Positions 1 to 64,000 of a stretch of 64,000 nucleotides of DNA are shown one piece after another. The notes beneath the pieces are model-generated. The model made no database searches. It was not told where the DNA came from and saw nothing but the letters and a program-made list of their open reading frames with translations. Made by a program: the position numbers and the translations under genes. The stretch covers positions 62,001 through 126,000 of the forward strand of contig NZ_FUYV01000007.1 in NCBI RefSeq assembly GCF_900168165.1, in the 5' to 3' direction. Origin of the DNA: Alkalitalea saponilacus. Its GTDB lineage: Bacteria; Bacteroidota; Bacteroidia; Bacteroidales; Marinilabiliaceae. How positions within the stretch are numbered: the stretch's first letter is position 1; every line of letters begins with the position of its first letter.

Positions 1-1466
1 AACAGAGTCCTGCATCGGTTATCATTACTGATATAGACGGTATAATTGAATATGTAAACCAGAAATACCTTGATACAACAGGTTATAAAAAAGAAGAGAT
101 GATAGGTAAGCCTCTCACAATTCTAAAGCCAGATCATACAACATTAGAAGAGCACAACAATATTTGGAGAAGTTTAAAAAATGGGCATAATTGGAAAGGA
201 GAACATCAAAATCAGAAGAAATCAGGAGATTATTATTGGGAATCCGTAAGTCTCTCACCAATTTTTGATGACAAAGGGATCATTACAAACTTTGTGATGG
301 TTAGTGAAGACATCTCATACGACAAACAGTTACAATCAGAATTGATTGAAGCAAAAGAAAAAGCAGAAGAGAATGATAAGTTGAAAACCGCATTTCTTAA
401 CAACTTATCTCACGAAGTGCGCACGCCTCTGAACGCAATAGTAGGTTTTTCTGAATTAATTGACGATGACACTTTGGCATCGTCAAAAAAATCATTCTAC
501 GCCAAATCTGTTGTAAAAAGCAGCAAGCAACTGCTATCACTAATAGAAAACATCGTTAGTATTGCAGTAATTGAAGCCGGACAGGTAAAAATAAATGAGA
601 GTGAAACAAACATCAATCATTTATTAAATGATGTTTATAACCAGATGATAGCTACCAACGAAAACAAAGAAGTAAAACTAAAGCTAGTCTCCTCTATTGA
701 CCGATGCAACGAAGAAATAATAACTGACCCCGGAAAACTGACTCAAATATTGACCAATTTAATTGATAATGCCCTAAAATTCACTCCAAAGGGATATGTA
801 ACATTTGGATGTTCGAAAAATGAACGGTATCTTAACTTTTTTGTTGAAGATAATGGAGTTGGTTTCCCAATGGAAATCCATGATGAGTTGTTCCAGAAAT
901 TCAGACAGGGTACAAACAGCATTTCCGGACTGCAGTCCGGTATGGGTTTGGGATTAACCATTGCTAAATCGTATATTGATATACTCAACGGTTCAATCTC
1001 GATACAATCAGATCCCGAAAAAGGCACTAAAATTGAAATAAAACTACCTTATAAACCAAAACAAAATAACATGACAGACGAAACATCTATTTCCCCCATT
1101 CCTGGAGGTAAAACCATTTTGGTTGCAGATGATGTGGAAATAAACCACTTGCTTATTGTTGAAATGCTTGAGGAACTAAAACTTAATGTTCTATATGCGC
1201 GAAATGGCATAGAAGCCATTAAAATGATTGAACGACTTCCGGCCATCGAACTCATTTTAATGGACATAAAAATGCCCGGCATGGATGGGTATAAAGCAAC
1301 GGCTGAAATTAAAAAGCTGAAACCTGAAATCATCATCATTGCACAAACGGCATATGCTCTTGCGGGCGATAAAAACAAGGCACAGGAAGCCGGTTGTGAT
1401 GATTATATTTCCAAGCCAATTGACCGGAAAGAACTCATACGTGTTCTTTCCCAATATCTAAAATAA
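1..1466 (+). CDS. PAS-histidine kinase-receiver hybrid sensor (5' end outside window)
   Basis: The reading frame is open from base 3 to a TAA at 1464-1466, so the start codon lies upstream of the window. Visible parts in order: a PAS domain (bases 3 to about 330, with IITDIDGIIEYVN and a PAC-like end WESVSLSPIFDDKG), a short coiled linker, a HisKA domain with the phospho-acceptor His in LSHEVRTPLNAIVGF (codon at 411-413), an HATPase_c domain (N box LIDNALKFTPKG, G1 DNGVGF, G2 GMGLGLTIAKS), and a receiver domain whose phospho-acceptor Asp is in LILMDIKMPGMDGY (codon at 1263-1265), with the conserved Lys in YISKPID. This is a hybrid kinase that phosphorylates its own receiver; no DNA-binding domain is present, so its output is unknown. 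No membrane segment is visible in the part seen, which suggests a cytoplasmic PAS input unless the missing N-terminus anchors it. The ABC transporter gene follows 71 bp later on the same strand. Confidence 0.93.
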   Translation, partial: QSPASVIITDIDGIIEYVNQKYLDTTGYKKEEMIGKPLTILKPDHTTLEEHNNIWRSLKNGHNWKGEHQNQKKSGDYYWESVSLSPIFDDKGIITNFVMVSEDISYDKQLQSELIEAKEKAEENDKLKTAFLNNLSHEVRTPLNAIVGFSELIDDDTLASSKKSFYAKSVVKSSKQLLSLIENIVSIAVIEAGQVKINESETNINHLLNDVYNQMIATNENKEVKLKLVSSIDRCNEEIITDPGKLTQILTNLIDNALKFTPKGYVTFGCSKNERYLNFFVEDNGVGFPMEIHDELFQKFRQGTNSISGLQSGMGLGLTIAKSYIDILNGSISIQSDPEKGTKIEIKLPYKPKQNNMTDETSISPIPGGKTILVADDVEINHLLIVEMLEELKLNVLYARNGIEAIKMIERLPAIELILMDIKMPGMDGYKATAEIKKLKPEIIIIAQTAYALAGDKNKAQEAGCDDYISKPIDRKELIRVLSQYLK

Positions 1467-1537
1467 ACCCATTCGTTATAGAAACTCTGTCTGAGTAGTT
1501 ATTATTTTAAGGTCAAAATATTAAACCAAGTCTGTTT

Positions 1538-4528
1538 ATGAAGGAGAAGGCACTTCAAAGTATCGTTTCAATTTTTGCACTCATTGCTGTTTTTAAACCC
1601 GGCAAGGGGTACACGCTTATTTCCAACATACTGGAAGTTTACCTATCCTCCAATTTCACCAAACAAACTACCGACATATATCTTGACAAATTTCATCAGC
1701 GAATTAAAGAATATATTCAGGTACAGAATAAAAAACCATCCGTTTTTCACCACTATTTCACCAACGAAATTGAAGCACATTGCTACATTCTATCCCGTGA
1801 AATCACCATCTCACAAAGAATGCTGGTGCTTATATACCTTATCGAATATGCGCCATATATGTCGGGTAAAACTTCGCTGTACATCACCAGCGAAGCCACA
1901 GAACTGGTTAGAACCATAGCCGGCAAACTGGAAATTGATCAATCAGATTTCAATGACGCGTTGGCCTTTAGTACAGATGTATTTCAAAAAATAAGTGATC
2001 GCAATCCTCTTTTAATTATTAGCGACAACCAAAACCTCAGCATTCCTGGAACAAAAATTAGCCATGTTGAAAATCTGAATGGCCAACTTATTTTCTTAAA
2101 AATCAGTTCAATCAATACAGTATTGTTTAAAGTGAGCGGTCAGGCTCACTTTGAAATCAATAACAGGAAACTTTATAAGCGAAGAACTTACATTCTGAAT
2201 AAAGGAGCAGTAATTCATACCAATAACGATTTCGACTTTTATTATAATGATATTACCAAGGCATTAACAAGAAGCTATTCAGGCCAGAAATTGGCACTTG
2301 AAGCCCATAACATCGATTACAGATTCCGAAATGGCAATTATGGCATCCGAAAAATGTCATTCAGTTGTCACTCAGGAGAAATGCTTGCCATTATGGGTGG
2401 CAGTGGATCCGGCAAGACCACCTTAATGAACCTGTTGATAGGAGCCAGAAAACCTGAAAATGGCGTTGTCACACTCAATGGAGTTAACGTCTTCACCAAT
2501 CCTGATAAAGTTAAGGGTTATATTGGTTACGTACCTCAGGACGATGCCCTCAACGAGGAGCTGACTGCTTTCGAAAACCTCTATTTTATAGCCGGCCTGT
2601 CGTCGGGGAATCTTTCAAAAAACGAACGCATCAGGAAAGTCAATAAAATACTGAAAGAGCTGGATTTATTCCAAATTAAAGACCTTAAAGTTGGCAGTCC
2701 TCTAGAAAAAGTAATCAGTGGCGGACAAAGAAAACGATTGAATATAGCTATCGAGTTAGTACGCGATCCCGGAATCCTCTTTTTGGATGAACCAACTTCG
2801 GGTTTATCGTCAGCCGATAGCGAGAACATTATGCAAATATTAAAAGATGCCACGGAAAATGGTAGAATGGTGATTATTAACATTCATCAACCTTCGAGTG
2901 ACATCTTCAAAATGTTCGACAAACTCCTTTTTATTGATAAAGGTGGTTATCCTGTCTATTTTGGCCCGGCCATACAAGTAACCTCATATTTAAAACAGGC
3001 ATTAAAACTTGCAGATGCACACGAAAATGAATGTCAGACCTGTGGGAATCTGAATCCGGATGATATATTCAGGTTTGTTCAGACAACAAACATTGCAACA
3101 CCACACCGATCAGGTTCGAAACGTGTTTATACTCCGGAAAGATGGCATCGGAGATACATGCGCAGCATCCAAGAAAACTTCACCATTTTCAATGAAAAAA
3201 CCACCATGCTCTCTCCGAGCAAAGTTGACATACCAAATAAAGTCAAACAATTTAAACTCTATTCGTTACGCAACCTTTTCACCAAACTGGCTGATTATCC
3301 ATATCTGATACTTTCATTATCCTTGCCACCATTACTGGGAACACTCCTGAGTGTATTCTCGAGATATATAAGTCCTTTAACCGACAGTTATAGTTTTCAT
3401 GAAAATGAGAACATACCGCCGTATATTTTCATGAGTGTCATCGTGGCCATGTTTGTCGGGATTATGAGTGGATCCACAGAAATCATAAAAGACCGCAAAG
3501 CACTTAAACGAGAATCGTTCCTGAATTTATCCTTTTCATCCTATTTGGGAGCCAAAATGTTTTACCTGGTAACATTATCGGCTGTTCAGATGGCCTCTTA
3601 TGTTTTGGTCAGCAAATGGATACTTCAAATTCCGGCAGGAAACATCTCTTTTTTTACCATCATGTGGACAACGGCAATTGCATCGGGAATTATCGGATTG
3701 TTGCTTTCAACCATATTTAAAACCACCGCATCAGTATATGTTTCAATTCCATTTATTTTGATTCCACAAATACTCTTCAGTGGTGCAGTTATTGATTTTA
3801 ACAAAATCAATCCATTTTTCTCTTCAGATAAATATGTGCCGCCTATAAGTGAGCCAATGTTATCCCGATGGTCATTTGAAGCCATATCTGTAAGCCTTTT
3901 TATGAAGAGTGAATACTCAAATTATTTTTATGATCTTGATCAGAGCATATATCAAACAGCCTATTACAGGAATTTTCTCATACCTGAACTTGAGAAGGCT
4001 TTTTTCAGCGACACATGGAGCAGTGATCACTCTCTCACTCCCGATTCAGCAAATTTTGCACTAGTGAGAAATGGCTATGCACAACTGGTTAATCATATAG
4101 AAAAGAAACTACCTGAATTGAACGATCAACACATCAACGGCAACGATTTCAATCTGTTCATCCGCGAAGCAAGAAATGCACTTACAAAAATCAATGATTC
4201 GGTGCAGAACCAAAAAGATGAACTGATTAATGAGTTGGGCCGCGACAGATACCGGCAACTGCAACAAACACGAAACAAAAAACTGGCACAAATTGTCAGC
4301 GACGAAACCAATGTTGAAAAAATAAGGATCAGTGAAGATCAGTTCATCAGAAAAATGACTCCCATTTACTTTATGCCTGAAAATATTCACGGACGATCTC
4401 ACCTCTATTCGCCTGCAAAGCGAATAGGAAACATTTTCATTGATACGCCGCGTTTTTGCAATTACGTTATATTTACAATGAGCTTAGTACTCCTGATAGT
4501 AATTTATTTGAACAGACCAAGATATTAA
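1538..4528 (+). CDS. ABCG-like fused ATPase-permease ABC transporter with N-terminal extension
   Basis: The 996-residue protein carries one complete ABC ATPase: Walker A GGSGSGKTTL near residue 286, signature ISGGQRKRL near 392, Walker B ILFLDEPTSG near 413 and the H-loop His in INIHQP. The ATPase precedes the membrane domain, the ABCG/white-type order, so the protein should work as a dimer. About five hydrophobic segments (roughly residues 580-780) are followed by a soluble stretch of about 170 residues, probably extracytoplasmic, and a last helix close to the C-terminus. The first ~250 residues have no ABC character: the first ~150 are helical and resemble TerB-like regions, and residues about 165-245 look beta-rich (inference from residue pattern only). 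The family usually exports lipids or hydrophobic compounds; the substrate cannot be told here. A kinase gene ends 71 bp upstream, so the two may share regulation. No terminator is obvious in the 184-bp convergent gap downstream. Confidence 0.9.
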   Translation: MKEKALQSIVSIFALIAVFKPGKGYTLISNILEVYLSSNFTKQTTDIYLDKFHQRIKEYIQVQNKKPSVFHHYFTNEIEAHCYILSREITISQRMLVLIYLIEYAPYMSGKTSLYITSEATELVRTIAGKLEIDQSDFNDALAFSTDVFQKISDRNPLLIISDNQNLSIPGTKISHVENLNGQLIFLKISSINTVLFKVSGQAHFEINNRKLYKRRTYILNKGAVIHTNNDFDFYYNDITKALTRSYSGQKLALEAHNIDYRFRNGNYGIRKMSFSCHSGEMLAIMGGSGSGKTTLMNLLIGARKPENGVVTLNGVNVFTNPDKVKGYIGYVPQDDALNEELTAFENLYFIAGLSSGNLSKNERIRKVNKILKELDLFQIKDLKVGSPLEKVISGGQRKRLNIAIELVRDPGILFLDEPTSGLSSADSENIMQILKDATENGRMVIINIHQPSSDIFKMFDKLLFIDKGGYPVYFGPAIQVTSYLKQALKLADAHENECQTCGNLNPDDIFRFVQTTNIATPHRSGSKRVYTPERWHRRYMRSIQENFTIFNEKTTMLSPSKVDIPNKVKQFKLYSLRNLFTKLADYPYLILSLSLPPLLGTLLSVFSRYISPLTDSYSFHENENIPPYIFMSVIVAMFVGIMSGSTEIIKDRKALKRESFLNLSFSSYLGAKMFYLVTLSAVQMASYVLVSKWILQIPAGNISFFTIMWTTAIASGIIGLLLSTIFKTTASVYVSIPFILIPQILFSGAVIDFNKINPFFSSDKYVPPISEPMLSRWSFEAISVSLFMKSEYSNYFYDLDQSIYQTAYYRNFLIPELEKAFFSDTWSSDHSLTPDSANFALVRNGYAQLVNHIEKKLPELNDQHINGNDFNLFIREARNALTKINDSVQNQKDELINELGRDRYRQLQQTRNKKLAQIVSDETNVEKIRISEDQFIRKMTPIYFMPENIHGRSHLYSPAKRIGNIFIDTPRFCNYVIFTMSLVLLIVIYLNRPRY

Positions 4529-4712
4529 TTATTAGACTGTTAGACTTATAGGTTTTTAGATATTAGATGCTATACGCATTGAGGTGCCGCCTAGCGGGAT
4601 AAAATAAATGTGTACACTTGATATTAAGCACATTATGCGTACGGAAATCAAGTTCACATAGACCTGTAATTTAACCAAATAAAAACCCCAAACTAATTCT
4701 GCCATAAGCAAA

Positions 4713-7262
4713 CTAATAAACACTAAGAATTTTGAAAAACTGAGTGGGATCTATAGGTTTTACAAGGTACTTGTCAAATCCGGCACGAAGGCAACGTTGT
4801 TTCTCCTCGGAAATCATATATGATGCCTGAGCAATAACCGGGAGCGGGGGATACATTTTCTTTATGGCTTTAAATAATTCAAACCCATCCATATCCGACA
4901 ACCTGACATCAGTAAACACCACATCAATGTCCTTGTGATCAAAAAGGAGGTCAATGGCTTCAGAGCCATTGGTTGCAAATAACAACTGAACATTATGATG
5001 ATTAACAGCAGCTTTTAACTCATCTACCTTTTCGTAACCATATTGAACGATTAGAACTTTCCCAACTTTGAGTACTGATTTTTCTTCATCCGATTCCTTT
5101 TTGGAATTGGAAACTCGTAGAGGAATTTTAATTGTAAAGCGTGACCCTATACCAGGTTCAGAATCAAGATCAATAGATCCTCCAAGCATATCGATTAAGC
5201 CTTTTACAATGGTTAAGCCAAGACCGAGGCCACCATAGAGCACCGATTCTGAGTCGCTGACCGTAGTAAATGGCAGGTAAATACTTTGATGAATGTTCTT
5301 GTTTATGCCAACACCGGTATCTTCAACCCAGAATAGAAGATGATCGTTATTTAAAATCCTGATACCGCTTCGAATATGCCCTTCCTGAGTAAACTTAACA
5401 GCATTATCAAGCAATAATTTCAGGACTCGCATCAACATCTCTTTTTCACAATATATTCTCTCATTAAGATCAGCATGTTTCTCTTCAATCTTAAATTGAA
5501 TGTTATGCTTTCCCGATTTATTTAGTAACTCTTTTCCTTCCTCATTAAGATAATCAATGAGTTCATAAATTTCAAACCAGCTCTTTTCAACAACATATTC
5601 GCCGCTTTCAATGCGGCTCACCTCAATCAGAATATTCAGAATATTCAAAAGATTATCGCAACTTTCACGAATCAACTTTAAATAATAGTTCTGACTCTCT
5701 GACAGACCATCATGCTCCAGCAACTCTACAAACCCCAGAATGCCATTCATAGGAGTTCTCACTTCATGCGACAAATTGGAAAGGAAAACCGATTTTAATC
5801 GATTGCTCTCATCGGCCTGCGACTGTTGCTCGCTCAGCACTTGTTCGTATTCTCTGCGCGATGTAACATCCTGTGTAATTCTCAAAATACTTCGAACGTT
5901 ACCATTTCTATCAAAAATGGGATAAAAAACTGAATTAAACCATTTATCCGGGTTGCCGGGAAATTTAAAGTCAGTGGTTTTCGTAACATTCCCATTTAGA
6001 GTTTCATCCAAATAGGACAACACATCTACATCAATCCCATCATTGATTAAATTCCGGATCCCCGGATTTTCCAACTCGCAATTATCTAAATTCAACAATA
6101 TTTTCATGCTGTCATTGCAGAAATAAATTCTCAGGTCGGGATAAAGCAGCATCGCTCCATCCGAAAGGCTATTCAAAACCGCAAGTGCATCGAATATGGC
6201 TGGTGTGTTTACCACATCTTTTTCACCAATCTCGGTTTCACGCAATACAATCATTACATGAGTATAACCTTCGAGAAATATATATTGTGCCTTAAGCTCA
6301 ATCTCATTAACTTGAGATTCATTAAAGGTTGCAGCGTATAAAATTAATCGCTGCCGCTCTCTAAAATTATTATTCAAAAGAAGTGTTTGATCATCTCGTC
6401 CTTTAAATCGTAAGTTTCGCCACAAATCCTTACCTGCCACTTCCCGGGAAACGAGTCCAAAATAATTCAATGCTTTTTGGTTGATCAATTCTACTTCATC
6501 AATCTGACCTGAGCGATTGATACTACAAAGCATAACACCTTCCCCAATGTTCTCAGAGAATGTAGTTAAACGTCTTCGCTGAAATTCAAGTTCAGTTTCA
6601 AGATCCTTCAATTTCGAAGATAAGGTGTTACTTTTTAAAACAAGAGTTTCTTTCTCTTCTTCAATAAGTTTTTCGTTGTTGATTCTCCTCAATACAATAA
6701 GAGCATATTCTCTGGCGGAATCTTTTTTATTCAAAAGCGAACCGGAGAATAGATACCAATCTGCATTTATTCTAAGTTCTGTAGTAGATTTTCCTTTGCG
6801 CCAAATAGATTTATGAAAATTTTGAATTACCTCACATTGCTCATTCTCGAGAGGCCAATGATTTATATTCTTGCCGGTTAACTTCACCGTTCTCAAATCC
6901 TTCCATAACAAATCATGACCATAAGATTGCAATATCTCGCCATTAATATCGGTAATAAGAACATTCATTCCCGGTTGATTCTGCAATACACGTACCAATA
7001 GTCGGTTTCGTTTTTTTAACAGAAGAATCAAACCACTTCTTTTTTGAATCTGTCTGTAAATAAGAAGGAAAAGCAATATCGCTGTTACACTAACATATCC
7101 GGCTCCTTTATAAGTTTGAAACATAGTCATGGTATCCTTATCTACAACAAAAGGTAATCGAATCCTGTCAGAAAAATAAATCCATAACAAGCCTGCAACC
7201 AAATAAAGTACCGAAATGGTTAGTGCTGAAACCCAACTTTTTTTAATAGAAGTTTTAAACAT
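4713..7262 (-). CDS. Membrane-anchored PAS hybrid histidine kinase-receiver
   Basis: The protein has 849 residues. Two N-terminal membrane helices (about residues 12-32 and 52-70) flank a short extracytoplasmic stretch. Three PAS-like regions follow (about 85-190, 230-345 and 360-470, the last ending in a PAC motif YPIFDRNGNVRSILRITQD). The HisKA domain has its His at residue 499 (LSHEVRTPMNGILGF). The HATPase domain contains LLLDNAVKFTQEG, EDTGVGI and GGLGLGLTIVKG. The C-terminal receiver has its acceptor Asp at residue 785 (VVFTDVRLSDMDGF) and a conserved Lys in YLVKPID. It lacks a DNA-binding output domain, so it probably passes phosphate to another protein or acts through protein contacts. 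It is transcribed away from the 1081-residue kinase across a 453-bp gap and is convergent with the ABC transporter. The call is secure; the signal sensed is unknown. Confidence 0.94.
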   Translation of the reverse strand: MFKTSIKKSWVSALTISVLYLVAGLLWIYFSDRIRLPFVVDKDTMTMFQTYKGAGYVSVTAILLFLLIYRQIQKRSGLILLLKKRNRLLVRVLQNQPGMNVLITDINGEILQSYGHDLLWKDLRTVKLTGKNINHWPLENEQCEVIQNFHKSIWRKGKSTTELRINADWYLFSGSLLNKKDSAREYALIVLRRINNEKLIEEEKETLVLKSNTLSSKLKDLETELEFQRRRLTTFSENIGEGVMLCSINRSGQIDEVELINQKALNYFGLVSREVAGKDLWRNLRFKGRDDQTLLLNNNFRERQRLILYAATFNESQVNEIELKAQYIFLEGYTHVMIVLRETEIGEKDVVNTPAIFDALAVLNSLSDGAMLLYPDLRIYFCNDSMKILLNLDNCELENPGIRNLINDGIDVDVLSYLDETLNGNVTKTTDFKFPGNPDKWFNSVFYPIFDRNGNVRSILRITQDVTSRREYEQVLSEQQSQADESNRLKSVFLSNLSHEVRTPMNGILGFVELLEHDGLSESQNYYLKLIRESCDNLLNILNILIEVSRIESGEYVVEKSWFEIYELIDYLNEEGKELLNKSGKHNIQFKIEEKHADLNERIYCEKEMLMRVLKLLLDNAVKFTQEGHIRSGIRILNNDHLLFWVEDTGVGINKNIHQSIYLPFTTVSDSESVLYGGLGLGLTIVKGLIDMLGGSIDLDSEPGIGSRFTIKIPLRVSNSKKESDEEKSVLKVGKVLIVQYGYEKVDELKAAVNHHNVQLLFATNGSEAIDLLFDHKDIDVVFTDVRLSDMDGFELFKAIKKMYPPLPVIAQASYMISEEKQRCLRAGFDKYLVKPIDPTQFFKILSVY

Positions 7263-7355
7263 TCAAATGATTTTTCTGAGCGATGATGCTTTATTACTTT
7301 AATAAATAGATTTCATTTGTGAAACACAACTAAAAAAGATTTTATATCTACCTAT

Positions 7356-7386
7356 TTCACAACCACGTAGGTGGTTGTGAATTTTT
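7356..7386 (+). repeat. Perfect 11-bp inverted repeat with 4-base loop followed by T5
   Basis: The arms TTCACAACCAC (7356-7366) and GTGGTTGTGAA (7371-7381) are exact reverse complements around GTAG, and five T follow on the plus strand. The shape is that of an intrinsic terminator on the plus strand, but no plus-strand gene lies upstream; the flanking gene to the left starts at 7262 on the minus strand. It may terminate a short unannotated RNA, form a 5' leader hairpin of the minus-strand kinase mRNA, or be a dyad operator. Function is inferred only. Confidence 0.55.
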
Positions 7387-7536
7387 CAAAAAAAACTAAA
7401 AACCTGAAAAATTGACTTTCCTTTTGTCTTCTGTTCTTTATCTTTCGTTAAATTAATAAAATAGTTGCATTCCTATCAACTTTTTTCTGATTAAAATAGA
7501 GAGTCAATTCTAAAAACAACAATTAAAGAACTTTTC

Positions 7537-7692
7537 ATGCATAACATCGTATTAATTAATGTGCGGGTAGTCGGTGTTGATTTAACCTTAATAAATCGAG
7601 CCATGCGAAGCAATTCTCAAACAGGGGAATCTAAGATCGGCTTAGCCAATGACTATGATGGCGAGTTCTCCCAAGACCTCGAGAACCATTGA
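7537..7692 (+). CDS. Possible small ORF of 51 residues upstream of the multi-PAS kinase
   Basis: An ATG at 7537 opens a frame of 51 codons ending in TGA at 7690-7692, 23 bp before the start of the next gene. The product begins MHNIVLINVRVVGVD and ends in an acidic, Asn/Asp-rich tail (YDGEFSQDLENH). The stretch is less AT-rich than the surrounding gap, which is the main reason to list it. No ribosome-binding site or recognisable domain is seen. The same bases can form three short hairpins, so a structured 5' leader is an equal alternative. Confidence 0.25.
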   Translation: MHNIVLINVRVVGVDLTLINRAMRSNSQTGESKIGLANDYDGEFSQDLENH

Positions 7693-7715
7693 ATAACAAA
7701 TTTTAGACACATGAA

Positions 7716-10700
7716 ATGACAGAAGAAAACACTCTATATGAATTAATAGGTGCCATCCCTCATCCTCTAATTGTTATGGATAACCAAATAAAGGTTACTT
7801 ATATCAACCAAAAGGCAAGGGAATTGTTAAAGCTGGACTCCAGCAAGGAATACCGGGTAACACCCGGACTACTTTTAAACTGTCAAAATGCGATTAATCT
7901 GGGAAGCTGTGGCACCACTCTGATGTGTAGTAAATGTCGTTTGATGGATGCCATTGATTATGTGTTGCAAAATCAATTGCCATTAAAAAACCAAACCGGA
8001 ACAATCTACACGCATGAATCAGCAGGTCAAAGCATTTGGCGTTTAAAATTCGACTGTTCATTTCTCAATTTTAATTCAGGTATGGCATTAATATCTTTAC
8101 ATGATGCCTTACTTATGCCTCCCTCATTAAATGAGATCAATATAAGCAACCCTGAGGAATCGAATGAAATGAATTCGAGTGCCCATTTTGTCTTAAAAAG
8201 TGAGCTAACAGAGTCACTCCTCAATTCTGAAGCATGCTTAAACGCCCTTTTAAGTAATTCAGAGGATGCTCTCCTGATCCTTAACCACCAAAATGAAATA
8301 TTGAAATGGAACAGCAGCTTCTCTAAATTAATTAACGAATCGGAAGCAATATTAACCCATGATTTAATTTCAGAATCCCTTCAATTCCAGTTTTTGGAAA
8401 ATGGAGAATTTCAATGCAAAACATGGGAAGAGATAGTAAAGAACCTGAATGCTCAAAAATCTTTTGAAGGTACAATTACAGCAGGTCAATCGCACGATAT
8501 TTGGGTAAAGCTTAACATCATCCCATTTTATAATGAGGAGAAGAAACAAACAGGAACCCTGTTATCATTTAAAGATTTATCGGTAGAACAAAATATGCGC
8601 GATCAAGCAATGCTCCACCGCTATGCGCTGGAGTATTTTCCTGCTGAATTCTACTATATTCATGCAGATGGCCGCATTCTATACGCCAACAAACAGGCAA
8701 GAGACATATTAGGCATCGATTCTGATCTCTACAGCCACTTAACTGTTAATGACATCAACCCAAAAATTGATGAAAAATGGTGGAATGACCAGATAAAGAG
8801 ACTAGAAAACGATGAAACTCTGGAATTTGAGACTTTACATAAATCAGAAGATGGAGAACTTTACCCGGTGCTTGTCAAGATTTTCATGCCCGACACTGAT
8901 CAGCCTGACCTGTTCTGCTACTACAGCCACAATTTAGAATCACATAAATCCATCGAAAACAGCCTCATTAAAGAGTCTTTTGTAAATGAGAGTCTGGCAG
9001 AAATCAGTCGCGAACTTACCATCCATAATGAATTAAGTTCTGTAGAGCTTTTGATTCGTCAGTATGCCCTACAAATAACAGAAAGTGCATTCGCGTTTCT
9101 GGCCTATCGTGATCCCGTTAACCAGGAGCTGAAAATCACCATCTACTCCGACAGTTCCGAAAATTATTTAAATGAAGTAAAAAGAATTGAGCAATATTTT
9201 GCAAAGCATTTCAACAACATCACTCCCGTTACAGAAGAAGAGCGTAATATTTCTGATCGCATCGTGAATACAACAAGCGAGTTATTAATTGAGGGAATTC
9301 CATTTAATGATCTCATTCCCTTTAGCAGAATCGCCTCGGCGGGCATCTTTTTCAACAACGAATACAAAGGACTTTTGCTGGTAGCCGACCGATCAACAGA
9401 CTACGAAGAAGACGACAAAGAGCATCTTGAAAGCCTCGCCAATTTATTTGCCCTAGCCATAAACAGAATACAGGAAAAGCAGCGTTTGGTTGAATCCATG
9501 GAGCAGCTTGAACTGGCAATTAATGTCTCAAACATGGCCGTTTGGGACATCTACCCCGAAAAAGATGAAATAATCATCAACCCGGCGTGGCAGGAGAAAC
9601 TGAACATATGCAGAGAGAATCAGCATCCGCGACTATCTGAAGTCATTAATCTGCTTCACCCTGAAGACATGCCTAATCTGTTAAAAGGCTACGAAGAACA
9701 CAAAAACAGCAACTCCCCATACTTCGAAATTCCATGCAGGGTAAAAATAAAAAACGGATCATATAGATGGATGCAAGGAACGGGAAGAATCGTTACCCGA
9801 ACCCCCGATGGTAAGATCCATCGGATTATAGGTCTGGCCACCGACAACACCGATCAGGTTGAACTTAACCGGCAGTTGTTACAATCTCGTGAAGAAGCCG
9901 TTGCAGCCAATCAGGCAAAAAGTGTATTCCTGGCCAGGATGAGTCATGAAATTCGCACTCCCCTGAATGCCATCATCGGGTTTGCTGATATTTTGAAAAA
10001 AAACACCAGCGAACCTGTTCAGATGGATTATCTCAATAACATAAAAAAAAGTGGAATGACCCTGATGAACCTCATCTCAGACATTCTGGACTATTCAAAA
10101 ATTGAAGCAGGTAAGCTGGAACTAAGCAAAAACGATACAAATATCCGTAATCTTATATACGAAACCCAAAGCCTATTCAAACCTGCAATTGATGAGAAAA
10201 ACCTTGAGTTTATTACAAAGATTTCGGAAAACACTCCACATTTTATCAGGCAGGATGAACTCCGGCTGCGGCAAATTATAACAAACCTGGTAAGCAACGC
10301 CGTAAAATTTACAGAAGAAGGGAAAATTGAATTAATTGTTTCTACCAAAACAATTAATAAAGAAAAGGTGAACATTACCATAAAAGTTATAGATACGGGT
10401 ATTGGGATCAAACCCGAATCTCAAAAGAAAATATTTGAAGACTTCACCCAACAGGAAGATCAGGATAACCGCAGATACGGGGGTACAGGTCTTGGATTAG
10501 GCATTGTAAAACGGTTACTTGAGTTGTTGGGTGGAAGTATTGAACTTAAAAGCGAACCGGAGGAAGGTAGCACATTCACCGTTCATCTTCATCATTGCGA
10601 AATCATTCATAAAAAACCCATCAAAAGAGGTCAGGGAGAGGCAAACAATAAAAGCATAACACAAGTAGATTCTGAAACAACCAAAATTCATGTTCCAAAC

Positions 10701-10961
10701 ACCATCTCTGAAGAGTGCAAAGATGATTGCATCAATGAATTAAAGCCTATATGGGACGAATTTAGTTTTCGACCATCTTTTGGCCCGGTAAAGGAGATTA
10801 CAGAAATCATGAAGCAAATTAGTCTGAGACATAAGGACAAATTCATGGAGAAATTAGCCTACCGCATTGATAGCGCCACAGCCTCATTTGATGTGGAAGA
10901 ACTAAGCAAATCTATTGCAGATTTTAATTCCTATTCGGGAATTAATGATTATTTTGGATAA
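7716..10961 (+). CDS. Multi-PAS/GAF sensor histidine kinase without receiver
   Basis: The protein has 1081 residues and no membrane segment. Approximate order: PAS (10-130), PAS (175-290), PAS (300-420), GAF (430-600), PAS with PAC end (610-725), HisKA with His at residue 744 (MSHEIRTPLNAIIGF), HATPase_c (845-960, LVSNAVKFTEEG, DTGIGI, GTGLGLGIVKRL), then a helical tail of about 90 residues. The first PAS has a Cys cluster C56, C65, C71, C74 (C-x8-C-x5-C-x2-C), which may bind a metal or sense redox. The C-terminal tail resembles the helical segment that in many Bacteroidetes hybrid kinases follows a receiver domain, but no receiver precedes it here. The next gene on the same strand, 255 bp downstream, encodes a receiver protein that could be its partner (inference). 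Several GAF/PAS modules suggest intracellular ligand or redox sensing. Confidence 0.93.
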   Translation: MTEENTLYELIGAIPHPLIVMDNQIKVTYINQKARELLKLDSSKEYRVTPGLLLNCQNAINLGSCGTTLMCSKCRLMDAIDYVLQNQLPLKNQTGTIYTHESAGQSIWRLKFDCSFLNFNSGMALISLHDALLMPPSLNEINISNPEESNEMNSSAHFVLKSELTESLLNSEACLNALLSNSEDALLILNHQNEILKWNSSFSKLINESEAILTHDLISESLQFQFLENGEFQCKTWEEIVKNLNAQKSFEGTITAGQSHDIWVKLNIIPFYNEEKKQTGTLLSFKDLSVEQNMRDQAMLHRYALEYFPAEFYYIHADGRILYANKQARDILGIDSDLYSHLTVNDINPKIDEKWWNDQIKRLENDETLEFETLHKSEDGELYPVLVKIFMPDTDQPDLFCYYSHNLESHKSIENSLIKESFVNESLAEISRELTIHNELSSVELLIRQYALQITESAFAFLAYRDPVNQELKITIYSDSSENYLNEVKRIEQYFAKHFNNITPVTEEERNISDRIVNTTSELLIEGIPFNDLIPFSRIASAGIFFNNEYKGLLLVADRSTDYEEDDKEHLESLANLFALAINRIQEKQRLVESMEQLELAINVSNMAVWDIYPEKDEIIINPAWQEKLNICRENQHPRLSEVINLLHPEDMPNLLKGYEEHKNSNSPYFEIPCRVKIKNGSYRWMQGTGRIVTRTPDGKIHRIIGLATDNTDQVELNRQLLQSREEAVAANQAKSVFLARMSHEIRTPLNAIIGFADILKKNTSEPVQMDYLNNIKKSGMTLMNLISDILDYSKIEAGKLELSKNDTNIRNLIYETQSLFKPAIDEKNLEFITKISENTPHFIRQDELRLRQIITNLVSNAVKFTEEGKIELIVSTKTINKEKVNITIKVIDTGIGIKPESQKKIFEDFTQQEDQDNRRYGGTGLGLGIVKRLLELLGGSIELKSEPEEGSTFTVHLHHCEIIHKKPIKRGQGEANNKSITQVDSETTKIHVPNTISEECKDDCINELKPIWDEFSFRPSFGPVKEITEIMKQISLRHKDKFMEKLAYRIDSATASFDVEELSKSIADFNSYSGINDYFG

Positions 10962-11216
10962 GAATTAGACGCGGAGACACAATAGCGAAAAGTTTTTATT
11001 CTAAGATTAAAAAGCAGGTAAGGAGGTCTCATCGAAATAGAATTAGTGAAGAAACCTAAAATATTACTAACTTGTAGAACAACAGATCCTATAAACATAG
11101 AAACTCAGGCATAAATCATTCTCTGATTTTCTATCCTTAGCAATATTAGAGGTCAATTCAATACGAAGAGATGAAAAGTAGAATTACTAAACCATTAAAT
11201 AAGAAAACAAGCAGTA

Positions 11217-12383
11217 ATGACATATTCGGGACGCATATTAATTGTTGATGATAATCCTAAAAACATTCAGGTGGCTGCTTCAATTCTGAAGCAAGCTGGT
11301 TATGAAGTTGAATTTGCTTTGGATGGTGCATCCGGCCTCAGTTGGCTGGAGAGCAACTCATTCGACATTGTTCTGCTTGACATTATGATGCCTGGAGAGG
11401 ATGGCTTCGAAATATGCAAATTGATAAAATCCAACCCAAAGCTAAATAAAATTCCTGTTATCTTCCTGACAGCCAAAACCGACCGTGAAAGTGTGGTTGA
11501 AGGTTTCGAATCGGGAGGAGAAGATTACATCACTAAACCATTTGACTCGCAAGAACTGTTGGTAAGAGTTAAAAACCAAATAGAGCTAAAGACCAACCGT
11601 GAGTTGCTTGAAAAGATGAACAAAAATCTTGAAAAACTGGTGGCAGAAAAGACTGAAAAGTTAACGGCTGCCAATCAGGATATGGAAAACACCAACAGGC
11701 AACTCTCCAAAAGAAATGAAGAACTAAAGCATCTGGAGGAATCTAAACAACACTTCCTTAATATACTCGGAAACGAAGTTTCAGGTTCGCTGAACGAGAT
11801 CACAGGGATGCTGCAGGTCATAAAATATAAAGTTGACTCGAAAAAGGTAGCTCAACTTGTTGACCGCATAGATCATTCACTCTCAAAAATAGAAACTTTT
11901 GTAAATTCTGCTTTGCGTATAACTGAACTGCAATCCAAAGGTTCATTGCTTAAACCAGAGCGACTGGACATCAACAAACTAATAGGGTTTGCCATGTTTC
12001 AGCTGGATGAAAAAATCAGGCGTAAACAAATTGTTATCAACAACAAAAGCAATAAGGATTCAGTTAACATTACCGGAGAAAGCCAACTTATCATGGCAGC
12101 ACTCATCATTACTCTGGATTTTTTTCTGGAACGAAATTTGCCTGACTCAGCCATACAGTTAGAATTAAGACAGGACAAACAAGGATTGGAAATAATTTTT
12201 CAGGACAATGGCCCAAATGTTTCTGAAGAAGAGATTTCATCATATTTCGATCTATTTTATACTGGCAGTCAGTCCTTAAACTTCCCTAGAATGATTGCCG
12301 AGGCACACCTTGGAGAAATGAGTATTAAAAACAGAAATAATATAACTGGGATCACTCTGAAATTGGGATTCTACACAAAATAA
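11217..12383 (+). CDS. Response regulator with degenerate kinase-like C-terminus
   Basis: Residues 1-125 form a receiver: acidic pocket VDDN, phospho-acceptor D55 (IVLLDIMMPGEDGF), Thr in FLTAKT and Lys in YITKPFD. A coiled coil (about 125-180, rich in Glu, Lys and Leu) leads into a region laid out like HisKA plus HATPase. The expected His is replaced: the motif reads FLNILGNEVSGSLNEITG, with Asn-Glu where active kinases have His-Glu. The G-box region has no GxGLGL motif, only a DNGPN remnant near residue 335. So this looks like a phosphorylatable receiver attached to a pseudokinase, perhaps an adaptor that dimerises with a real kinase such as the upstream 1081-residue protein. It is followed 23 bp later by an exported protein gene, so the two are probably co-transcribed. 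Confidence 0.85.
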   Translation: MTYSGRILIVDDNPKNIQVAASILKQAGYEVEFALDGASGLSWLESNSFDIVLLDIMMPGEDGFEICKLIKSNPKLNKIPVIFLTAKTDRESVVEGFESGGEDYITKPFDSQELLVRVKNQIELKTNRELLEKMNKNLEKLVAEKTEKLTAANQDMENTNRQLSKRNEELKHLEESKQHFLNILGNEVSGSLNEITGMLQVIKYKVDSKKVAQLVDRIDHSLSKIETFVNSALRITELQSKGSLLKPERLDINKLIGFAMFQLDEKIRRKQIVINNKSNKDSVNITGESQLIMAALIITLDFFLERNLPDSAIQLELRQDKQGLEIIFQDNGPNVSEEEISSYFDLFYTGSQSLNFPRMIAEAHLGEMSIKNRNNITGITLKLGFYTK

Positions 12384-12406
12384 GATACAAAACCAAATAA
12401 GCAACC

Positions 12407-13297
12407 ATGATCAAATTCATTAGAAACATTAAAATTTTACATAAAGGTTATACAAGATTTAACCTCTTCCTGATTATAGTTTTATTCACAACCTATGCCT
12501 TCAGTAATCCACCTGTAACGACTAAGAATCAGGAAAACCTGGAATTGGAAGTTGAGTTCTATGCCATCCCTTCGCCCGACGAAATTCTGGAGTACATTCA
12601 TCGTAACGAGATTGAATATACACCGTCACTGATGGCTGATTTGGCTAAAAGAGACCAATATGTCACTTACAAAGAGAGACTGGTAATGTACGGAGTTTAT
12701 ATGGCAAACATGGCTTATGCTGCAAGTTTTGACCAAACCAATACGGCTCTTAGCTATTTTAATGTGATTGAGGAAACAGGAAGAAATATGAACATTTTCC
12801 CGCCGGAAATAGAACAACTGGGTGAAAGATTGATGCAAAACATCAATAATATGGACTCGGTTAACTACATCTATGATGAATTGTACCTTTTAACCATTTC
12901 AAACCTACACGAGACTGATCGTTTTGGAGAATATGCACTTATCACAGCCGGCGGGTTTATAGAAAGTATTTATTTGGCTCTTAACTCCAGAGGTTCAAAA
13001 ATTAAAGAGAACGAATTCATGATGAGAGTATGGGATCAAAAAATGATTCTCAATCAACTGAATCAGATGTTTGAGCGCTATTTAAGTCCATCGGTTAAAA
13101 ATCAGATTACTCTGGAGTTTGTAGAGTTAAACGAGGCTTACAACCAATTTGCTGGTGCAGACAACCCTGCCACATCAGAAAGGGAAGAGAACGGCAGGAT
13201 TGTTATTGGAACTAGCAATGCAGACAGAACCATTAGCAACCCAATAGATCGGATTCATAAAGAAGTGAACAAATTGCGCTTAAAATGGGTTCAATAG
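12407..13297 (+). CDS. Exported protein of unknown function
   Basis: The protein has 296 residues. A basic N-terminus and hydrophobic stretch (about residues 17-33, FNLFLIIVLFTTYAFS) look like a signal peptide with cleavage near residue 33. The mature part is mostly helical. It starts with a segment containing IPSPDEILEYIHRNEIEY and a block YGVYMANMAYAASFDQTN that recurs in paralogous Bacteroidetes exported proteins as I recall them; no catalytic motif or named domain is recognised. The gene begins 23 bp after the pseudokinase response regulator and probably belongs to the same transcript, which suggests a link to envelope signalling (inference). I do not assign a function. Confidence 0.8.
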   Translation: MIKFIRNIKILHKGYTRFNLFLIIVLFTTYAFSNPPVTTKNQENLELEVEFYAIPSPDEILEYIHRNEIEYTPSLMADLAKRDQYVTYKERLVMYGVYMANMAYAASFDQTNTALSYFNVIEETGRNMNIFPPEIEQLGERLMQNINNMDSVNYIYDELYLLTISNLHETDRFGEYALITAGGFIESIYLALNSRGSKIKENEFMMRVWDQKMILNQLNQMFERYLSPSVKNQITLEFVELNEAYNQFAGADNPATSEREENGRIVIGTSNADRTISNPIDRIHKEVNKLRLKWVQ

Positions 13298-13500
13298 GTA
13301 AGTGGATAATCGATTTATTTAGTCGAATAATAAAATAATTACTATTTTTATTTCAAGACATTTCCTGTTTTAAGAAAACAAAATTGCAGACGAATGAAAA
13401 ACAGACGAAAAGTAACACGACAATAAAAGCATGAATAGCTGCTGCTTATGCAAGTTACTCTAATACATCTGGAGCAAATGAATTATTAAATTATTTTCGG

Positions 13501-13950
13501 ATGAAAGAAAAATTTCTGATTCATATCATTTTAACACTCATTTTAGGCACTTTTGCTATACAAGAAAGTTATAGCCAGAGTTGTCGTGGTTATGAACGCA
13601 GATGTGAGTCAGCTCCAAGATACTTCCAGTCCAGTTCTTTATCGCGGGCTGTAACTTTGCGGAAAGCAAGGAAAATTATTATCAATCAAACTTTCTTTGG
13701 TAATCGGGAATATTTTGTCTCGGTATGTGGTCACAACAGGCTGGGAAAAATACATTTCCGTCTTATTGCTGATGACGAGGATCAAACAGTTCTTTACGAT
13801 AATGCAGCCGATGATTTTAAAGAATCACAGCTATTTGTGATTCTGAATACCATGGCCGTTAAAGTTGAAATTTCTGCCCCGCACTATTTTGACGACAGAG
13901 GATCAGAATGTGCCGGTGTGCGAATCTTCTATAATCAACAAAAAGATTAG
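13501..13950 (+). CDS. Small secreted protein of unknown function
   Basis: The protein has 149 residues. The N-terminus MKEKFLIHIILTLILGTFA followed by a Ser/Gln-rich stretch (QESYSQS) is a clear signal peptide, cleaved around residue 25. The mature domain of about 120 residues has four Cys (in SCRGY, RRCES, SVCGH and ECAGV), which could form two disulfides outside the cytoplasm, and a beta-rich pattern. No known family is recognised. It lies 203 bp downstream of another exported protein on the same strand, and the downstream neighbour is convergent with a 71-bp gap. Confidence 0.75.
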   Translation: MKEKFLIHIILTLILGTFAIQESYSQSCRGYERRCESAPRYFQSSSLSRAVTLRKARKIIINQTFFGNREYFVSVCGHNRLGKIHFRLIADDEDQTVLYDNAADDFKESQLFVILNTMAVKVEISAPHYFDDRGSECAGVRIFYNQQKD

Positions 13951-14021
13951 TCGTTAAGTTAATTCGATTTCGGTTTACAAAACCCATTGACCTCCATGCA
14001 AATGGACATACCAAATAACTT

Positions 14022-17000
14022 TTAGTCGGTTCTGCCAAATGCCCAAAGACTTTCTCTGATGGTTTCAATGGTTTCCTTATCGTCCGGAAGATTTTTAAGT
14101 CTCCACAGCCAATTTCCTTCTGCAACAGATGGTCGATTCATTTGGGCTTTAGCTCCTAGTCCTAATATATCCTGCATTGGAACAATGGCCAGCCAGGCTC
14201 TTGACGACCAAACCAAACGATTTACGATCTCATGACAATTTCTCCCGCGTGGTTTTAAACCCGTGTAAAACTGTAATCGCTTTTTACCCTCTTCCGACAG
14301 TTCGTTTTTATACCAGCCTCGCACCGTATTGTTGTCATGCGTTCCGGTATATACAACACTGTTAAAACAGTAGTTATGCGGAGTGTGAACAGAAACCGGC
14401 ATATCATCGCCAAAAGAGAATTGAAGAACATGCATACCCGGCAGGTCAAACTCATCGCGAAGTTTATAAACTGATTTATCAATTTCGCCAAGGTCTTCAG
14501 CAATAAATGGCATTTTTGGGAAATGCTCCTTTACTTTTGCAAAAAAATCTTTTCCGGGAGCCTTTTCCCATTTTCCATGAACTGCGGTGGGTTCTCCAGC
14601 CATAACTTCCCAGTATGCATCAAACCCCCTGAAATGATCTAGGCGAACCAGATCGAACAGCTCCAGATTTTTAGACAAACGTTGAATCCACCATTCAAAA
14701 TCCTGTTTTTTCATCACATCCCAATTGTAAACAGGCATATTCCATAACTGCCCGGTTTCGCTGAAATAATCCGGTGGCACGCCTGCAACAGCATAGGGAG
14801 TTTTATCGGAGTGAAGTTTAAACAATTCAGGATGACTCCAAACATCTGCATTATCGTAACTAACGTAAATTGGAACATCTCCAATTATTTTTATGCCATG
14901 ATAATTGGCATATCGTTTTAATGCTTTCCATTGTTTAAAGAACAAATATTGTCTGAATTTCTCCAAATCAAGACGCTCTTTATAATCAGTAGAATATTGT
15001 TCCAGTACTTCGGGTACCCGAAGTACTACTTCCTGAGGCCATTCATTCCATGGCTTATCATTAAATAACTCTTTAAACAAAAGGAAAAGAGCATAATCGT
15101 GTAACCAATAGCTTTCGGCGTTACAAAAATCTCGGAACTGAGCCAAAGGCTGATCCAGAGCTTTTTGCCGGAAGCGGAACCAGGCCTTGGTTGTAACCTC
15201 TTCGCGTATGGCAAGAGCATCTTCATAGTCGGAATTATCGGATAAGCGTCTCTCCCATCGTTCCAGATCGTTGCTATAGATCAATCCTTCACTTGCCAAA
15301 ACGTCGGGGCTTATAAACTGGATATTTCCGGCAAAAGCCGAAGGCGGGCTGTATGGTGACCAACCAGCGCCGGCCGTTGTCTGAGTCAATGGCAATACCT
15401 GCCAATAACTATGTCCTGAGGCCTTTAGGAAATCTATAAACCTGTAAGCATCGTGGCCAAAATCTCCGGCGCTGTATTTCCCGGGTAATGATGTGACATG
15501 CAATAATACACCGGCCTTTCTCGAAGTTCCCCGCTTTTCAGCGTGAAGCAGCCCCACAGGGCCATGCTTAAATAACTCATTTAAAGAGACCGAACCGGAC
15601 ACACTCATTGTGAGCCCAGAAAATACATGATGCCAATCTTCCGGTGTATCATCAGGCAATATAACCTGAGTGTCCTTCCAGTCAATATTTTCTGGATATA
15701 AAACCTCATCCCGTTTAAAAATTGAAGCCAGATATAAAGGCACAATTGTAACAGCCCAAGCATTTCCATGTTGTCTGGCAAAAGCCATTACATGTTTAAT
15801 ATATTTCCCTTTAACTTCGAGTGGCAGATAGGTACCTTCATTAAACAGGGTTTTATTCTCCTTTCTCAATTGCAATAATCGGTGTGTAAGCCATAGTTTT
15901 ATGCTACCACTTTGCCTGTCGTTGAGCAGTGACTGAAGAAAAACTTCCGGATCTCTCATTTGGCGGTCAATCATTGACCGCAAAAGGATGTGTCTAAGCG
16001 AATAATCAACCGGACGCCGATTATCTGGATCAACAAGGGAGAGATCCCATAATTCAGTTCCCTGATATATATCGGGAACTCCCGGACAAGTACCTTTAAG
16101 TGCTAGTTGAGCCAAGGAATTATTGATTCCCCATGCGGCTATTTTATCCTGAAATGGCAAAAATGATTGAAGAAAACCATGTTCATCATCAAGAATCTTG
16201 TGAATAAAATCAATTACAGCTTCTTCCCATGATTCATCGGGAGTACTCCAATTGGTATTTAACTTTGCCTCTCGAAGAGATTTGACCATATATTCATCAA
16301 GCCTGCTAATGAAAAAAGATGTCACTTTTTGGTTAAAAGGCATGACACCAACCATGGTCTGATAAATAAAATATTCCTCAGATACAGATGGCACCTCCAG
16401 ACCTTTCATCTCCCTTTTAAAAGGTTTATTCATCTTCATCCAGACTGCAACCTGAGTCAGCCATTGTTCGGGCATTTCACTGATTACATTTAGTCTGGCT
16501 CGTACATCTTCGCCCCTTTTGGTATCGTGTGTAGAGGTGGTATTCATTGACAGAGGCCACGACTCCCGACGATTTTCCATTGCCTTGTGGAACTGCTCAA
16601 TGGTAATTCCATGTGCATCTGGGGCATCACCAACCTCGTTATGCGTTATGAAAGCGTTGTACCGATACATGGTGGTATCTTCCACACCTTTAGCCATCAG
16701 CGGCCCGGTAAACTGCATACAACGCATAAAGAAACGATTGGCAATCTGATTTTTAACCTCACTGGAATCGCCACCCTCAAGAAACAGGGATTTCAGAATA
16801 ATTAATGCTTCCTTTAACCCGGGATTTTTATCTAAAGCACCGGAAAACATGCCTTCCACAATCACCCTATCTTTTCCTTCCAGCGGCAAATGTTCAGAAT
16901 ACAAGCGATACACCGGGGCTTCCATTAAAAATGCGCCAATGGCATCCCTGATTGAATTTCGACCAAGCTGGTCCAGTTTATCGTCATCAACCAAGCCACT

Positions 17001-18269
17001 GCTTATAAACGTTTCCGTGAGATTATCCCATTCACCTCCCATTCGTTTACTGAGAATGAACGATTTGGCTTCAGAAATAATTTCGCGGGGTTCTTTATTA
17101 TTGTCGGTTATATAGTTATAAAACGATTGAAGTTTTTCATAATTCTCCTGCCTGGTTAACAAGTTGTTCACCAATCCCAGGAAATCGTATCCAGAAGTTC
17201 CCTGAACCGGCCAATTTGGCGGTAATTCTTCTCCTTCCTCGAGAATTTTTTCCACCACAAGATATTTATCGTCTCCGATTTGCTGACGAAGACGGTGCAA
17301 ATATTCACCAGGGTTATACAAACCATCTATGTGATCAATCCTGAAACCGTCAATCCAACTCTTATGCTGCCAATACTCTATTATTTCATGATAGTAATCG
17401 AAAACGGATTTATCATTCATCCGTAAACAAATTAAATCATTTACCGTGAAAAACCGGCGGTAATTAATTCTTTTCTCGGTCTCTTTCCAGCAACAGAGTT
17501 CGTAGTGTTGCTGATTAATTATCTCAGTAAGGAGTTGGCTGCTGTTGGTGACATTTTTTGCAACTTGCTTCAAAAAATCTGTTACATCACTGTTTTTTTC
17601 TGATAATTGCGACAGCTGTTCCTTGAATTTTGCCCACTCGTTATTCAAAAAATCTGATTCAGGTTCAGTCTCTGATTTTGGAAACCTGCTTATAATTCTC
17701 CCAATGGATGTTGGCATATCCCCGTCATCCATCTTCATCAAACCAACAAAAGTTTTGTAGTTTACAGGAAAAAGATGTTCATGATATACAATGGAAAACC
17801 GATGGTTTTTCCATTGCAAAGACAAACTCCCGCTATTTATGGCATCTTCAATGCTGTGTCCTAAGACCGGTATCATCAACTTCCCTTCGCATAAAGGGTG
17901 ATTCCAATCAATATCAAAAAAAGATGCATAAAGAGACTTCTCCCCTTTCTCCCAAACATCCCAAATCCACTTGTTGTGATGATTGTAACCCATATGATTG
18001 GGAACGATATCCTGAATCCAACCAATCCTTCTCTTTTTTAATGATGACGAAAGAGACCTGAACTCTTTTTCGTCTCCCAATTCGGGATTAACCCTGTGAG
18101 GATTAACCACATCATAACCATGTAAACTGTTGGGGGTAGCTTCAAAAACAGGTGCAGCATAAACCGAACCAATGCCTAAAAGATTATAATATTCAACCTG
18201 CTCTTTGGCGTCGGCAAAAGAGAAGTTTTTATTGAACTGAATTCTATAAGTTGATACGGGATTATGCAT
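14022..18269 (-). CDS. Fusion of maltooligosyltrehalose synthase (TreY) and 4-alpha-glucanotransferase (MalQ)
   Basis: One open frame encodes two GH enzymes. Residues 1 to about 905 (from the ATG at 18269) are TreY (GH13_26): it begins MHNPVSTYRIQFNKNFSF and carries region I DIVPNHMGYN, nucleophile D312 in FRIDHIDGL, acid Glu in VVEKILEEG and region IV STHDTKRGED. TreY isomerises the reducing-end alpha-1,4 bond of maltooligosaccharides to the alpha,alpha-1,1 bond. Residues about 930-1415 are MalQ (GH77): GVLLHVTSLPG, nucleophile D1211 in VRLDHFRGFDAYWE, acid Glu in FIAEDLGEID, and GTHDNNTVRGW. MalQ disproportionates maltooligosaccharides. An upstream in-frame ATG at 18314 would add 15 residues; I prefer 18269 because TreY proteins normally start with this motif. 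It is the third gene of the glgX-treZ-treY/malQ operon. No stop or frameshift separates the halves, so the fusion looks real and both active sites look intact. Confidence 0.93.
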   Translation of the reverse strand: MHNPVSTYRIQFNKNFSFADAKEQVEYYNLLGIGSVYAAPVFEATPNSLHGYDVVNPHRVNPELGDEKEFRSLSSSLKKRRIGWIQDIVPNHMGYNHHNKWIWDVWEKGEKSLYASFFDIDWNHPLCEGKLMIPVLGHSIEDAINSGSLSLQWKNHRFSIVYHEHLFPVNYKTFVGLMKMDDGDMPTSIGRIISRFPKSETEPESDFLNNEWAKFKEQLSQLSEKNSDVTDFLKQVAKNVTNSSQLLTEIINQQHYELCCWKETEKRINYRRFFTVNDLICLRMNDKSVFDYYHEIIEYWQHKSWIDGFRIDHIDGLYNPGEYLHRLRQQIGDDKYLVVEKILEEGEELPPNWPVQGTSGYDFLGLVNNLLTRQENYEKLQSFYNYITDNNKEPREIISEAKSFILSKRMGGEWDNLTETFISSGLVDDDKLDQLGRNSIRDAIGAFLMEAPVYRLYSEHLPLEGKDRVIVEGMFSGALDKNPGLKEALIILKSLFLEGGDSSEVKNQIANRFFMRCMQFTGPLMAKGVEDTTMYRYNAFITHNEVGDAPDAHGITIEQFHKAMENRRESWPLSMNTTSTHDTKRGEDVRARLNVISEMPEQWLTQVAVWMKMNKPFKREMKGLEVPSVSEEYFIYQTMVGVMPFNQKVTSFFISRLDEYMVKSLREAKLNTNWSTPDESWEEAVIDFIHKILDDEHGFLQSFLPFQDKIAAWGINNSLAQLALKGTCPGVPDIYQGTELWDLSLVDPDNRRPVDYSLRHILLRSMIDRQMRDPEVFLQSLLNDRQSGSIKLWLTHRLLQLRKENKTLFNEGTYLPLEVKGKYIKHVMAFARQHGNAWAVTIVPLYLASIFKRDEVLYPENIDWKDTQVILPDDTPEDWHHVFSGLTMSVSGSVSLNELFKHGPVGLLHAEKRGTSRKAGVLLHVTSLPGKYSAGDFGHDAYRFIDFLKASGHSYWQVLPLTQTTAGAGWSPYSPPSAFAGNIQFISPDVLASEGLIYSNDLERWERRLSDNSDYEDALAIREEVTTKAWFRFRQKALDQPLAQFRDFCNAESYWLHDYALFLLFKELFNDKPWNEWPQEVVLRVPEVLEQYSTDYKERLDLEKFRQYLFFKQWKALKRYANYHGIKIIGDVPIYVSYDNADVWSHPELFKLHSDKTPYAVAGVPPDYFSETGQLWNMPVYNWDVMKKQDFEWWIQRLSKNLELFDLVRLDHFRGFDAYWEVMAGEPTAVHGKWEKAPGKDFFAKVKEHFPKMPFIAEDLGEIDKSVYKLRDEFDLPGMHVLQFSFGDDMPVSVHTPHNYCFNSVVYTGTHDNNTVRGWYKNELSEEGKKRLQFYTGLKPRGRNCHEIVNRLVWSSRAWLAIVPMQDILGLGAKAQMNRPSVAEGNWLWRLKNLPDDKETIETIRESLWAFGRTD

Positions 18270-18330
18270 GGTTTTATCGATTTTAGCATAAAGATAAAAA
18301 GATTTTAAAACCATTCATTTCACTTTCCTT

Positions 18331-20187
18331 CTATTTTTTAGAATTATATTTTCGTATAACACAAAATGAAAAACCGGGAAGGTTTAATTCATACCCTTGC
18401 GGGGTATGAATTAATGCCTCATTTTGACTCCCCCCCCATTGCTCCGATGAGGAACAGAAAACCATGCTTTGGAAGGTGGTATTTTCTTCTAAAATTCTTT
18501 TAACTCTTTCATCTGAAAAATTAAAGTAGATATCCAATCCTGATATGATCTTATTCTTTCTTAAGATCACCAATTCTCCCTCATTTGATACTTCAATATT
18601 TGCACGCGAAAAACGGGGAGAAAAGTCAAAATCGGATTTCCTTAACTGTATCAAGGCTTTATAAAAACGATGCAACAACCGTTGACTTTCATTAATCTGA
18701 TTCCAATTCGTTAATTTTGAACGATTAAAAGTATCTTCTGCCTGCGGATAGGGAATTTCGCCATCTCCGCTCATAAACTCTTTAAATTCATTGGCTCTCC
18801 CTTTTCTTACAGCTTCAATCAAATCTTTGTCGCCATGATGCGTGAAATACAGAAACGGTGCATTTTCTCCATACTCTTCTCCCATAAATATTAAAGGAAC
18901 GTAAGGCGATAAAATTGTGAACCCTGCAATCAGTTTAAGATTTTCAAAACCAACCAAATGGCTTAAACGGTCACCATTCATGCGATTGCCAATTTGATCG
19001 TGGTTTTGCGAAAAAACCACGAATTTTGAACCGCATTGTCCATCGGTTTTACTGCCAAAAAACTTGTCTCTGTGACGTGAATAATTTCCATTGTACACAT
19101 AGGCATTTTTCAGGGTTTTAACCACCGGGTCAACTCCGCCAAAATCAGAATAGTAGCCATTTTGCTCTCCAGTCACCATGCTATGCAAAGCATGGTGAAA
19201 CTCATCGCACCACTGTGCATTTAATGCGTAACCTCCGGATTGAATAGGGTTTATGTATCGCACATCATTCAAATCGCATTCACCAATCAAAAAGTGATTC
19301 TTCCCTGTTTTTCTGTTCAGATTCTCAACTTCAATATTTAATTCCTGAAGAAAATGCAACGCCCCTGAATCCTTAATGGCATGAACGGCATCAAGTCTCA
19401 GTCCGTCAATATGAAAATCGCGCATCCACATCAGCGCATTCTGAATAAAGAAATGGCGCACACCGTGCGAGCCGGCATCGTCGAAATTAATGGCATCGCC
19501 CCATGGAGTCTCATATTTTTGAGTAAAATATGGACCAAAACATCCAAGATAATTACCTTCAGGCCCCATGTGGTTATAAACCACATCCAGAATAACTGTA
19601 ATCCCTTTATTGTGACAGGCATCTACCAGTTTCTGAAGCTCTGAAGCACCTCCATAACTGTTTTGCACGGCATAAGGAAATACACCATCGTAACCCCAAT
19701 TGCGCTTTCCGGGAAACTGAGCAACCGGCATCAGTTCTATTGCATTTATACCCAAATCAACCAGATAATCTAACCTTTCAGAAATTCCTCGAAAATCGCC
19801 TTTAGCTGAGAATGTGCCCGCATGTAACTCGTAAATGATCATTTCATCTAAACCGATTCCTTTCCAGGAACGATCTGACCAGGTATACTGTGATAAATCA
19901 ACAACGCGTGAAAAACCATGAACACCCTCCGGTTGGCAGAGAGATGCCGGATCCGGTATTGTTTTCTTGCCGTTTATCCGAATTTTATATGAATCACCTT
20001 GCTTTAGGTTGGTCTCTTTATTACACCAATAGCCAAAATCGGTTTTACCCAATGATATAACAAGGCTTTTATCAGTAACAATTTCAACAGAAACGGCATC
20101 CGGCGCCCAAACAAGTGCCGATGAAGTTCCATTTTCGACCGTAATACCAGGCCGAACTGATGGATATGATTCTTTTGTTGTTTCCAT
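18331..20187 (-). CDS. treZ: Malto-oligosyltrehalose trehalohydrolase
   Basis: TreZ (GH13_10) releases free trehalose from maltooligosyltrehalose. The 618 residues start with a CBM48-like beta-sandwich (about residues 10-95, GTSSALVWAPDAVSVEIV), then the GH13 barrel. Visible catalytic elements: region I DVVYNHMGPEGN, nucleophile D266 in GLRLDAVHAI, acid E303 in LIGECDLND, and transition-state Asp in FSQNHDQIGNR. The sequence IELMPVAQFPGKRNWGYDG is typical of TreZ. The length is normal. It lies 9 bp after glgX and is followed 61 bp later by the chosen treY-malQ start (16 bp if the upstream ATG is used), so the three genes form one operon converting branched alpha-glucan to trehalose. Confidence 0.95.
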   Translation of the reverse strand: METTKESYPSVRPGITVENGTSSALVWAPDAVSVEIVTDKSLVISLGKTDFGYWCNKETNLKQGDSYKIRINGKKTIPDPASLCQPEGVHGFSRVVDLSQYTWSDRSWKGIGLDEMIIYELHAGTFSAKGDFRGISERLDYLVDLGINAIELMPVAQFPGKRNWGYDGVFPYAVQNSYGGASELQKLVDACHNKGITVILDVVYNHMGPEGNYLGCFGPYFTQKYETPWGDAINFDDAGSHGVRHFFIQNALMWMRDFHIDGLRLDAVHAIKDSGALHFLQELNIEVENLNRKTGKNHFLIGECDLNDVRYINPIQSGGYALNAQWCDEFHHALHSMVTGEQNGYYSDFGGVDPVVKTLKNAYVYNGNYSRHRDKFFGSKTDGQCGSKFVVFSQNHDQIGNRMNGDRLSHLVGFENLKLIAGFTILSPYVPLIFMGEEYGENAPFLYFTHHGDKDLIEAVRKGRANEFKEFMSGDGEIPYPQAEDTFNRSKLTNWNQINESQRLLHRFYKALIQLRKSDFDFSPRFSRANIEVSNEGELVILRKNKIISGLDIYFNFSDERVKRILEENTTFQSMVFCSSSEQWGGSQNEALIHTPQGYELNLPGFSFCVIRKYNSKK

Positions 20188-20196
20188 TTTATCTCT

Positions 20197-22326
20197 TTAA
20201 CGTGGATGGCAAAACAAAACAACTGACCGACCCTGCACTACTATTTCACTTGCAGCCCGGTAACTGGATCCATCACCCTTTTCATCAAAAAAAGCAGTAT
20301 AAGTATCCATAATTTTCAACCAACCGCCACCCCATTTATCAGCAGGTAAAGTAAAAGTCAGTGGCTCATGGTAAGAGTTAAACATGAGATAAAAGCTGTC
20401 ATCAACTATTTTTTCACCGGTCTTGGATTTAGCACGCACTCCGTATCCCGAAAGAAAAACAGCCAAAGATTTTGCATAGGATGAATTCCAGTGCTCATCG
20501 CTCATCTCGATGCCATTGGGGGTAAACCACTCAATATCGGTTACATCCTGGCCTTTTATAGGCTGATATTTAAACCATTGCCGGCGACAAAAAACAGGAT
20601 GCTTTTTACGATAATGAATTAATTTGGAGGTAAACAAGAGCAAATCCCTATCCATTTTGTCCCAATTAATCCAGCTTAGCTCATTATCCTGACAATATGC
20701 ATTATTATTTCCTTGTTGAGTGCGCCCCAACTCATCACCGGCTACCAACATTGGCACACCTTGTGATAAAAACAGCGTTGCCAGAAAGTTCCTAACCTGT
20801 AGTTTTCGTAAGTTATTGATATTTACATCATCTGTTGGTCCTTCAACTCCGCAATTCCAGCTGCGGTTATGACTTTCTCCATCGTTATTGTTTTCCCCGT
20901 TGGCCATGTTGTGCTTTTCGTTATAGGAGACCAAATCCAATAAAGTAAAGCCATCGTGAGCAGTAATAAAATTAATGCTGGCTGTTGGAGTTCGCCAATT
21001 ATCAAAATAAAGGTCGGAACTGCCAGTAAGTCTGTTGGCAAATTCAGGCAGCATTTCGTCCTCTCCTTTCCAGAAATCCCTCATACAATCACGATATTGA
21101 GCATTCCACTCCATCCATCCCGCCGGAAAGTTACCTACATGATAGCCGTCTTCACCCAGATCCCAGGGTTCGGCAATCAGTTTCACCTGCGACAATACAG
21201 GATCCTGATGTAACACATCAAAGAAAGACCCCCATTTATCCACATCATCAAACTCACGAGCCAAAACGGGAGCCAAGTCGAACCTAAAACCATCCACATG
21301 CATCTCTAAAACCCAATAGCGTAAACTGTCCATGATGACCCTTAAAATATTGGGATGAACTGTATTTAAGGTATTTCCGGTTCCGGTGTAATCCATATAG
21401 TAACGCGGTTTTTCTTCAATGAGGCGGTAGTATGAAACATTGTCAATTCCACGAAAACTCAAAGTTGGCCCGGTATGACTTCCCTCCCCGGTGTGGTTAT
21501 AAACCACATCGAGAATCACTTCAATTCCGGCAGCATGAAGATCCTTCACCATCTGCTTAAACTCCCAAACCTGTTCGCCTTTCATTCCCGAAGCTGAATA
21601 TCTGGCATCGGGAGCAAAAAAGCCGATGGTGTTATACCCCCAGTAATTGGTTAAACCTTGCTCTACCAAATGGCGATCGGCCACAAACTGATGTACAGGC
21701 AACAATTCCACAGCATTTATTCCTAATTCCTTAAAATATTTAATGGATTCAGGATGGCCTACTCCGGCATATGTTCCTCTGAGATTTTCCGGAATTTTTT
21801 CTGAAAGTTTGGTAAAACCTTTGACATGCATTTCGTAAATAATGGTTTCATGCAGAGGGATTTCGGGAGAACGGTCGTTCTCCCAGTTAAATTCATCATC
21901 TATAACAATGCATTTTGGAATATAGAGTGCACTATCTGAAATACTGAAAGAGCAATCCTTCTTTTTATTGTTAATTTCATAACCAAACATCGCATCGTTC
22001 CAGTTAATTACCCCATCAATTGCTTTCGCATATGGATCCAAAAGAAGTTTATTTGGATTGAATCTGTGACCGGCTTTTGGCTCATAATTTCCATGTACCC
22101 GAAATCCATAACGCTGGCCCGGTTTTATGCCTGGCAAATAAACATGCCAATGATTATGAGTTCGTTCAACTACTTTAATCCTGATTTCTTTATCGGCAGC
22201 ATCGAAAAGAGACAACTCCACTCCATGCGCATGATCGGCAAAAAGCGCAAAGTTTACACCTTCACCATCATAAGTTGCTCCAAGGGGATAAGGCTTTCCG
22301 GGCCATATTTGAATATCATCTGACAT
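20197..22326 (-). CDS. glgX: Glycogen debranching enzyme GlgX-type isoamylase
   Basis: The 709-residue protein hydrolyses alpha-1,6 branches in glycogen or limit dextrin. It has an N-terminal CBM48 domain (about 10-125, PLGATYDGEGVNFALFADHA), a GH13_11 barrel and a C-terminal beta domain. Catalytic elements: region I DVVYNHTGEGSH, nucleophile D350 in GFRFDLAPVLAR, acid E386 in LIAEPWDLGEDGY, and Asp in FITAHDGFTLLDLVSYN. MLVAGDELGRTQQGNNNAYCQD is a hallmark segment of this subfamily (shown here as positions about 525-546). It is the first gene of the trehalose operon, with a 514-bp divergent promoter region upstream, and supplies linear maltooligosaccharides to the TreY/MalQ fusion. Confidence 0.94.
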   Translation of the reverse strand: MSDDIQIWPGKPYPLGATYDGEGVNFALFADHAHGVELSLFDAADKEIRIKVVERTHNHWHVYLPGIKPGQRYGFRVHGNYEPKAGHRFNPNKLLLDPYAKAIDGVINWNDAMFGYEINNKKKDCSFSISDSALYIPKCIVIDDEFNWENDRSPEIPLHETIIYEMHVKGFTKLSEKIPENLRGTYAGVGHPESIKYFKELGINAVELLPVHQFVADRHLVEQGLTNYWGYNTIGFFAPDARYSASGMKGEQVWEFKQMVKDLHAAGIEVILDVVYNHTGEGSHTGPTLSFRGIDNVSYYRLIEEKPRYYMDYTGTGNTLNTVHPNILRVIMDSLRYWVLEMHVDGFRFDLAPVLAREFDDVDKWGSFFDVLHQDPVLSQVKLIAEPWDLGEDGYHVGNFPAGWMEWNAQYRDCMRDFWKGEDEMLPEFANRLTGSSDLYFDNWRTPTASINFITAHDGFTLLDLVSYNEKHNMANGENNNDGESHNRSWNCGVEGPTDDVNINNLRKLQVRNFLATLFLSQGVPMLVAGDELGRTQQGNNNAYCQDNELSWINWDKMDRDLLLFTSKLIHYRKKHPVFCRRQWFKYQPIKGQDVTDIEWFTPNGIEMSDEHWNSSYAKSLAVFLSGYGVRAKSKTGEKIVDDSFYLMFNSYHEPLTFTLPADKWGGGWLKIMDTYTAFFDEKGDGSSYRAASEIVVQGRSVVLFCHPR

Positions 22327-22840
22327 ATTGAATGGTTTAAAGAAGAGAAAAAGAAGAAATTTTGAGTTTCTTGTAGATCAAATGCCGGTTAATGAAACAA
22401 ACTTGTTGATTAATAGTTTTTTTTTGCATTCGATATGAAAATCAAATCTCTCGCATCTTTTAATTTATCGGAAATCAAGATTAGATTCTTATAAATAAAT
22501 GCATTTTAAAGCAAATTCATGACAAAATCAAGTTGACAGATGTTTAATTTATGATTAAATCACTACTGTCCGACTATTTTCTAACCAAGATCTTTATTAA
22601 GTGACAATTATAATCACCTTAGAGACAATACATCTTAAAACCGGAAAATAGCTATTATGGATAATGAATGTTATAAAAAATCATTAATAAATTATTACTC
22701 TCAAGTATACTCTATCCAAGTTTTTTCTATATTTACGAAGAAAACCCATTAAACATAGAGTGATTTACACAAATAAGATAATATAGAGTCATACCAATTG
22801 ACACAATAAATATTCTTTTAACCTTAACAATGCTAACTCA
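22327..22840. other. Divergent intergenic region between glgX and a propeller lipoprotein
   Basis: The gap of 514 bp is very AT-rich and separates two divergent starts. It must hold at least two promoters, but I could not pick a convincing TAnnTTTG/-33 pair, and I see no ORF, hairpin or repeat worth naming. Confidence 0.5.
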
Positions 22841-24055
22841 ATGAAACATCCATTCAAAAAATCGATCCAAAAACTTATTCTATTCGTTTTCGTTGTATTT
22901 TCATCACTAATCGGTTGCAATAAAAAACAGAGTAGTGACCTGGATATTTTTTTAACCATAGACCTGTCGGCACCCGCATCCACAATATTTTTACCCTTAA
23001 CAGAAATAGCTGAAGACATTCAGATGGCACGATTGGAAACCCGTAATGATTGTTTAGTAAGTCATTTCCGTGGTTTTGCAGGAAAAAAACACATCATATG
23101 CTTTGAGAGAAATAACATTTTACACTTTTCATCTGATGGCACTTTTATTCGTGAAATTATGCGTGCAGGGAAAGGTCCTGATGAATTCTCTCATATTGGA
23201 GCCTGGGATGTTGATGATTCTGAAAGATTTTTAATTCTTTACGATAGCAATAAAGATTTCATATACAGATATGATTTAGATAATGGGGTTTTTGTAAACC
23301 CCATTAACAACGTTATCCCAACTTTTGCAGATGCTATGCAGTTTCTGAATGACAGTATGATTGCCTTCCTGCCAAGCGTTTATTCTAATTCTGAACATCA
23401 TTATCTGCTATACTCCTTAAATGGGGATGTAAGTAAGGGTCCCAAACGTGAAGCTATAGAAAATGCCCGGTTTCAGTTCACCGGCATTTCTTCCGATTTC
23501 AGAAAATCAACACTAAACAATATTGTATATCGGCCTCGCACATCAGACACGATATACCAAATAAACGAGACTGAAATGACACCGCTTTTAATTCCCATCA
23601 TTGATAAAAAGAGGCAGTCCGGCAATGTAACTGAAGGCGAATATACAGAGCACATCTATCTGTCAGAAGACCTCCTGTTTCTCTACAAAAATCAATTTAA
23701 ACATGAGACCAACAGCGAAGCTAACAGCATCAGCATAAGAATGAACCACGGAAACTTTTATGTAATAAATTTAAAAACCAGAGAAATTTTTGATTCAAGA
23801 GGAATTTCTGCTAAACATTTGGGAGTACCCCTCCCTTTGTGGAGAATTTTTCCCTCAGGTGGAAACAGATTTTATTTCTCGGTTCCTGCTATGGATTTCA
23901 TTGAAAGTATTGACCGAAGCATAAAAGGGAGCCAAATCTCACCTGAAGATTTAGAATTCATTACACAGTTGAGGAAAAGCATCAGTGAGGAGGATAATCC
24001 AATAATTTTTTCGGGTACATTTAAAGAAAACATAGATCTTTCGCATCTCAAATAG
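22841..24055 (+). CDS. 6-bladed beta-propeller lipoprotein
   Basis: The 404 residues begin with a lipoprotein signal whose lipobox SLIGC gives Cys26 as the lipid-modified residue. The mature protein fits the Bacteroidetes 6-bladed beta-propeller lipoprotein family (the BF4221-like group): it starts with a segment about equality of stored values (FLPLTEIAEDIQMARLETRN), followed by a run of blade-like repeats including IMRAGKGPDEFSHIGAWDV and DRFLILYDS-like strands. These proteins are surface or periplasmic and often have no known ligand. The gene is alone on the plus strand, convergent with pbpC only 22 bp away, and divergent from the trehalose operon. Family assignment is by residue pattern. 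Confidence 0.75.
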   Translation: MKHPFKKSIQKLILFVFVVFSSLIGCNKKQSSDLDIFLTIDLSAPASTIFLPLTEIAEDIQMARLETRNDCLVSHFRGFAGKKHIICFERNNILHFSSDGTFIREIMRAGKGPDEFSHIGAWDVDDSERFLILYDSNKDFIYRYDLDNGVFVNPINNVIPTFADAMQFLNDSMIAFLPSVYSNSEHHYLLYSLNGDVSKGPKREAIENARFQFTGISSDFRKSTLNNIVYRPRTSDTIYQINETEMTPLLIPIIDKKRQSGNVTEGEYTEHIYLSEDLLFLYKNQFKHETNSEANSISIRMNHGNFYVINLKTREIFDSRGISAKHLGVPLPLWRIFPSGGNRFYFSVPAMDFIESIDRSIKGSQISPEDLEFITQLRKSISEEDNPIIFSGTFKENIDLSHLK

Positions 24056-24077
24056 TTCGGTTAAACCGGTGGCTATT

Positions 24078-26402
24078 CTATTCCCTCATCGTTGCAAAAA
24101 CTCTGCGGGAATCGGATGCCCCGGATTCATCAACAATTTTCAGAGTATTCCAACCGTTTCTAAAGACAACGCTCATGCGATGTTCGCCTTTGGATTCCCC
24201 AAGGTACTCATCATCCAGATACCAATAAACCGTGGAGCTTGTAGAGATGTGCCCTGCCCGACATACAACCGGTTGAATTTGCCCATCAAAATCGCGCGGC
24301 AGAAAGACTTTTGCCTCCATATCAGGATATATGATTTTTACCGCCTCATCGGCTCGATAAGCGGGACATTCGGGATTATGCCCAGCAATAGGTTCAATGA
24401 ACTGTCCTTTTGCTCTCAGATAATAAGCAACATCAGGGGGATAAATCAATACCGGTTTCCGGTTACTACCTGTTTCAGTCCAACATCTTGAACACGTCTG
24501 ATGCTTCCCATCATCAGAGAAGAATTTAAACTGATGATAATTACATGTTTTTAGAGGCTTCATTCCCCACGGTAAGTCCATCATCACATAATCGGGACAA
24601 GCATCGGTAGCTCTGAAACCGGACAGTTTACAAACTTTTTGCTGCCTGTAATCAATGTCGCTTTTTTGAAACCAGACAGACTCTCTACTGAAAGGTAACG
24701 ACTGTAAAACATCAAACAATATGGCTCCGGCTGATGTTGCTCCGCTCAAATTCTTATTTCCTTCGCCATTGAAATTGCCCACCCAAACGGCGATGGTGTA
24801 ATCAGGATTTACGCCGATTGCCCAGGCATCTTTATGTCCGTAGCTGGTTCCTGTTTTCCAGGCAAAAGGCCGTGCGCTGTTAAAATGATACCAATAATAT
24901 TCGCTGCCGGGTCTTTTCAAGTCATGCAACATATCAAGTACGAGATAACAACTGCCGGGACTCATTAACCTTACCGATTGCGTGTTTTTCTCTCCCTGAA
25001 TTACATAATTATCTGAAAAAACACCTTCATTGGCCAGACCCCGATACAGTTTGGTCATTTCCCACATGGTAACTTCCGACCCTCCCAAAATCAGTGGCAA
25101 CCCATATTCATCTGCCGTCCGAAAAAGAGTTCTCATTCCGGCACTTTCCAGAAAACTATAAAACTGATACAATCCATAGGCATTCAGCAGCCGTACTGCC
25201 GGAATGTTGAGCGATTGCACCAAAGCATCGCGCGCAGTTGCCACTCCACTATACTCCCGGCTGGCATTTCGCGGAGAAAAACCATCAAAATAGGTTGGCA
25301 AATCACGTATAAAACTCTCCGACGAGATAAGTCCTTCATCTATGCTTAAACCGTACAAAAACGGTTTAAGTATTGACCCACTTGATCTCCATGCCATAAC
25401 ACCATCCACCTGTCCTCCATGGTCAAAATCAAAGAAATCGGGTGAACCCACATATGATTTTACAGCGCCGCTTTTTGTATCAGTAACAAGAATTGCCAGA
25501 TTATGAATTCCATACGATGAATACCTATGCCGGTATATAGATGCCAGATGATTGCATTTTTTCTGTAACTCTTCGCTTATTGTAGTCGGTAAAATGTGTC
25601 GTTGCGGATGATTTCGTCGGAGACGGAAAGCCAAATGAGGAGCGTGAGACTGAAAACGGTGAAACCGTTGAGGCACCGGCTCAAGTAATGCCAACTGAAG
25701 AGTCAGCTCATTGATGTGACCTTTTTCATGTAATTTCTGAAGCAACTGGTTGCGCCTGTTTAATAAAGCACTGGATCTTTCCGAGGGATAAATTAACCCG
25801 GGTGCGTTTGGCAATACAGCCAATGTTGCAGCTTCTGCCCAAGTGAGTTCATAAGCCGGTTTATCAAAAAACATCAGAGAGGCTGTTCGGTAACCAATTA
25901 CATTACCCCCGTATGGTGCATGATCGAGATAAATTCTTAATAAATCTTCGCGTGAATAATGCAGGGTTAATTTTATAGCAAAAAAAGCCTCTCTAATTTT
26001 ATTAAAATAGGTACGTGGCCGCTGATGGCGCATGCGCGCAATCTGCATGGGTATGGTGCTGGCTCCGCTGGTCACCCTTCCATGCCTGAAATTATCACGG
26101 GCTGCTCGAAAAACAGCTTTGAAATCAACTCCTATGTGAGAATAAAAAGACTCATCCTCAAAAGTAATAACAGCCGTTTTCAATTTATCCTCCACCGTGC
26201 AAGTATCCGGGGGAAAATGCCATTGTTCGTTTTTATTGAGAAATGCATGTAAAAGATACCCGTTTTCGGAAAGCACGACAGTACTGTAATCGTCATTGAA
26301 AATTGGCGACGATGGTGGAATCAAAAACCAGAAGAAGACAATGACCGGCAATATGATTGCCGGCCATTGCCAGTATTTAATCCTGTTTAAAAGCTTCAAC
26401 AT
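24078..26402 (-). CDS. pbpC: Penicillin-binding protein 1C, bifunctional peptidoglycan synthase
   Basis: The protein has about 774 residues. After a cytoplasmic/membrane N-terminus (MLKLLNRIKYWQW then a helix about 13-30) comes a GT51 transglycosylase domain with the catalytic Glu in FEDESFYSHIGVDF and GASTIPMQIAR. The transpeptidase domain has the active Ser in SGSILKPFLYG (SxxK), SLN in VQSLNIPAVRL, and KTGTS. The C-terminal ~90 residues match the BiPBP_C domain (beta sandwich ending at the stop). PBP1C polymerises and may crosslink peptidoglycan. The start at 26402 is chosen because it gives a normal N-terminus; earlier starts at 26438 (ATG) and 26456 (TTG) would extend the overlap with the alpha-2-macroglobulin gene. 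With 26402 the two genes overlap by 26 bp, which suggests translational coupling. This gene pair is conserved in many Gram-negative bacteria (in E. coli yfhM-pbpC). Confidence 0.94.
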   Translation of the reverse strand: MLKLLNRIKYWQWPAIILPVIVFFWFLIPPSSPIFNDDYSTVVLSENGYLLHAFLNKNEQWHFPPDTCTVEDKLKTAVITFEDESFYSHIGVDFKAVFRAARDNFRHGRVTSGASTIPMQIARMRHQRPRTYFNKIREAFFAIKLTLHYSREDLLRIYLDHAPYGGNVIGYRTASLMFFDKPAYELTWAEAATLAVLPNAPGLIYPSERSSALLNRRNQLLQKLHEKGHINELTLQLALLEPVPQRFHRFQSHAPHLAFRLRRNHPQRHILPTTISEELQKKCNHLASIYRHRYSSYGIHNLAILVTDTKSGAVKSYVGSPDFFDFDHGGQVDGVMAWRSSGSILKPFLYGLSIDEGLISSESFIRDLPTYFDGFSPRNASREYSGVATARDALVQSLNIPAVRLLNAYGLYQFYSFLESAGMRTLFRTADEYGLPLILGGSEVTMWEMTKLYRGLANEGVFSDNYVIQGEKNTQSVRLMSPGSCYLVLDMLHDLKRPGSEYYWYHFNSARPFAWKTGTSYGHKDAWAIGVNPDYTIAVWVGNFNGEGNKNLSGATSAGAILFDVLQSLPFSRESVWFQKSDIDYRQQKVCKLSGFRATDACPDYVMMDLPWGMKPLKTCNYHQFKFFSDDGKHQTCSRCWTETGSNRKPVLIYPPDVAYYLRAKGQFIEPIAGHNPECPAYRADEAVKIIYPDMEAKVFLPRDFDGQIQPVVCRAGHISTSSTVYWYLDDEYLGESKGEHRMSVVFRNGWNTLKIVDESGASDSRRVFATMRE

Positions 26403-29400
26403 AAACCTTCCTGCCCCTTGTGGTAGCTTTAAAATCATTATTGTACATGGCTTCAACCAGAGTTCCCGGCAACCAATAGCTGCCTGCGGTGACGCAATTC
26501 AACTTTACTACAAAATCCAACGACTCCCTGTCTCTTAAATCAAAGAACCACATAATTCTGTCATCCCTGATATCCTGATAATTCTCTTTATTAAGATTCC
26601 AGCTTTGTGTCCATTCGGGCAATACGGTATTATTCAGTCTGATATTTTCAATCTGCCACCCCGAAGGCATCATCTGCATCAATGCTATTTCGGAAACACG
26701 GCTTAACGGACTGCTGTTGTTTACTGTAAACCTGCCGTAGAATGTATCGCCCTGCTTTAGTGAGCCGGGTTCAAGAAGACGGCCGTTTTCATCGTACCAA
26801 TTCACTTCCAGTTTCAGGTTTTTGGTAACAGGTTCACTTTCATCCTTCAATGGCACACCGTTCCACGATAAACTGGCAAACACCTGGTTCACATCAGAAC
26901 TATTGGCAAGATGGATTTCAATGTCCCGGTTGAAGCCATCCCTGATGGGGATAACAATTCTGCCCTTTTTATTGAATTCAACCTTTTTGCCATCGGCAAA
27001 ATGAACATGTCCTGTTATTATCTGGTCTCCTCCCACGTCCAATCCAATGGAGTCAAAATATCGACCCAAAGCCAACAGCATATACCCTGAACTTTGGGTA
27101 CTTAGAAAGTCAGTTCCTGATAACACTCCGGCCACAGATTCAGCAATGGTTTCTGCCATTGCCTCCATCCCCATTAATGTAGCACAATACAGAATGATCG
27201 CGTCATCGCGGTGACTACTGCCAAAATTGTAGTAAAATGGTTCATACAATTCGGTAGTTGTCCCCGCGTTGGCAAGAATCCTATCCCTGATGTTCTCTGC
27301 ACCCACCAAATGATAGGCGGTTGCCAACATCCAACGGCTGGCATTGTTAAGTTTCTCCAGTTCATTTTCCATGAGCATATTCATTTCGGCCATGGGTTGC
27401 CGTCCTGCCAATGCCAAAATAAATGCTCTGTATGCACGGGTGGCCAAGCGTCCCTGATGCCTTCTTGCCTGAGTTTCCATGCCGTTAATGGCGTTATTAT
27501 ATAGAAAATCGGGGACTGAATAACCTAAGTTCCTTGCTTCAATTAAGAAATGAGATGCATAATTACTGCTCCATTCGCATGTAGTCGTGTTTCCGGGCCA
27601 ATAGGAAAATGCTCCATTTTGCAGCATAAATTGTTGCAAACGATTGATGCCGGCATTCAGGTTTTCATCAATACTTTTTTGTTCTTCAGCATTAAAATAA
27701 CCCATCTTTTTAAGATACAACTGAGGGAAAAGAGCCGATGTGGTTTGTTCCAAACAACCATACGGATACCTGATAAGCCAACGAAGTCTGTGGTCAAAGT
27801 CCATGTTTGGGAAAATATTGATATCCAGAGAGGCATTGTTTGTGCCGGCAACTCCAACCTCAGGCACTCTCATTCTGATGGTTGACCCTTTTTCAACACG
27901 TTCGGTTTTTTTGTCGTAAACCCTTACCGATGAAGGTACTACGCGAATATTGGTTTCATTCTCAACACGAATATCCCCTGAAACTCCTTCGAGCACAATT
28001 TTTGCCTGACCAATTTCCTCTTTTGCTCTGACTTTAAACTTAATCAATGCCTCATTGCTGTTTCTGAAATCCACATTAACCGACCGATTACCCACTACTT
28101 CCAAAGGCCCCTCGGTTCGGATGGAAAAACGAGCTTCCTGAACCGAGTTAACCATATTAAACAGCGATACTGGCACTTCAAATTCATCAAGGGGTTTCAG
28201 AACCCGAGGCATATTTGATTGCATAATAATATCAGAACGAACAGGGATGGTTTTATCAGCATGACCAAAACTGCCTTTTTCAGTGCCAACCACCATCACC
28301 CTTACTGCTCCATTATAGTTTGGCATGTGAAACTTTACGGTTGCACGTCCTCTGCTATCGGTCTTTATTGGCCCCTTGAACATGCTCACCGGTTCAAAAC
28401 GTCGCTTTCCGTCAACCGGATCCAATTGTGATTCACGATAATCCAGATCATCGGCACCTCCTATGGAAAAAGTCTGAAGGACATCATCCCGATTAACACT
28501 CATCACATGGGAAAAGATATCGAATGTCTCCACAAAAAGGCCAATCTTTTTGTAAAACTCACGCCAGGGATTTGGGGTTCTGAACTGCGTGAGACTTAGT
28601 AATCCTTCATCCACCACAGCTATGGTAAACTGCGCCGGCTGTCGATTTCTGGTACTTATTACCACTTCAAAATCTTCATTGGGTGAAAGCACCTCCTTTG
28701 TAGAAATATCAAATTCAATTTTGGTTTCAGCATCCTCAATACGCAACGGGATGATTCCGAACATTCTGATTGGACGATCGTTAACCGTTTGACTATGAGG
28801 CTGAATAACCGACACCGTTGCGTAAATATTTGGCAGATAATCCTTTTTCAGAGGAATATCTATCACCAGTTCATCACCGGAAGTTCTGGAAGGATCAACC
28901 CAAAACCAATCTAACATTCTGCGGCCGCGTTCTAAAGTAACCAAAACATTTCCCTGTTTCGGATTTGGCAACATAATCCGTGCAGTTTCACCGGATGAAT
29001 ATACCTGTTTGTCCGATTTTAAAGAGAGTGTTCCCTCGTTCATATCACCGCCCGGAACTCCTCCATATCTGTAAGCACTAAAAAAGAGAGAAGAGATATG
29101 CCCATTCCCACCATCCATCACTTCTATGAGATACTCCCCATTTTCAGAAGGGGTAAAACTGACATGATTCAACCCCTCTCCCAATGTTAATGATCCTTCT
29201 GAAACAATATATGTTTGAGTATCCTCCTTATATTTAAGCTGATAGCTTCGGCGATCTCGGTATTGATACCACCATCGGCGGTCGTTTCGGTACACTCTGT
29301 AATTCAACTGTCTGCCGTTAAGCCTATTTCCATCCGGGTCAAGTAGAACTACAGGAAATCGAACCTCCGAACCGGTCTGATGATAACCATACCCGCTCGG

Positions 29401-31854
29401 ATCCTGAATTCCTACATATCCAGGGTAAACATGCAAATCGGAAACATTCCATCCTTCGTTTGGCTGGCCTCCCTGCTCCAGAACGGTTGCCGATATTTTC
29501 AATTTTAAACCGGATGGAACATCGCCCAAAGAAGGAAGAATCCATTCTCCTTTAAGTTTTCCGTCATTGTCCAATCTACCTTTAAGTACATTATGCGTAA
29601 AAGAGCGAAAATCTACGTCAGCTCTGGAAAAATTGTAGTTAAGATACCTTGGGAACTTCATTTCATGAGGATGAACCTCAATGTTCACATCAGTTTGTAA
29701 ATTTGGTGCCGGTGCACCAAATAAATACTGCACGTCCACATCGAAACCTATAACCCGGTCGTTCCAATTAAAAGTACGTTTAGCAGGTCTCACCTGAACC
29801 CGTAGCTGCTCTGCAACAACTGTTTCAATTTTTAAATGATCGTAAAAATATGCTCCACCAGCATTAATCTGAACATTGTAGGTACCGGTGGGAGCACTCT
29901 CTTCGGTTTGCATTGAAAAAACATACATCCCATCGGTTGACCGTACCTGTGTTTGTTCATGCACAATTCTGTATTGCGGATTACGCACAGTTATACTAAC
30001 CGGATGGTTTGCAGGGAAAGTATTATCCCTGTTCTTAGCAATGAAACCGATGTTGATAGAATCTCCGGGACGATAAACACCCCTTTCGGTGTATATAAAA
30101 CCACGCACTCCGTGGTGGTTTTCCGAAATACCCCCCACATCAAATCCGGAATTACTCCAACGCATTTCATTTCTGCTTATGGCAGAAATTTGTTTGTCAC
30201 TTTTTGCCGTTATGTAATAAAAATAGCCGGATGAACCAAACCGTACCATGCCCAGATTATTAGTCCGGCCGTTTTGCATAATACTCCCGCCATAATTAAG
30301 CAATTCAACATTAATACCAGATATTGGCTTGCCGGTAAGAATATCCGTTACAAAAACCACCACACCGCCATCCAATGCCTTCGCTGTAATACCGAGATCG
30401 CTTAAAAAAACCGGTTTGTATATCTGCCCCTTTTCTTCAATATAGCTAAGAACTTCTCCTTCTATGGGTTGACTAACGTCACCTGGGTTAAAATTAATTC
30501 TTATGAGAAAGAGACCATCGTCATACTTCGAAAAAAGTTCAGAAAGGTCAAACTCGTTCAAAATCCATTCATTTGGTTTTTCGGCCAGTTCTATGGTTTG
30601 GTTTTTAACAATAACCCCAACTGAGCCGGAATAATGATCTCCAAACCCCCTGTTGCGGGTTCGTTCACTTCTCAGTTGAGAAGAATTCAAAAAGGCTCCG
30701 ATCTGGCTGGTATATACCTTCTTCACCTCAAGGTGAACCCTCTTAAGGTTTGTGGTATAGAACTGTACTCTCTTTTGATTGGATTGAGGCAAAATGACTC
30801 CATCGGAAGCAAACTCTAACTGTGGTGGAATATCAGAGAATCTTAATTCTCTGGTTACTTTAGAATCAGTGACTGTTCCCCATCGGCTTCTGATACCCGG
30901 CTGAACCGTCACTTTATAACTGCTCCCGAACTTAAACCCACCATCAATGGAAAGCATGTTCCCCATTTTTCGAACCTGAAAATCAACATCCGGCTCAATG
31001 GAAATCAAACCATCAATATTTTGGTCAATATCAAGTTCATCTGAGAAACTGATGCGCACAGCAGCGCTTCTGCCTGATTCATCAACTCTGAATTCTCCGG
31101 CAACCATTTTTTTCAATGGAGAAACTTCAAAAGTTTCTGTGTAATTTTCTGATAAATCAAGATCCCTGCGGTTAATAGAAAATGTATACCTCCTGTTTCT
31201 GTCAGTTCTGATGATTTTATCAGATACAAACTGAAAATGAGTATCGCTTAACCGACTCCAGTTAAGTTTAATTTCCTTATCTCCCTTAAGACTTGCAGAT
31301 TTATTCAGGATATCCAAATCAGCAGGTTCTGAAAACAGAACCGCTCCCCGATAAACCAGCTCTTTTGGCTCGTTTCGGTCAATTAACTCCAGAGTACCAG
31401 AGAAACTTGAGAGATTACGTCCGAGTACATTCAGATAAAACTCCAGATTCTCAAGCTTTTTTTCTCTAAAATCTTCGGAGAGTTCTTGGAGATTTAATAC
31501 CCCTTTAATCACTGTTCTTGAAGGTAACCCGTTCTCAGGTTGAAACTCCAATGTATGAGCACTTGTCCATACGGCTTCACCTCTTACCCTCGGATTAAAT
31601 GTAAACACGTTGCCCGGAGTTGATCCAATCTTTTCCTCATCTACAACGGGATTGTTAAATATAACTCGGACAATGTCGCTGGATCGCACATCACCGGATG
31701 TTACAAAACTTATTTCACGAACAATTTCTTCTGAATAAATAACTTCAGGTAAAGATTCACCGGGAGCGGGTGATTGAGATCTTTTACAAGAAAAAACAAC
31801 GCAAATGAACAATATAACAGTCCACATGCATAATGGGCGAAAAGTGGAAATCAT
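26377..31854 (-). CDS. Alpha-2-macroglobulin-like lipoprotein with thioester
   Basis: The 1825-residue protein is a bacterial alpha-2-macroglobulin, a periplasmic bait-and-trap protease inhibitor thought to protect the cell when the envelope is breached. The N-terminus has a lipobox ending FSC (Cys23) after a hydrophobic stretch. Macroglobulin domains follow, including the typical RGVYRPGDSINIGF near residue 600 and the A2M stretch TDSRGRATVKFHMPNYNG near 1180. The thioester motif YPYGCLEQT is intact, with C1367 and Q1370, so a covalent trap is expected. After it come the alpha-helical TED domain and a C-terminal beta domain. It is the first gene of an operon with pbpC. The coupling to PBP1C fits a role in envelope repair and defence. 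The length is at the upper end of the family range. Confidence 0.94.
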   Translation of the reverse strand: MISTFRPLCMWTVILFICVVFSCKRSQSPAPGESLPEVIYSEEIVREISFVTSGDVRSSDIVRVIFNNPVVDEEKIGSTPGNVFTFNPRVRGEAVWTSAHTLEFQPENGLPSRTVIKGVLNLQELSEDFREKKLENLEFYLNVLGRNLSSFSGTLELIDRNEPKELVYRGAVLFSEPADLDILNKSASLKGDKEIKLNWSRLSDTHFQFVSDKIIRTDRNRRYTFSINRRDLDLSENYTETFEVSPLKKMVAGEFRVDESGRSAAVRISFSDELDIDQNIDGLISIEPDVDFQVRKMGNMLSIDGGFKFGSSYKVTVQPGIRSRWGTVTDSKVTRELRFSDIPPQLEFASDGVILPQSNQKRVQFYTTNLKRVHLEVKKVYTSQIGAFLNSSQLRSERTRNRGFGDHYSGSVGVIVKNQTIELAEKPNEWILNEFDLSELFSKYDDGLFLIRINFNPGDVSQPIEGEVLSYIEEKGQIYKPVFLSDLGITAKALDGGVVVFVTDILTGKPISGINVELLNYGGSIMQNGRTNNLGMVRFGSSGYFYYITAKSDKQISAISRNEMRWSNSGFDVGGISENHHGVRGFIYTERGVYRPGDSINIGFIAKNRDNTFPANHPVSITVRNPQYRIVHEQTQVRSTDGMYVFSMQTEESAPTGTYNVQINAGGAYFYDHLKIETVVAEQLRVQVRPAKRTFNWNDRVIGFDVDVQYLFGAPAPNLQTDVNIEVHPHEMKFPRYLNYNFSRADVDFRSFTHNVLKGRLDNDGKLKGEWILPSLGDVPSGLKLKISATVLEQGGQPNEGWNVSDLHVYPGYVGIQDPSGYGYHQTGSEVRFPVVLLDPDGNRLNGRQLNYRVYRNDRRWWYQYRDRRSYQLKYKEDTQTYIVSEGSLTLGEGLNHVSFTPSENGEYLIEVMDGGNGHISSLFFSAYRYGGVPGGDMNEGTLSLKSDKQVYSSGETARIMLPNPKQGNVLVTLERGRRMLDWFWVDPSRTSGDELVIDIPLKKDYLPNIYATVSVIQPHSQTVNDRPIRMFGIIPLRIEDAETKIEFDISTKEVLSPNEDFEVVISTRNRQPAQFTIAVVDEGLLSLTQFRTPNPWREFYKKIGLFVETFDIFSHVMSVNRDDVLQTFSIGGADDLDYRESQLDPVDGKRRFEPVSMFKGPIKTDSRGRATVKFHMPNYNGAVRVMVVGTEKGSFGHADKTIPVRSDIIMQSNMPRVLKPLDEFEVPVSLFNMVNSVQEARFSIRTEGPLEVVGNRSVNVDFRNSNEALIKFKVRAKEEIGQAKIVLEGVSGDIRVENETNIRVVPSSVRVYDKKTERVEKGSTIRMRVPEVGVAGTNNASLDINIFPNMDFDHRLRWLIRYPYGCLEQTTSALFPQLYLKKMGYFNAEEQKSIDENLNAGINRLQQFMLQNGAFSYWPGNTTTCEWSSNYASHFLIEARNLGYSVPDFLYNNAINGMETQARRHQGRLATRAYRAFILALAGRQPMAEMNMLMENELEKLNNASRWMLATAYHLVGAENIRDRILANAGTTTELYEPFYYNFGSSHRDDAIILYCATLMGMEAMAETIAESVAGVLSGTDFLSTQSSGYMLLALGRYFDSIGLDVGGDQIITGHVHFADGKKVEFNKKGRIVIPIRDGFNRDIEIHLANSSDVNQVFASLSWNGVPLKDESEPVTKNLKLEVNWYDENGRLLEPGSLKQGDTFYGRFTVNNSSPLSRVSEIALMQMMPSGWQIENIRLNNTVLPEWTQSWNLNKENYQDIRDDRIMWFFDLRDRESLDFVVKLNCVTAGSYWLPGTLVEAMYNNDFKATTRGRKVYVEAFKQD

Positions 31855-31908
31855 TATTTGGGTATAAATTAAATTAAGGAATTTGATTATTTACGAAAAT
31901 GCAAATAA

Positions 31909-31916
31909 CAAATTTA
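31909..31916 (-). promoter_or_regulatory. Possible Bacteroidetes -7 element for the alpha-2-macroglobulin gene
   Basis: On the minus strand the bases read TAAATTTG, matching the TAnnTTTG -7 consensus of Bacteroidetes, about 55 bp before the start codon. No clear TTTG -33 box is present 19-21 bases upstream, so the call rests on one element only. Confidence 0.35.
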
Positions 31917-32022
31917 ACTTTTATTATCTAATTCCATCATTGGTCGTTGAAATTTCCTATAAAATAAACTTCTATTTAGGCATTCTATTGAATTACAACA
32001 AAACGAACCTCTTTAATTTTCA

Positions 32023-32216
32023 TTTCATCCGAAAATAATTTAGTTAATTAATTGGCCGAATGGAACTTCCATGAGGTGTTATTTTCATTTTCTTGTTGTG
32101 AGTTTCCCACTCATGGGCGTTTCATTTGAAAATAATTTGTTTAAGTCATTGGCCAAATGGAACTTCCATGAGCTGTTATTTTCATATTCTTGTTGTGAGT
32201 TCCTTACTCATGGGCG
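32023..32216. repeat. Tandem duplication of a 97-bp unit upstream of susC
   Basis: Unit 1 is 32023-32119 and unit 2 is 32120-32216; they align without gaps with about 12 mismatches (near 88% identity), and a few bases of a third unit (TTTCATCC) follow. Each unit contains the dyad TGGAACTTCCA (32061-32071 and 32158-32168) and a 7-base inverted pair CCATGAG / CTCATGG (32069-32075 with 32110-32116, and the same spacing in unit 2). No coding frame is preserved through both. It may be a duplicated regulatory site or a remnant of a small noncoding repeat element. Confidence 0.8.
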
Positions 32217-32819
32217 TTTCATCCCTTAACAATTAAAATCTATCACAAGCAAACGAAATTTTTCGTAAGTCATTAAATATAAAATCATAAAACCATTTTA
32301 CATACTAATAGGATTGCATAATCTTGATTTTTACAGATAATATTTGTCACTTCTAACTAAAACCTCCACAATTTTTTTTATGTTAAATTTATCGATAATA
32401 CAGTTCCTACATAAAGGTAGGCTTTTAGCTATATAAAAAACCGCATATACATTAACATTATCGAGCAAATAATACAAACACGACAATGAACTTCTAAAAC
32501 AAACTCAAATTCCTCTTATTATTGCTTACAATCTATTATTCAACTTCTTTCATAACTTAATTTAACTATTGACTATTTGAGTCGAATTAAATTTAAATCT
32601 ATTATCAAATTTAACAAATTTTAAAACAGACATAATTTGTAATAACATGTCATGTTATCTATTTCTTTTTCTGAATTAAACAACCAATGTATCAATATTT
32701 ATATACACAAATCTAAACTATTTCTTTTATCAGGACATAACTTCATTTAAACTAAGCAATTTTTTAATTACGGAATAAAAATGTGTATCAAAATGTTTAA
32801 ATAAATGATCAAAATGTGC

Positions 32820-32851
32820 ATTGTTAAATATTGTGAATACACATAGATTTG
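32820..32851 (+). promoter_or_regulatory. Putative susC promoter (-33 ATTG, -7 TAGATTTG)
   Basis: A -7 element TAGATTTG (32844-32851) fits the Bacteroidetes consensus TAnnTTTG exactly. The bases ATTG (32820-32823) lie 20 bases upstream and match the -33 consensus TTTG at three of four positions. Transcription would start near 32858, leaving a leader of about 108 bases before the susC ATG. Confidence 0.55.
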
Positions 32852-32966
32852 TTTTAACAATAAAGAATATGTGCGTATATATTTTTTATTTTGTTCATTA
32901 TCGAAGCCATTACAAGCCATAAACCGATCAACTTTTATTTTTTTACTAATTAAATTCAAAATCATC

Positions 32967-35900
32967 ATGAAAAAAAAGGAAAAACTGAAACTTTGGAGAT
33001 TTTTGGAAATCTTCCGGGAACCGGTTTCACTGGTTCTTCGATCAACATTTCTAAAAGCAGTGGTGGTTTGTGCTCTTATGCTCCTACCCATGGCAATATT
33101 TGCACAATCGAACACCATTACGATTAACGGAAGGGTGGTAGATCAGTTTGATGAGCCAATCCCTGGAGTAACAGTGGTGCTAAAGGAGAGTGCAACAGGA
33201 ACAATAACTGACGCACTTGGTAACTATACCATACAAGCACCCGAGAATGGAGTATTGGTGTTTTCGTTTATTGGATTTAGAACCAAGGAAGTTACCATTG
33301 AAGGAAGAATGACAATAAATGTGATGATGGAAGATGATGTATTGGGATTGGATGAAGTTGTTGTGGTTGGATATGGTACAGTGAGAGCAAGCGATGTCAC
33401 AGGTTCTGTTTCAAGGGTATCTTCTGCTCAGATTGAAGCTATGCCTGTTCAAAACCCATTGCAAGCATTACAAGGAAGAGCTGCTGGAGTAGACATTACT
33501 TCTAGCGCAAGACCAGGAGAAATTGGATCTATCCGAATTCGTGGAAACCGCTCTATTACAGCAAGCAACGAACCTCTTTTTGTAGTTGATGGAATTCCTT
33601 TGGCAGCTGGCGGTATAGAAGCCATAAATCCAAATGACATTAACTCAATTGAAATCCTTAAAGATGCCTCAGCAACCGCAATATACGGTTCAAGGGGAGC
33701 CAATGGCGTTGTGCTAATTAGCACAAAACGAGCTCAGACAGGTGTAGCACAAGTGAATTATCATGGAACCTTGTCTTTTGAAAGAATCAATGATTTAGCT
33801 GATAATTTCAACTCTCAAGAGTATGCCGAATTTCGTAGGGAAGCTTACAGAACATTTGGACAATACTCAACTCCATTCCCTAATCCAAGTGAAGACTACG
33901 CCATTTTCGGAGCTGATCCACACGCATGGAACAATATAGCGGAAGGATACACTTGGATTGACCGAGCGAACAGAGTGCCACAAATGCGAGCAGCAACAAC
34001 TGAAGAACAATTAAGGTGGGGTGTTAGTGAAGTTCCGGTATATGATGGCAGCCGCATTCCAACTACAGATTGGACAGATTATGTTGAAAGAACAGGAATT
34101 ACACAAGACCACAACATAAGCATCAGCATGGGTACTGACAGAATGAAGACATATATGTCAGCAGGCATCTTAGATCAACAGGGAACCAATGTTGGACAGG
34201 ATTACACCAGATATACCGGGATGTTAAGTCTTGAATTCAGCCCAAATGATTGGTTGACTGTTGGTGGGAATATTACCGGAAGTTATGCAATTCAAAATTA
34301 TGGATACACAACTGGAGGTTCAAGGAGTGCCCGCACAATATATGATGCTGCAAAAGGGATGTTACCATTTGCCGTACCATACGATGATAACGGAAATTTC
34401 CTTTACAATCCAGGTGGGGATGCAAATATTGTAAACCCAATCCGTGAAGGAGACATGGTGACAAACGAGCGCACAACAATACGAACCCTGGGTAGCTTTT
34501 TTGCAGAAATTCAATTATTTGAAGGTTTAAAATATCGTGCCAACTTTGGTCCTGACTTTAGAAATTACCGTTCGGGTGAATACAATGATGCACTATCCAT
34601 TACCAGAGGTACCGGATCAGGCACTGATCGTGCAAGATATCAAAAGAACCAATGGATTGCCTGGACTTTCGACAATCTCTTATACTACAATACAAACATT
34701 GACAATGTACATGATATTGGGGTAACATTACTTCAAAGTTCATCCATGTCAAGAAATGAAGGGATCGACAACACCGTAACTGATTTACCATATAGTTCGC
34801 AGCTATGGTACAATTTAGGATCTACAAACCGTGGTGAAGTTGACGGTTGGGGATCATGGTACTCTAAATCAACTCTCATGTCATACATGGCAAGAATAAA
34901 CTATGCTTTCCTAGACAGATATTTGGTAACTGTATCAGGAAGATGGGATGGAGCTTCTGTTCTTGCAGATGGAAACAAATGGGACTTCTTTCCTTCATTC
35001 GCTCTTGCATGGAAACTACATCAAGAAGATTTTATGATGGGAGTAGACTTATTTAATGAGCTTAAACCAAGAATTGGTATGGGAACCACAGGTGCTGCAG
35101 CCATATCGCCATACTCAACGCAGGGAGGACTGGTTAGAATTCCATATGTATTTGGTACAACTCCGGCAAGTGGATATGTAACTTCGAACCCGAAAGGACC
35201 AGCCGCAGAACAAGGATCGCTGCCTAACAGAGATCTGGGTTGGGAAAAAACAACACAGTGGAATTTTGGTGTTGATTTTGGTATTCTCAGAAACCGAATT
35301 TCAGGTTCTATCGACTATTATGTGGCCAACACCTCTGATTTATTGCTCAACAGAGGGTTACCATCTGTATCTGGATATAACCAAATTATATTCAACGTTG
35401 GAAAAACAAAAAACAGCGGTGTTGAACTTGTACTAAACTCTATCAACGTAAATACCGGAAACTTTCGATGGGATACCAATCTTTCTTTCTCTAGAAATAA
35501 TGAAGAAATTGTTGAACTATATCAAGGAAAAGAAGATGATATTAGCCGACAACTTTTCATAGGACAACCCATCAACGTGTTCTATGATTATGAGAAAGTC
35601 GGAATCTGGCAATTAGAAGATGCAGCAGAAATGCAGAGATTTAATGACAATGGACATAATTATCGTGCCGGAGACATTCGTGTAAGAGACCTTAACGGAG
35701 ACTATTCAATAGATCCAAACAACGACAGGAAAATTGTTGGTACTGCCGCTCCAAAATGGACCGGAGGGATAACCAATACCTTCAAATACGATAATTGGGA
35801 AATGTCAGTATTTGTATATTCAAGATGGGGGCATACTGTAGCAACTGTTGCTCCGGATATGCAAGGTCGTTACCAATCAAGAAAAATTGATTACTGGACG

Positions 35901-36209
35901 CCAGATAATCCGACCAATGCATATCCAAGACCAGACTATGGAAATGGAGGTCAGCCTACTTACTGGAGTTCTATGAACTATGTAGACGGATCATTTGTAA
36001 AAGTAAGGAACATCTCTCTAGGATATACAGTTCCAAGGAATGTTATTAATAATTGGAACATTACAAATCTTAAATTATATGCTCAAGTAATGAACCCATT
36101 CCTGTATTCAAAAACTGATTACATTGATCCAGACGTAAGATTTGATTCCAATTTCACGACATCAATCTCTTCCAGGAGCTTTGTACTTGGTCTAAATGTT
36201 ACTTTTTAA
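32967..36209 (+). CDS. SusC-family TonB-dependent outer-membrane transporter
   Basis: The ATG at 32967 opens a 1080-residue protein with a long signal sequence (MKKKEKLK... to AIFAQ). A carboxypeptidase-regulatory-like domain follows (about residues 50-125, GRVVDQFDEPIPGVTVVLKE), then the DEVVVVGYG segment and the TonB plug (IRIRGNRSITASNEPLFVVD, KDASATAIYGSRGANGVVLI), then the 22-strand barrel that ends in the typical aromatic C-terminus LGLNVTF. It imports oligosaccharides across the outer membrane together with SusD. An earlier GTG in frame at 32871 would add an implausible extension, so I use the ATG. The susD gene follows 133 bp later. Together they mark the start of the polysaccharide utilisation locus. 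Confidence 0.95.
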   Translation: MKKKEKLKLWRFLEIFREPVSLVLRSTFLKAVVVCALMLLPMAIFAQSNTITINGRVVDQFDEPIPGVTVVLKESATGTITDALGNYTIQAPENGVLVFSFIGFRTKEVTIEGRMTINVMMEDDVLGLDEVVVVGYGTVRASDVTGSVSRVSSAQIEAMPVQNPLQALQGRAAGVDITSSARPGEIGSIRIRGNRSITASNEPLFVVDGIPLAAGGIEAINPNDINSIEILKDASATAIYGSRGANGVVLISTKRAQTGVAQVNYHGTLSFERINDLADNFNSQEYAEFRREAYRTFGQYSTPFPNPSEDYAIFGADPHAWNNIAEGYTWIDRANRVPQMRAATTEEQLRWGVSEVPVYDGSRIPTTDWTDYVERTGITQDHNISISMGTDRMKTYMSAGILDQQGTNVGQDYTRYTGMLSLEFSPNDWLTVGGNITGSYAIQNYGYTTGGSRSARTIYDAAKGMLPFAVPYDDNGNFLYNPGGDANIVNPIREGDMVTNERTTIRTLGSFFAEIQLFEGLKYRANFGPDFRNYRSGEYNDALSITRGTGSGTDRARYQKNQWIAWTFDNLLYYNTNIDNVHDIGVTLLQSSSMSRNEGIDNTVTDLPYSSQLWYNLGSTNRGEVDGWGSWYSKSTLMSYMARINYAFLDRYLVTVSGRWDGASVLADGNKWDFFPSFALAWKLHQEDFMMGVDLFNELKPRIGMGTTGAAAISPYSTQGGLVRIPYVFGTTPASGYVTSNPKGPAAEQGSLPNRDLGWEKTTQWNFGVDFGILRNRISGSIDYYVANTSDLLLNRGLPSVSGYNQIIFNVGKTKNSGVELVLNSINVNTGNFRWDTNLSFSRNNEEIVELYQGKEDDISRQLFIGQPINVFYDYEKVGIWQLEDAAEMQRFNDNGHNYRAGDIRVRDLNGDYSIDPNNDRKIVGTAAPKWTGGITNTFKYDNWEMSVFVYSRWGHTVATVAPDMQGRYQSRKIDYWTPDNPTNAYPRPDYGNGGQPTYWSSMNYVDGSFVKVRNISLGYTVPRNVINNWNITNLKLYAQVMNPFLYSKTDYIDPDVRFDSNFTTSISSRSFVLGLNVTF

Positions 36210-36248
36210 ACATAACAGGAAAGTTATTAAACAAGCCAAAAAGAATTA

Positions 36249-36291
36249 CCTGAATGCTTTTGTTCTCCAAAATAAAAGCGAAAAAATCAGG
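36249..36291 (+). repeat. Two-part hairpin between susC and susD
   Basis: CCTGA (36249-36253) pairs with TCAGG (36287-36291), and inside it GCTTTT (36256-36261) pairs with AAAAGC (36274-36279). No T tract follows, so it is not an obvious terminator. In an intergenic position of 133 bp it may affect mRNA processing or the relative level of SusC and SusD (inference). Confidence 0.4.
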
Positions 36292-36342
36292 AATTAAACA
36301 ATCTGGCAAGTTTTATATAACCAAAAAATAAAAAAATAGATT

Positions 36343-38214
36343 ATGAAAAAAATAGTTTTCGGAATATTGGTTTTCTCACTCATGTTTGGAGCATGCTCCG
36401 ATTTTCTTGAGGAGGAAATGGTAGGAACCCTAACTCAGGAACATTTCAGTACTGAAAAGGGTATTGAGGATCTGATAAACGGAGCCTATGAAGGCTTTCG
36501 TTTCCACTTCGCTTTTGAGTGGTCTTACTCGTTAACCAACTTTGGGACAGATGAATTTACTCATGGTGGTGGTATGGATCGTGCATATTTTAACAATTAT
36601 GATGGTGCACTAAATCCTGGTGAATGGCGCGATTTGCAACCTTTTTGGGATAATATGTTTGCTCATATTAACCAAGCCAATACTGGAATAGCCAGAATTC
36701 CAGAAGTATTAGCAGGAAAAAGCCAGCACAACACACGCTTAGGTGAAGCATATTTTATTCGCGGCTTTAATTATCTAAAACTGGTTGAACAGTTTGGGGG
36801 AGTTCCCATAAAATTGAACCCTACATCAAGCATTGAACTCGAGTTCAGAAGAGCTTCGGCAGGAGAGGTTATAGAGAGAGTTATTGCAGACTTAAGAATG
36901 GCTGAACAATTATTGCCTAACGAACCTGCACAAAAAGGAAGAGCAGCAAAGTCTGCGGCACGTCATTTTCTGGCTAAAACATATCTTTTCAGAGCCAGTG
37001 AAAGAAATGCGGAATTTACAAGATCCACTGATCTTGATAGCGCAGTCTTTTATGCAGAACAAGTAATAAATGATCCTCGTCACCAATTGGCACCGGACTT
37101 TCATGACATCTTTAACTACACAACAGTAAATGGGCCTAATGAGCATCTACCTGAAATCATCTTTGCTGCTCAGTTCGACGACAATCAAAGTCTTCTTGGA
37201 AGATATGGCAACCGTGTTCATCTCTATTTTCCATCGGTATATTTCACTTTACCCGGAATGATGCGTGATTTAGCAAATGGAAGAGAATTCCAGCGTCTAC
37301 GTCCTACAAATTTTGCTTTGGATGTATTTGATCGTTCAGTTGATTCAAGGTTCTACAAAAGCTTTAAAACAGCCTACTTCTCAAATAATGCAAATACATT
37401 ACCTAGATGGACTGAAGATAACGCTCCAAGTCCCGAATTAGTGGGCGAGCCAAGATTCCAGGTTGGAGACACTTCAATTATCTACATTGTTAACTCACTG
37501 GACGACGATCGTTTTGTACGAGCCGATATTGATAATGCTGCTCCTCATACCTACATTAGGAACTACATTAATGATGAAGGCCAAAATGCTACCAATTACA
37601 CTTTAAGCCAATATCCAGCACTTTCTAAGCATTTCGACCACAACAGGCAAACACCAAATGACGAAAGAGGCACACGTGATGGAATTCTGGCCAGACTGGC
37701 TGAAACATATCTGATTGCTGCAGAGGCTTATGGAAGAAAAGGCGATTATGCAGAAGCTCTCGAATTTGTTAATGCAATTAGGGAAAGAGCTGCCTATAAA
37801 GAGGGGGAAAAAAGAAAGATTGAATACTACATCTCTGAAAACATACCATTTGGAGAAACAGGAAGCACTGTGGAAGATATGCGTGCTACCGTTAATGCCT
37901 TTACTCCGGGAACTCCGGAAGCGGATCAAGAAATGTATCCGGCGGGTGTTACCTCACAGGAACAGATGTTTGTTCATTTTATTCTGAATGAAAGAGCCAG
38001 GGAGTTAATGGGAGAATTAATACGCTGGGTTGATCTTTCAAGAACAAATACTCTTATCACAAGAGCAACGGCATTTAATGCACAAGCTGCTCCTAACATC
38101 AGAGATAGACACGTATTAAGACCAATTCCTCAATCACATTTGGATGCAATTCAATGGAATGGAAGACCTTTATCGGCTGATGAGAAGCAAGCTGAACAAA
38201 ACCCCGGTTACTAG
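36343..38214 (+). CDS. SusD/RagB-family surface glycan-binding lipoprotein
   Basis: The 623-residue protein has lipobox MFGAC, making Cys18 the lipidated residue. It shows the SusD fold signature: an N-terminal SDFLEEEMVGTLTQEHF segment, the FNAEIRGFNY-like block AYFIRGFNYLKLVEQFGGVP, TPR-like helices (about 80-330), and the C-terminal RERARELMGELIRWVDLSR-like block (positions about 545-565) followed by RHVLRPIPQSHLDAI. SusD binds oligosaccharide at the cell surface and caps the SusC barrel. It lies directly downstream of susC and upstream of a strong terminator, so susC-susD form their own transcription unit. Confidence 0.95.
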   Translation: MKKIVFGILVFSLMFGACSDFLEEEMVGTLTQEHFSTEKGIEDLINGAYEGFRFHFAFEWSYSLTNFGTDEFTHGGGMDRAYFNNYDGALNPGEWRDLQPFWDNMFAHINQANTGIARIPEVLAGKSQHNTRLGEAYFIRGFNYLKLVEQFGGVPIKLNPTSSIELEFRRASAGEVIERVIADLRMAEQLLPNEPAQKGRAAKSAARHFLAKTYLFRASERNAEFTRSTDLDSAVFYAEQVINDPRHQLAPDFHDIFNYTTVNGPNEHLPEIIFAAQFDDNQSLLGRYGNRVHLYFPSVYFTLPGMMRDLANGREFQRLRPTNFALDVFDRSVDSRFYKSFKTAYFSNNANTLPRWTEDNAPSPELVGEPRFQVGDTSIIYIVNSLDDDRFVRADIDNAAPHTYIRNYINDEGQNATNYTLSQYPALSKHFDHNRQTPNDERGTRDGILARLAETYLIAAEAYGRKGDYAEALEFVNAIRERAAYKEGEKRKIEYYISENIPFGETGSTVEDMRATVNAFTPGTPEADQEMYPAGVTSQEQMFVHFILNERARELMGELIRWVDLSRTNTLITRATAFNAQAAPNIRDRHVLRPIPQSHLDAIQWNGRPLSADEKQAEQNPGY

Positions 38215-38235
38215 TCTCAACTTAAATACAAGAAC

Positions 38236-38266
38236 AAAAGTCGCCCCCAATAGGGCGACTTTTTCT
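38236..38266 (+). terminator. Intrinsic terminator after susD
   Basis: The stem AAAAGTCGCCC (38236-38246) / GGGCGACTTTT (38253-38263) is perfect, with a 6-base loop CCAATA and a T-rich tail TTTTTCTTTT. It lies about 20 bp after the susD stop codon. Confidence 0.85.
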
Positions 38267-38362
38267 TTTATTACTAGATTCTCCTTTTATCAATAATTTG
38301 GTAAAATACATGCGTCCACCATTTTTAAACTAAAATCCTCCTGTTTTTACAACAATCACAGG

Positions 38363-38370
38363 TATTTTTG
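38363..38370 (+). promoter_or_regulatory. Possible -7 element for the first GH43 gene
   Basis: TATTTTTG matches TAnnTTTG, 54 bp upstream of the start codon at 38425. A matching -33 box was not found at the right distance, so confidence is low. Confidence 0.35.
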
Positions 38371-38424
38371 TGTCATAAGCTGAAACTACATATATAATTC
38401 AAATTATACATTAAACTAATTCAC

Positions 38425-39402
38425 ATGAAAAAAAGTCTGTTATTTGTTGCAGGATTAATTCTAGCCATCTCATTTATTCGCTGTGATCAAACCCAGGAGA
38501 TAAAATACAGCGGCAATCCCTTATTTGACGAACCATTCACTGCCGATCCTACTGCTATTGTTTATAATGACACCTTATGGTTATTTACCGGAAGTGATGA
38601 ACAAGAAGAAGGAGTCGATGGGTTTCTTATGAGAAGATGGTATGTATTTTCAACCGCCGATATGGTAAATTGGACCAACCATGGAGCAGTTTTATCTGTA
38701 GATGATTTCGAATGGGGATCTCACAATGCATTCGCAGCCGATGTTGTAGAAAATCATGGAAAATTCTGGTGGTATGTGCCAATTGTGCATGCAGACCCTG
38801 CTGCACGAGTGCATGAAGGTTTTGCCATGGGAGTTGCTGTTGCTGACCATCCTGCAGGACCATATCACGATCCAATCGGAAAACCATTAATCGCTGACAC
38901 TACTGCAAACTCCATTGTTCTAAACATAGACCCAGATGTATTTGTAGATGACGATGGCCGTGTTTATATGTATTGGGGATCGTGGGACGAAGTAAGAGTT
39001 GTAGAATTAAAAAGCAATATGGTTGAACTGGCTGGCCCAGTAATGAATGTAGAAGGACTTGACAACTTTTTTGAAGCACCCTTTATGCACAAAAGAGGTG
39101 ATATTTACTATATGAGTTACGCTGCAGGATATCCATCACGAACTGAATATGCTATCAGCGACAATCCTCTAGGTCCTTGGGTAGAGAAAGGCGTCATTAA
39201 CGATGTAATTCCAAACTCACCAACCAATCACCAGGCCATAGTGCACTTTAAAGGAAACGATTACTTTATTTATCATACAGCAGGACTACCTAATGGAGGT
39301 CCGTTCCGTAGAAGTGTTTGCATTGACAAACTTGAATATGACGAAAATGGCCTGATAAAAAAGGTAGTAAGAACTACTACTGGAGTTCCTCAAATTAAAT
39401 AG
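38425..39402 (+). CDS. GH43 glycosidase lipoprotein (beta-xylosidase/arabinofuranosidase type)
   Basis: The 325-residue protein is a single five-bladed GH43 catalytic domain. Catalytic residues visible: base D41 (FTADPTAIVYND), the pKa-modulating Asp D169 (NIDPDVFVDDDGRVYMYWGS) and acid E217 (FFEAPFMHKRGDIYYMSY). The segment WYVFSTADMVNWTNHG and the compact length are typical of GH43 subfamily 1, which includes xylosidases and arabinofuranosidases; substrate cannot be fixed from sequence. The lipobox FIRC at Cys20 is atypical, since position -1 is Arg, so lipidation is uncertain. It is a monocistronic gene with its own promoter and a very strong terminator, just downstream of susD on the same strand. 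Confidence 0.88.
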   Translation: MKKSLLFVAGLILAISFIRCDQTQEIKYSGNPLFDEPFTADPTAIVYNDTLWLFTGSDEQEEGVDGFLMRRWYVFSTADMVNWTNHGAVLSVDDFEWGSHNAFAADVVENHGKFWWYVPIVHADPAARVHEGFAMGVAVADHPAGPYHDPIGKPLIADTTANSIVLNIDPDVFVDDDGRVYMYWGSWDEVRVVELKSNMVELAGPVMNVEGLDNFFEAPFMHKRGDIYYMSYAAGYPSRTEYAISDNPLGPWVEKGVINDVIPNSPTNHQAIVHFKGNDYFIYHTAGLPNGGPFRRSVCIDKLEYDENGLIKKVVRTTTGVPQIK

Positions 39403-39432
39403 TTTTCATAAGGTGTGATATACACAGATGTT

Positions 39433-39476
39433 AAAGAGAGTATTCTAAAATCAAGATTTTAGAATACTCTCTTTTT
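39433..39476 (+). terminator. Intrinsic terminator after the first GH43 gene
   Basis: A perfect 19-bp stem (39433-39451 with 39456-39474), loop CAAG, is followed by TT and a T-rich stretch. It lies 30 bp after the stop codon. The stem is nearly symmetric and could also block transcription from the opposite side. Confidence 0.85.
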
Positions 39477-39532
39477 GTTTAAGTCTATTATAAAAAGGTA
39501 CGATAATTAAATCATGACAAATTTAACGTATC

Positions 39533-39900
39533 TCAATTTATTACCACCTGGGTTATATTATTCCGATTGTACTCTCTGTTGCCATATCCAATAATCCGAA
39601 CATAACGTGGGTTTATCGACGCAAATTTATACATCTCTGGTTTACTAACACTCCCGCATGAACGATCCTCACAAACCTCAACAAAAGACACTCCATCCTC
39701 TGAAATTTCAATACTAAAACATGATAATGTCCATCGCCTCCGAAGAAAGCGAACTCCGCAGTTGAGACTTATTTACTTACCTTCAGATCACAATATCCAC
39801 CAGTTTATTGACACTTTGCAAGACCTTCCGCCAATTCAATATAATGTTTTAGGCAAACACCCTGTAATGATCATATAAAGAAGTAGATGATTATATTCAT
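39533..39900 (-). pseudogene. Decayed C-terminal discoidin (F5/8 type C) domain
   Basis: On the minus strand, 39715-39533 encodes a coherent stretch ending in TGA that reads SIEISEDGVSFVEV, then NPRYVRIIGYGN and ITQVVIN, the typical end of an F5/8 type C carbohydrate-binding module. In the neighbouring frame just upstream, 39768-39718 encodes VSTAEFAFFGGDGHYHV, which is the expected preceding part. The two are joined by a 1-base slip in a T run near 39717. Upstream in the frame of the adjacent GH43 gene are further stops at 39871-39873 (TGA), 39805-39807 and 39769-39771 (TAA). The remnant continues the reading frame of the GH43 gene ending at 39901, so it is probably that protein's former C-terminal binding module, now lost. 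A sequencing error cannot explain several independent lesions. Confidence 0.65.
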
Positions 39901-41058
39901 TTAGTTATCAAAAATTGACAGATCCCATTCATCGTACCACTCGATAATAGGGCGATCATTTTTGAAAACAATAGGTAACCAAACATAACGGCCATCAATA
40001 GGATTATGCGGCCTCCAACGATCACCCATATATATGAAAGCTCCTTCCTTACCCTGAACAGGCAGCACAAACGTGCTTTGAGATTGAAAAGTAATTTCCG
40101 CACCCGACCCCACACAGGGGTTACCCAAGGCAGTCCATGGACCAAAAACATTCTCAGCAACAAAAGATCGTGCTGCGTTGGGTTCCCAACCAGTACATCC
40201 TGAAGCTATCATATAATACAAATCATTGTGTTTAAAAACTGCTGGTGCTTCATTATGTCCTAAAGGAAAAATTCGCTTATACCTTCCGGTATGCGACAGG
40301 AAATCATCTGATAACTCAGCAATATGTAACGTAAGATTTTCTTCTGATGAGAAGATATGATAGGCAGTTCCATCGTCATCCAGGAAGAGTGTCATATCTC
40401 TTGCCATTTGACCGCCTTCAAAATCTCTGCGAATAAAAAGTCCCTTATGCACAGCCTCTTCCCAATCCGGCGTCCACCATTCAAAATCATCAATGGTTTC
40501 AGTCAATTCTTTAAATTCCTGATTAAAATTCATGGGCCAGTGCCCGGCATTTGGCCTTAAAGATTCAATAAACTCATAAGGTCCAGTAACATGATCAGCT
40601 ACAGCCACAGCAGTGCGAGCGGCACTATAACCCTGCCCCTTTAACTCCAAGTGAAACCACATTACAAATTTTCCGGTTTTCTCATTATACAAAACCTTGG
40701 GACGTTCAATAACTGAACCACGCTCAATGTCGTGACCTAAAACATCTACCACTTCCAATGCTGTACCTTCATTTTTCCAATTATATAAGTCAGTTGAAGA
40801 GTAAACCTGTACACCCACCAGTGCAGTATTTCCACCCCGACCAGCTGTTTTAAACTCGCCAAACCAATAGTACACGTCCTCATGAAAAAGGATTCCTCCC
40901 CCATGAGCATTAATATGAACACTATCAGTGTCAAACCATAGCTCTCCAGGGATAAAACTGGAATAATATCCTTTTTCTGAATTATGACTACATGCCACCA
41001 ACAGACTAATTAATAAAAAGCTAAGTCTAATAAAACTTAAGTAAATTGAATTATTCAT
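39901..41058 (-). CDS. GH43-like lipoprotein with atypical base position
   Basis: The 385-residue protein has lipobox LLVAC (Cys23) and a GH43 propeller that ends with the segment YVWLPIVFKNDRPIIEWYDE. The acid Glu is E270 (NEAPAVFKHNDLYYMIAS), and an acidic cluster D227-D229 (LDDDGTAYHIF) is at the usual central position. The expected N-terminal catalytic Asp is missing: the motif reads INAHGGGILF (N50, H52). This pattern occurs in GH43 subfamilies 24/34, in which exo-beta-1,3-galactanases are known to lack the Asp base. Activity on a galactan or arabinogalactan is therefore an attractive inference. The stop at 39901 is followed in the same frame by a decayed F5/8 domain, so the protein may be truncated. 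It is the last gene of a minus-strand series of GH genes. Confidence 0.85.
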   Translation of the reverse strand: MNNSIYLSFIRLSFLLISLLVACSHNSEKGYYSSFIPGELWFDTDSVHINAHGGGILFHEDVYYWFGEFKTAGRGGNTALVGVQVYSSTDLYNWKNEGTALEVVDVLGHDIERGSVIERPKVLYNEKTGKFVMWFHLELKGQGYSAARTAVAVADHVTGPYEFIESLRPNAGHWPMNFNQEFKELTETIDDFEWWTPDWEEAVHKGLFIRRDFEGGQMARDMTLFLDDDGTAYHIFSSEENLTLHIAELSDDFLSHTGRYKRIFPLGHNEAPAVFKHNDLYYMIASGCTGWEPNAARSFVAENVFGPWTALGNPCVGSGAEITFQSQSTFVLPVQGKEGAFIYMGDRWRPHNPIDGRYVWLPIVFKNDRPIIEWYDEWDLSIFDN

Positions 41059-41194
41059 ATTTTAATATTTAAAAAGGCACATAACCACATTCAAAATAAT
41101 ACATTAGCCCTGATGCACACTGGGAATATCATAAAAGAAACCATAATTCTATTGGCACAAATTCTGCTTTTTATACAACAAATCAATTAGATCG

Positions 41195-41236
41195 TAAAAA
41201 TAAAACTGCCGGAACACCCGAGGTGCCGACAGTTTT
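41195..41236 (-). terminator. Intrinsic terminator after the double-GH43 gene
   Basis: On the minus strand AAAACTG (41236-41230) pairs with CAGTTTT near 41208-41202, with CGG/CCG and CACC/GGTG pairs inside and a CGA-type loop; a T-rich run (41201-41192 on the plus strand reads A-rich) follows. It lies about 60 bp after the stop of the gene ending at 41295. Confidence 0.75.
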
Positions 41237-41294
41237 AAACACAAACCACACCTTACAACTTCTTGTCAGGTTACAACAAAATTGAACACAATTA

Positions 41295-43466
41295 CTAAAG
41301 ACTTACAGGAACTATACCTTCCAAAGTAGGCTGAACACGGATGATATAACCGTTTTCGTCAAAAGTCATTTGATCTATACAAGTTTCTCTATGAAATCCA
41401 GCATTTCCTCCCATGGTTATACCTTCCGGTCGGGTAAAACGGTGGTATATAATATACCACTCATCTCTTCCGGGAATCTGTATCACACAATTATGGCCTG
41501 TGCCATAAATACCTTTTGAGGGATCTTTAGCAATTACAAGGTTATTTTCAGGAATATAAAACTCTCCCATAGGTGAATCAGACATGGCATAGCGAACCCT
41601 GTAATCTTCACTTCTAGTATCATTTTCAGACCATAAGAAATAATATATTCCATTGCGATAGAAAACTTCAATACCTTCTCTGAATGTTCCACAGACAGGA
41701 GTCATCACTTTAACAGTAGATTTGTCAATGGAGATCATATCTTCATTCAATTTGGCACCGGCCAGATATCCATTTCCCCAATAGAGATAGTCATTTCCCG
41801 AAACCGGATCGGTAAATACATCCGGATCAATTTCCTGTCCACCTCTAACCCCGTCTGGCTTCCAATCAATTAATGGCTCACCAATGTCTTCAAATCTACC
41901 TGCAGGATGATCAGAAACTGCTACGCCAATTTTTTGAGCCGCGGTAAAATAGTAGAAATATTTATAAGTATCTCCCATCTTTTTCTCAATCATTGCAGGA
42001 GCCCATGCATTACGAGGTCCCCATGGTACATCTTCAACAAGATCAAGAATCACACCTTCATCAGTCCAGTTTACAAGATCGGTTGATGAAAATGCTTTAA
42101 AATAATCTCCTGACCATCCATGGTATCCATCGCTTGTGGGATATAGATAAAACTTTTGATGTTTTTCAGACCAAATGATTTCAGGATCGGCATAATATCC
42201 GGTTAAAACCGGATTATTATCTACTTTAACAGTAACATTGAATTTTTTATCGGTTAACCCTTTAACCGAAACAGTATACTCAACAGATCCCTGGCTGAAG
42301 TCCTGTGGACCTGAAGGACGAATTCTTGCATCGAAAAATGATTCAAAAACGGGTTCAAACGACGACAAATCCGTGCCATATTTAACCGGAACATAAATTG
42401 TTCCATTATCTCTATGAATGACAACATTATTGGTTTTAACGTTTTCACCAATTACAGAAGCAATCCCTAAGTCGCCAGCAGTTCCCCATTTATTAATAAG
42501 AGATTCTAACTCTCTTTGGGTAATTGGAATCACTGTTCCATGGCGCGGACGAAAATTCATTGAAATCTCATCATCAATAACTGTGAAATTCTTTAAATCC
42601 GTACTTTGAGTAAACTGATACTCTCCACGGATGTAAACGTCATACATCAAGATGTATGTATCACTGTCAATTAGTTTAAAAACACATGAGCCTTCTACTG
42701 CTTCATTTGTTTGCTGCAGATACTCATCGTGCATCACATACCCTTCTGTTAATCTATCTGAAACAGCTTTCTTTATTCCATTTCCGTGGCCTTCAGTTTT
42801 AAAAAACAGATGATACTGGCCATCTTTTTTCACGATATCGCCATCAATACAGGATCTGTTTTCGGGATGAAAGAACAATTGTTTTGGCTCTGTTTCAAGA
42901 CTTGTAAAATCCTCGTTTGCGTAAGCGTAATAGATTATATCATAACCTCCAGGTTGCAACATGGAGAAATAAACCATGATTTTACCTTCCTCCTCGTCGA
43001 AATAGGACTGCGGAGCCCAGACTCTTCGCACATCATGGAAATTTGGAAATAATTCAGAGACATTAACAACTGAATGCGTCCAGTTTATTAAGTCATCTGA
43101 TTTGAGAAAAACCATGGCCTGATTATTTGACCATCCGTCATTTGAAACAAACAAATCGGTAACTACCATATAGAATTTACCATCGGGAGCACGTAAAATA
43201 TGCGGATCACGAACACCACCCCGAGAACTTATTGTATCGGCAGCAATCACGGGACGATTATTATTTAATGCTACATAGTTAAAACCATCCGGACTTACAG
43301 CATAAAAAATTGCTTCTTCACCAGGTCCGTTACCAATAAAATAAGCAAACAAATATGCTGTATATTTATCTTTGTTTGAACAGGAAACATTCAGCAATGT
43401 AAGAATAACTATGCAACCATAAAGAATTGGTTTAAAAACAGAATAGACAGAATTCATTTGTTTCAT
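41295..43466 (-). CDS. Two-module GH43 lipoprotein
   Basis: The 723-residue protein has lipobox NVSC (Cys29). It carries two GH43 domains. Module 1 (about residues 35-330) has RDPHILRAPDGKFYMVVTD, APQSYFDEEEGKIMVYFS and EGSCVFKLIDSDTYILM. A small linker domain (about 330-415) looks immunoglobulin-like. Module 2 (about 415-720) has base D427 (YYADPEIIW), DPDVFTDPVSGNDYLYWG and acid E597 (REGIEVFYRNGIYYFLWS). Both modules retain the acidic residues expected for catalysis. Such pairs are found among arabinofuranosidases and xylosidases acting on branched side chains. The gene has its own terminator and lies 298 bp downstream of the GH105-like gene on the same strand. Which module is active, or whether both are, cannot be told from sequence. 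Confidence 0.88.
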   Translation of the reverse strand: MKQMNSVYSVFKPILYGCIVILTLLNVSCSNKDKYTAYLFAYFIGNGPGEEAIFYAVSPDGFNYVALNNNRPVIAADTISSRGGVRDPHILRAPDGKFYMVVTDLFVSNDGWSNNQAMVFLKSDDLINWTHSVVNVSELFPNFHDVRRVWAPQSYFDEEEGKIMVYFSMLQPGGYDIIYYAYANEDFTSLETEPKQLFFHPENRSCIDGDIVKKDGQYHLFFKTEGHGNGIKKAVSDRLTEGYVMHDEYLQQTNEAVEGSCVFKLIDSDTYILMYDVYIRGEYQFTQSTDLKNFTVIDDEISMNFRPRHGTVIPITQRELESLINKWGTAGDLGIASVIGENVKTNNVVIHRDNGTIYVPVKYGTDLSSFEPVFESFFDARIRPSGPQDFSQGSVEYTVSVKGLTDKKFNVTVKVDNNPVLTGYYADPEIIWSEKHQKFYLYPTSDGYHGWSGDYFKAFSSTDLVNWTDEGVILDLVEDVPWGPRNAWAPAMIEKKMGDTYKYFYYFTAAQKIGVAVSDHPAGRFEDIGEPLIDWKPDGVRGGQEIDPDVFTDPVSGNDYLYWGNGYLAGAKLNEDMISIDKSTVKVMTPVCGTFREGIEVFYRNGIYYFLWSENDTRSEDYRVRYAMSDSPMGEFYIPENNLVIAKDPSKGIYGTGHNCVIQIPGRDEWYIIYHRFTRPEGITMGGNAGFHRETCIDQMTFDENGYIIRVQPTLEGIVPVSL

Positions 43467-43510
43467 ATTATAATTAGTTTTTAATTTAATTTCTCATGAA
43501 AATCAATATC

Positions 43511-43518
43511 CAAAAATA
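43511..43518 (-). promoter_or_regulatory. Possible -7 element for the double-GH43 gene
   Basis: On the minus strand the bases read TATTTTTG, matching TAnnTTTG, 45 bp before the start codon. No good -33 box is seen at 19-21 bases. Confidence 0.35.
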
Positions 43519-43705
43519 GACCTACAATTCGAAAGTATTTTTCACAAAAATTAAAAAGACTATAACAAACTCGTATATTGTTGTATTTGATAAAAGAAAC
43601 TTCAAAAAATGATGGCTTTTAGCCTTTGCAAAATCCAGGATTTCCTTCAAATACAACCAGCTACAATGAATCAGGTTAGGTTGACAACACTTCTATATAT
43701 GATTC

Positions 43706-43736
43706 AAAAAAATGCTGCTAATAAAAGCAGCATTTT
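43706..43736 (-). terminator. Intrinsic terminator after the GH105-like gene
   Basis: On the minus strand the stem AAAATGCTGCT / AGCAGCATTTT (43736-43726 with 43719-43709) has a 6-base loop and a T run (43712-43706). It lies about 29 bp after the stop codon at 43765. Confidence 0.85.
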
Positions 43737-43764
43737 CCAATTCTATTAAAGTTGAGATTTAGAT

Positions 43765-44901
43765 CTATTTTGAAACCATCCGATACATTTCAGAAGCAGC
43801 TAATAAATATGCACCAACCCCGAAATTTGCAGTAGAATTTGCATCAACTACCTGACCAGGAATGGCTCTTTCTCCAATGGGTTGAATATACCCTACCTTA
43901 CCGCTATCATGTAAAGCAACACCAGATAAATACTCCCATGCTGCTATTGCTACAGGCAAATATGTATCTCTGTCTAAATATCCATTATTAATGCCCCACA
44001 GGTATCCATAGGTAAAAAACGCTGTTCCACTGGTTTCATAACCTGGTGCATGTTCCGGATCCAAAAGACTTCGGGTCCAATACCCACCTTCTTGCTGAGC
44101 ACTGGCTAATGCAGAGGCCATTTGCCGAAATACTGACTCGAAATGAGCACGATGCTCATAATCTGAAGGAAGATCTGCCAATATTTTTGCTAAACCGGCG
44201 AAAACCCACCCATTTCCTCTCGACCAAAAGTCTTTTAATTCATTCACACTTTTGTGTTCTGGATATACATATTTTGCATCTCTATAAAACAAGCCATCAT
44301 CATAATCAAACATTAACTCCTCAGCGTACTCGTAATAATCCCACAAACGCTTCAAATATAATTCATTACCAGTAATATGATAAAGCTTCGTCATAACAGG
44401 CATTACCATGTAAAGGCCATCTGCCCACCACCAATAGTCTACAGAATCGGTTTGCATTTGATACTCCATAACCTCAATGGCTCGTTCAATTTTATATCTA
44501 TTCCCGGTAATGTTATACAAATCGATATACGTTTGAAAGCATATTTGCCAATCGCCGAATAAAACATAGTCATCAGTTTCACCATATCCATATCGCCATG
44601 AGGCACGATCGTCGGATTTTGCACCTTTCCATTCGTTCATTTCTCCCCACAACAAAGAGTAATCAAAATACTCTTGTTTGCCGGTTACAAAATACGCTTC
44701 CATGTTCCCGGTATGGTAAGCAGCATGTTCCCAGAAAGACCAACCCGGAACAGGGTGTTTTTCCTGCCAATAGTTGTTTACCCTTGTAATAATTTCAAGA
44801 ACGTCATCAGAGTCTGGTAAATTATACTTTGCAGAGTTACATGAAACAAGAAATGAAATTACCATTAGAACAACGGAAAAAGATTTTAGATTTTTTATCA
44901 T
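43765..44901 (-). CDS. GH105-like unsaturated uronyl hydrolase lipoprotein
   Basis: The 378 residues (from the ATG at 44901; the upstream TTG at 44919 is less likely because lipobox spacing fits the ATG) begin with a lipoprotein signal FLVSC (Cys21). The fold is an (alpha/alpha)6 barrel: WWWADGLYMVMPVMTKLY with the putative catalytic D161, DFWSRGNGWVFAGLAKI, and ETSGTAFFTYGYLWGINNG. This is the YteR/GH88-GH105 family, which removes an unsaturated uronic acid from the non-reducing end of lyase products such as those from rhamnogalacturonan or glucuronate side chains. Because no polysaccharide lyase gene is visible in the window, such an enzyme must be supplied elsewhere, or the side chain comes from another source. 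It lies 158 bp downstream of the HTCS gene on the same strand. Confidence 0.88.
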   Translation of the reverse strand: MIKNLKSFSVVLMVISFLVSCNSAKYNLPDSDDVLEIITRVNNYWQEKHPVPGWSFWEHAAYHTGNMEAYFVTGKQEYFDYSLLWGEMNEWKGAKSDDRASWRYGYGETDDYVLFGDWQICFQTYIDLYNITGNRYKIERAIEVMEYQMQTDSVDYWWWADGLYMVMPVMTKLYHITGNELYLKRLWDYYEYAEELMFDYDDGLFYRDAKYVYPEHKSVNELKDFWSRGNGWVFAGLAKILADLPSDYEHRAHFESVFRQMASALASAQQEGGYWTRSLLDPEHAPGYETSGTAFFTYGYLWGINNGYLDRDTYLPVAIAAWEYLSGVALHDSGKVGYIQPIGERAIPGQVVDANSTANFGVGAYLLAASEMYRMVSK

Positions 44902-45059
44902 AACAATTTGAATTAACAATTAATTTATACTACTTAATAGTTCAACAATTTTCTAAAACATATGACACATGAGCACCAATAATCATCCTCAACAACTCTC
45001 AATAATTCTTTTATTACCTCCCATCAAAAAGTTAATTCCATTATCACGGAACTAAAAAA

Positions 45060-48000
45060 CTATTCTTCTATTGATTGATCTTCAAACTCATCATTTTCTT
45101 TTTCAATATATTCTGAAGGGGTACATCCAAAAAAATCTCTGAAACAACGTGAAAAATACGAGGGACTCGAGAAACCCACCATATAGATGATCTCTGAAAT
45201 ATTTCTTTTACGTTGAATGAGCAGCTGAGCTGCAGTTTTTAAACGATGAATACGAATAAACTCCTTGGCTGTGTATCCTGTAAGCGCCTTTATCTTTCGA
45301 TAAGTTTGGTTTGGCGTTAATCGTAGCTTTTCGCTCAATTTCTCAACATCAAAACTGGGATTATCTAACTGTTCATCAACGGCAGCAACAGCATTTTTCA
45401 GGAATTCCTCATCCAGAGAGGACAAGCTTTCAACATCTGGTTCCAAAATAGCATCAGTTCTAAACCTATTTTGCAAGATACTGATGTTTTCAAGGATATT
45501 TAATAATTTCAGACGCAAGGACTCCATATTGAAAGGCTTGAAAATATAATCCACAGCTCCAAGTCTCAGGCCTTTTATTTCGTCCTCTTGCATTGTTTTA
45601 GCAGTTAAAAAAACTACCGGGATATGCGATGTATTTATATCATCCCGCAACTCCCGGCACATCTCAAATCCATCCATTTCAGGCATCATGATATCTGAAA
45701 TGATGATGTCAGGATTGTTCTTTTTGGCATATTCGAGTCCTTGTTTACCATCAATTGTACTAATCACATTGAAGAACTCCTGCAGTCCATCACAAATAAA
45801 AGTATTAAGATCTTCATCATCCTCCACGACCAACGCTACAGGTTTATTCTTAGATATAGATTTGGACTTCTTTACAGACAGATCCACATCTGCGTTTTTT
45901 CCTTTAGCTTGGATACCGATACCAGACTCAACAAAAGCATCATCCGAAACATTCATTTCTGTGCTTTTTTGAATAACATCTCTGATAAACTCCGGAGTAG
46001 TACCTAAGTCGGTAGGAATTGCTACACGGAAACAACTACCTTTTCCGGGTTCGCTTATCAAATCTATTTTACCTTGATGCAAATCCACAAAAGCTTTAGC
46101 AAGATACAAACCAATTCCTCCTGTGCTTTTTGATCTTTTTTCATCAACCTGAAAAAAGCGTTCAAAAATCTGATTTTTATTTACATCAGCAATTCCAATC
46201 CCATCATCAATCACCTCTATATACAAATGTTCTATTTGATTTTCATCATCCTTCTCAATCCCGGCATTGAGGCTTATATGCCCATTGTTCTCGGTAAATT
46301 TAACCGCGTTAGATAACAAATTAAAAAGCACTTTTTCTAATTTGTCTCTATCTACCCAAGCAATAATCTCCGCAGGCGAGTAATTTACCTCCAAATAAAT
46401 CTTTTTTGCCTCTGCCAAAGGCAAAAATGAGTCGTAAAGATCGTCAAGGATCGGGATTATGTTCTCTTTTTGAAGAAATAGCTCCATCTTCCCCCGATCA
46501 ACCTTTCGGAACTCCATTAGCTGATTTACAAGACGTAATAATCGATGGGTATTTCGATGAACCAATTTAAGTGATTTTTCAATATCCACGGACACTTTGC
46601 TTTTTGACAAAATCTCCTCAACAGGCCCAAGAATTAGTGTTAATGGAGTTCTGAACTCATGTGTTATATTTGTGAAAAACCTAACTTTAAGATCGTATAG
46701 TTCCTGCTCTTTCTCTCTTTGAATTTTTTCAAGAAACAGATTACTTTTTTCCTTTACTTGAATAATTGAGTATTTCTGGAAAAAATAGAGAAGAATTAAA
46801 ATGATAAAAATATAGACACTAAATGCCCAGGTGGTTTTCCACCAGGGGGGAGTAATTGTGATGTTTAATATTGCTGGTTCTTCAGCCCATACACCATCAC
46901 TATTGGCAGCGAGAACTTTTAAAACATATTCTCCATCGGGGATATTAGTATAAGTGGCTGTATTTCTTTCTCCCACCAAGTTCCAATCATCGTCAAACCC
47001 TTCAAGTATGTAGGCATATGTATTTCGTTGAGGATCCATATAATCCATTGCAGAAAACACGAAAGTTAGAACACGATCAGAATACGAAAGGCGTAAATCA
47101 TTCATGTAGGGAACGCTTTTATTAAATCTGCGTTCACCATTCGTAACCATATTCGATATACTTGTGTTAAAAATTTGAATATCAGTAAATGTCACCTCTG
47201 GTGGCATAGACAAAAAGTGCAAATTTTCAGGATAAAATGTAATAAAACCATATCCTCCTCCTATTATGATCTCTCCATCATAAGTTCGGAACGCACTGTT
47301 ACGCTCTACTCCCACACGTTGATATTCTCTCATTTGAAAATAATCAATCACGGTTTGATCAATCACGGAAAACTTGACCATTCCTTCATAAAGTCCAAGC
47401 CATAAATCCCCTTCACTATCCAAAAACGCATTAGTTATCAGCTCACTGCTAACAAACCTCTGAGCAGGGAAGCGTTTAAAACTTATTACTTCTGTTCCAT
47501 CAGACAGAACATTTACTACTTTTTTATTAAGTCCTGAATTCGTTGCAATCCACAAATTACCTAACGAATCTTCTAGTAAAACATTAATTATATTATCATT
47601 GATTGTTGATGCATCACCACGTACAGAGTAAAAATTAATAAAATCTTCAGTTTCCGGATCAAACCGATTTAATCCGCGTTGTGTGGCAATCCAAACAAAT
47701 CCGTTTTTATCTTCTATAATATCTCTAATGTTATTATCAGATAACCCGGAATTGTATGTTTGATAGTTTCTAATTTCGGAAATTACATTATTCTTTATGG
47801 ATAACCGGGCGAAACCAGTTTGCAAGGTCCCAATCCAAAATTCACCAGGATATTTTTTTGATGCAGTAATTATGTCAACTTTATTACCAGGAAGTGCTAA
47901 ATTAGTTTGATTATTGACAAACTGAAATCTCGAATTAGGAAATCGATCCAATTCATTTTTGGTGAAAAACAACAATCCGGCATCATCAGTACCAACTAAT

Positions 48001-49274
48001 AGACCTTGATCAAAACATTCTAATGCCAAGACTGAATTTGACTCAAACAAATTACCATTGAAATGATAACTAAGATTCTCTAACGAAGATATAAGCTGAT
48101 AGGTCTCTGTACTTCTTCTAAAATATTTTAAACTTCGAGATGTTCCAACCCATAGATTTCCTATGCTATCTCCTGCTATGGAACGTACTGCATTTTCAAT
48201 TGCTCTTCCATCTTGAATTTCGGTGGTACTATAACGAGTTATTCCAGAGGTCTTAAGAACGTTAGCTCTATCGATAAGTGCACCACTCACCCATAATATG
48301 CCGGATCGGTCAACAAAAAGAGCAGAGATATTATTACCGGAAAGGCTGTAACGATTGTTCAAATCATGTTCAAAATTATGGAAAAATGCTTCTTGAGGTG
48401 ATTTTATCTGTTGCTCCTCCTCAAATAAAATCAAGCCGGCATCCCATGTCCCAATCCATAGATTGCCATATTCATCATAATGCAGTCGATAAACTTCATT
48501 GGAGCTCATACTCCCTTCTCCTTCTCTAACCTGGAAGTGCTGAAATGAAAATGCTCTGGTTAAACTATCTCTTGACATTTTTGACACGCCCCCTCCCCAG
48601 AAGCCTATCCAGAGCGCACCATCATTGGAAGTGGCTAAACTGGTTAACACGGAATGTATTATTGAAGTAGAAGGGGCATCTGTATTAGTGGTATACCTAA
48701 GATATGTTTCTGAATCTCTGTCAAACAAAACGAGACCTTGATACGTGGCAATCCAGAAATCATTATGCTCATCTTCAATAATATCACTAATAACATTATA
48801 TTCAAGGAAAGTATCACGCTGACCTGTTTCAGGGTTTAATCTGACCAAACCTTCATCCCAGGTTCCAACCCATATATCGCCTCTGGAATCCTGATAAATT
48901 GAAAGAATCCTGCTTTCAAAATCATAAATATCAATATTCCCTGTCTCAGGATTTAATCGATTCAGACCACTCGAAGTACCAATCCATATATTTCCCTGAT
49001 CATCTTCGCAGAGTGATACAATTTCCCGGTTACTTATTACACCGTGTTCCTCAATTCCTGAAGTATAAACAACTGTATTATATCCATCGAAACGGGTAAG
49101 TCCATTCCAGGTTCCAATCCAAATAAAACCTTTTCGATCCTGTATAATGGCGTTGGCTTTACTGCTGGAGAAACCATCTTCAATAGAATAAGAGTCAAAA
49201 TCTAGTATCTTATTTGGGAAAAGGTGTTGGAGAAATAGAAAAATCAAAAATAATGAAATACAACCACGTTTCAT
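45060..49274 (-). CDS. Hybrid two-component system (HTCS) PUL regulator 1
   Basis: The 1404-residue protein senses a glycan signal in the periplasm and binds DNA in one polypeptide. After a signal peptide (first ~25 residues) come two beta-propellers made of reg_prop repeats such as GFIWIGTWNGLTRFDGY and GNIWIGTSSGLNRLNPETG, then a Y_Y_Y domain (about 720-800). A membrane helix sits near residues 815-835. Then follow HisKA with His near residue 871 (ITHEFRTPLTLILG), HATPase (LLSNAVKFTENNG, DDGIGIADVN, GGIGLYLAKAF), a receiver with Asp near 1193 (IIISDIMMPEMDGF) and YIFKPFN, and an AraC-type HTH domain (about 1300-1395, IRIHRLKTAAQLLIQRKRN, VGFSSPSYFSRCFRDFFG). All key residues are present. 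It lies between the GH2 and GH105-like genes on the same strand, with a strong terminator separating it from GH2. Confidence 0.96.
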   Translation of the reverse strand: MKRGCISLFLIFLFLQHLFPNKILDFDSYSIEDGFSSSKANAIIQDRKGFIWIGTWNGLTRFDGYNTVVYTSGIEEHGVISNREIVSLCEDDQGNIWIGTSSGLNRLNPETGNIDIYDFESRILSIYQDSRGDIWVGTWDEGLVRLNPETGQRDTFLEYNVISDIIEDEHNDFWIATYQGLVLFDRDSETYLRYTTNTDAPSTSIIHSVLTSLATSNDGALWIGFWGGGVSKMSRDSLTRAFSFQHFQVREGEGSMSSNEVYRLHYDEYGNLWIGTWDAGLILFEEEQQIKSPQEAFFHNFEHDLNNRYSLSGNNISALFVDRSGILWVSGALIDRANVLKTSGITRYSTTEIQDGRAIENAVRSIAGDSIGNLWVGTSRSLKYFRRSTETYQLISSLENLSYHFNGNLFESNSVLALECFDQGLLVGTDDAGLLFFTKNELDRFPNSRFQFVNNQTNLALPGNKVDIITASKKYPGEFWIGTLQTGFARLSIKNNVISEIRNYQTYNSGLSDNNIRDIIEDKNGFVWIATQRGLNRFDPETEDFINFYSVRGDASTINDNIINVLLEDSLGNLWIATNSGLNKKVVNVLSDGTEVISFKRFPAQRFVSSELITNAFLDSEGDLWLGLYEGMVKFSVIDQTVIDYFQMREYQRVGVERNSAFRTYDGEIIIGGGYGFITFYPENLHFLSMPPEVTFTDIQIFNTSISNMVTNGERRFNKSVPYMNDLRLSYSDRVLTFVFSAMDYMDPQRNTYAYILEGFDDDWNLVGERNTATYTNIPDGEYVLKVLAANSDGVWAEEPAILNITITPPWWKTTWAFSVYIFIILILLYFFQKYSIIQVKEKSNLFLEKIQREKEQELYDLKVRFFTNITHEFRTPLTLILGPVEEILSKSKVSVDIEKSLKLVHRNTHRLLRLVNQLMEFRKVDRGKMELFLQKENIIPILDDLYDSFLPLAEAKKIYLEVNYSPAEIIAWVDRDKLEKVLFNLLSNAVKFTENNGHISLNAGIEKDDENQIEHLYIEVIDDGIGIADVNKNQIFERFFQVDEKRSKSTGGIGLYLAKAFVDLHQGKIDLISEPGKGSCFRVAIPTDLGTTPEFIRDVIQKSTEMNVSDDAFVESGIGIQAKGKNADVDLSVKKSKSISKNKPVALVVEDDEDLNTFICDGLQEFFNVISTIDGKQGLEYAKKNNPDIIISDIMMPEMDGFEMCRELRDDINTSHIPVVFLTAKTMQEDEIKGLRLGAVDYIFKPFNMESLRLKLLNILENISILQNRFRTDAILEPDVESLSSLDEEFLKNAVAAVDEQLDNPSFDVEKLSEKLRLTPNQTYRKIKALTGYTAKEFIRIHRLKTAAQLLIQRKRNISEIIYMVGFSSPSYFSRCFRDFFGCTPSEYIEKENDEFEDQSIEE

Positions 49275-49513
49275 AGCAAGAATAATTAGTACTGACCTAT
49301 ACGATTTTGTGTTTAGACATCCAAAACACCATCCTTCATTTTAACATTGTCTTTTAAATAAATTAAACAATAAAGATATAAAAACTATTATCACGCGATT
49401 ATTCTGTATATACAAGTTCATTTAAATTTTAAATGATTGTTTTATAGATAATAGAGAATCAACTAATTAAAATAATCACAACCAAAAAAGATAGTACTGT
49501 TCCACAATTTCAA
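49275..49513. other. AT-rich gap upstream of HTCS 1
   Basis: Together with the terminator at 49514-49549 this forms a gap of 307 bp between the GH2 stop and the HTCS start. It presumably holds the HTCS promoter. I found no TAnnTTTG element in the minus direction and no ORF. Confidence 0.45.
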
Positions 49514-49549
49514 ACAAAGACTTTTGCTTTTTCAAGCAAAAGTCTTTGT
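49514..49549 (-). terminator. Strong hairpin terminator after the GH2 gene
   Basis: A perfect 16-bp stem, ACAAAGACTTTTGCTT (49514-49529) with its reverse complement (49534-49549), loop TTTC. It lies 33 bp after the GH2 stop. The T tract on the minus side is short (TTGAAATT), so the call rests on the very stable stem and the position. Confidence 0.7.
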
Positions 49550-49581
49550 CTTTCTATTTTGCAAAAATAAAATCCAAAATA

Positions 49582-53387
<3,806 letters not shown>

Positions 53388-54347
53388 ATGAAAAAAGTGA
53401 ATTTATTGATTTATTCTATTATTGCGGCATTCTTTCTATTATTTAGTTCGTGCAACCAACAGACTTCTTCTGAAGAAAACAGATACCTTTTTAGTTATTT
53501 TAAGGGGAATGGAGAAAGTGGTTTGCACTTGGCATGGAGCGAAGATGGCCTGATTTGGCACGAATTAAACAACGGCCAACCTATTTTAGAACCAACAGCA
53601 GGTGAAGACAAACTGATGCGCGATCCTTGTATAATACAAGGACCAGATGGAAGATACCATATGGTATGGACTGTCAGCTGGAATGAAAGAGGTATTGGAT
53701 ATGCATGGTCAGAGGATTTGATTAACTGGTCGGAACAGCAATACATTCCAGTAATGGAACATGAGCCAAATGCAAGAAACACATGGGCTCCTGAAATAAC
53801 ATACGATGAAAAGAATGACAAGTTTATGATTTATTGGGCTACAACCATTACAGGATTATACCCGGAGACTTTTTCAGAATTAGAAGATGGTCTCAATCAC
53901 AGAATGTATTATGTTACGACAAAGGACTTCAAAGAGTTCAGTGAGACAAAACTTCTTTACGAACCTGGATTCAGCGTTATTGATTCACATATTGTACCCC
54001 ATAACGGCGAGTTCATCATGTTTTTGAAAGATGAAACTATTGAGCCTCCGGCAAAATCATTACACGTCGCAACTTCAAAAAACTTAACCGGACCATATTC
54101 TCAACCGTTGGTTCAAATTACAGGAGATTATTGGGCAGAGGGACCTACTTCTCTATACATAGATGGAACATGGATTGTTTATTTCGACAAGTACATCGAA
54201 TGGACAATGGGAGCTGTTAAATCAACAGATCTTGAAAACTGGGAAGAGATATCCCATAAGATTTCATTCCCTTCTGAAGTAAGACATGGAACGGCATTGA
54301 AAATTGAAAAAGAGGTTTTAAATAATTTAAAACAGCAACTGAATTAA
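53388..54347 (+). CDS. GH43 glycosidase lipoprotein
   Basis: The 319 residues (ATG at 53388; the earlier ATG at 53355 would place 11 residues before an otherwise perfect lipoprotein signal) begin with lipobox LFSSC (Cys22). It is a single GH43 domain with base D79 (LMRDPCIIQGPDGRYHM), Asp D199 (VIDSHIVPHNGEFIMFL) and acid E251 (WAEGPTSLYIDGTWIVYF). This resembles the arabinosidase-type GH43 group common in PULs. Together with the other four GH43 proteins, it points to a branched, arabinose- or xylose-decorated target. It is monocistronic, divergent from GH2 and followed by a strong terminator. Confidence 0.9.
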   Translation: MKKVNLLIYSIIAAFFLLFSSCNQQTSSEENRYLFSYFKGNGESGLHLAWSEDGLIWHELNNGQPILEPTAGEDKLMRDPCIIQGPDGRYHMVWTVSWNERGIGYAWSEDLINWSEQQYIPVMEHEPNARNTWAPEITYDEKNDKFMIYWATTITGLYPETFSELEDGLNHRMYYVTTKDFKEFSETKLLYEPGFSVIDSHIVPHNGEFIMFLKDETIEPPAKSLHVATSKNLTGPYSQPLVQITGDYWAEGPTSLYIDGTWIVYFDKYIEWTMGAVKSTDLENWEEISHKISFPSEVRHGTALKIEKEVLNNLKQQLN

Positions 54348-54391
54348 ATAATTGGGTAAAAAGTGGTATTTAGTGTAATGTGTGCGTGGAT

Positions 54392-54430
54392 CCATCCGGT
54401 AAACCAATAGGTTTCCGGATGGTTTTTTTT
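54392..54430 (+). terminator. Intrinsic terminator between convergent GH43 genes
   Basis: The stem CCATCCGGTAAACC (54392-54405) pairs with GGTTTCCGGATGG (54410-54422) with one bulged T, loop AATA, followed by T8. It ends the plus-strand GH43 gene and sits 2 bp before the end of the opposing gene. Confidence 0.88.
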
Positions 54431-54432
54431 AT

Positions 54433-56154
54433 TTATTTTGGCCCAACCAGTAATGAACTTTCGGTTATTCCATTTTCGTTAAAAGATTCAATGGTAAACC
54501 AATATTCAGAATCAATTGCCAGGCTATTAATGTCCAGCGATGTTAAATCGTAAACCTGATAATGGTGATACATTTTATCCGGGTCAATACCAAAATTGAT
54601 GTTGTATCCTATCGCACCATCTGATGCCTGCCACGAAAGATGAACCCTTCGCCTATCCTCTACATTCCTTGTAACTTCCAGGCGGTTTACCTCCAAAGGT
54701 TTGTCGCCAAAACCTTTGCCAAACACTCTAAACCCGCTTAATGCAAATTGACCATCGGGTACTCGAATGTTATTGATCCTCAGAAATCGACAATTAACTT
54801 TTCTCGGTAATTGAGTATAATCGTGAGTATTATCAGATTTGTTTTCGGATTTATCAATTAACATGTTCCATGTTTCGCCATCCAAAGAATATTCTACAGT
54901 ATATTGGTGAAATAATCCGGGTTGCCTTCCAAAAATATTGGTATTGTGTTCTGCAAAGTTGAGTTGAATGGCATAAACATCATATAATTCTTGTAGATCG
55001 ATGATGGCATATTCATTGTTTCCTCCCGATTCAGCTGCCCAATATGTTCTGATATCCTCATCCGTCATCTTTGATGACGGATGACCTTCGTAAGAAGAAG
55101 AAACTTCCACCGGTTTATTATATGATAGCAGCATCCATCCGGGGAAAAGTTCATCATGACTGTAAACCTTATGATTTGGAATGATTAAAGGATAATCTCC
55201 AAAACGGGTTATTGAATACATCATCCCATCATCGTCAAAAAACACAGGATGCAGACCTAATCTGCGCTCAAAAACCTGTTTCATGGAAATGGTTATGGTA
55301 CCAACGTGCCAAAAATTTCCATACTGATCTTCGATGGTACTTCCGTGTCCAGCCCCTGCTGCAAAACCTTCCGGTTTATATACAAATGGATTGTGCGGTT
55401 GATAGGTAAACGGACCCAGAGGGTTTTCTGAAACGTAAACGCCATCGGCATAACTTTTATATTCGGTGCCGGGAGCAGAATACTGAAAATAATAAATTCC
55501 ATTGATTTTATTGACCCATGCACCTTCTATCCATGGAGCCTGATTGATTAGTTCATTATAATCACCCGGCACTTCCCAACCATATCGCTCCGGCTGAGCA
55601 TAAACAAGCGCAACAGGATCTCCCATAAATGCGAAATAATTATGATAATCCACCTCTACTCCATAAAGCGGGTTAACATCAGAACACCCCCAATATAGAT
55701 ATAGTCTTTTGTCATCATCGAGAAAAAAAGCAGGATCCCAAACCGGCATATCCAATTCCTCAACAGCCACCTGCCAGGTTCCGGCCAAAGGATCAACAGA
55801 TTTATACAGCGTGCTTAGATCGTTGGAAGAACCAAGAAAGTACAATGTATCGTCAATGGCAATAGCAGTTGGAGCATATTCTTCAACCGGAATTTCTGTG
55901 GTTTCAATAAAAATCCAGTCAGCAAGATTCTTAGAATGCCAATACCCCCCTGATTTAGAAACAAACATGTAGTATCTGTCTTTAAACCATACAATACTAG
56001 CGTCAGCAGCTTCTCGTCTGGACGGTTCTTCCATGCCAAAACGATAGCTCAAATCCATTGGATTACAAATGGTAGTAAAGTCTGTTGTATTTAAATGTTC
56101 TGTAGTTTTACAACTAATTAAAAGACAACACAAAACTATTAGCAGATTTTTCAT
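54433..56154 (-). CDS. GH43 lipoprotein with F5/8 type C domain and FN3-like C-terminus
   Basis: The 573-residue protein has lipobox LISC (Cys15). The GH43 domain (about 25-335) has base D51 (REAADASIVWFKDRYYMF), Asp D140 (VWDPAFFLDDDKRLYLYWG) and acid E210 (PWIEGAWVNKINGIYYFQY). A discoidin domain follows (about 340-490, WAAESGGNNEYAIIDLQ and CRFLRINNIRVPDG), then a fibronectin-type III-like end. The F5/8 domain probably binds galactose-type sugars or another glycan. Such domain architecture is common in PUL GH43 enzymes and is intact here, unlike the decayed domain near 39533. A 520-bp noncoding region with several inverted repeats lies upstream of the start. Confidence 0.9.
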   Translation of the reverse strand: MKNLLIVLCCLLISCKTTEHLNTTDFTTICNPMDLSYRFGMEEPSRREAADASIVWFKDRYYMFVSKSGGYWHSKNLADWIFIETTEIPVEEYAPTAIAIDDTLYFLGSSNDLSTLYKSVDPLAGTWQVAVEELDMPVWDPAFFLDDDKRLYLYWGCSDVNPLYGVEVDYHNYFAFMGDPVALVYAQPERYGWEVPGDYNELINQAPWIEGAWVNKINGIYYFQYSAPGTEYKSYADGVYVSENPLGPFTYQPHNPFVYKPEGFAAGAGHGSTIEDQYGNFWHVGTITISMKQVFERRLGLHPVFFDDDGMMYSITRFGDYPLIIPNHKVYSHDELFPGWMLLSYNKPVEVSSSYEGHPSSKMTDEDIRTYWAAESGGNNEYAIIDLQELYDVYAIQLNFAEHNTNIFGRQPGLFHQYTVEYSLDGETWNMLIDKSENKSDNTHDYTQLPRKVNCRFLRINNIRVPDGQFALSGFRVFGKGFGDKPLEVNRLEVTRNVEDRRRVHLSWQASDGAIGYNINFGIDPDKMYHHYQVYDLTSLDINSLAIDSEYWFTIESFNENGITESSLLVGPK

Positions 56155-56465
56155 TTTTATAAGGGGTTAATTTAGAGACTGATTCAATTTATATTGAATA
56201 GATTATTAGATACTAGATTTATAGACCGATAGACAAGACAAAATAGAAAACCATTTGTGTCTATTCATGTACTTATAATTTGTTTTTCAGTTGCTCCCGA
56301 AGTATCGGGACTCGTTTCATCTTTCTTAGCTATTCTATCTGTATAATCCCTAATATCTCGGGATAAAGATTTATAATGTATAGAATTCTTTAAGAACTAA
56401 ATATAAACAGATCAAATACCGATTGTACTTCAGAATTATTTTGAGAAATGGAGCGTAATTGAATG

Positions 56466-56493
56466 CCCCCAATCAGACGTTTCTGAATGGGGG
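56466..56493. repeat. 12-bp near-perfect inverted repeat
   Basis: CCCCCAATCAGA (56466-56477) pairs with TCTGAATGGGGG (56482-56493) around CGTT, with one mismatch. It has no T tract on either side, which argues against a terminator. In the promoter region of the discoidin GH43 gene it could be a binding site for the HTCS regulator (inference only). Confidence 0.45.
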
Positions 56494-56620
56494 ACATCCA
56501 CCCTTACCACTATTAAAAATTTCTTACCGGTGTCAAATATATTTTAACATTTTAAAATATATCAGGTAAAATGAATTTAACAATGGGGGCAATTGTTTAC
56601 TATGAATGTATAAAATGTAC

Positions 56621-56652
56621 AAAAAAAGGGTGTGATTTGAACACACCCCTTC
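56621..56652 (-). terminator. Intrinsic terminator after HTCS 2
   Basis: On the minus strand the stem GGGTGTG (56648-56642) / CACACCC (56634-56628) is followed by T7 (56627-56621). It lies about 23 bp after the HTCS 2 stop codon. Confidence 0.85.
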
Positions 56653-56674
56653 ATGTATCATTCTAACTGTCTGA

Positions 56675-59600
56675 TCATTGATTGCTCTTCGCATATTCAG
56701 AAGGAACCATACCAAATTCTTCCTTGAAGTACTTGGAGAAGTATTTCGGATCATTAAATCCTACCTGAAAAGCAATTTCAGATACAGTGAGCTGACTCTT
56801 GCCAAGCAATTGGGCGGCTCTTTTCAGACGCATAATTCTGATGAACTCAACCGGAGTCTTATCTGTTAAAGCCACAAGCTTGTTATATAAATGTCCCCTG
56901 CTCACGCCCAGTTCTCTACCCATTTTTTCAACAGAAAATTCACTGTTACCAATGTTTTTTTCAACAACTTTGAGCGCTTTATTTAAGAATTTCTCATCAA
57001 GAGAAGTAATGCCGATTTCTCCGGGTTTAATTTCAAATTTTTTGGAGAATATTTTTTGGAATGAAAGTCTCAGCTCAATCAAACGTTTGATTTTTAACTC
57101 CAAAACATCAAAATTAAAAGGTTTGGTGATGTAATCCTCTGCTCCGGCTTCCAATCCTTCTATTTTCTGTTGGCTTGAGACTTTTGCTGTTAACAATATT
57201 ACAGGAATATGAGACGTTCTGGGATCTCCTTTAATTCTTTTACAAAGCTGAATACCATCTTCAACCGGCATCATAATATCACTCACAATGAGATGCGGTG
57301 GTGATTCAAGAATTTTGTTCCAGGCAATCTGCCCGTTGGCCGCCTCGGACACCTCATACTGTTCTTTTAAATTACAGCGTAGATAGGATCTTAAATCTTC
57401 ATTATCCTCAACTAATAAAACTTCGGGCTTTGTTGCAGAAAGAGACTGAACCGATGCTACCCCATTCTGATTTTCCTCAAGCGTTTCATCTGTTAATACA
57501 TCATCCTGATGAGAATCATCGGGCACTGAGGTATCCAATGGTAAACGCACAATAAATTTGCTCCCTTTTCCCTTTTCGCTTTTTACCTCAATGGTTCCTC
57601 CATGAATTTTAACAAATTCAAGCGTAAGCGCCAGCCCGATGCCACTCCCCTGGTTTGCAATTTCCAGGTCATCCGTACTTTGATAAAACCGTTCAAAAAT
57701 CTTTTCATGTTTATCGGCAGAAATTCCGACACCTGTGTCGGCAACTGAAAATTCAATGTACTCTCTATTATTAAACCTATCTGAATATCCTGCATCTCCG
57801 GGTTTATAAGTGACCACGATCATGGAAACAATTCCGTTTTCATGGGTAAATTTCAATGCATTTGAGAGAAGATTGAATACAATCTTCTCCATTTTATCAA
57901 AATCGAAATTGGCATAATAGTTCTTCACTTTACATTTGAAATCATACCTTACATTTTTGTTTTCAAACAAATCCCGGAACGAATTGAATGCATCTTCCAG
58001 AAATCTGGACAAATCGCCATAAGTAAGATTTAAGGAAGCTTTGTCTGCCTCAATTTTTCTAAAATCGAGAATTTGATTCACAAGATTAAGTAATCGTCTG
58101 GCATTTCTTTGAACCATTGTCAGTTGAGCATACAAATTCTCATCTTTAATCTCTTTCAACAACTTATCCAGCGGAGAAAGAATCAATGTTAAAGGCGTAC
58201 GAAACTCATGACTCACATTGGTAAAGAAACGAAGTTTCATGGCATCCATTTCACGGCTGCGCTGATAATCACTGCGTTCCTGTTCACGTAGGAATTTCAT
58301 TTTCTCTCGCCGCTTAATGATCCAGATCAGAGATCCGATTAAAAGAATGAAAAAGATCAAATATATGATATAAGCAAGTGAGGTAGCATAAAATGGAGGG
58401 ATCACAACGATGTCGAGATGCGTTTCGTCGGTTGACCATGATCCATCGCTCCCCATCGCTTTAACTTTGAAGGTATATGTTCCGGGATTGAGGTTGGTGT
58501 AAGTTGCTATGCGATTGCGCGAATCGGTCTCAATCCAATCCTGGTTAAATCCGTCCAACTTGTAGCGAAATCTCGTGCGCTCAGGATGAAAATAGTTTAA
58601 TCCTGAAAATTCAATGGAAAAAACATTCTGGTTGTGCCTGAGTGAAATCTCCCCGGACTGATTAAGTGCTTTATTGAGAATTGTTCTTCCTCCTATATTC
58701 TCGCCTATGGCAATTGGACGATTAAAAAGTCGGAATTCAGTAAGTATTACGCTGAATTGCTGATGATGATCAATAACTTTCTCGGGATTAAAAAGATTAA
58801 ATCCGTTTGCTCCGCCAAAAATCAACTCTCCGTTTGAAGTGCGAAGCGTTGAGTGCTCATTAAACTCCAGTCCCTGCAAACCATCCAGCAAATCATAGTT
58901 TCTAAAAACATAAACATCCTCTTCATTATTGAGAGTTAAACTCGAAAGCCCGTTAAGAGTTGCGATCCACAAATTTCCTTGTTCATCAATTTGCATGGAA
59001 ATGATGTTGTGGTCTGGCAGTCCGTCTTCTTCTCTAAACACTTTGAATGTTCTGGTTTCACGGTTGTAAAGATTCAAACCGTTTCGCGTACCAAGCCATA
59101 TTCTGCCTTTCAAATCTTCTGCAAAAGATAAAACACTGTTATTACTTAATCCCGATTCATATTCCCCATTGTACATGTACTGACGAAAACGTTGTGTTGT
59201 ACCATCTAAAACGGTTACACCAGTGGAAGTACCTATCCATAAACTACCGCGGGAATCTTCAAAAAGAGTTAAAACATAATCGCCACCAACTGAATTATAA
59301 TCATCCTCACGGTGATGAATAAAGCCACCGGAGCGCTCATCGTAAAGAGACAAGCCCCCTCCCAAAGTGGCTACCCAAAGACGGTTCTGGCTATCGCGCA
59401 AAATGTTCCAAACCCTGTCATCCGATAGAGAAGCTGCGTTAAAAACATCATGCCTGAAATGGTGAAATCTCTGTCCGTCGAATCGGTTTAACCCTCCCTG
59501 GTAAGTTCCTATCCATAAATCATCATTATGATCGTTAAACAGGGAAACAATAATATCGCTGCTTAAACTATTGGGATTGGCTGGGTTGTGCCTATAAGTG

Positions 59601-60817
59601 GTAAAAGCACCAAGGTTGCGATCATAATACACAAGTCCGTTTCCGTTGGTACCAATCCATAAATTCCCCTTACTGTCTTCGGTAAAACAGTTTACGTCGT
59701 TCGAAAAGAATCGATCGGTCTCAAAATGCTGGCTCCGATATAGATCAAATTGAAAAAGGTGATCGTGAGAATAGTTTATACCGTTTTTAAAAGTACCTAC
59801 CCAGATAATTCCTTCACCACTCTTCTCCAGAGAAGTAATACTGTTGCCGCTGAGACTTGTTACATCACCGGGAACATGTTCTATCAGCGTTATGGAAAAA
59901 TCATTTTTATCGATGATGTTAATGCCTCCATGATCTGTTCCCAACCAAATTCGTCCCTGGCTGTCTTCCAAAACTCCGGAAACAGATCGGCTTGAAATAG
60001 AATTTGGCTGGCGAGAAGGTAAAAAGTGGCGCGTTTCGCCACTTTTTTGATTTATATAAAAAAGTCCATCAGGTGTATTGTTCGAGTATATCCATATATC
60101 ATCATCACTATCCAAAAATAGTTTTAAAACACGTCCTGCCTCAGAAACAATAAAATCTCCGCCTGCCTCGATGGTCTCAACAACCTGAAGAGCTTCGGTA
60201 TCCAAAACATCCACCAAACCATTTGCGTGCAACACATAAGCTTTTCCATTGTTACTAAACCTGACGTCCTTTACCCTGTCGCTTGAGATAGAGGTACTCT
60301 CCTCAGGATGGTGATACAATCTTTGCAGATAGTCGCTTCTGCGATGGTAGTAATAAAGTCCCATTTGATCGTTGCATATCCACACATTTGAATCAGCATC
60401 TACCCTTATTGTATTGATATAAGTTCGCGGTAAAGAAATATTTTTGGAAAAAAGTTCGTGATCGGTTCCAAAAGACTCTGTTTTAGGGTTATAAATCGAA
60501 AAAGTTGATATCCCTGTGAAAAGCCACAGATACCCCAAATGATCTTCGTAGATTTCGTGAATGCTGTTTTCTGGTATTGAAGTATGATCGCCCGGAATGT
60601 TTTTAAAAACACGAAACGAATGGCCGTCATATCGATTTAATCCGGATACTGTAGCAAACCATAAAAAACCACGACTATCGGCATGGATGGTATTAATTTG
60701 GTTATTTGAGAGCCCTGACTCACTGTCGATTCTCCGAAACTGATTAGCTGCCTGCTGACCTTGAATTTTTATGATAGATAGCAGAAACACAATGATACAA
60801 AATATATTTTTTCCCAT
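56675..60817 (-). CDS. Hybrid two-component system (HTCS) PUL regulator 2
   Basis: The 1380-residue protein has the same layout as HTCS 1: signal peptide, two reg_prop propellers (GFLWFATVSGLNRYDGH, GNLWIATLNGLSSLTLN), a Y_Y_Y domain, a membrane helix near residue 822, HisKA with His near 869 (VSHEFRTPLTLILS), HATPase (LLSNALKFTHENG, DTGVGIS, GSGIGLALTLEF), a receiver with Asp near 1181 (LIVSDIMMPVEDGI), and an AraC HTH domain (about 1275-1378, VEFIRIMRLKRAAQLLGKS, VGFNDPKYFSKYFKEEFG). All signature residues are intact. It is distinct in sequence from HTCS 1, so the locus probably responds to two signals. It sits between the discoidin GH43 and the GH5 genes on the same strand, flanked by terminators on both sides. 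Confidence 0.96.
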   Translation of the reverse strand: MGKNIFCIIVFLLSIIKIQGQQAANQFRRIDSESGLSNNQINTIHADSRGFLWFATVSGLNRYDGHSFRVFKNIPGDHTSIPENSIHEIYEDHLGYLWLFTGISTFSIYNPKTESFGTDHELFSKNISLPRTYINTIRVDADSNVWICNDQMGLYYYHRRSDYLQRLYHHPEESTSISSDRVKDVRFSNNGKAYVLHANGLVDVLDTEALQVVETIEAGGDFIVSEAGRVLKLFLDSDDDIWIYSNNTPDGLFYINQKSGETRHFLPSRQPNSISSRSVSGVLEDSQGRIWLGTDHGGINIIDKNDFSITLIEHVPGDVTSLSGNSITSLEKSGEGIIWVGTFKNGINYSHDHLFQFDLYRSQHFETDRFFSNDVNCFTEDSKGNLWIGTNGNGLVYYDRNLGAFTTYRHNPANPNSLSSDIIVSLFNDHNDDLWIGTYQGGLNRFDGQRFHHFRHDVFNAASLSDDRVWNILRDSQNRLWVATLGGGLSLYDERSGGFIHHREDDYNSVGGDYVLTLFEDSRGSLWIGTSTGVTVLDGTTQRFRQYMYNGEYESGLSNNSVLSFAEDLKGRIWLGTRNGLNLYNRETRTFKVFREEDGLPDHNIISMQIDEQGNLWIATLNGLSSLTLNNEEDVYVFRNYDLLDGLQGLEFNEHSTLRTSNGELIFGGANGFNLFNPEKVIDHHQQFSVILTEFRLFNRPIAIGENIGGRTILNKALNQSGEISLRHNQNVFSIEFSGLNYFHPERTRFRYKLDGFNQDWIETDSRNRIATYTNLNPGTYTFKVKAMGSDGSWSTDETHLDIVVIPPFYATSLAYIIYLIFFILLIGSLIWIIKRREKMKFLREQERSDYQRSREMDAMKLRFFTNVSHEFRTPLTLILSPLDKLLKEIKDENLYAQLTMVQRNARRLLNLVNQILDFRKIEADKASLNLTYGDLSRFLEDAFNSFRDLFENKNVRYDFKCKVKNYYANFDFDKMEKIVFNLLSNALKFTHENGIVSMIVVTYKPGDAGYSDRFNNREYIEFSVADTGVGISADKHEKIFERFYQSTDDLEIANQGSGIGLALTLEFVKIHGGTIEVKSEKGKGSKFIVRLPLDTSVPDDSHQDDVLTDETLEENQNGVASVQSLSATKPEVLLVEDNEDLRSYLRCNLKEQYEVSEAANGQIAWNKILESPPHLIVSDIMMPVEDGIQLCKRIKGDPRTSHIPVILLTAKVSSQQKIEGLEAGAEDYITKPFNFDVLELKIKRLIELRLSFQKIFSKKFEIKPGEIGITSLDEKFLNKALKVVEKNIGNSEFSVEKMGRELGVSRGHLYNKLVALTDKTPVEFIRIMRLKRAAQLLGKSQLTVSEIAFQVGFNDPKYFSKYFKEEFGMVPSEYAKSNQ

Positions 60818-60888
60818 AGATTTTTATGAATTTCTTTCACCCAATTACATCCCCGCTAAAAGATAAAAATAGGAATTTTGTTCATAAT

Positions 60889-60927
60889 AAAAAACTCCAT
60901 TTAGACATGGTCTAAATGGAGTTTTTT
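60889..60927 (-). terminator. Intrinsic terminator after the GH5 gene
   Basis: A 17-bp perfect stem (60889-60905 with 60911-60927), loop CATGG, is flanked by A and T runs, so it can act on both strands. It lies 18 bp after the GH5 stop codon. Confidence 0.88.
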
Positions 60928-60944
60928 AGCAACTAGAGAAAAAA

Positions 60945-62672
60945 TCATTCATTTGCTCCCCTCATCAAGGCATCCAGAGCCCCCTGATCGAAGATATTTC
61001 CATTGCTTCTATAGAACAATGCAAATCCATTGTTACCGCGATGGCCATTGTCCCAGTAAAATGGAATCAGTCCATGCTGAATGGCCGAACGGGTAACATA
61101 CTCGAGGTAGTATTCGCGGGAAGCTTTGTGCGCCTCATAATCTTCACCGGTTAGAGCACTTCGATGAATCGCACCATATTCCCCAAGAATTACAGGAATA
61201 TCGTTGTCTACAAATTTTGATTTTACTTTGGCAAATTGTCTGTCAACGTGATCTTCCTGTCCCCACCAGTCGGAATCGGCCGCAATAAAACTTTCACCCC
61301 AAACAGTATAAATGCCACTACCGGAATCCTGCAAAGCAAACTGGTAGGGATCATAATAATGTACTTCGGCAAACAGCCTGTTTTCGACATTATCCTCAGG
61401 CATAACATGGAAATTGATGCCGTGGTCGATGTTTGTATTATATGTTTGAACAATCAGGTTACGATAGGCATTTCGTCCTCCGGTTGAACGCACAGTGGTA
61501 ACAAAATTCTGATTAAATGACTGCTGCACGGTAATGTGCTCAGTGGTGGGTATACCATAGTCGGCACGCACTTCGTTGGTGCCGGCAAATAGTAAACGCT
61601 CATCGTAATCTCTAAAGTAAGTGGCAATTTGTTCCCAAAATGCCGTAAATTTTAAATTAATCTCATCCTGTTTACTGTAAAATGGATTTTCTTCAAGCCA
61701 ACCACCATCCCAATGGGTATTAATGATCACAAACATGTCATTATTAATGCAGTAATCAACAACCTCTTTTACGCGTGCTAACCAATTGGGGTCAATTTCG
61801 GCAGTATTTTGATCAGCATAACTGTTCCATGCACATGGAATGCGTATGGCATTAAAACCTGCCGCCTGAACGGCGTCTATCAAGGCTTGTGTGGTCCTTG
61901 CATTCCCCCAACCGGTTTCTCCGGATGGAACTTCCAATGAGTTTCCAATGTTCCATCCAATTAAAATATCCTGAGCCAACTCGGAAGCGGTTCTTTCCAC
62001 TCCAGTCATATCAGGTTCTGGTGGTGAAATATTGTAAGACGGATATAAAGCTAGCTGAGACACTTCAACAACCCTTTGAGGTGCATATTCTGCCCTGATG
62101 GTAATTTTCCCTTTACGTTCTGCCCCTGATTCATTTCCATCAGCTGAAACGGTTATGGTAACAGAGCTTTCGGTTCCGGTTCTTCTATCCACGTTAATCC
62201 AGTCTCCTTCAATTTCGAGGCTCCACTCCGGTGCAGAGGTGTTGATATCAAATGTTTGGCTTCCTCCAAGCCTACGAATGGTTAATGAAGTTCTGTTGGA
62301 GGTAAGCTCATAGACAAACTCAGAATCCAGTTGAGTTACTGTTACGGTTACCGGCGGTGCGTTTCCTGCGTTAATAACGAGTTCTGCTGATCTCACTTCC
62401 GGTGTTTTACCATCAACGGTAACCATAATCATGGCTATTGACCCAGTACCTGAAGTCCTTGACAGTGATAACCACTCCGTTGCGGGATTGGTGATTTCCC
62501 AGGAATCGGCATCCGTAGTGATTGTAAATACACCAGTTGTTTTATCTGCGTCTAACTCAATTTCAGAAACGTCAACTTCCAATAAATTGAACACCTCATC
62601 ATCGTCTTTACATGCTGCAAAAATCAGAACTGATAGAAACACCAAGAATACTTTCATTATATTTTTTTCCAT
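60945..62672 (-). CDS. GH5 endoglucanase-like lipoprotein with two BACON domains
   Basis: The 575-residue protein has lipobox FAAC (Cys21). Two BACON (Bacteroidetes-associated carbohydrate-binding often N-terminal) domains cover about 30-115 and 118-205. The GH5 barrel (about 225-570) starts with LIGWNIGNSLEVPSGETGW and has FNAIRIPCAW, IINTHWDGG, acid/base E367 in FAGTNEVRAD and nucleophile E498 in PVILGEYGA. The usual NEP reads NEV here (Pro to Val), but the catalytic Glu is present and a small group of Bacteroidetes GH5 enzymes share this change, as I recall. It probably cleaves a beta-glucan, xyloglucan or related backbone outside the cell surface. A truncated SusC-like fragment starts directly upstream on the same strand. 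Confidence 0.9.
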   Translation of the reverse strand: MEKNIMKVFLVFLSVLIFAACKDDDEVFNLLEVDVSEIELDADKTTGVFTITTDADSWEITNPATEWLSLSRTSGTGSIAMIMVTVDGKTPEVRSAELVINAGNAPPVTVTVTQLDSEFVYELTSNRTSLTIRRLGGSQTFDINTSAPEWSLEIEGDWINVDRRTGTESSVTITVSADGNESGAERKGKITIRAEYAPQRVVEVSQLALYPSYNISPPEPDMTGVERTASELAQDILIGWNIGNSLEVPSGETGWGNARTTQALIDAVQAAGFNAIRIPCAWNSYADQNTAEIDPNWLARVKEVVDYCINNDMFVIINTHWDGGWLEENPFYSKQDEINLKFTAFWEQIATYFRDYDERLLFAGTNEVRADYGIPTTEHITVQQSFNQNFVTTVRSTGGRNAYRNLIVQTYNTNIDHGINFHVMPEDNVENRLFAEVHYYDPYQFALQDSGSGIYTVWGESFIAADSDWWGQEDHVDRQFAKVKSKFVDNDIPVILGEYGAIHRSALTGEDYEAHKASREYYLEYVTRSAIQHGLIPFYWDNGHRGNNGFALFYRSNGNIFDQGALDALMRGANE

Positions 62673-62675
62673 ACC

Positions 62676-62960
62676 TCAAAAAATAAACATTACAACCACT
62701 AAAGATACATATCCGATCATACGGATTAAGGTTAACTTTCGTTTAAGGAAGTAAGGGAGAATTCCTTCCTGTCCCGTGTAAGAAATTGAAGTAGAATAAG
62801 TAGACTGATCGGTGCCACTGGTTGTTCCTTGCACCTGGATAGAGACACCCGGAACAGGGTCGTTTGACGAGTCTGTAACAACAACTGTTACAGTATGTTG
62901 AGCGTATAACCCAAAACTCGTCATCACCATTAATAAAAACAAGACGCTTTTCTTCAACAT
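62676..62960 (-). pseudogene. Truncated SusC-like N-terminus (remnant)
   Basis: From the ATG at 62960 the frame runs 94 codons. It begins with a signal peptide (MLKKSVLFLLMVMTSFGLYAQ) and a CarboxypepD_reg-like strand pattern (VVVTDSSNDPVPGVSIQVQG), which is how SusC-family proteins start. After about residue 45 the sequence stops resembling a SusC and ends in a hydrophobic stretch just 3 bp before the GH5 start. No plug or barrel follows in any frame. The simplest reading is that a susC (and susD) copy was deleted here, leaving its 5' end and perhaps its promoter to drive GH5. Alternatively it is a small secreted CarboxypepD-like protein. Confidence 0.55.
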
Positions 62961-63485
62961 AACAATGATTTTAGATTTAATTTGTTTTAAATAGACCTTT
63001 GTAACCAATTCGACCAGATCAACATTCCTTAAAGGTATTTTAACATTAATTAATACTTTGGTGGTATTTGTATGCAGCTTGGGTGCAAAATGTCAACCTC
63101 TCTGATCAAATGTAATTTAACATGGGGGTATTTGATTTCAGACAAACCCCTATCACATTGTATTTCTGATACTTTTACATACATTACATCAGAAAAAAAG
63201 GGAGTTTTATAAACGAGAATAACAAAGAGGATCAAACGAGTTGGCAGCAGATTTTCACATAAAGGATAAGTCTATATAAAGACTTCAGCAGCACAAGACC
63301 AAACTTTTTCATAAGAAGAATCTGAGTTTTTTTAAAAAACTCAGGACTTAACATTATAATTGATAAATTTACTTAAATTTAACTATCCAAAAAGAAAGTA
63401 TATAAATGTAACCAGATGGATAAATATCTCGTTTATGTCATTATTAAACATTCGACAAATAGAGACCGAAGACAAAACAATTAAA
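62961..63485. other. Intergenic region between the SusC remnant and HTCS 3
   Basis: The 525-bp gap is a divergent region for the remnant/GH5 transcript (minus) and the third HTCS gene (plus). It contains the 11-bp dyad at 63322-63344. I could not identify a -7/-33 pair, and short ORFs here (63050-63235 and 63383-63565 on the minus strand) have no gene-like features; the second one overlaps the HTCS start. Confidence 0.5.
63322..63344. repeat. 11-bp palindrome upstream of HTCS 3
   Basis: CTGAGTTTTTT (63322-63332) and AAAAAACTCAG (63334-63344) are exact reverse complements around a single T. It lies about 140 bp before the HTCS 3 start. It has the form of a dyad operator; a hairpin with a one-base loop would be strained. 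Confidence 0.45.
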
Positions 63486-64000
63486 ATGGGTAAATCAAAG
63501 TGTTTACATTTACTTCCATTCAAGCACATGCCAAAAGCATTGTGCATAATAGCTTTATTTTGCACATTCCAATTGACTCAACCCATTAGTTTTACCAACA
63601 GTACAGAGATTAAACTTGCGCATTTTTCGGCAACAAATAAACTACCCGGACAATCTATTCAATGCATACATCAAGATAGCCTTGGTATTATCTGGCTGGG
63701 AATTGAATCAGTTGGCTTGACAAAATACGACGGAAAACGAACGACCATTTATAACAACGTTCCCGGTAATACATCCTCCCTCTCATCAAATTATCCCGAG
63801 CGAATTATTAGTGATGAATTTGATCAAATTTGGGTCGCAACTTCAAATGGGTTAAACAGGCTTAATAGGAAGACAGGAAAAGTTAAACGTTTCTATTCAA
63901 AACCGGAAAACAAAAAAACAATTTCACATAATACCTTATACGATTTAAAACGGGATTCATTTGGAAATATTTGGATTGCTACGCAAAATGGGGTGAGCAT
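63486..64000 (+). CDS. N-terminus of a third HTCS-type reg_prop sensor (3' end outside window)
   Basis: An ATG at 63486 opens a frame that is still open at the window end (171 codons). The product has a signal peptide-like start (MPKALCIIALFCTFQLTQP, from residue 15) and then reg_prop propeller repeats: IQCIHQDSLGIIWLGIESVG, KYDGKRTTIYNN, FDQIWVATSNGLNRLN and SFGNIWIATQNGVSI. This is the typical beginning of an HTCS regulator or of a reg_prop sensor kinase. The direction is opposite to HTCS 1 and 2, and the C-terminal domains cannot be seen. It may mark the start of a second PUL or belong to the same locus. Confidence 0.9.
   Translation, partial: MGKSKCLHLLPFKHMPKALCIIALFCTFQLTQPISFTNSTEIKLAHFSATNKLPGQSIQCIHQDSLGIIWLGIESVGLTKYDGKRTTIYNNVPGNTSSLSSNYPERIISDEFDQIWVATSNGLNRLNRKTGKVKRFYSKPENKKTISHNTLYDLKRDSFGNIWIATQNGVS

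What the first reader, a model, noticed from the sequence alone, without database searches (positions are those of the whole stretch)
32023..32216. 97-bp tandem duplication with internal dyads upstream of susC
Two adjacent 97-bp units, about 88% identical and gap-free, each hold the dyad TGGAACTTCCA and a longer CCATGAG/CTCATGG pair. The duplication lies 750 bp before the susC start in a long noncoding region. Divergence of about 12% means it is old, yet the spacing and the dyads are conserved, which hints at function or at a small mobile repeat family.
Basis: seen in the sequence. Interest (0 to 1): 0.55.

Follow-up and report, generated by a model that had tools for sequence, protein, structure and literature searches.

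The report
Short mobile repeat, inserted twice
The supposed 97-base duplication is two separate insertions of a short, gene-less mobile DNA repeat that jumps into the sequence TTTCAT and is scattered through this bacterium and its relatives, apparently in hundreds of copies in some; what enzyme moves it is not known.

Summary
In detail: two gap-free 97-bp units, 88% identical, at 32023-32216. 'Old local duplication' does not. The own genome gives 22 matches, this one included. Unit 1 is 103/103 identical to copies on two other contigs but 91/103 to its tandem partner. So two members of a dispersed family inserted in turn at TTTCAT. The element is about 97 bp, gene-less, without terminal inverted repeats or target duplication. 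It inserts 3' of TCAT and ends in TTTCAT, rebuilding its target, hence the arrays. An internal 9-nt guide complements the left junction, with covariation, and the right end. A model finds the family in 46 of 100 genomes; one has 669 right-end motifs. Start-codon placement is explained by the motif (13/43 against 41/161, p=0.56). The logic resembles IS200/IS605 and REP elements, but no Y1 transposase with these ends was found. No role for susC is indicated.

The parts
32023..32028 (+). target hexamer TTTCAT (left flank of unit 1)
   Evidence: The empty site in L141 has a single TTTCGT here; 69 of 73 model matches have TCAT as the last four bases of the left hexamer.
32029..32125 (+). element copy 1 (97 bp, CCG subfamily), including its own 3' TTTCAT at 32120-32125
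   Evidence: Covariance model match 32023-32125, 109.9 bits; 103/103 identical to copies on contigs C48 and C57.
32126..32222 (+). element copy 2 (97 bp, TTG subfamily), including its own 3' TTTCAT at 32217-32222
   Evidence: G000:C59:94120-94222, 108.1 bits; one search listed only unit 1 of the overlapping pair; nearest relative is unit 2 of L002 (97/103), not unit 1 (91/103).
32057..32065 (+). guide segment CGAATGGAA of copy 1, complementary to its left junction TTTCATCCG (one C.A mismatch) and, through ATGGAA, to its right end TTTCAT
   Evidence: Covariation across 68 distinct copies.
32154..32162 (+). guide segment CAAATGGAA of copy 2, complementary to its left junction TTTCATTTG
32060..32073 (+). 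5' arm of the right-end stem in copy 1 (ATGGAACTTCCATG), pairing with 32112-32125
   Evidence: 93.8% of cells paired over 23 copies, slid controls at most 49.3%.
32112..32125 (+). 3' arm of the right-end stem in copy 1 (CATGGGCGTTTCAT)
   Evidence: motif CATGNNCGTTTCAT occurs 23 times in the own genome, 0 in the reversed-motif control.
13474..13514 (-). remnant: left end of another copy, abutting the ATG (13501) of a 149-codon ORF on the + strand
   Evidence: G000:C59:75474-75514, E=1.2e-5; ORF.

Best explanation
Shown: 32023-32222 holds two head-to-tail copies of a non-autonomous, gene-less repeat of about 97 bp, from two subfamilies, inserted one after the other at one TTTCAT site in the intergenic region before susC. 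The element inserts immediately 3' of TCAT (mostly TTCAT), carries TTTCAT as its own 3' end (so the target is rebuilt and arrays can grow), and makes no target duplication. Inferred: it moves as a folded strand. The internal guide CNNATGGAA pairs with the left junction (target TTTCAT plus the first three element bases NNG), and its ATGGAA pairs with the 3' end TTTCAT, so one guide defines both cleavage points and the target, as the guides of IS200/IS605 elements and REPs do. An enzyme acting in trans cuts after TTTCAT at both places, a circle forms with a TTTCAT|NNG junction, and it re-inserts at another TTCAT. Insertions survive mostly outside genes, often exactly before an ATGAAA start codon because that is the target's complement. 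No role for susC is proposed.
For: Empty sites: window locus in N. pectinivorans; L004, L007, L010, L013 and, at 71% identity, L009 in G001, aligned through the junction, each with one hexamer ending in TCAT. Separate insertions: unit 1 is 103/103 to L002 unit 1 and L013 but 91/103 to its neighbour; L003 unit 1 and L004 unit 2 are 103/103 with different neighbours. No target duplication: L011 differs from four identical copies by 1 of 103 bases, the first base of the left hexamer (ATTCAT), while its right end is TTTCAT; 9 of 73 matches have TTTCAT on the right and another hexamer on the left. Guide-left pairing: 50 cells changed on both sides against a shuffled mean of 15 (0/500), best slid control 10. 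Guide-right pairing: 93.8% of cells, slid controls at most 49.3%. Placement: 3 of 46 insertions in ORFs against 467 of 628 background TTTCAT sites.
Against: Mobility is solid; the single-strand, guide-based mechanism is inference. None of the 34 Y1-transposase matches scanned with the model (1.5 kb on each side) is framed by copies. Y1 presence does not track the element: 39 of 46 carriers against 39 of 54 non-carriers, p=0.15, and G007, G016 and G042 (95% complete or more) carry 15, 19 and 11 copies with no Y1 match. A longer class in G018 (165-293 bp, same ends, one 202-bp subtype in seven copies) lacks the guide, so not every form needs it. For the guide-right stem the count of cells changed on both sides (8, shuffled mean 2.4) is equalled by one slid control, and the number of covarying pairs (2) is reached by 49 of 500 shuffles and exceeded by slid controls. 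For the guide-left helix two of five measures do no better than the shuffles. Single units are not unusually stable folds. G.T against A.C counts do not settle which strand folds, and the recent unit-1 subfamily has a C.A mismatch in the guide-left helix. 5 of 73 matches keep TTTCAT on the left with a changed right hexamer, and 7 have neither.
Confidence: 0.72

Rival explanations
1. The element is a cassette for a site-specific tyrosine recombinase: TTTCAT is the crossover overlap, circles carry one joined site, and arrays grow as cassette arrays do.
For: Conservative-looking insertion at a hexamer, head-to-tail arrays and variable inner content with constant ends fit as well as the strand model.
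Against: The dinucleotide next to the hexamer varies among copies of one genome in step with the guide, which points to base pairing and not to one protein's recognition. No gene-sized pair of ends was seen in the 395 kb of G018 read: of two candidates flagged, the 5,491-bp one ends in a long-class copy with a diverged left end of its own and the 362-bp one is a long-class copy. Recombinase families themselves were not searched.
Confidence: 0.22
2. An RNA-guided or RNA-copied element: the guide works in an RNA (as in intron IBS/EBS pairing, an IS110 bridge RNA, or reverse transcription primed at ATGAAA).
For: The guide spans target plus first element bases, as an internal guide pairing across a junction would.
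Against: Too short for a group I or II intron (recalled) and no Rfam match in 701 bases around it at E<=1. The IS110 domain PF02371 has no match in 5 of 6 genomes tested, the own genome among them (no other IS110 model was tried). Reverse transcriptases were not searched.
Confidence: 0.12
3. A neutral local tandem duplication in the susC upstream region.
For: Adjacent units, same orientation, 88% identity.
Against: Each unit's nearest relative is at another locus; other copies genome-wide; the empty site lacks both.
Confidence: 0.01
4. A cis-regulatory element or start-codon leader selected for its effect on susC or on downstream genes.
For: 38 of 73 model matches have the left hexamer as the ATG of an ORF of at least 60 codons, the genes being diverse; one copy (L040) is kept in both species at the same start codon.
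Against: In G018 13 of 43 noncoding insertions against 41 of 161 noncoding TTTCAT sites are at start codons, p=0.56. The window copy is not at a start codon (left ORF of 2 codons), and N. pectinivorans keeps this susC region without it.
Confidence: 0.05

Closest known systems
IS200/IS605 family ends and their gene-less derivatives
   Same: No terminal inverted repeats, no target duplication, insertion 3' of a fixed short target, last bases of the right end equivalent to the target, guide 5' of a hairpin complementary to both (logic of hairpins and guides as described in PMC6006769, passages seen).
   Different: One guide serves both ends; nine-base pairing instead of four; no Y1 transposase with these ends found; a longer class lacks the guide.
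REP / REPIN elements moved by RAYT (TnpA_REP)
   Same: Short, noncoding, mostly intergenic, many copies, hairpin with a guide at its foot, clusters.
   Different: About 97 bp, fixed TTTCAT ends, no GTAG or CGTC tag in either window unit; the Y1/RAYT genes looked at here are flanked by other palindromes.
Classical MITEs (RUP, NEMIS and the like)
   Same: Small gene-less dispersed repeats, presumably moved in trans.
   Different: No terminal inverted repeats and no target duplication.
Integron cassette arrays (attC)
   Same: Folded recombination-site-like stem, head-to-tail arrays, variable contents in the longer class.
   Different: No attC core motif by inspection (motif recalled, not from a call); integrases were not searched.

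Membership tests
IS200/IS605-derived element | Inserts 3' of a fixed short target, without target duplication | tested here: met
   Empty sites; pristine copy L011 with unlike hexamers.
IS200/IS605-derived element | Guide at hairpin foot pairs with target flank and with last bases of right end | tested here: inconclusive
   Strong for the left junction, weaker for the right end; absent in the longer class; no biochemical test.
IS200/IS605-derived element | A subterminal hairpin at each end with its own guide | tested here: not met
   One shared guide and one enclosing stem in the short class.
IS200/IS605-derived element | Autonomous relative encoding a Y1 transposase with the same ends | tested here: not met
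   0 of 34 Y1 matches in G000 and six relatives framed by copies; no gene-sized pair of ends in 395 kb of G018. Other genomes were not examined this way.
REP/REPIN | GTAG or CGTC tag at palindrome foot | tested here: not met
   Tags absent from both units by inspection; tags as in PMC3733652 (title, start of abstract and passages).
REP/REPIN | Cognate RAYT gene flanked by copies | tested here: not met
   limited to seven genomes.
MITE (DDE type) | Terminal inverted repeats | tested here: not met
   Ends TTTCAT|NNG... and ...CGTTTCAT show none by inspection.
MITE (DDE type) | Target-site duplication | tested here: not met
   L011 hexamers differ; 9 of 73 matches have TTTCAT on the right and another hexamer on the left.
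IS110-derived element | IS110 recombinase in the host | tested here: not met
   PF02371 in 1 of 6 genomes, none in the own genome.
Known Rfam RNA family | Match to an Rfam model | tested here: not met
   0 matches at E<=1 over window 31800-32500.
Integron cassette | Integrase acting on attC sites | not tested
   No integrase search was made.

The most novel reading that the evidence does not exclude
A new class of guided mobile element of Marinilabiliaceae-like Bacteroidales: one internal nine-base guide reads the circle junction, the 3' end and the chromosomal target alike, is free to drift because element and guide covary, and is served by an enzyme that is neither a Y1 transposase nor an IS110 recombinase. 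It builds self-extending arrays and reaches hundreds of copies per genome.
Probability: 0.2. Interest if true: 0.8.

Novelty: new variant of a known kind. Interest (0 to 1): 0.55.

Why it matters
It turns a curious local repeat into an abundant mobile repeat family that the papers searched here do not describe, with a clear target rule, empty sites, recent copies and a pairing code that can be tested by compensatory mutation. It also warns that upstream regions of many genes in these bacteria may be transposed DNA, and that apparent tandem duplications there may be stacked insertions.

Tried and rejected
Local duplication: rejected. Start-codon targeting beyond the TTTCAT motif: rejected for G018 (46 insertion sites from 395 kb; ORFs called by length, so starts are approximate; three of the 46 sites look like loose-pattern matches by eye and were not removed). 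Y1 transposases as carriers of the same ends: 34 matches (some overlapping) scanned with the model; three have a copy within 1.5 kb at E<=1e-3 (L113, L124, L135), none is framed by copies, and with hundreds of copies per genome such neighbours are expected (L124 was not looked at further). IS110: PF02371 not in the own genome. Plasmids and phages: no match for one copy each. The single IMG/VR pattern hit (L145) lies in phage-like coding sequence without a right end and is taken as chance. Strand of folding from G.T against A.C: inconclusive. Mini-ORFs on the gene-sense strand suggested translational coupling; dropped by eye because many copies lack the overlapping stop (not counted). Rfam: nothing. 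Literature: the searches gave no listing that describes this family; papers opened were PMC3733652 and PMC6006769, passages only; the library lacks most subscription journals.

Rows left out: one search used 73 of the 138 loci held then (repeat fetches of the same place, some identical copies, most Y1 loci and fragments omitted); its 73 matches still hold two places twice (L063/L090, L075/L093). One search used 68 distinct rows of 73. One search asked about 13 of the own genome's copies; besides the five empty sites and L040, L002 and L005 showed other repeats in G001, L011, L014 and L030 matched in separate or one-sided pieces, L006 matched on one side at several places, and L015 gave no usable match.

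Full report
What is there. The two units at 32023-32119 and 32120-32216 are real, gap-free and 88% identical. A third TTTCAT follows at 32217-32222, so the layout is TTTCAT-[91]-TTTCAT-[91]-TTTCAT. The region lies between an alpha-2-macroglobulin-like gene on the minus strand (26377-31854) and susC (ATG at 32967) (gene names recalled from sequence, no family search was run on them).

It is a dispersed family. Searching the own genome (4.56 Mb, 96 contigs) with 32000-32240 gives 22 matches at E<=1e-3, the window's own included. The right-end motif CATGNNCGTTTCAT occurs 23 times against 0 in the reversed-motif control. Copies stand alone or head to tail, and in arrays each shares one TTTCAT with its neighbour.

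The pair is two insertions. Unit 1 equals unit 1 of L002 and L013 (the latter apart from an inner insert) at 103/103, and L006 at 102/103, but its own partner at only 91/103; unit 2 is closest to unit 2 of L002 (97/103). L003 unit 1 and L004 unit 2 are identical with different neighbours. Four other copies (L005, L007, L009, L010) are identical to each other over 103 bases. Recent copies thus sit beside older ones.

Empty sites. The nearest named relative found is Natronoflexus pectinivorans DSM 24179 (L141, 94% identity in the macroglobulin-like protein). Its intergenic region aligns on both sides and has TTTCGT followed directly by CCCTTAAC where the window has both units, and the model finds no copy in that locus. 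Five align through the junction with a single hexamer ending in TCAT: L004 (91%), L007 (91%), L010 (85%), L013 (76%) and L009 (71%) (some of the earlier alignments were poor). L040 is present in both genomes at the same start codon; L002 and L005 have other, related repeats there in G001. The rest gave one-sided, split or no usable matches.

Target and ends. Of 73 model matches from the own genome and relatives, 69 have a left hexamer ending in TCAT and 67 in TTCAT; 61 end in TTTCAT on the right. L011 differs from the four identical copies only in the first base of the left hexamer, ATTCAT, while its right end is TTTCAT. In all, 9 of 73 have TTTCAT on the right and another hexamer on the left, 5 the reverse, 7 neither. 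That fits a target taken from the chromosome on the left and an element-borne hexamer on the right, not a duplicated target. Because the right end is itself a target, arrays form.

Pairing code. The left junction TTTCATNNG complements an inner segment CNNATGGAA. The two variable positions take many complementary combinations, for example TC/GA, CC/GG, CA/TG, TT/AA, AT/AT and GT/AC. Over 68 distinct copies 92.3% of cells pair, 50 cells are changed on both sides against a shuffled mean of 15 (0 of 500), and slid versions reach at most 10; relatedness of copies inflates such counts, and two of the five measures were no better than the shuffles. The alignment was fitted to the right-end stem only, so this helix was not imposed. 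The same segment's ATGGAAC pairs with the right end GTTTCAT: 93.8% of cells over 23 copies, slid controls at most 49.3%; but the 8 cells changed on both sides (shuffled mean 2.4) are equalled by one slid control, so covariation there is weaker. The recent CCG subfamily has a C.A mismatch in the left helix (13 rows).

Spread. The covariance model finds the family in 46 of 100 genomes, own genome included, in 24 of 61 genera, scoring at most 40 candidates per genome; blastn with one copy finds 16 of 100. The right-end motif with up to one mismatch occurs 669 times in G028 and 335 times in G018 (control 0 and 1); the guide motif 224 and 105 times. In 395 kb of G018 I found a second class of 165-293 bp with the same ends, other inner sequence and no guide; one 202-bp subtype recurs in seven copies. 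So the guide is typical of the short class, not essential to every mobile form.

Start codons. In 38 of 73 matches the left hexamer is the complement of an ATG opening an ORF of at least 60 codons (two places are counted twice among the 73), in front of genes as unlike as a LacI-type regulator and an NqrB-like subunit (names recalled). In G018, 13 of 43 noncoding insertions are at starts against 41 of 161 noncoding TTTCAT sites (p=0.56), and 3 of 46 insertions are in ORFs against 467 of 628 background sites. The motif alone plus loss of gene-breaking insertions explains this.

Who moves it. Five Y1-transposase matches in the own genome and 29 in six relatives are not framed by the element; those looked at have palindromes of their own. 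Y1 matches occur in 39 of 46 carriers and 39 of 54 non-carriers (p=0.15), and three carriers at least 95% complete have none. The IS110 domain PF02371 is missing from the own genome. The IS200/IS605 logic (hairpins, guide 5' of the hairpin foot, target flanking the left end, last bases of the right end; PMC6006769, passages) is the best match to the anatomy, but membership fails on the enzyme and on the single shared guide. I therefore say that it probably works like such an element and do not file it there.

Verdict. A mobile, gene-less repeat family, not described in the papers that the listed searches returned, with the window holding two stacked insertions; no evidence for a role in susC control.

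Noticed in passing
L003 unit 2, L008, L013, L016, L017 (own genome): Several copies carry inner inserts of about 20 bp (GGCTAAGGCCGA-like; in L016 also a CCCGATGTATCGGG palindrome), as if a second, smaller repeat inserts into the element.
   Followed up: no
L023-L027, L115, L130, L136: Y1/RAYT transposase genes sit among their own short palindrome families (GCCCCGTAGGGGC-like and others), distinct from the element studied here.
   Followed up: partly
L012 (G000:C42:115535-115639): One copy appears to interrupt a HepT-like gene of a bacterial toxin-antitoxin pair; its right end has diverged. Gene name recalled from the sequence.
   Followed up: no
G018 loci L176-L195: A longer class (165-293 bp) keeps the element's ends but encloses stop-rich repeats (AGTCATTAGTGGTTAGTC...) and a CTTCTGCCTTCTGCCTGTGCACTTCTGCCT block.
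   Followed up: partly
L052 and G001 locus L150: Shorter relatives with TTTCAT ends around a CCCGA..TCGGG hairpin in place of the guide region.
   Followed up: no
window 24078-31854: A penicillin-binding-protein-1C-like ORF and an alpha-2-macroglobulin-like ORF overlap by 80 bp on the minus strand as listed (names recalled from sequence; the first ORF's TTG start may be too far upstream).
   Followed up: no
window 31881-31899 and 32260-32278: A 19-nt inverted pair (84%) flanks the element pair at 360 nt distance; it lies outside the insertion and looks incidental.
   Followed up: no
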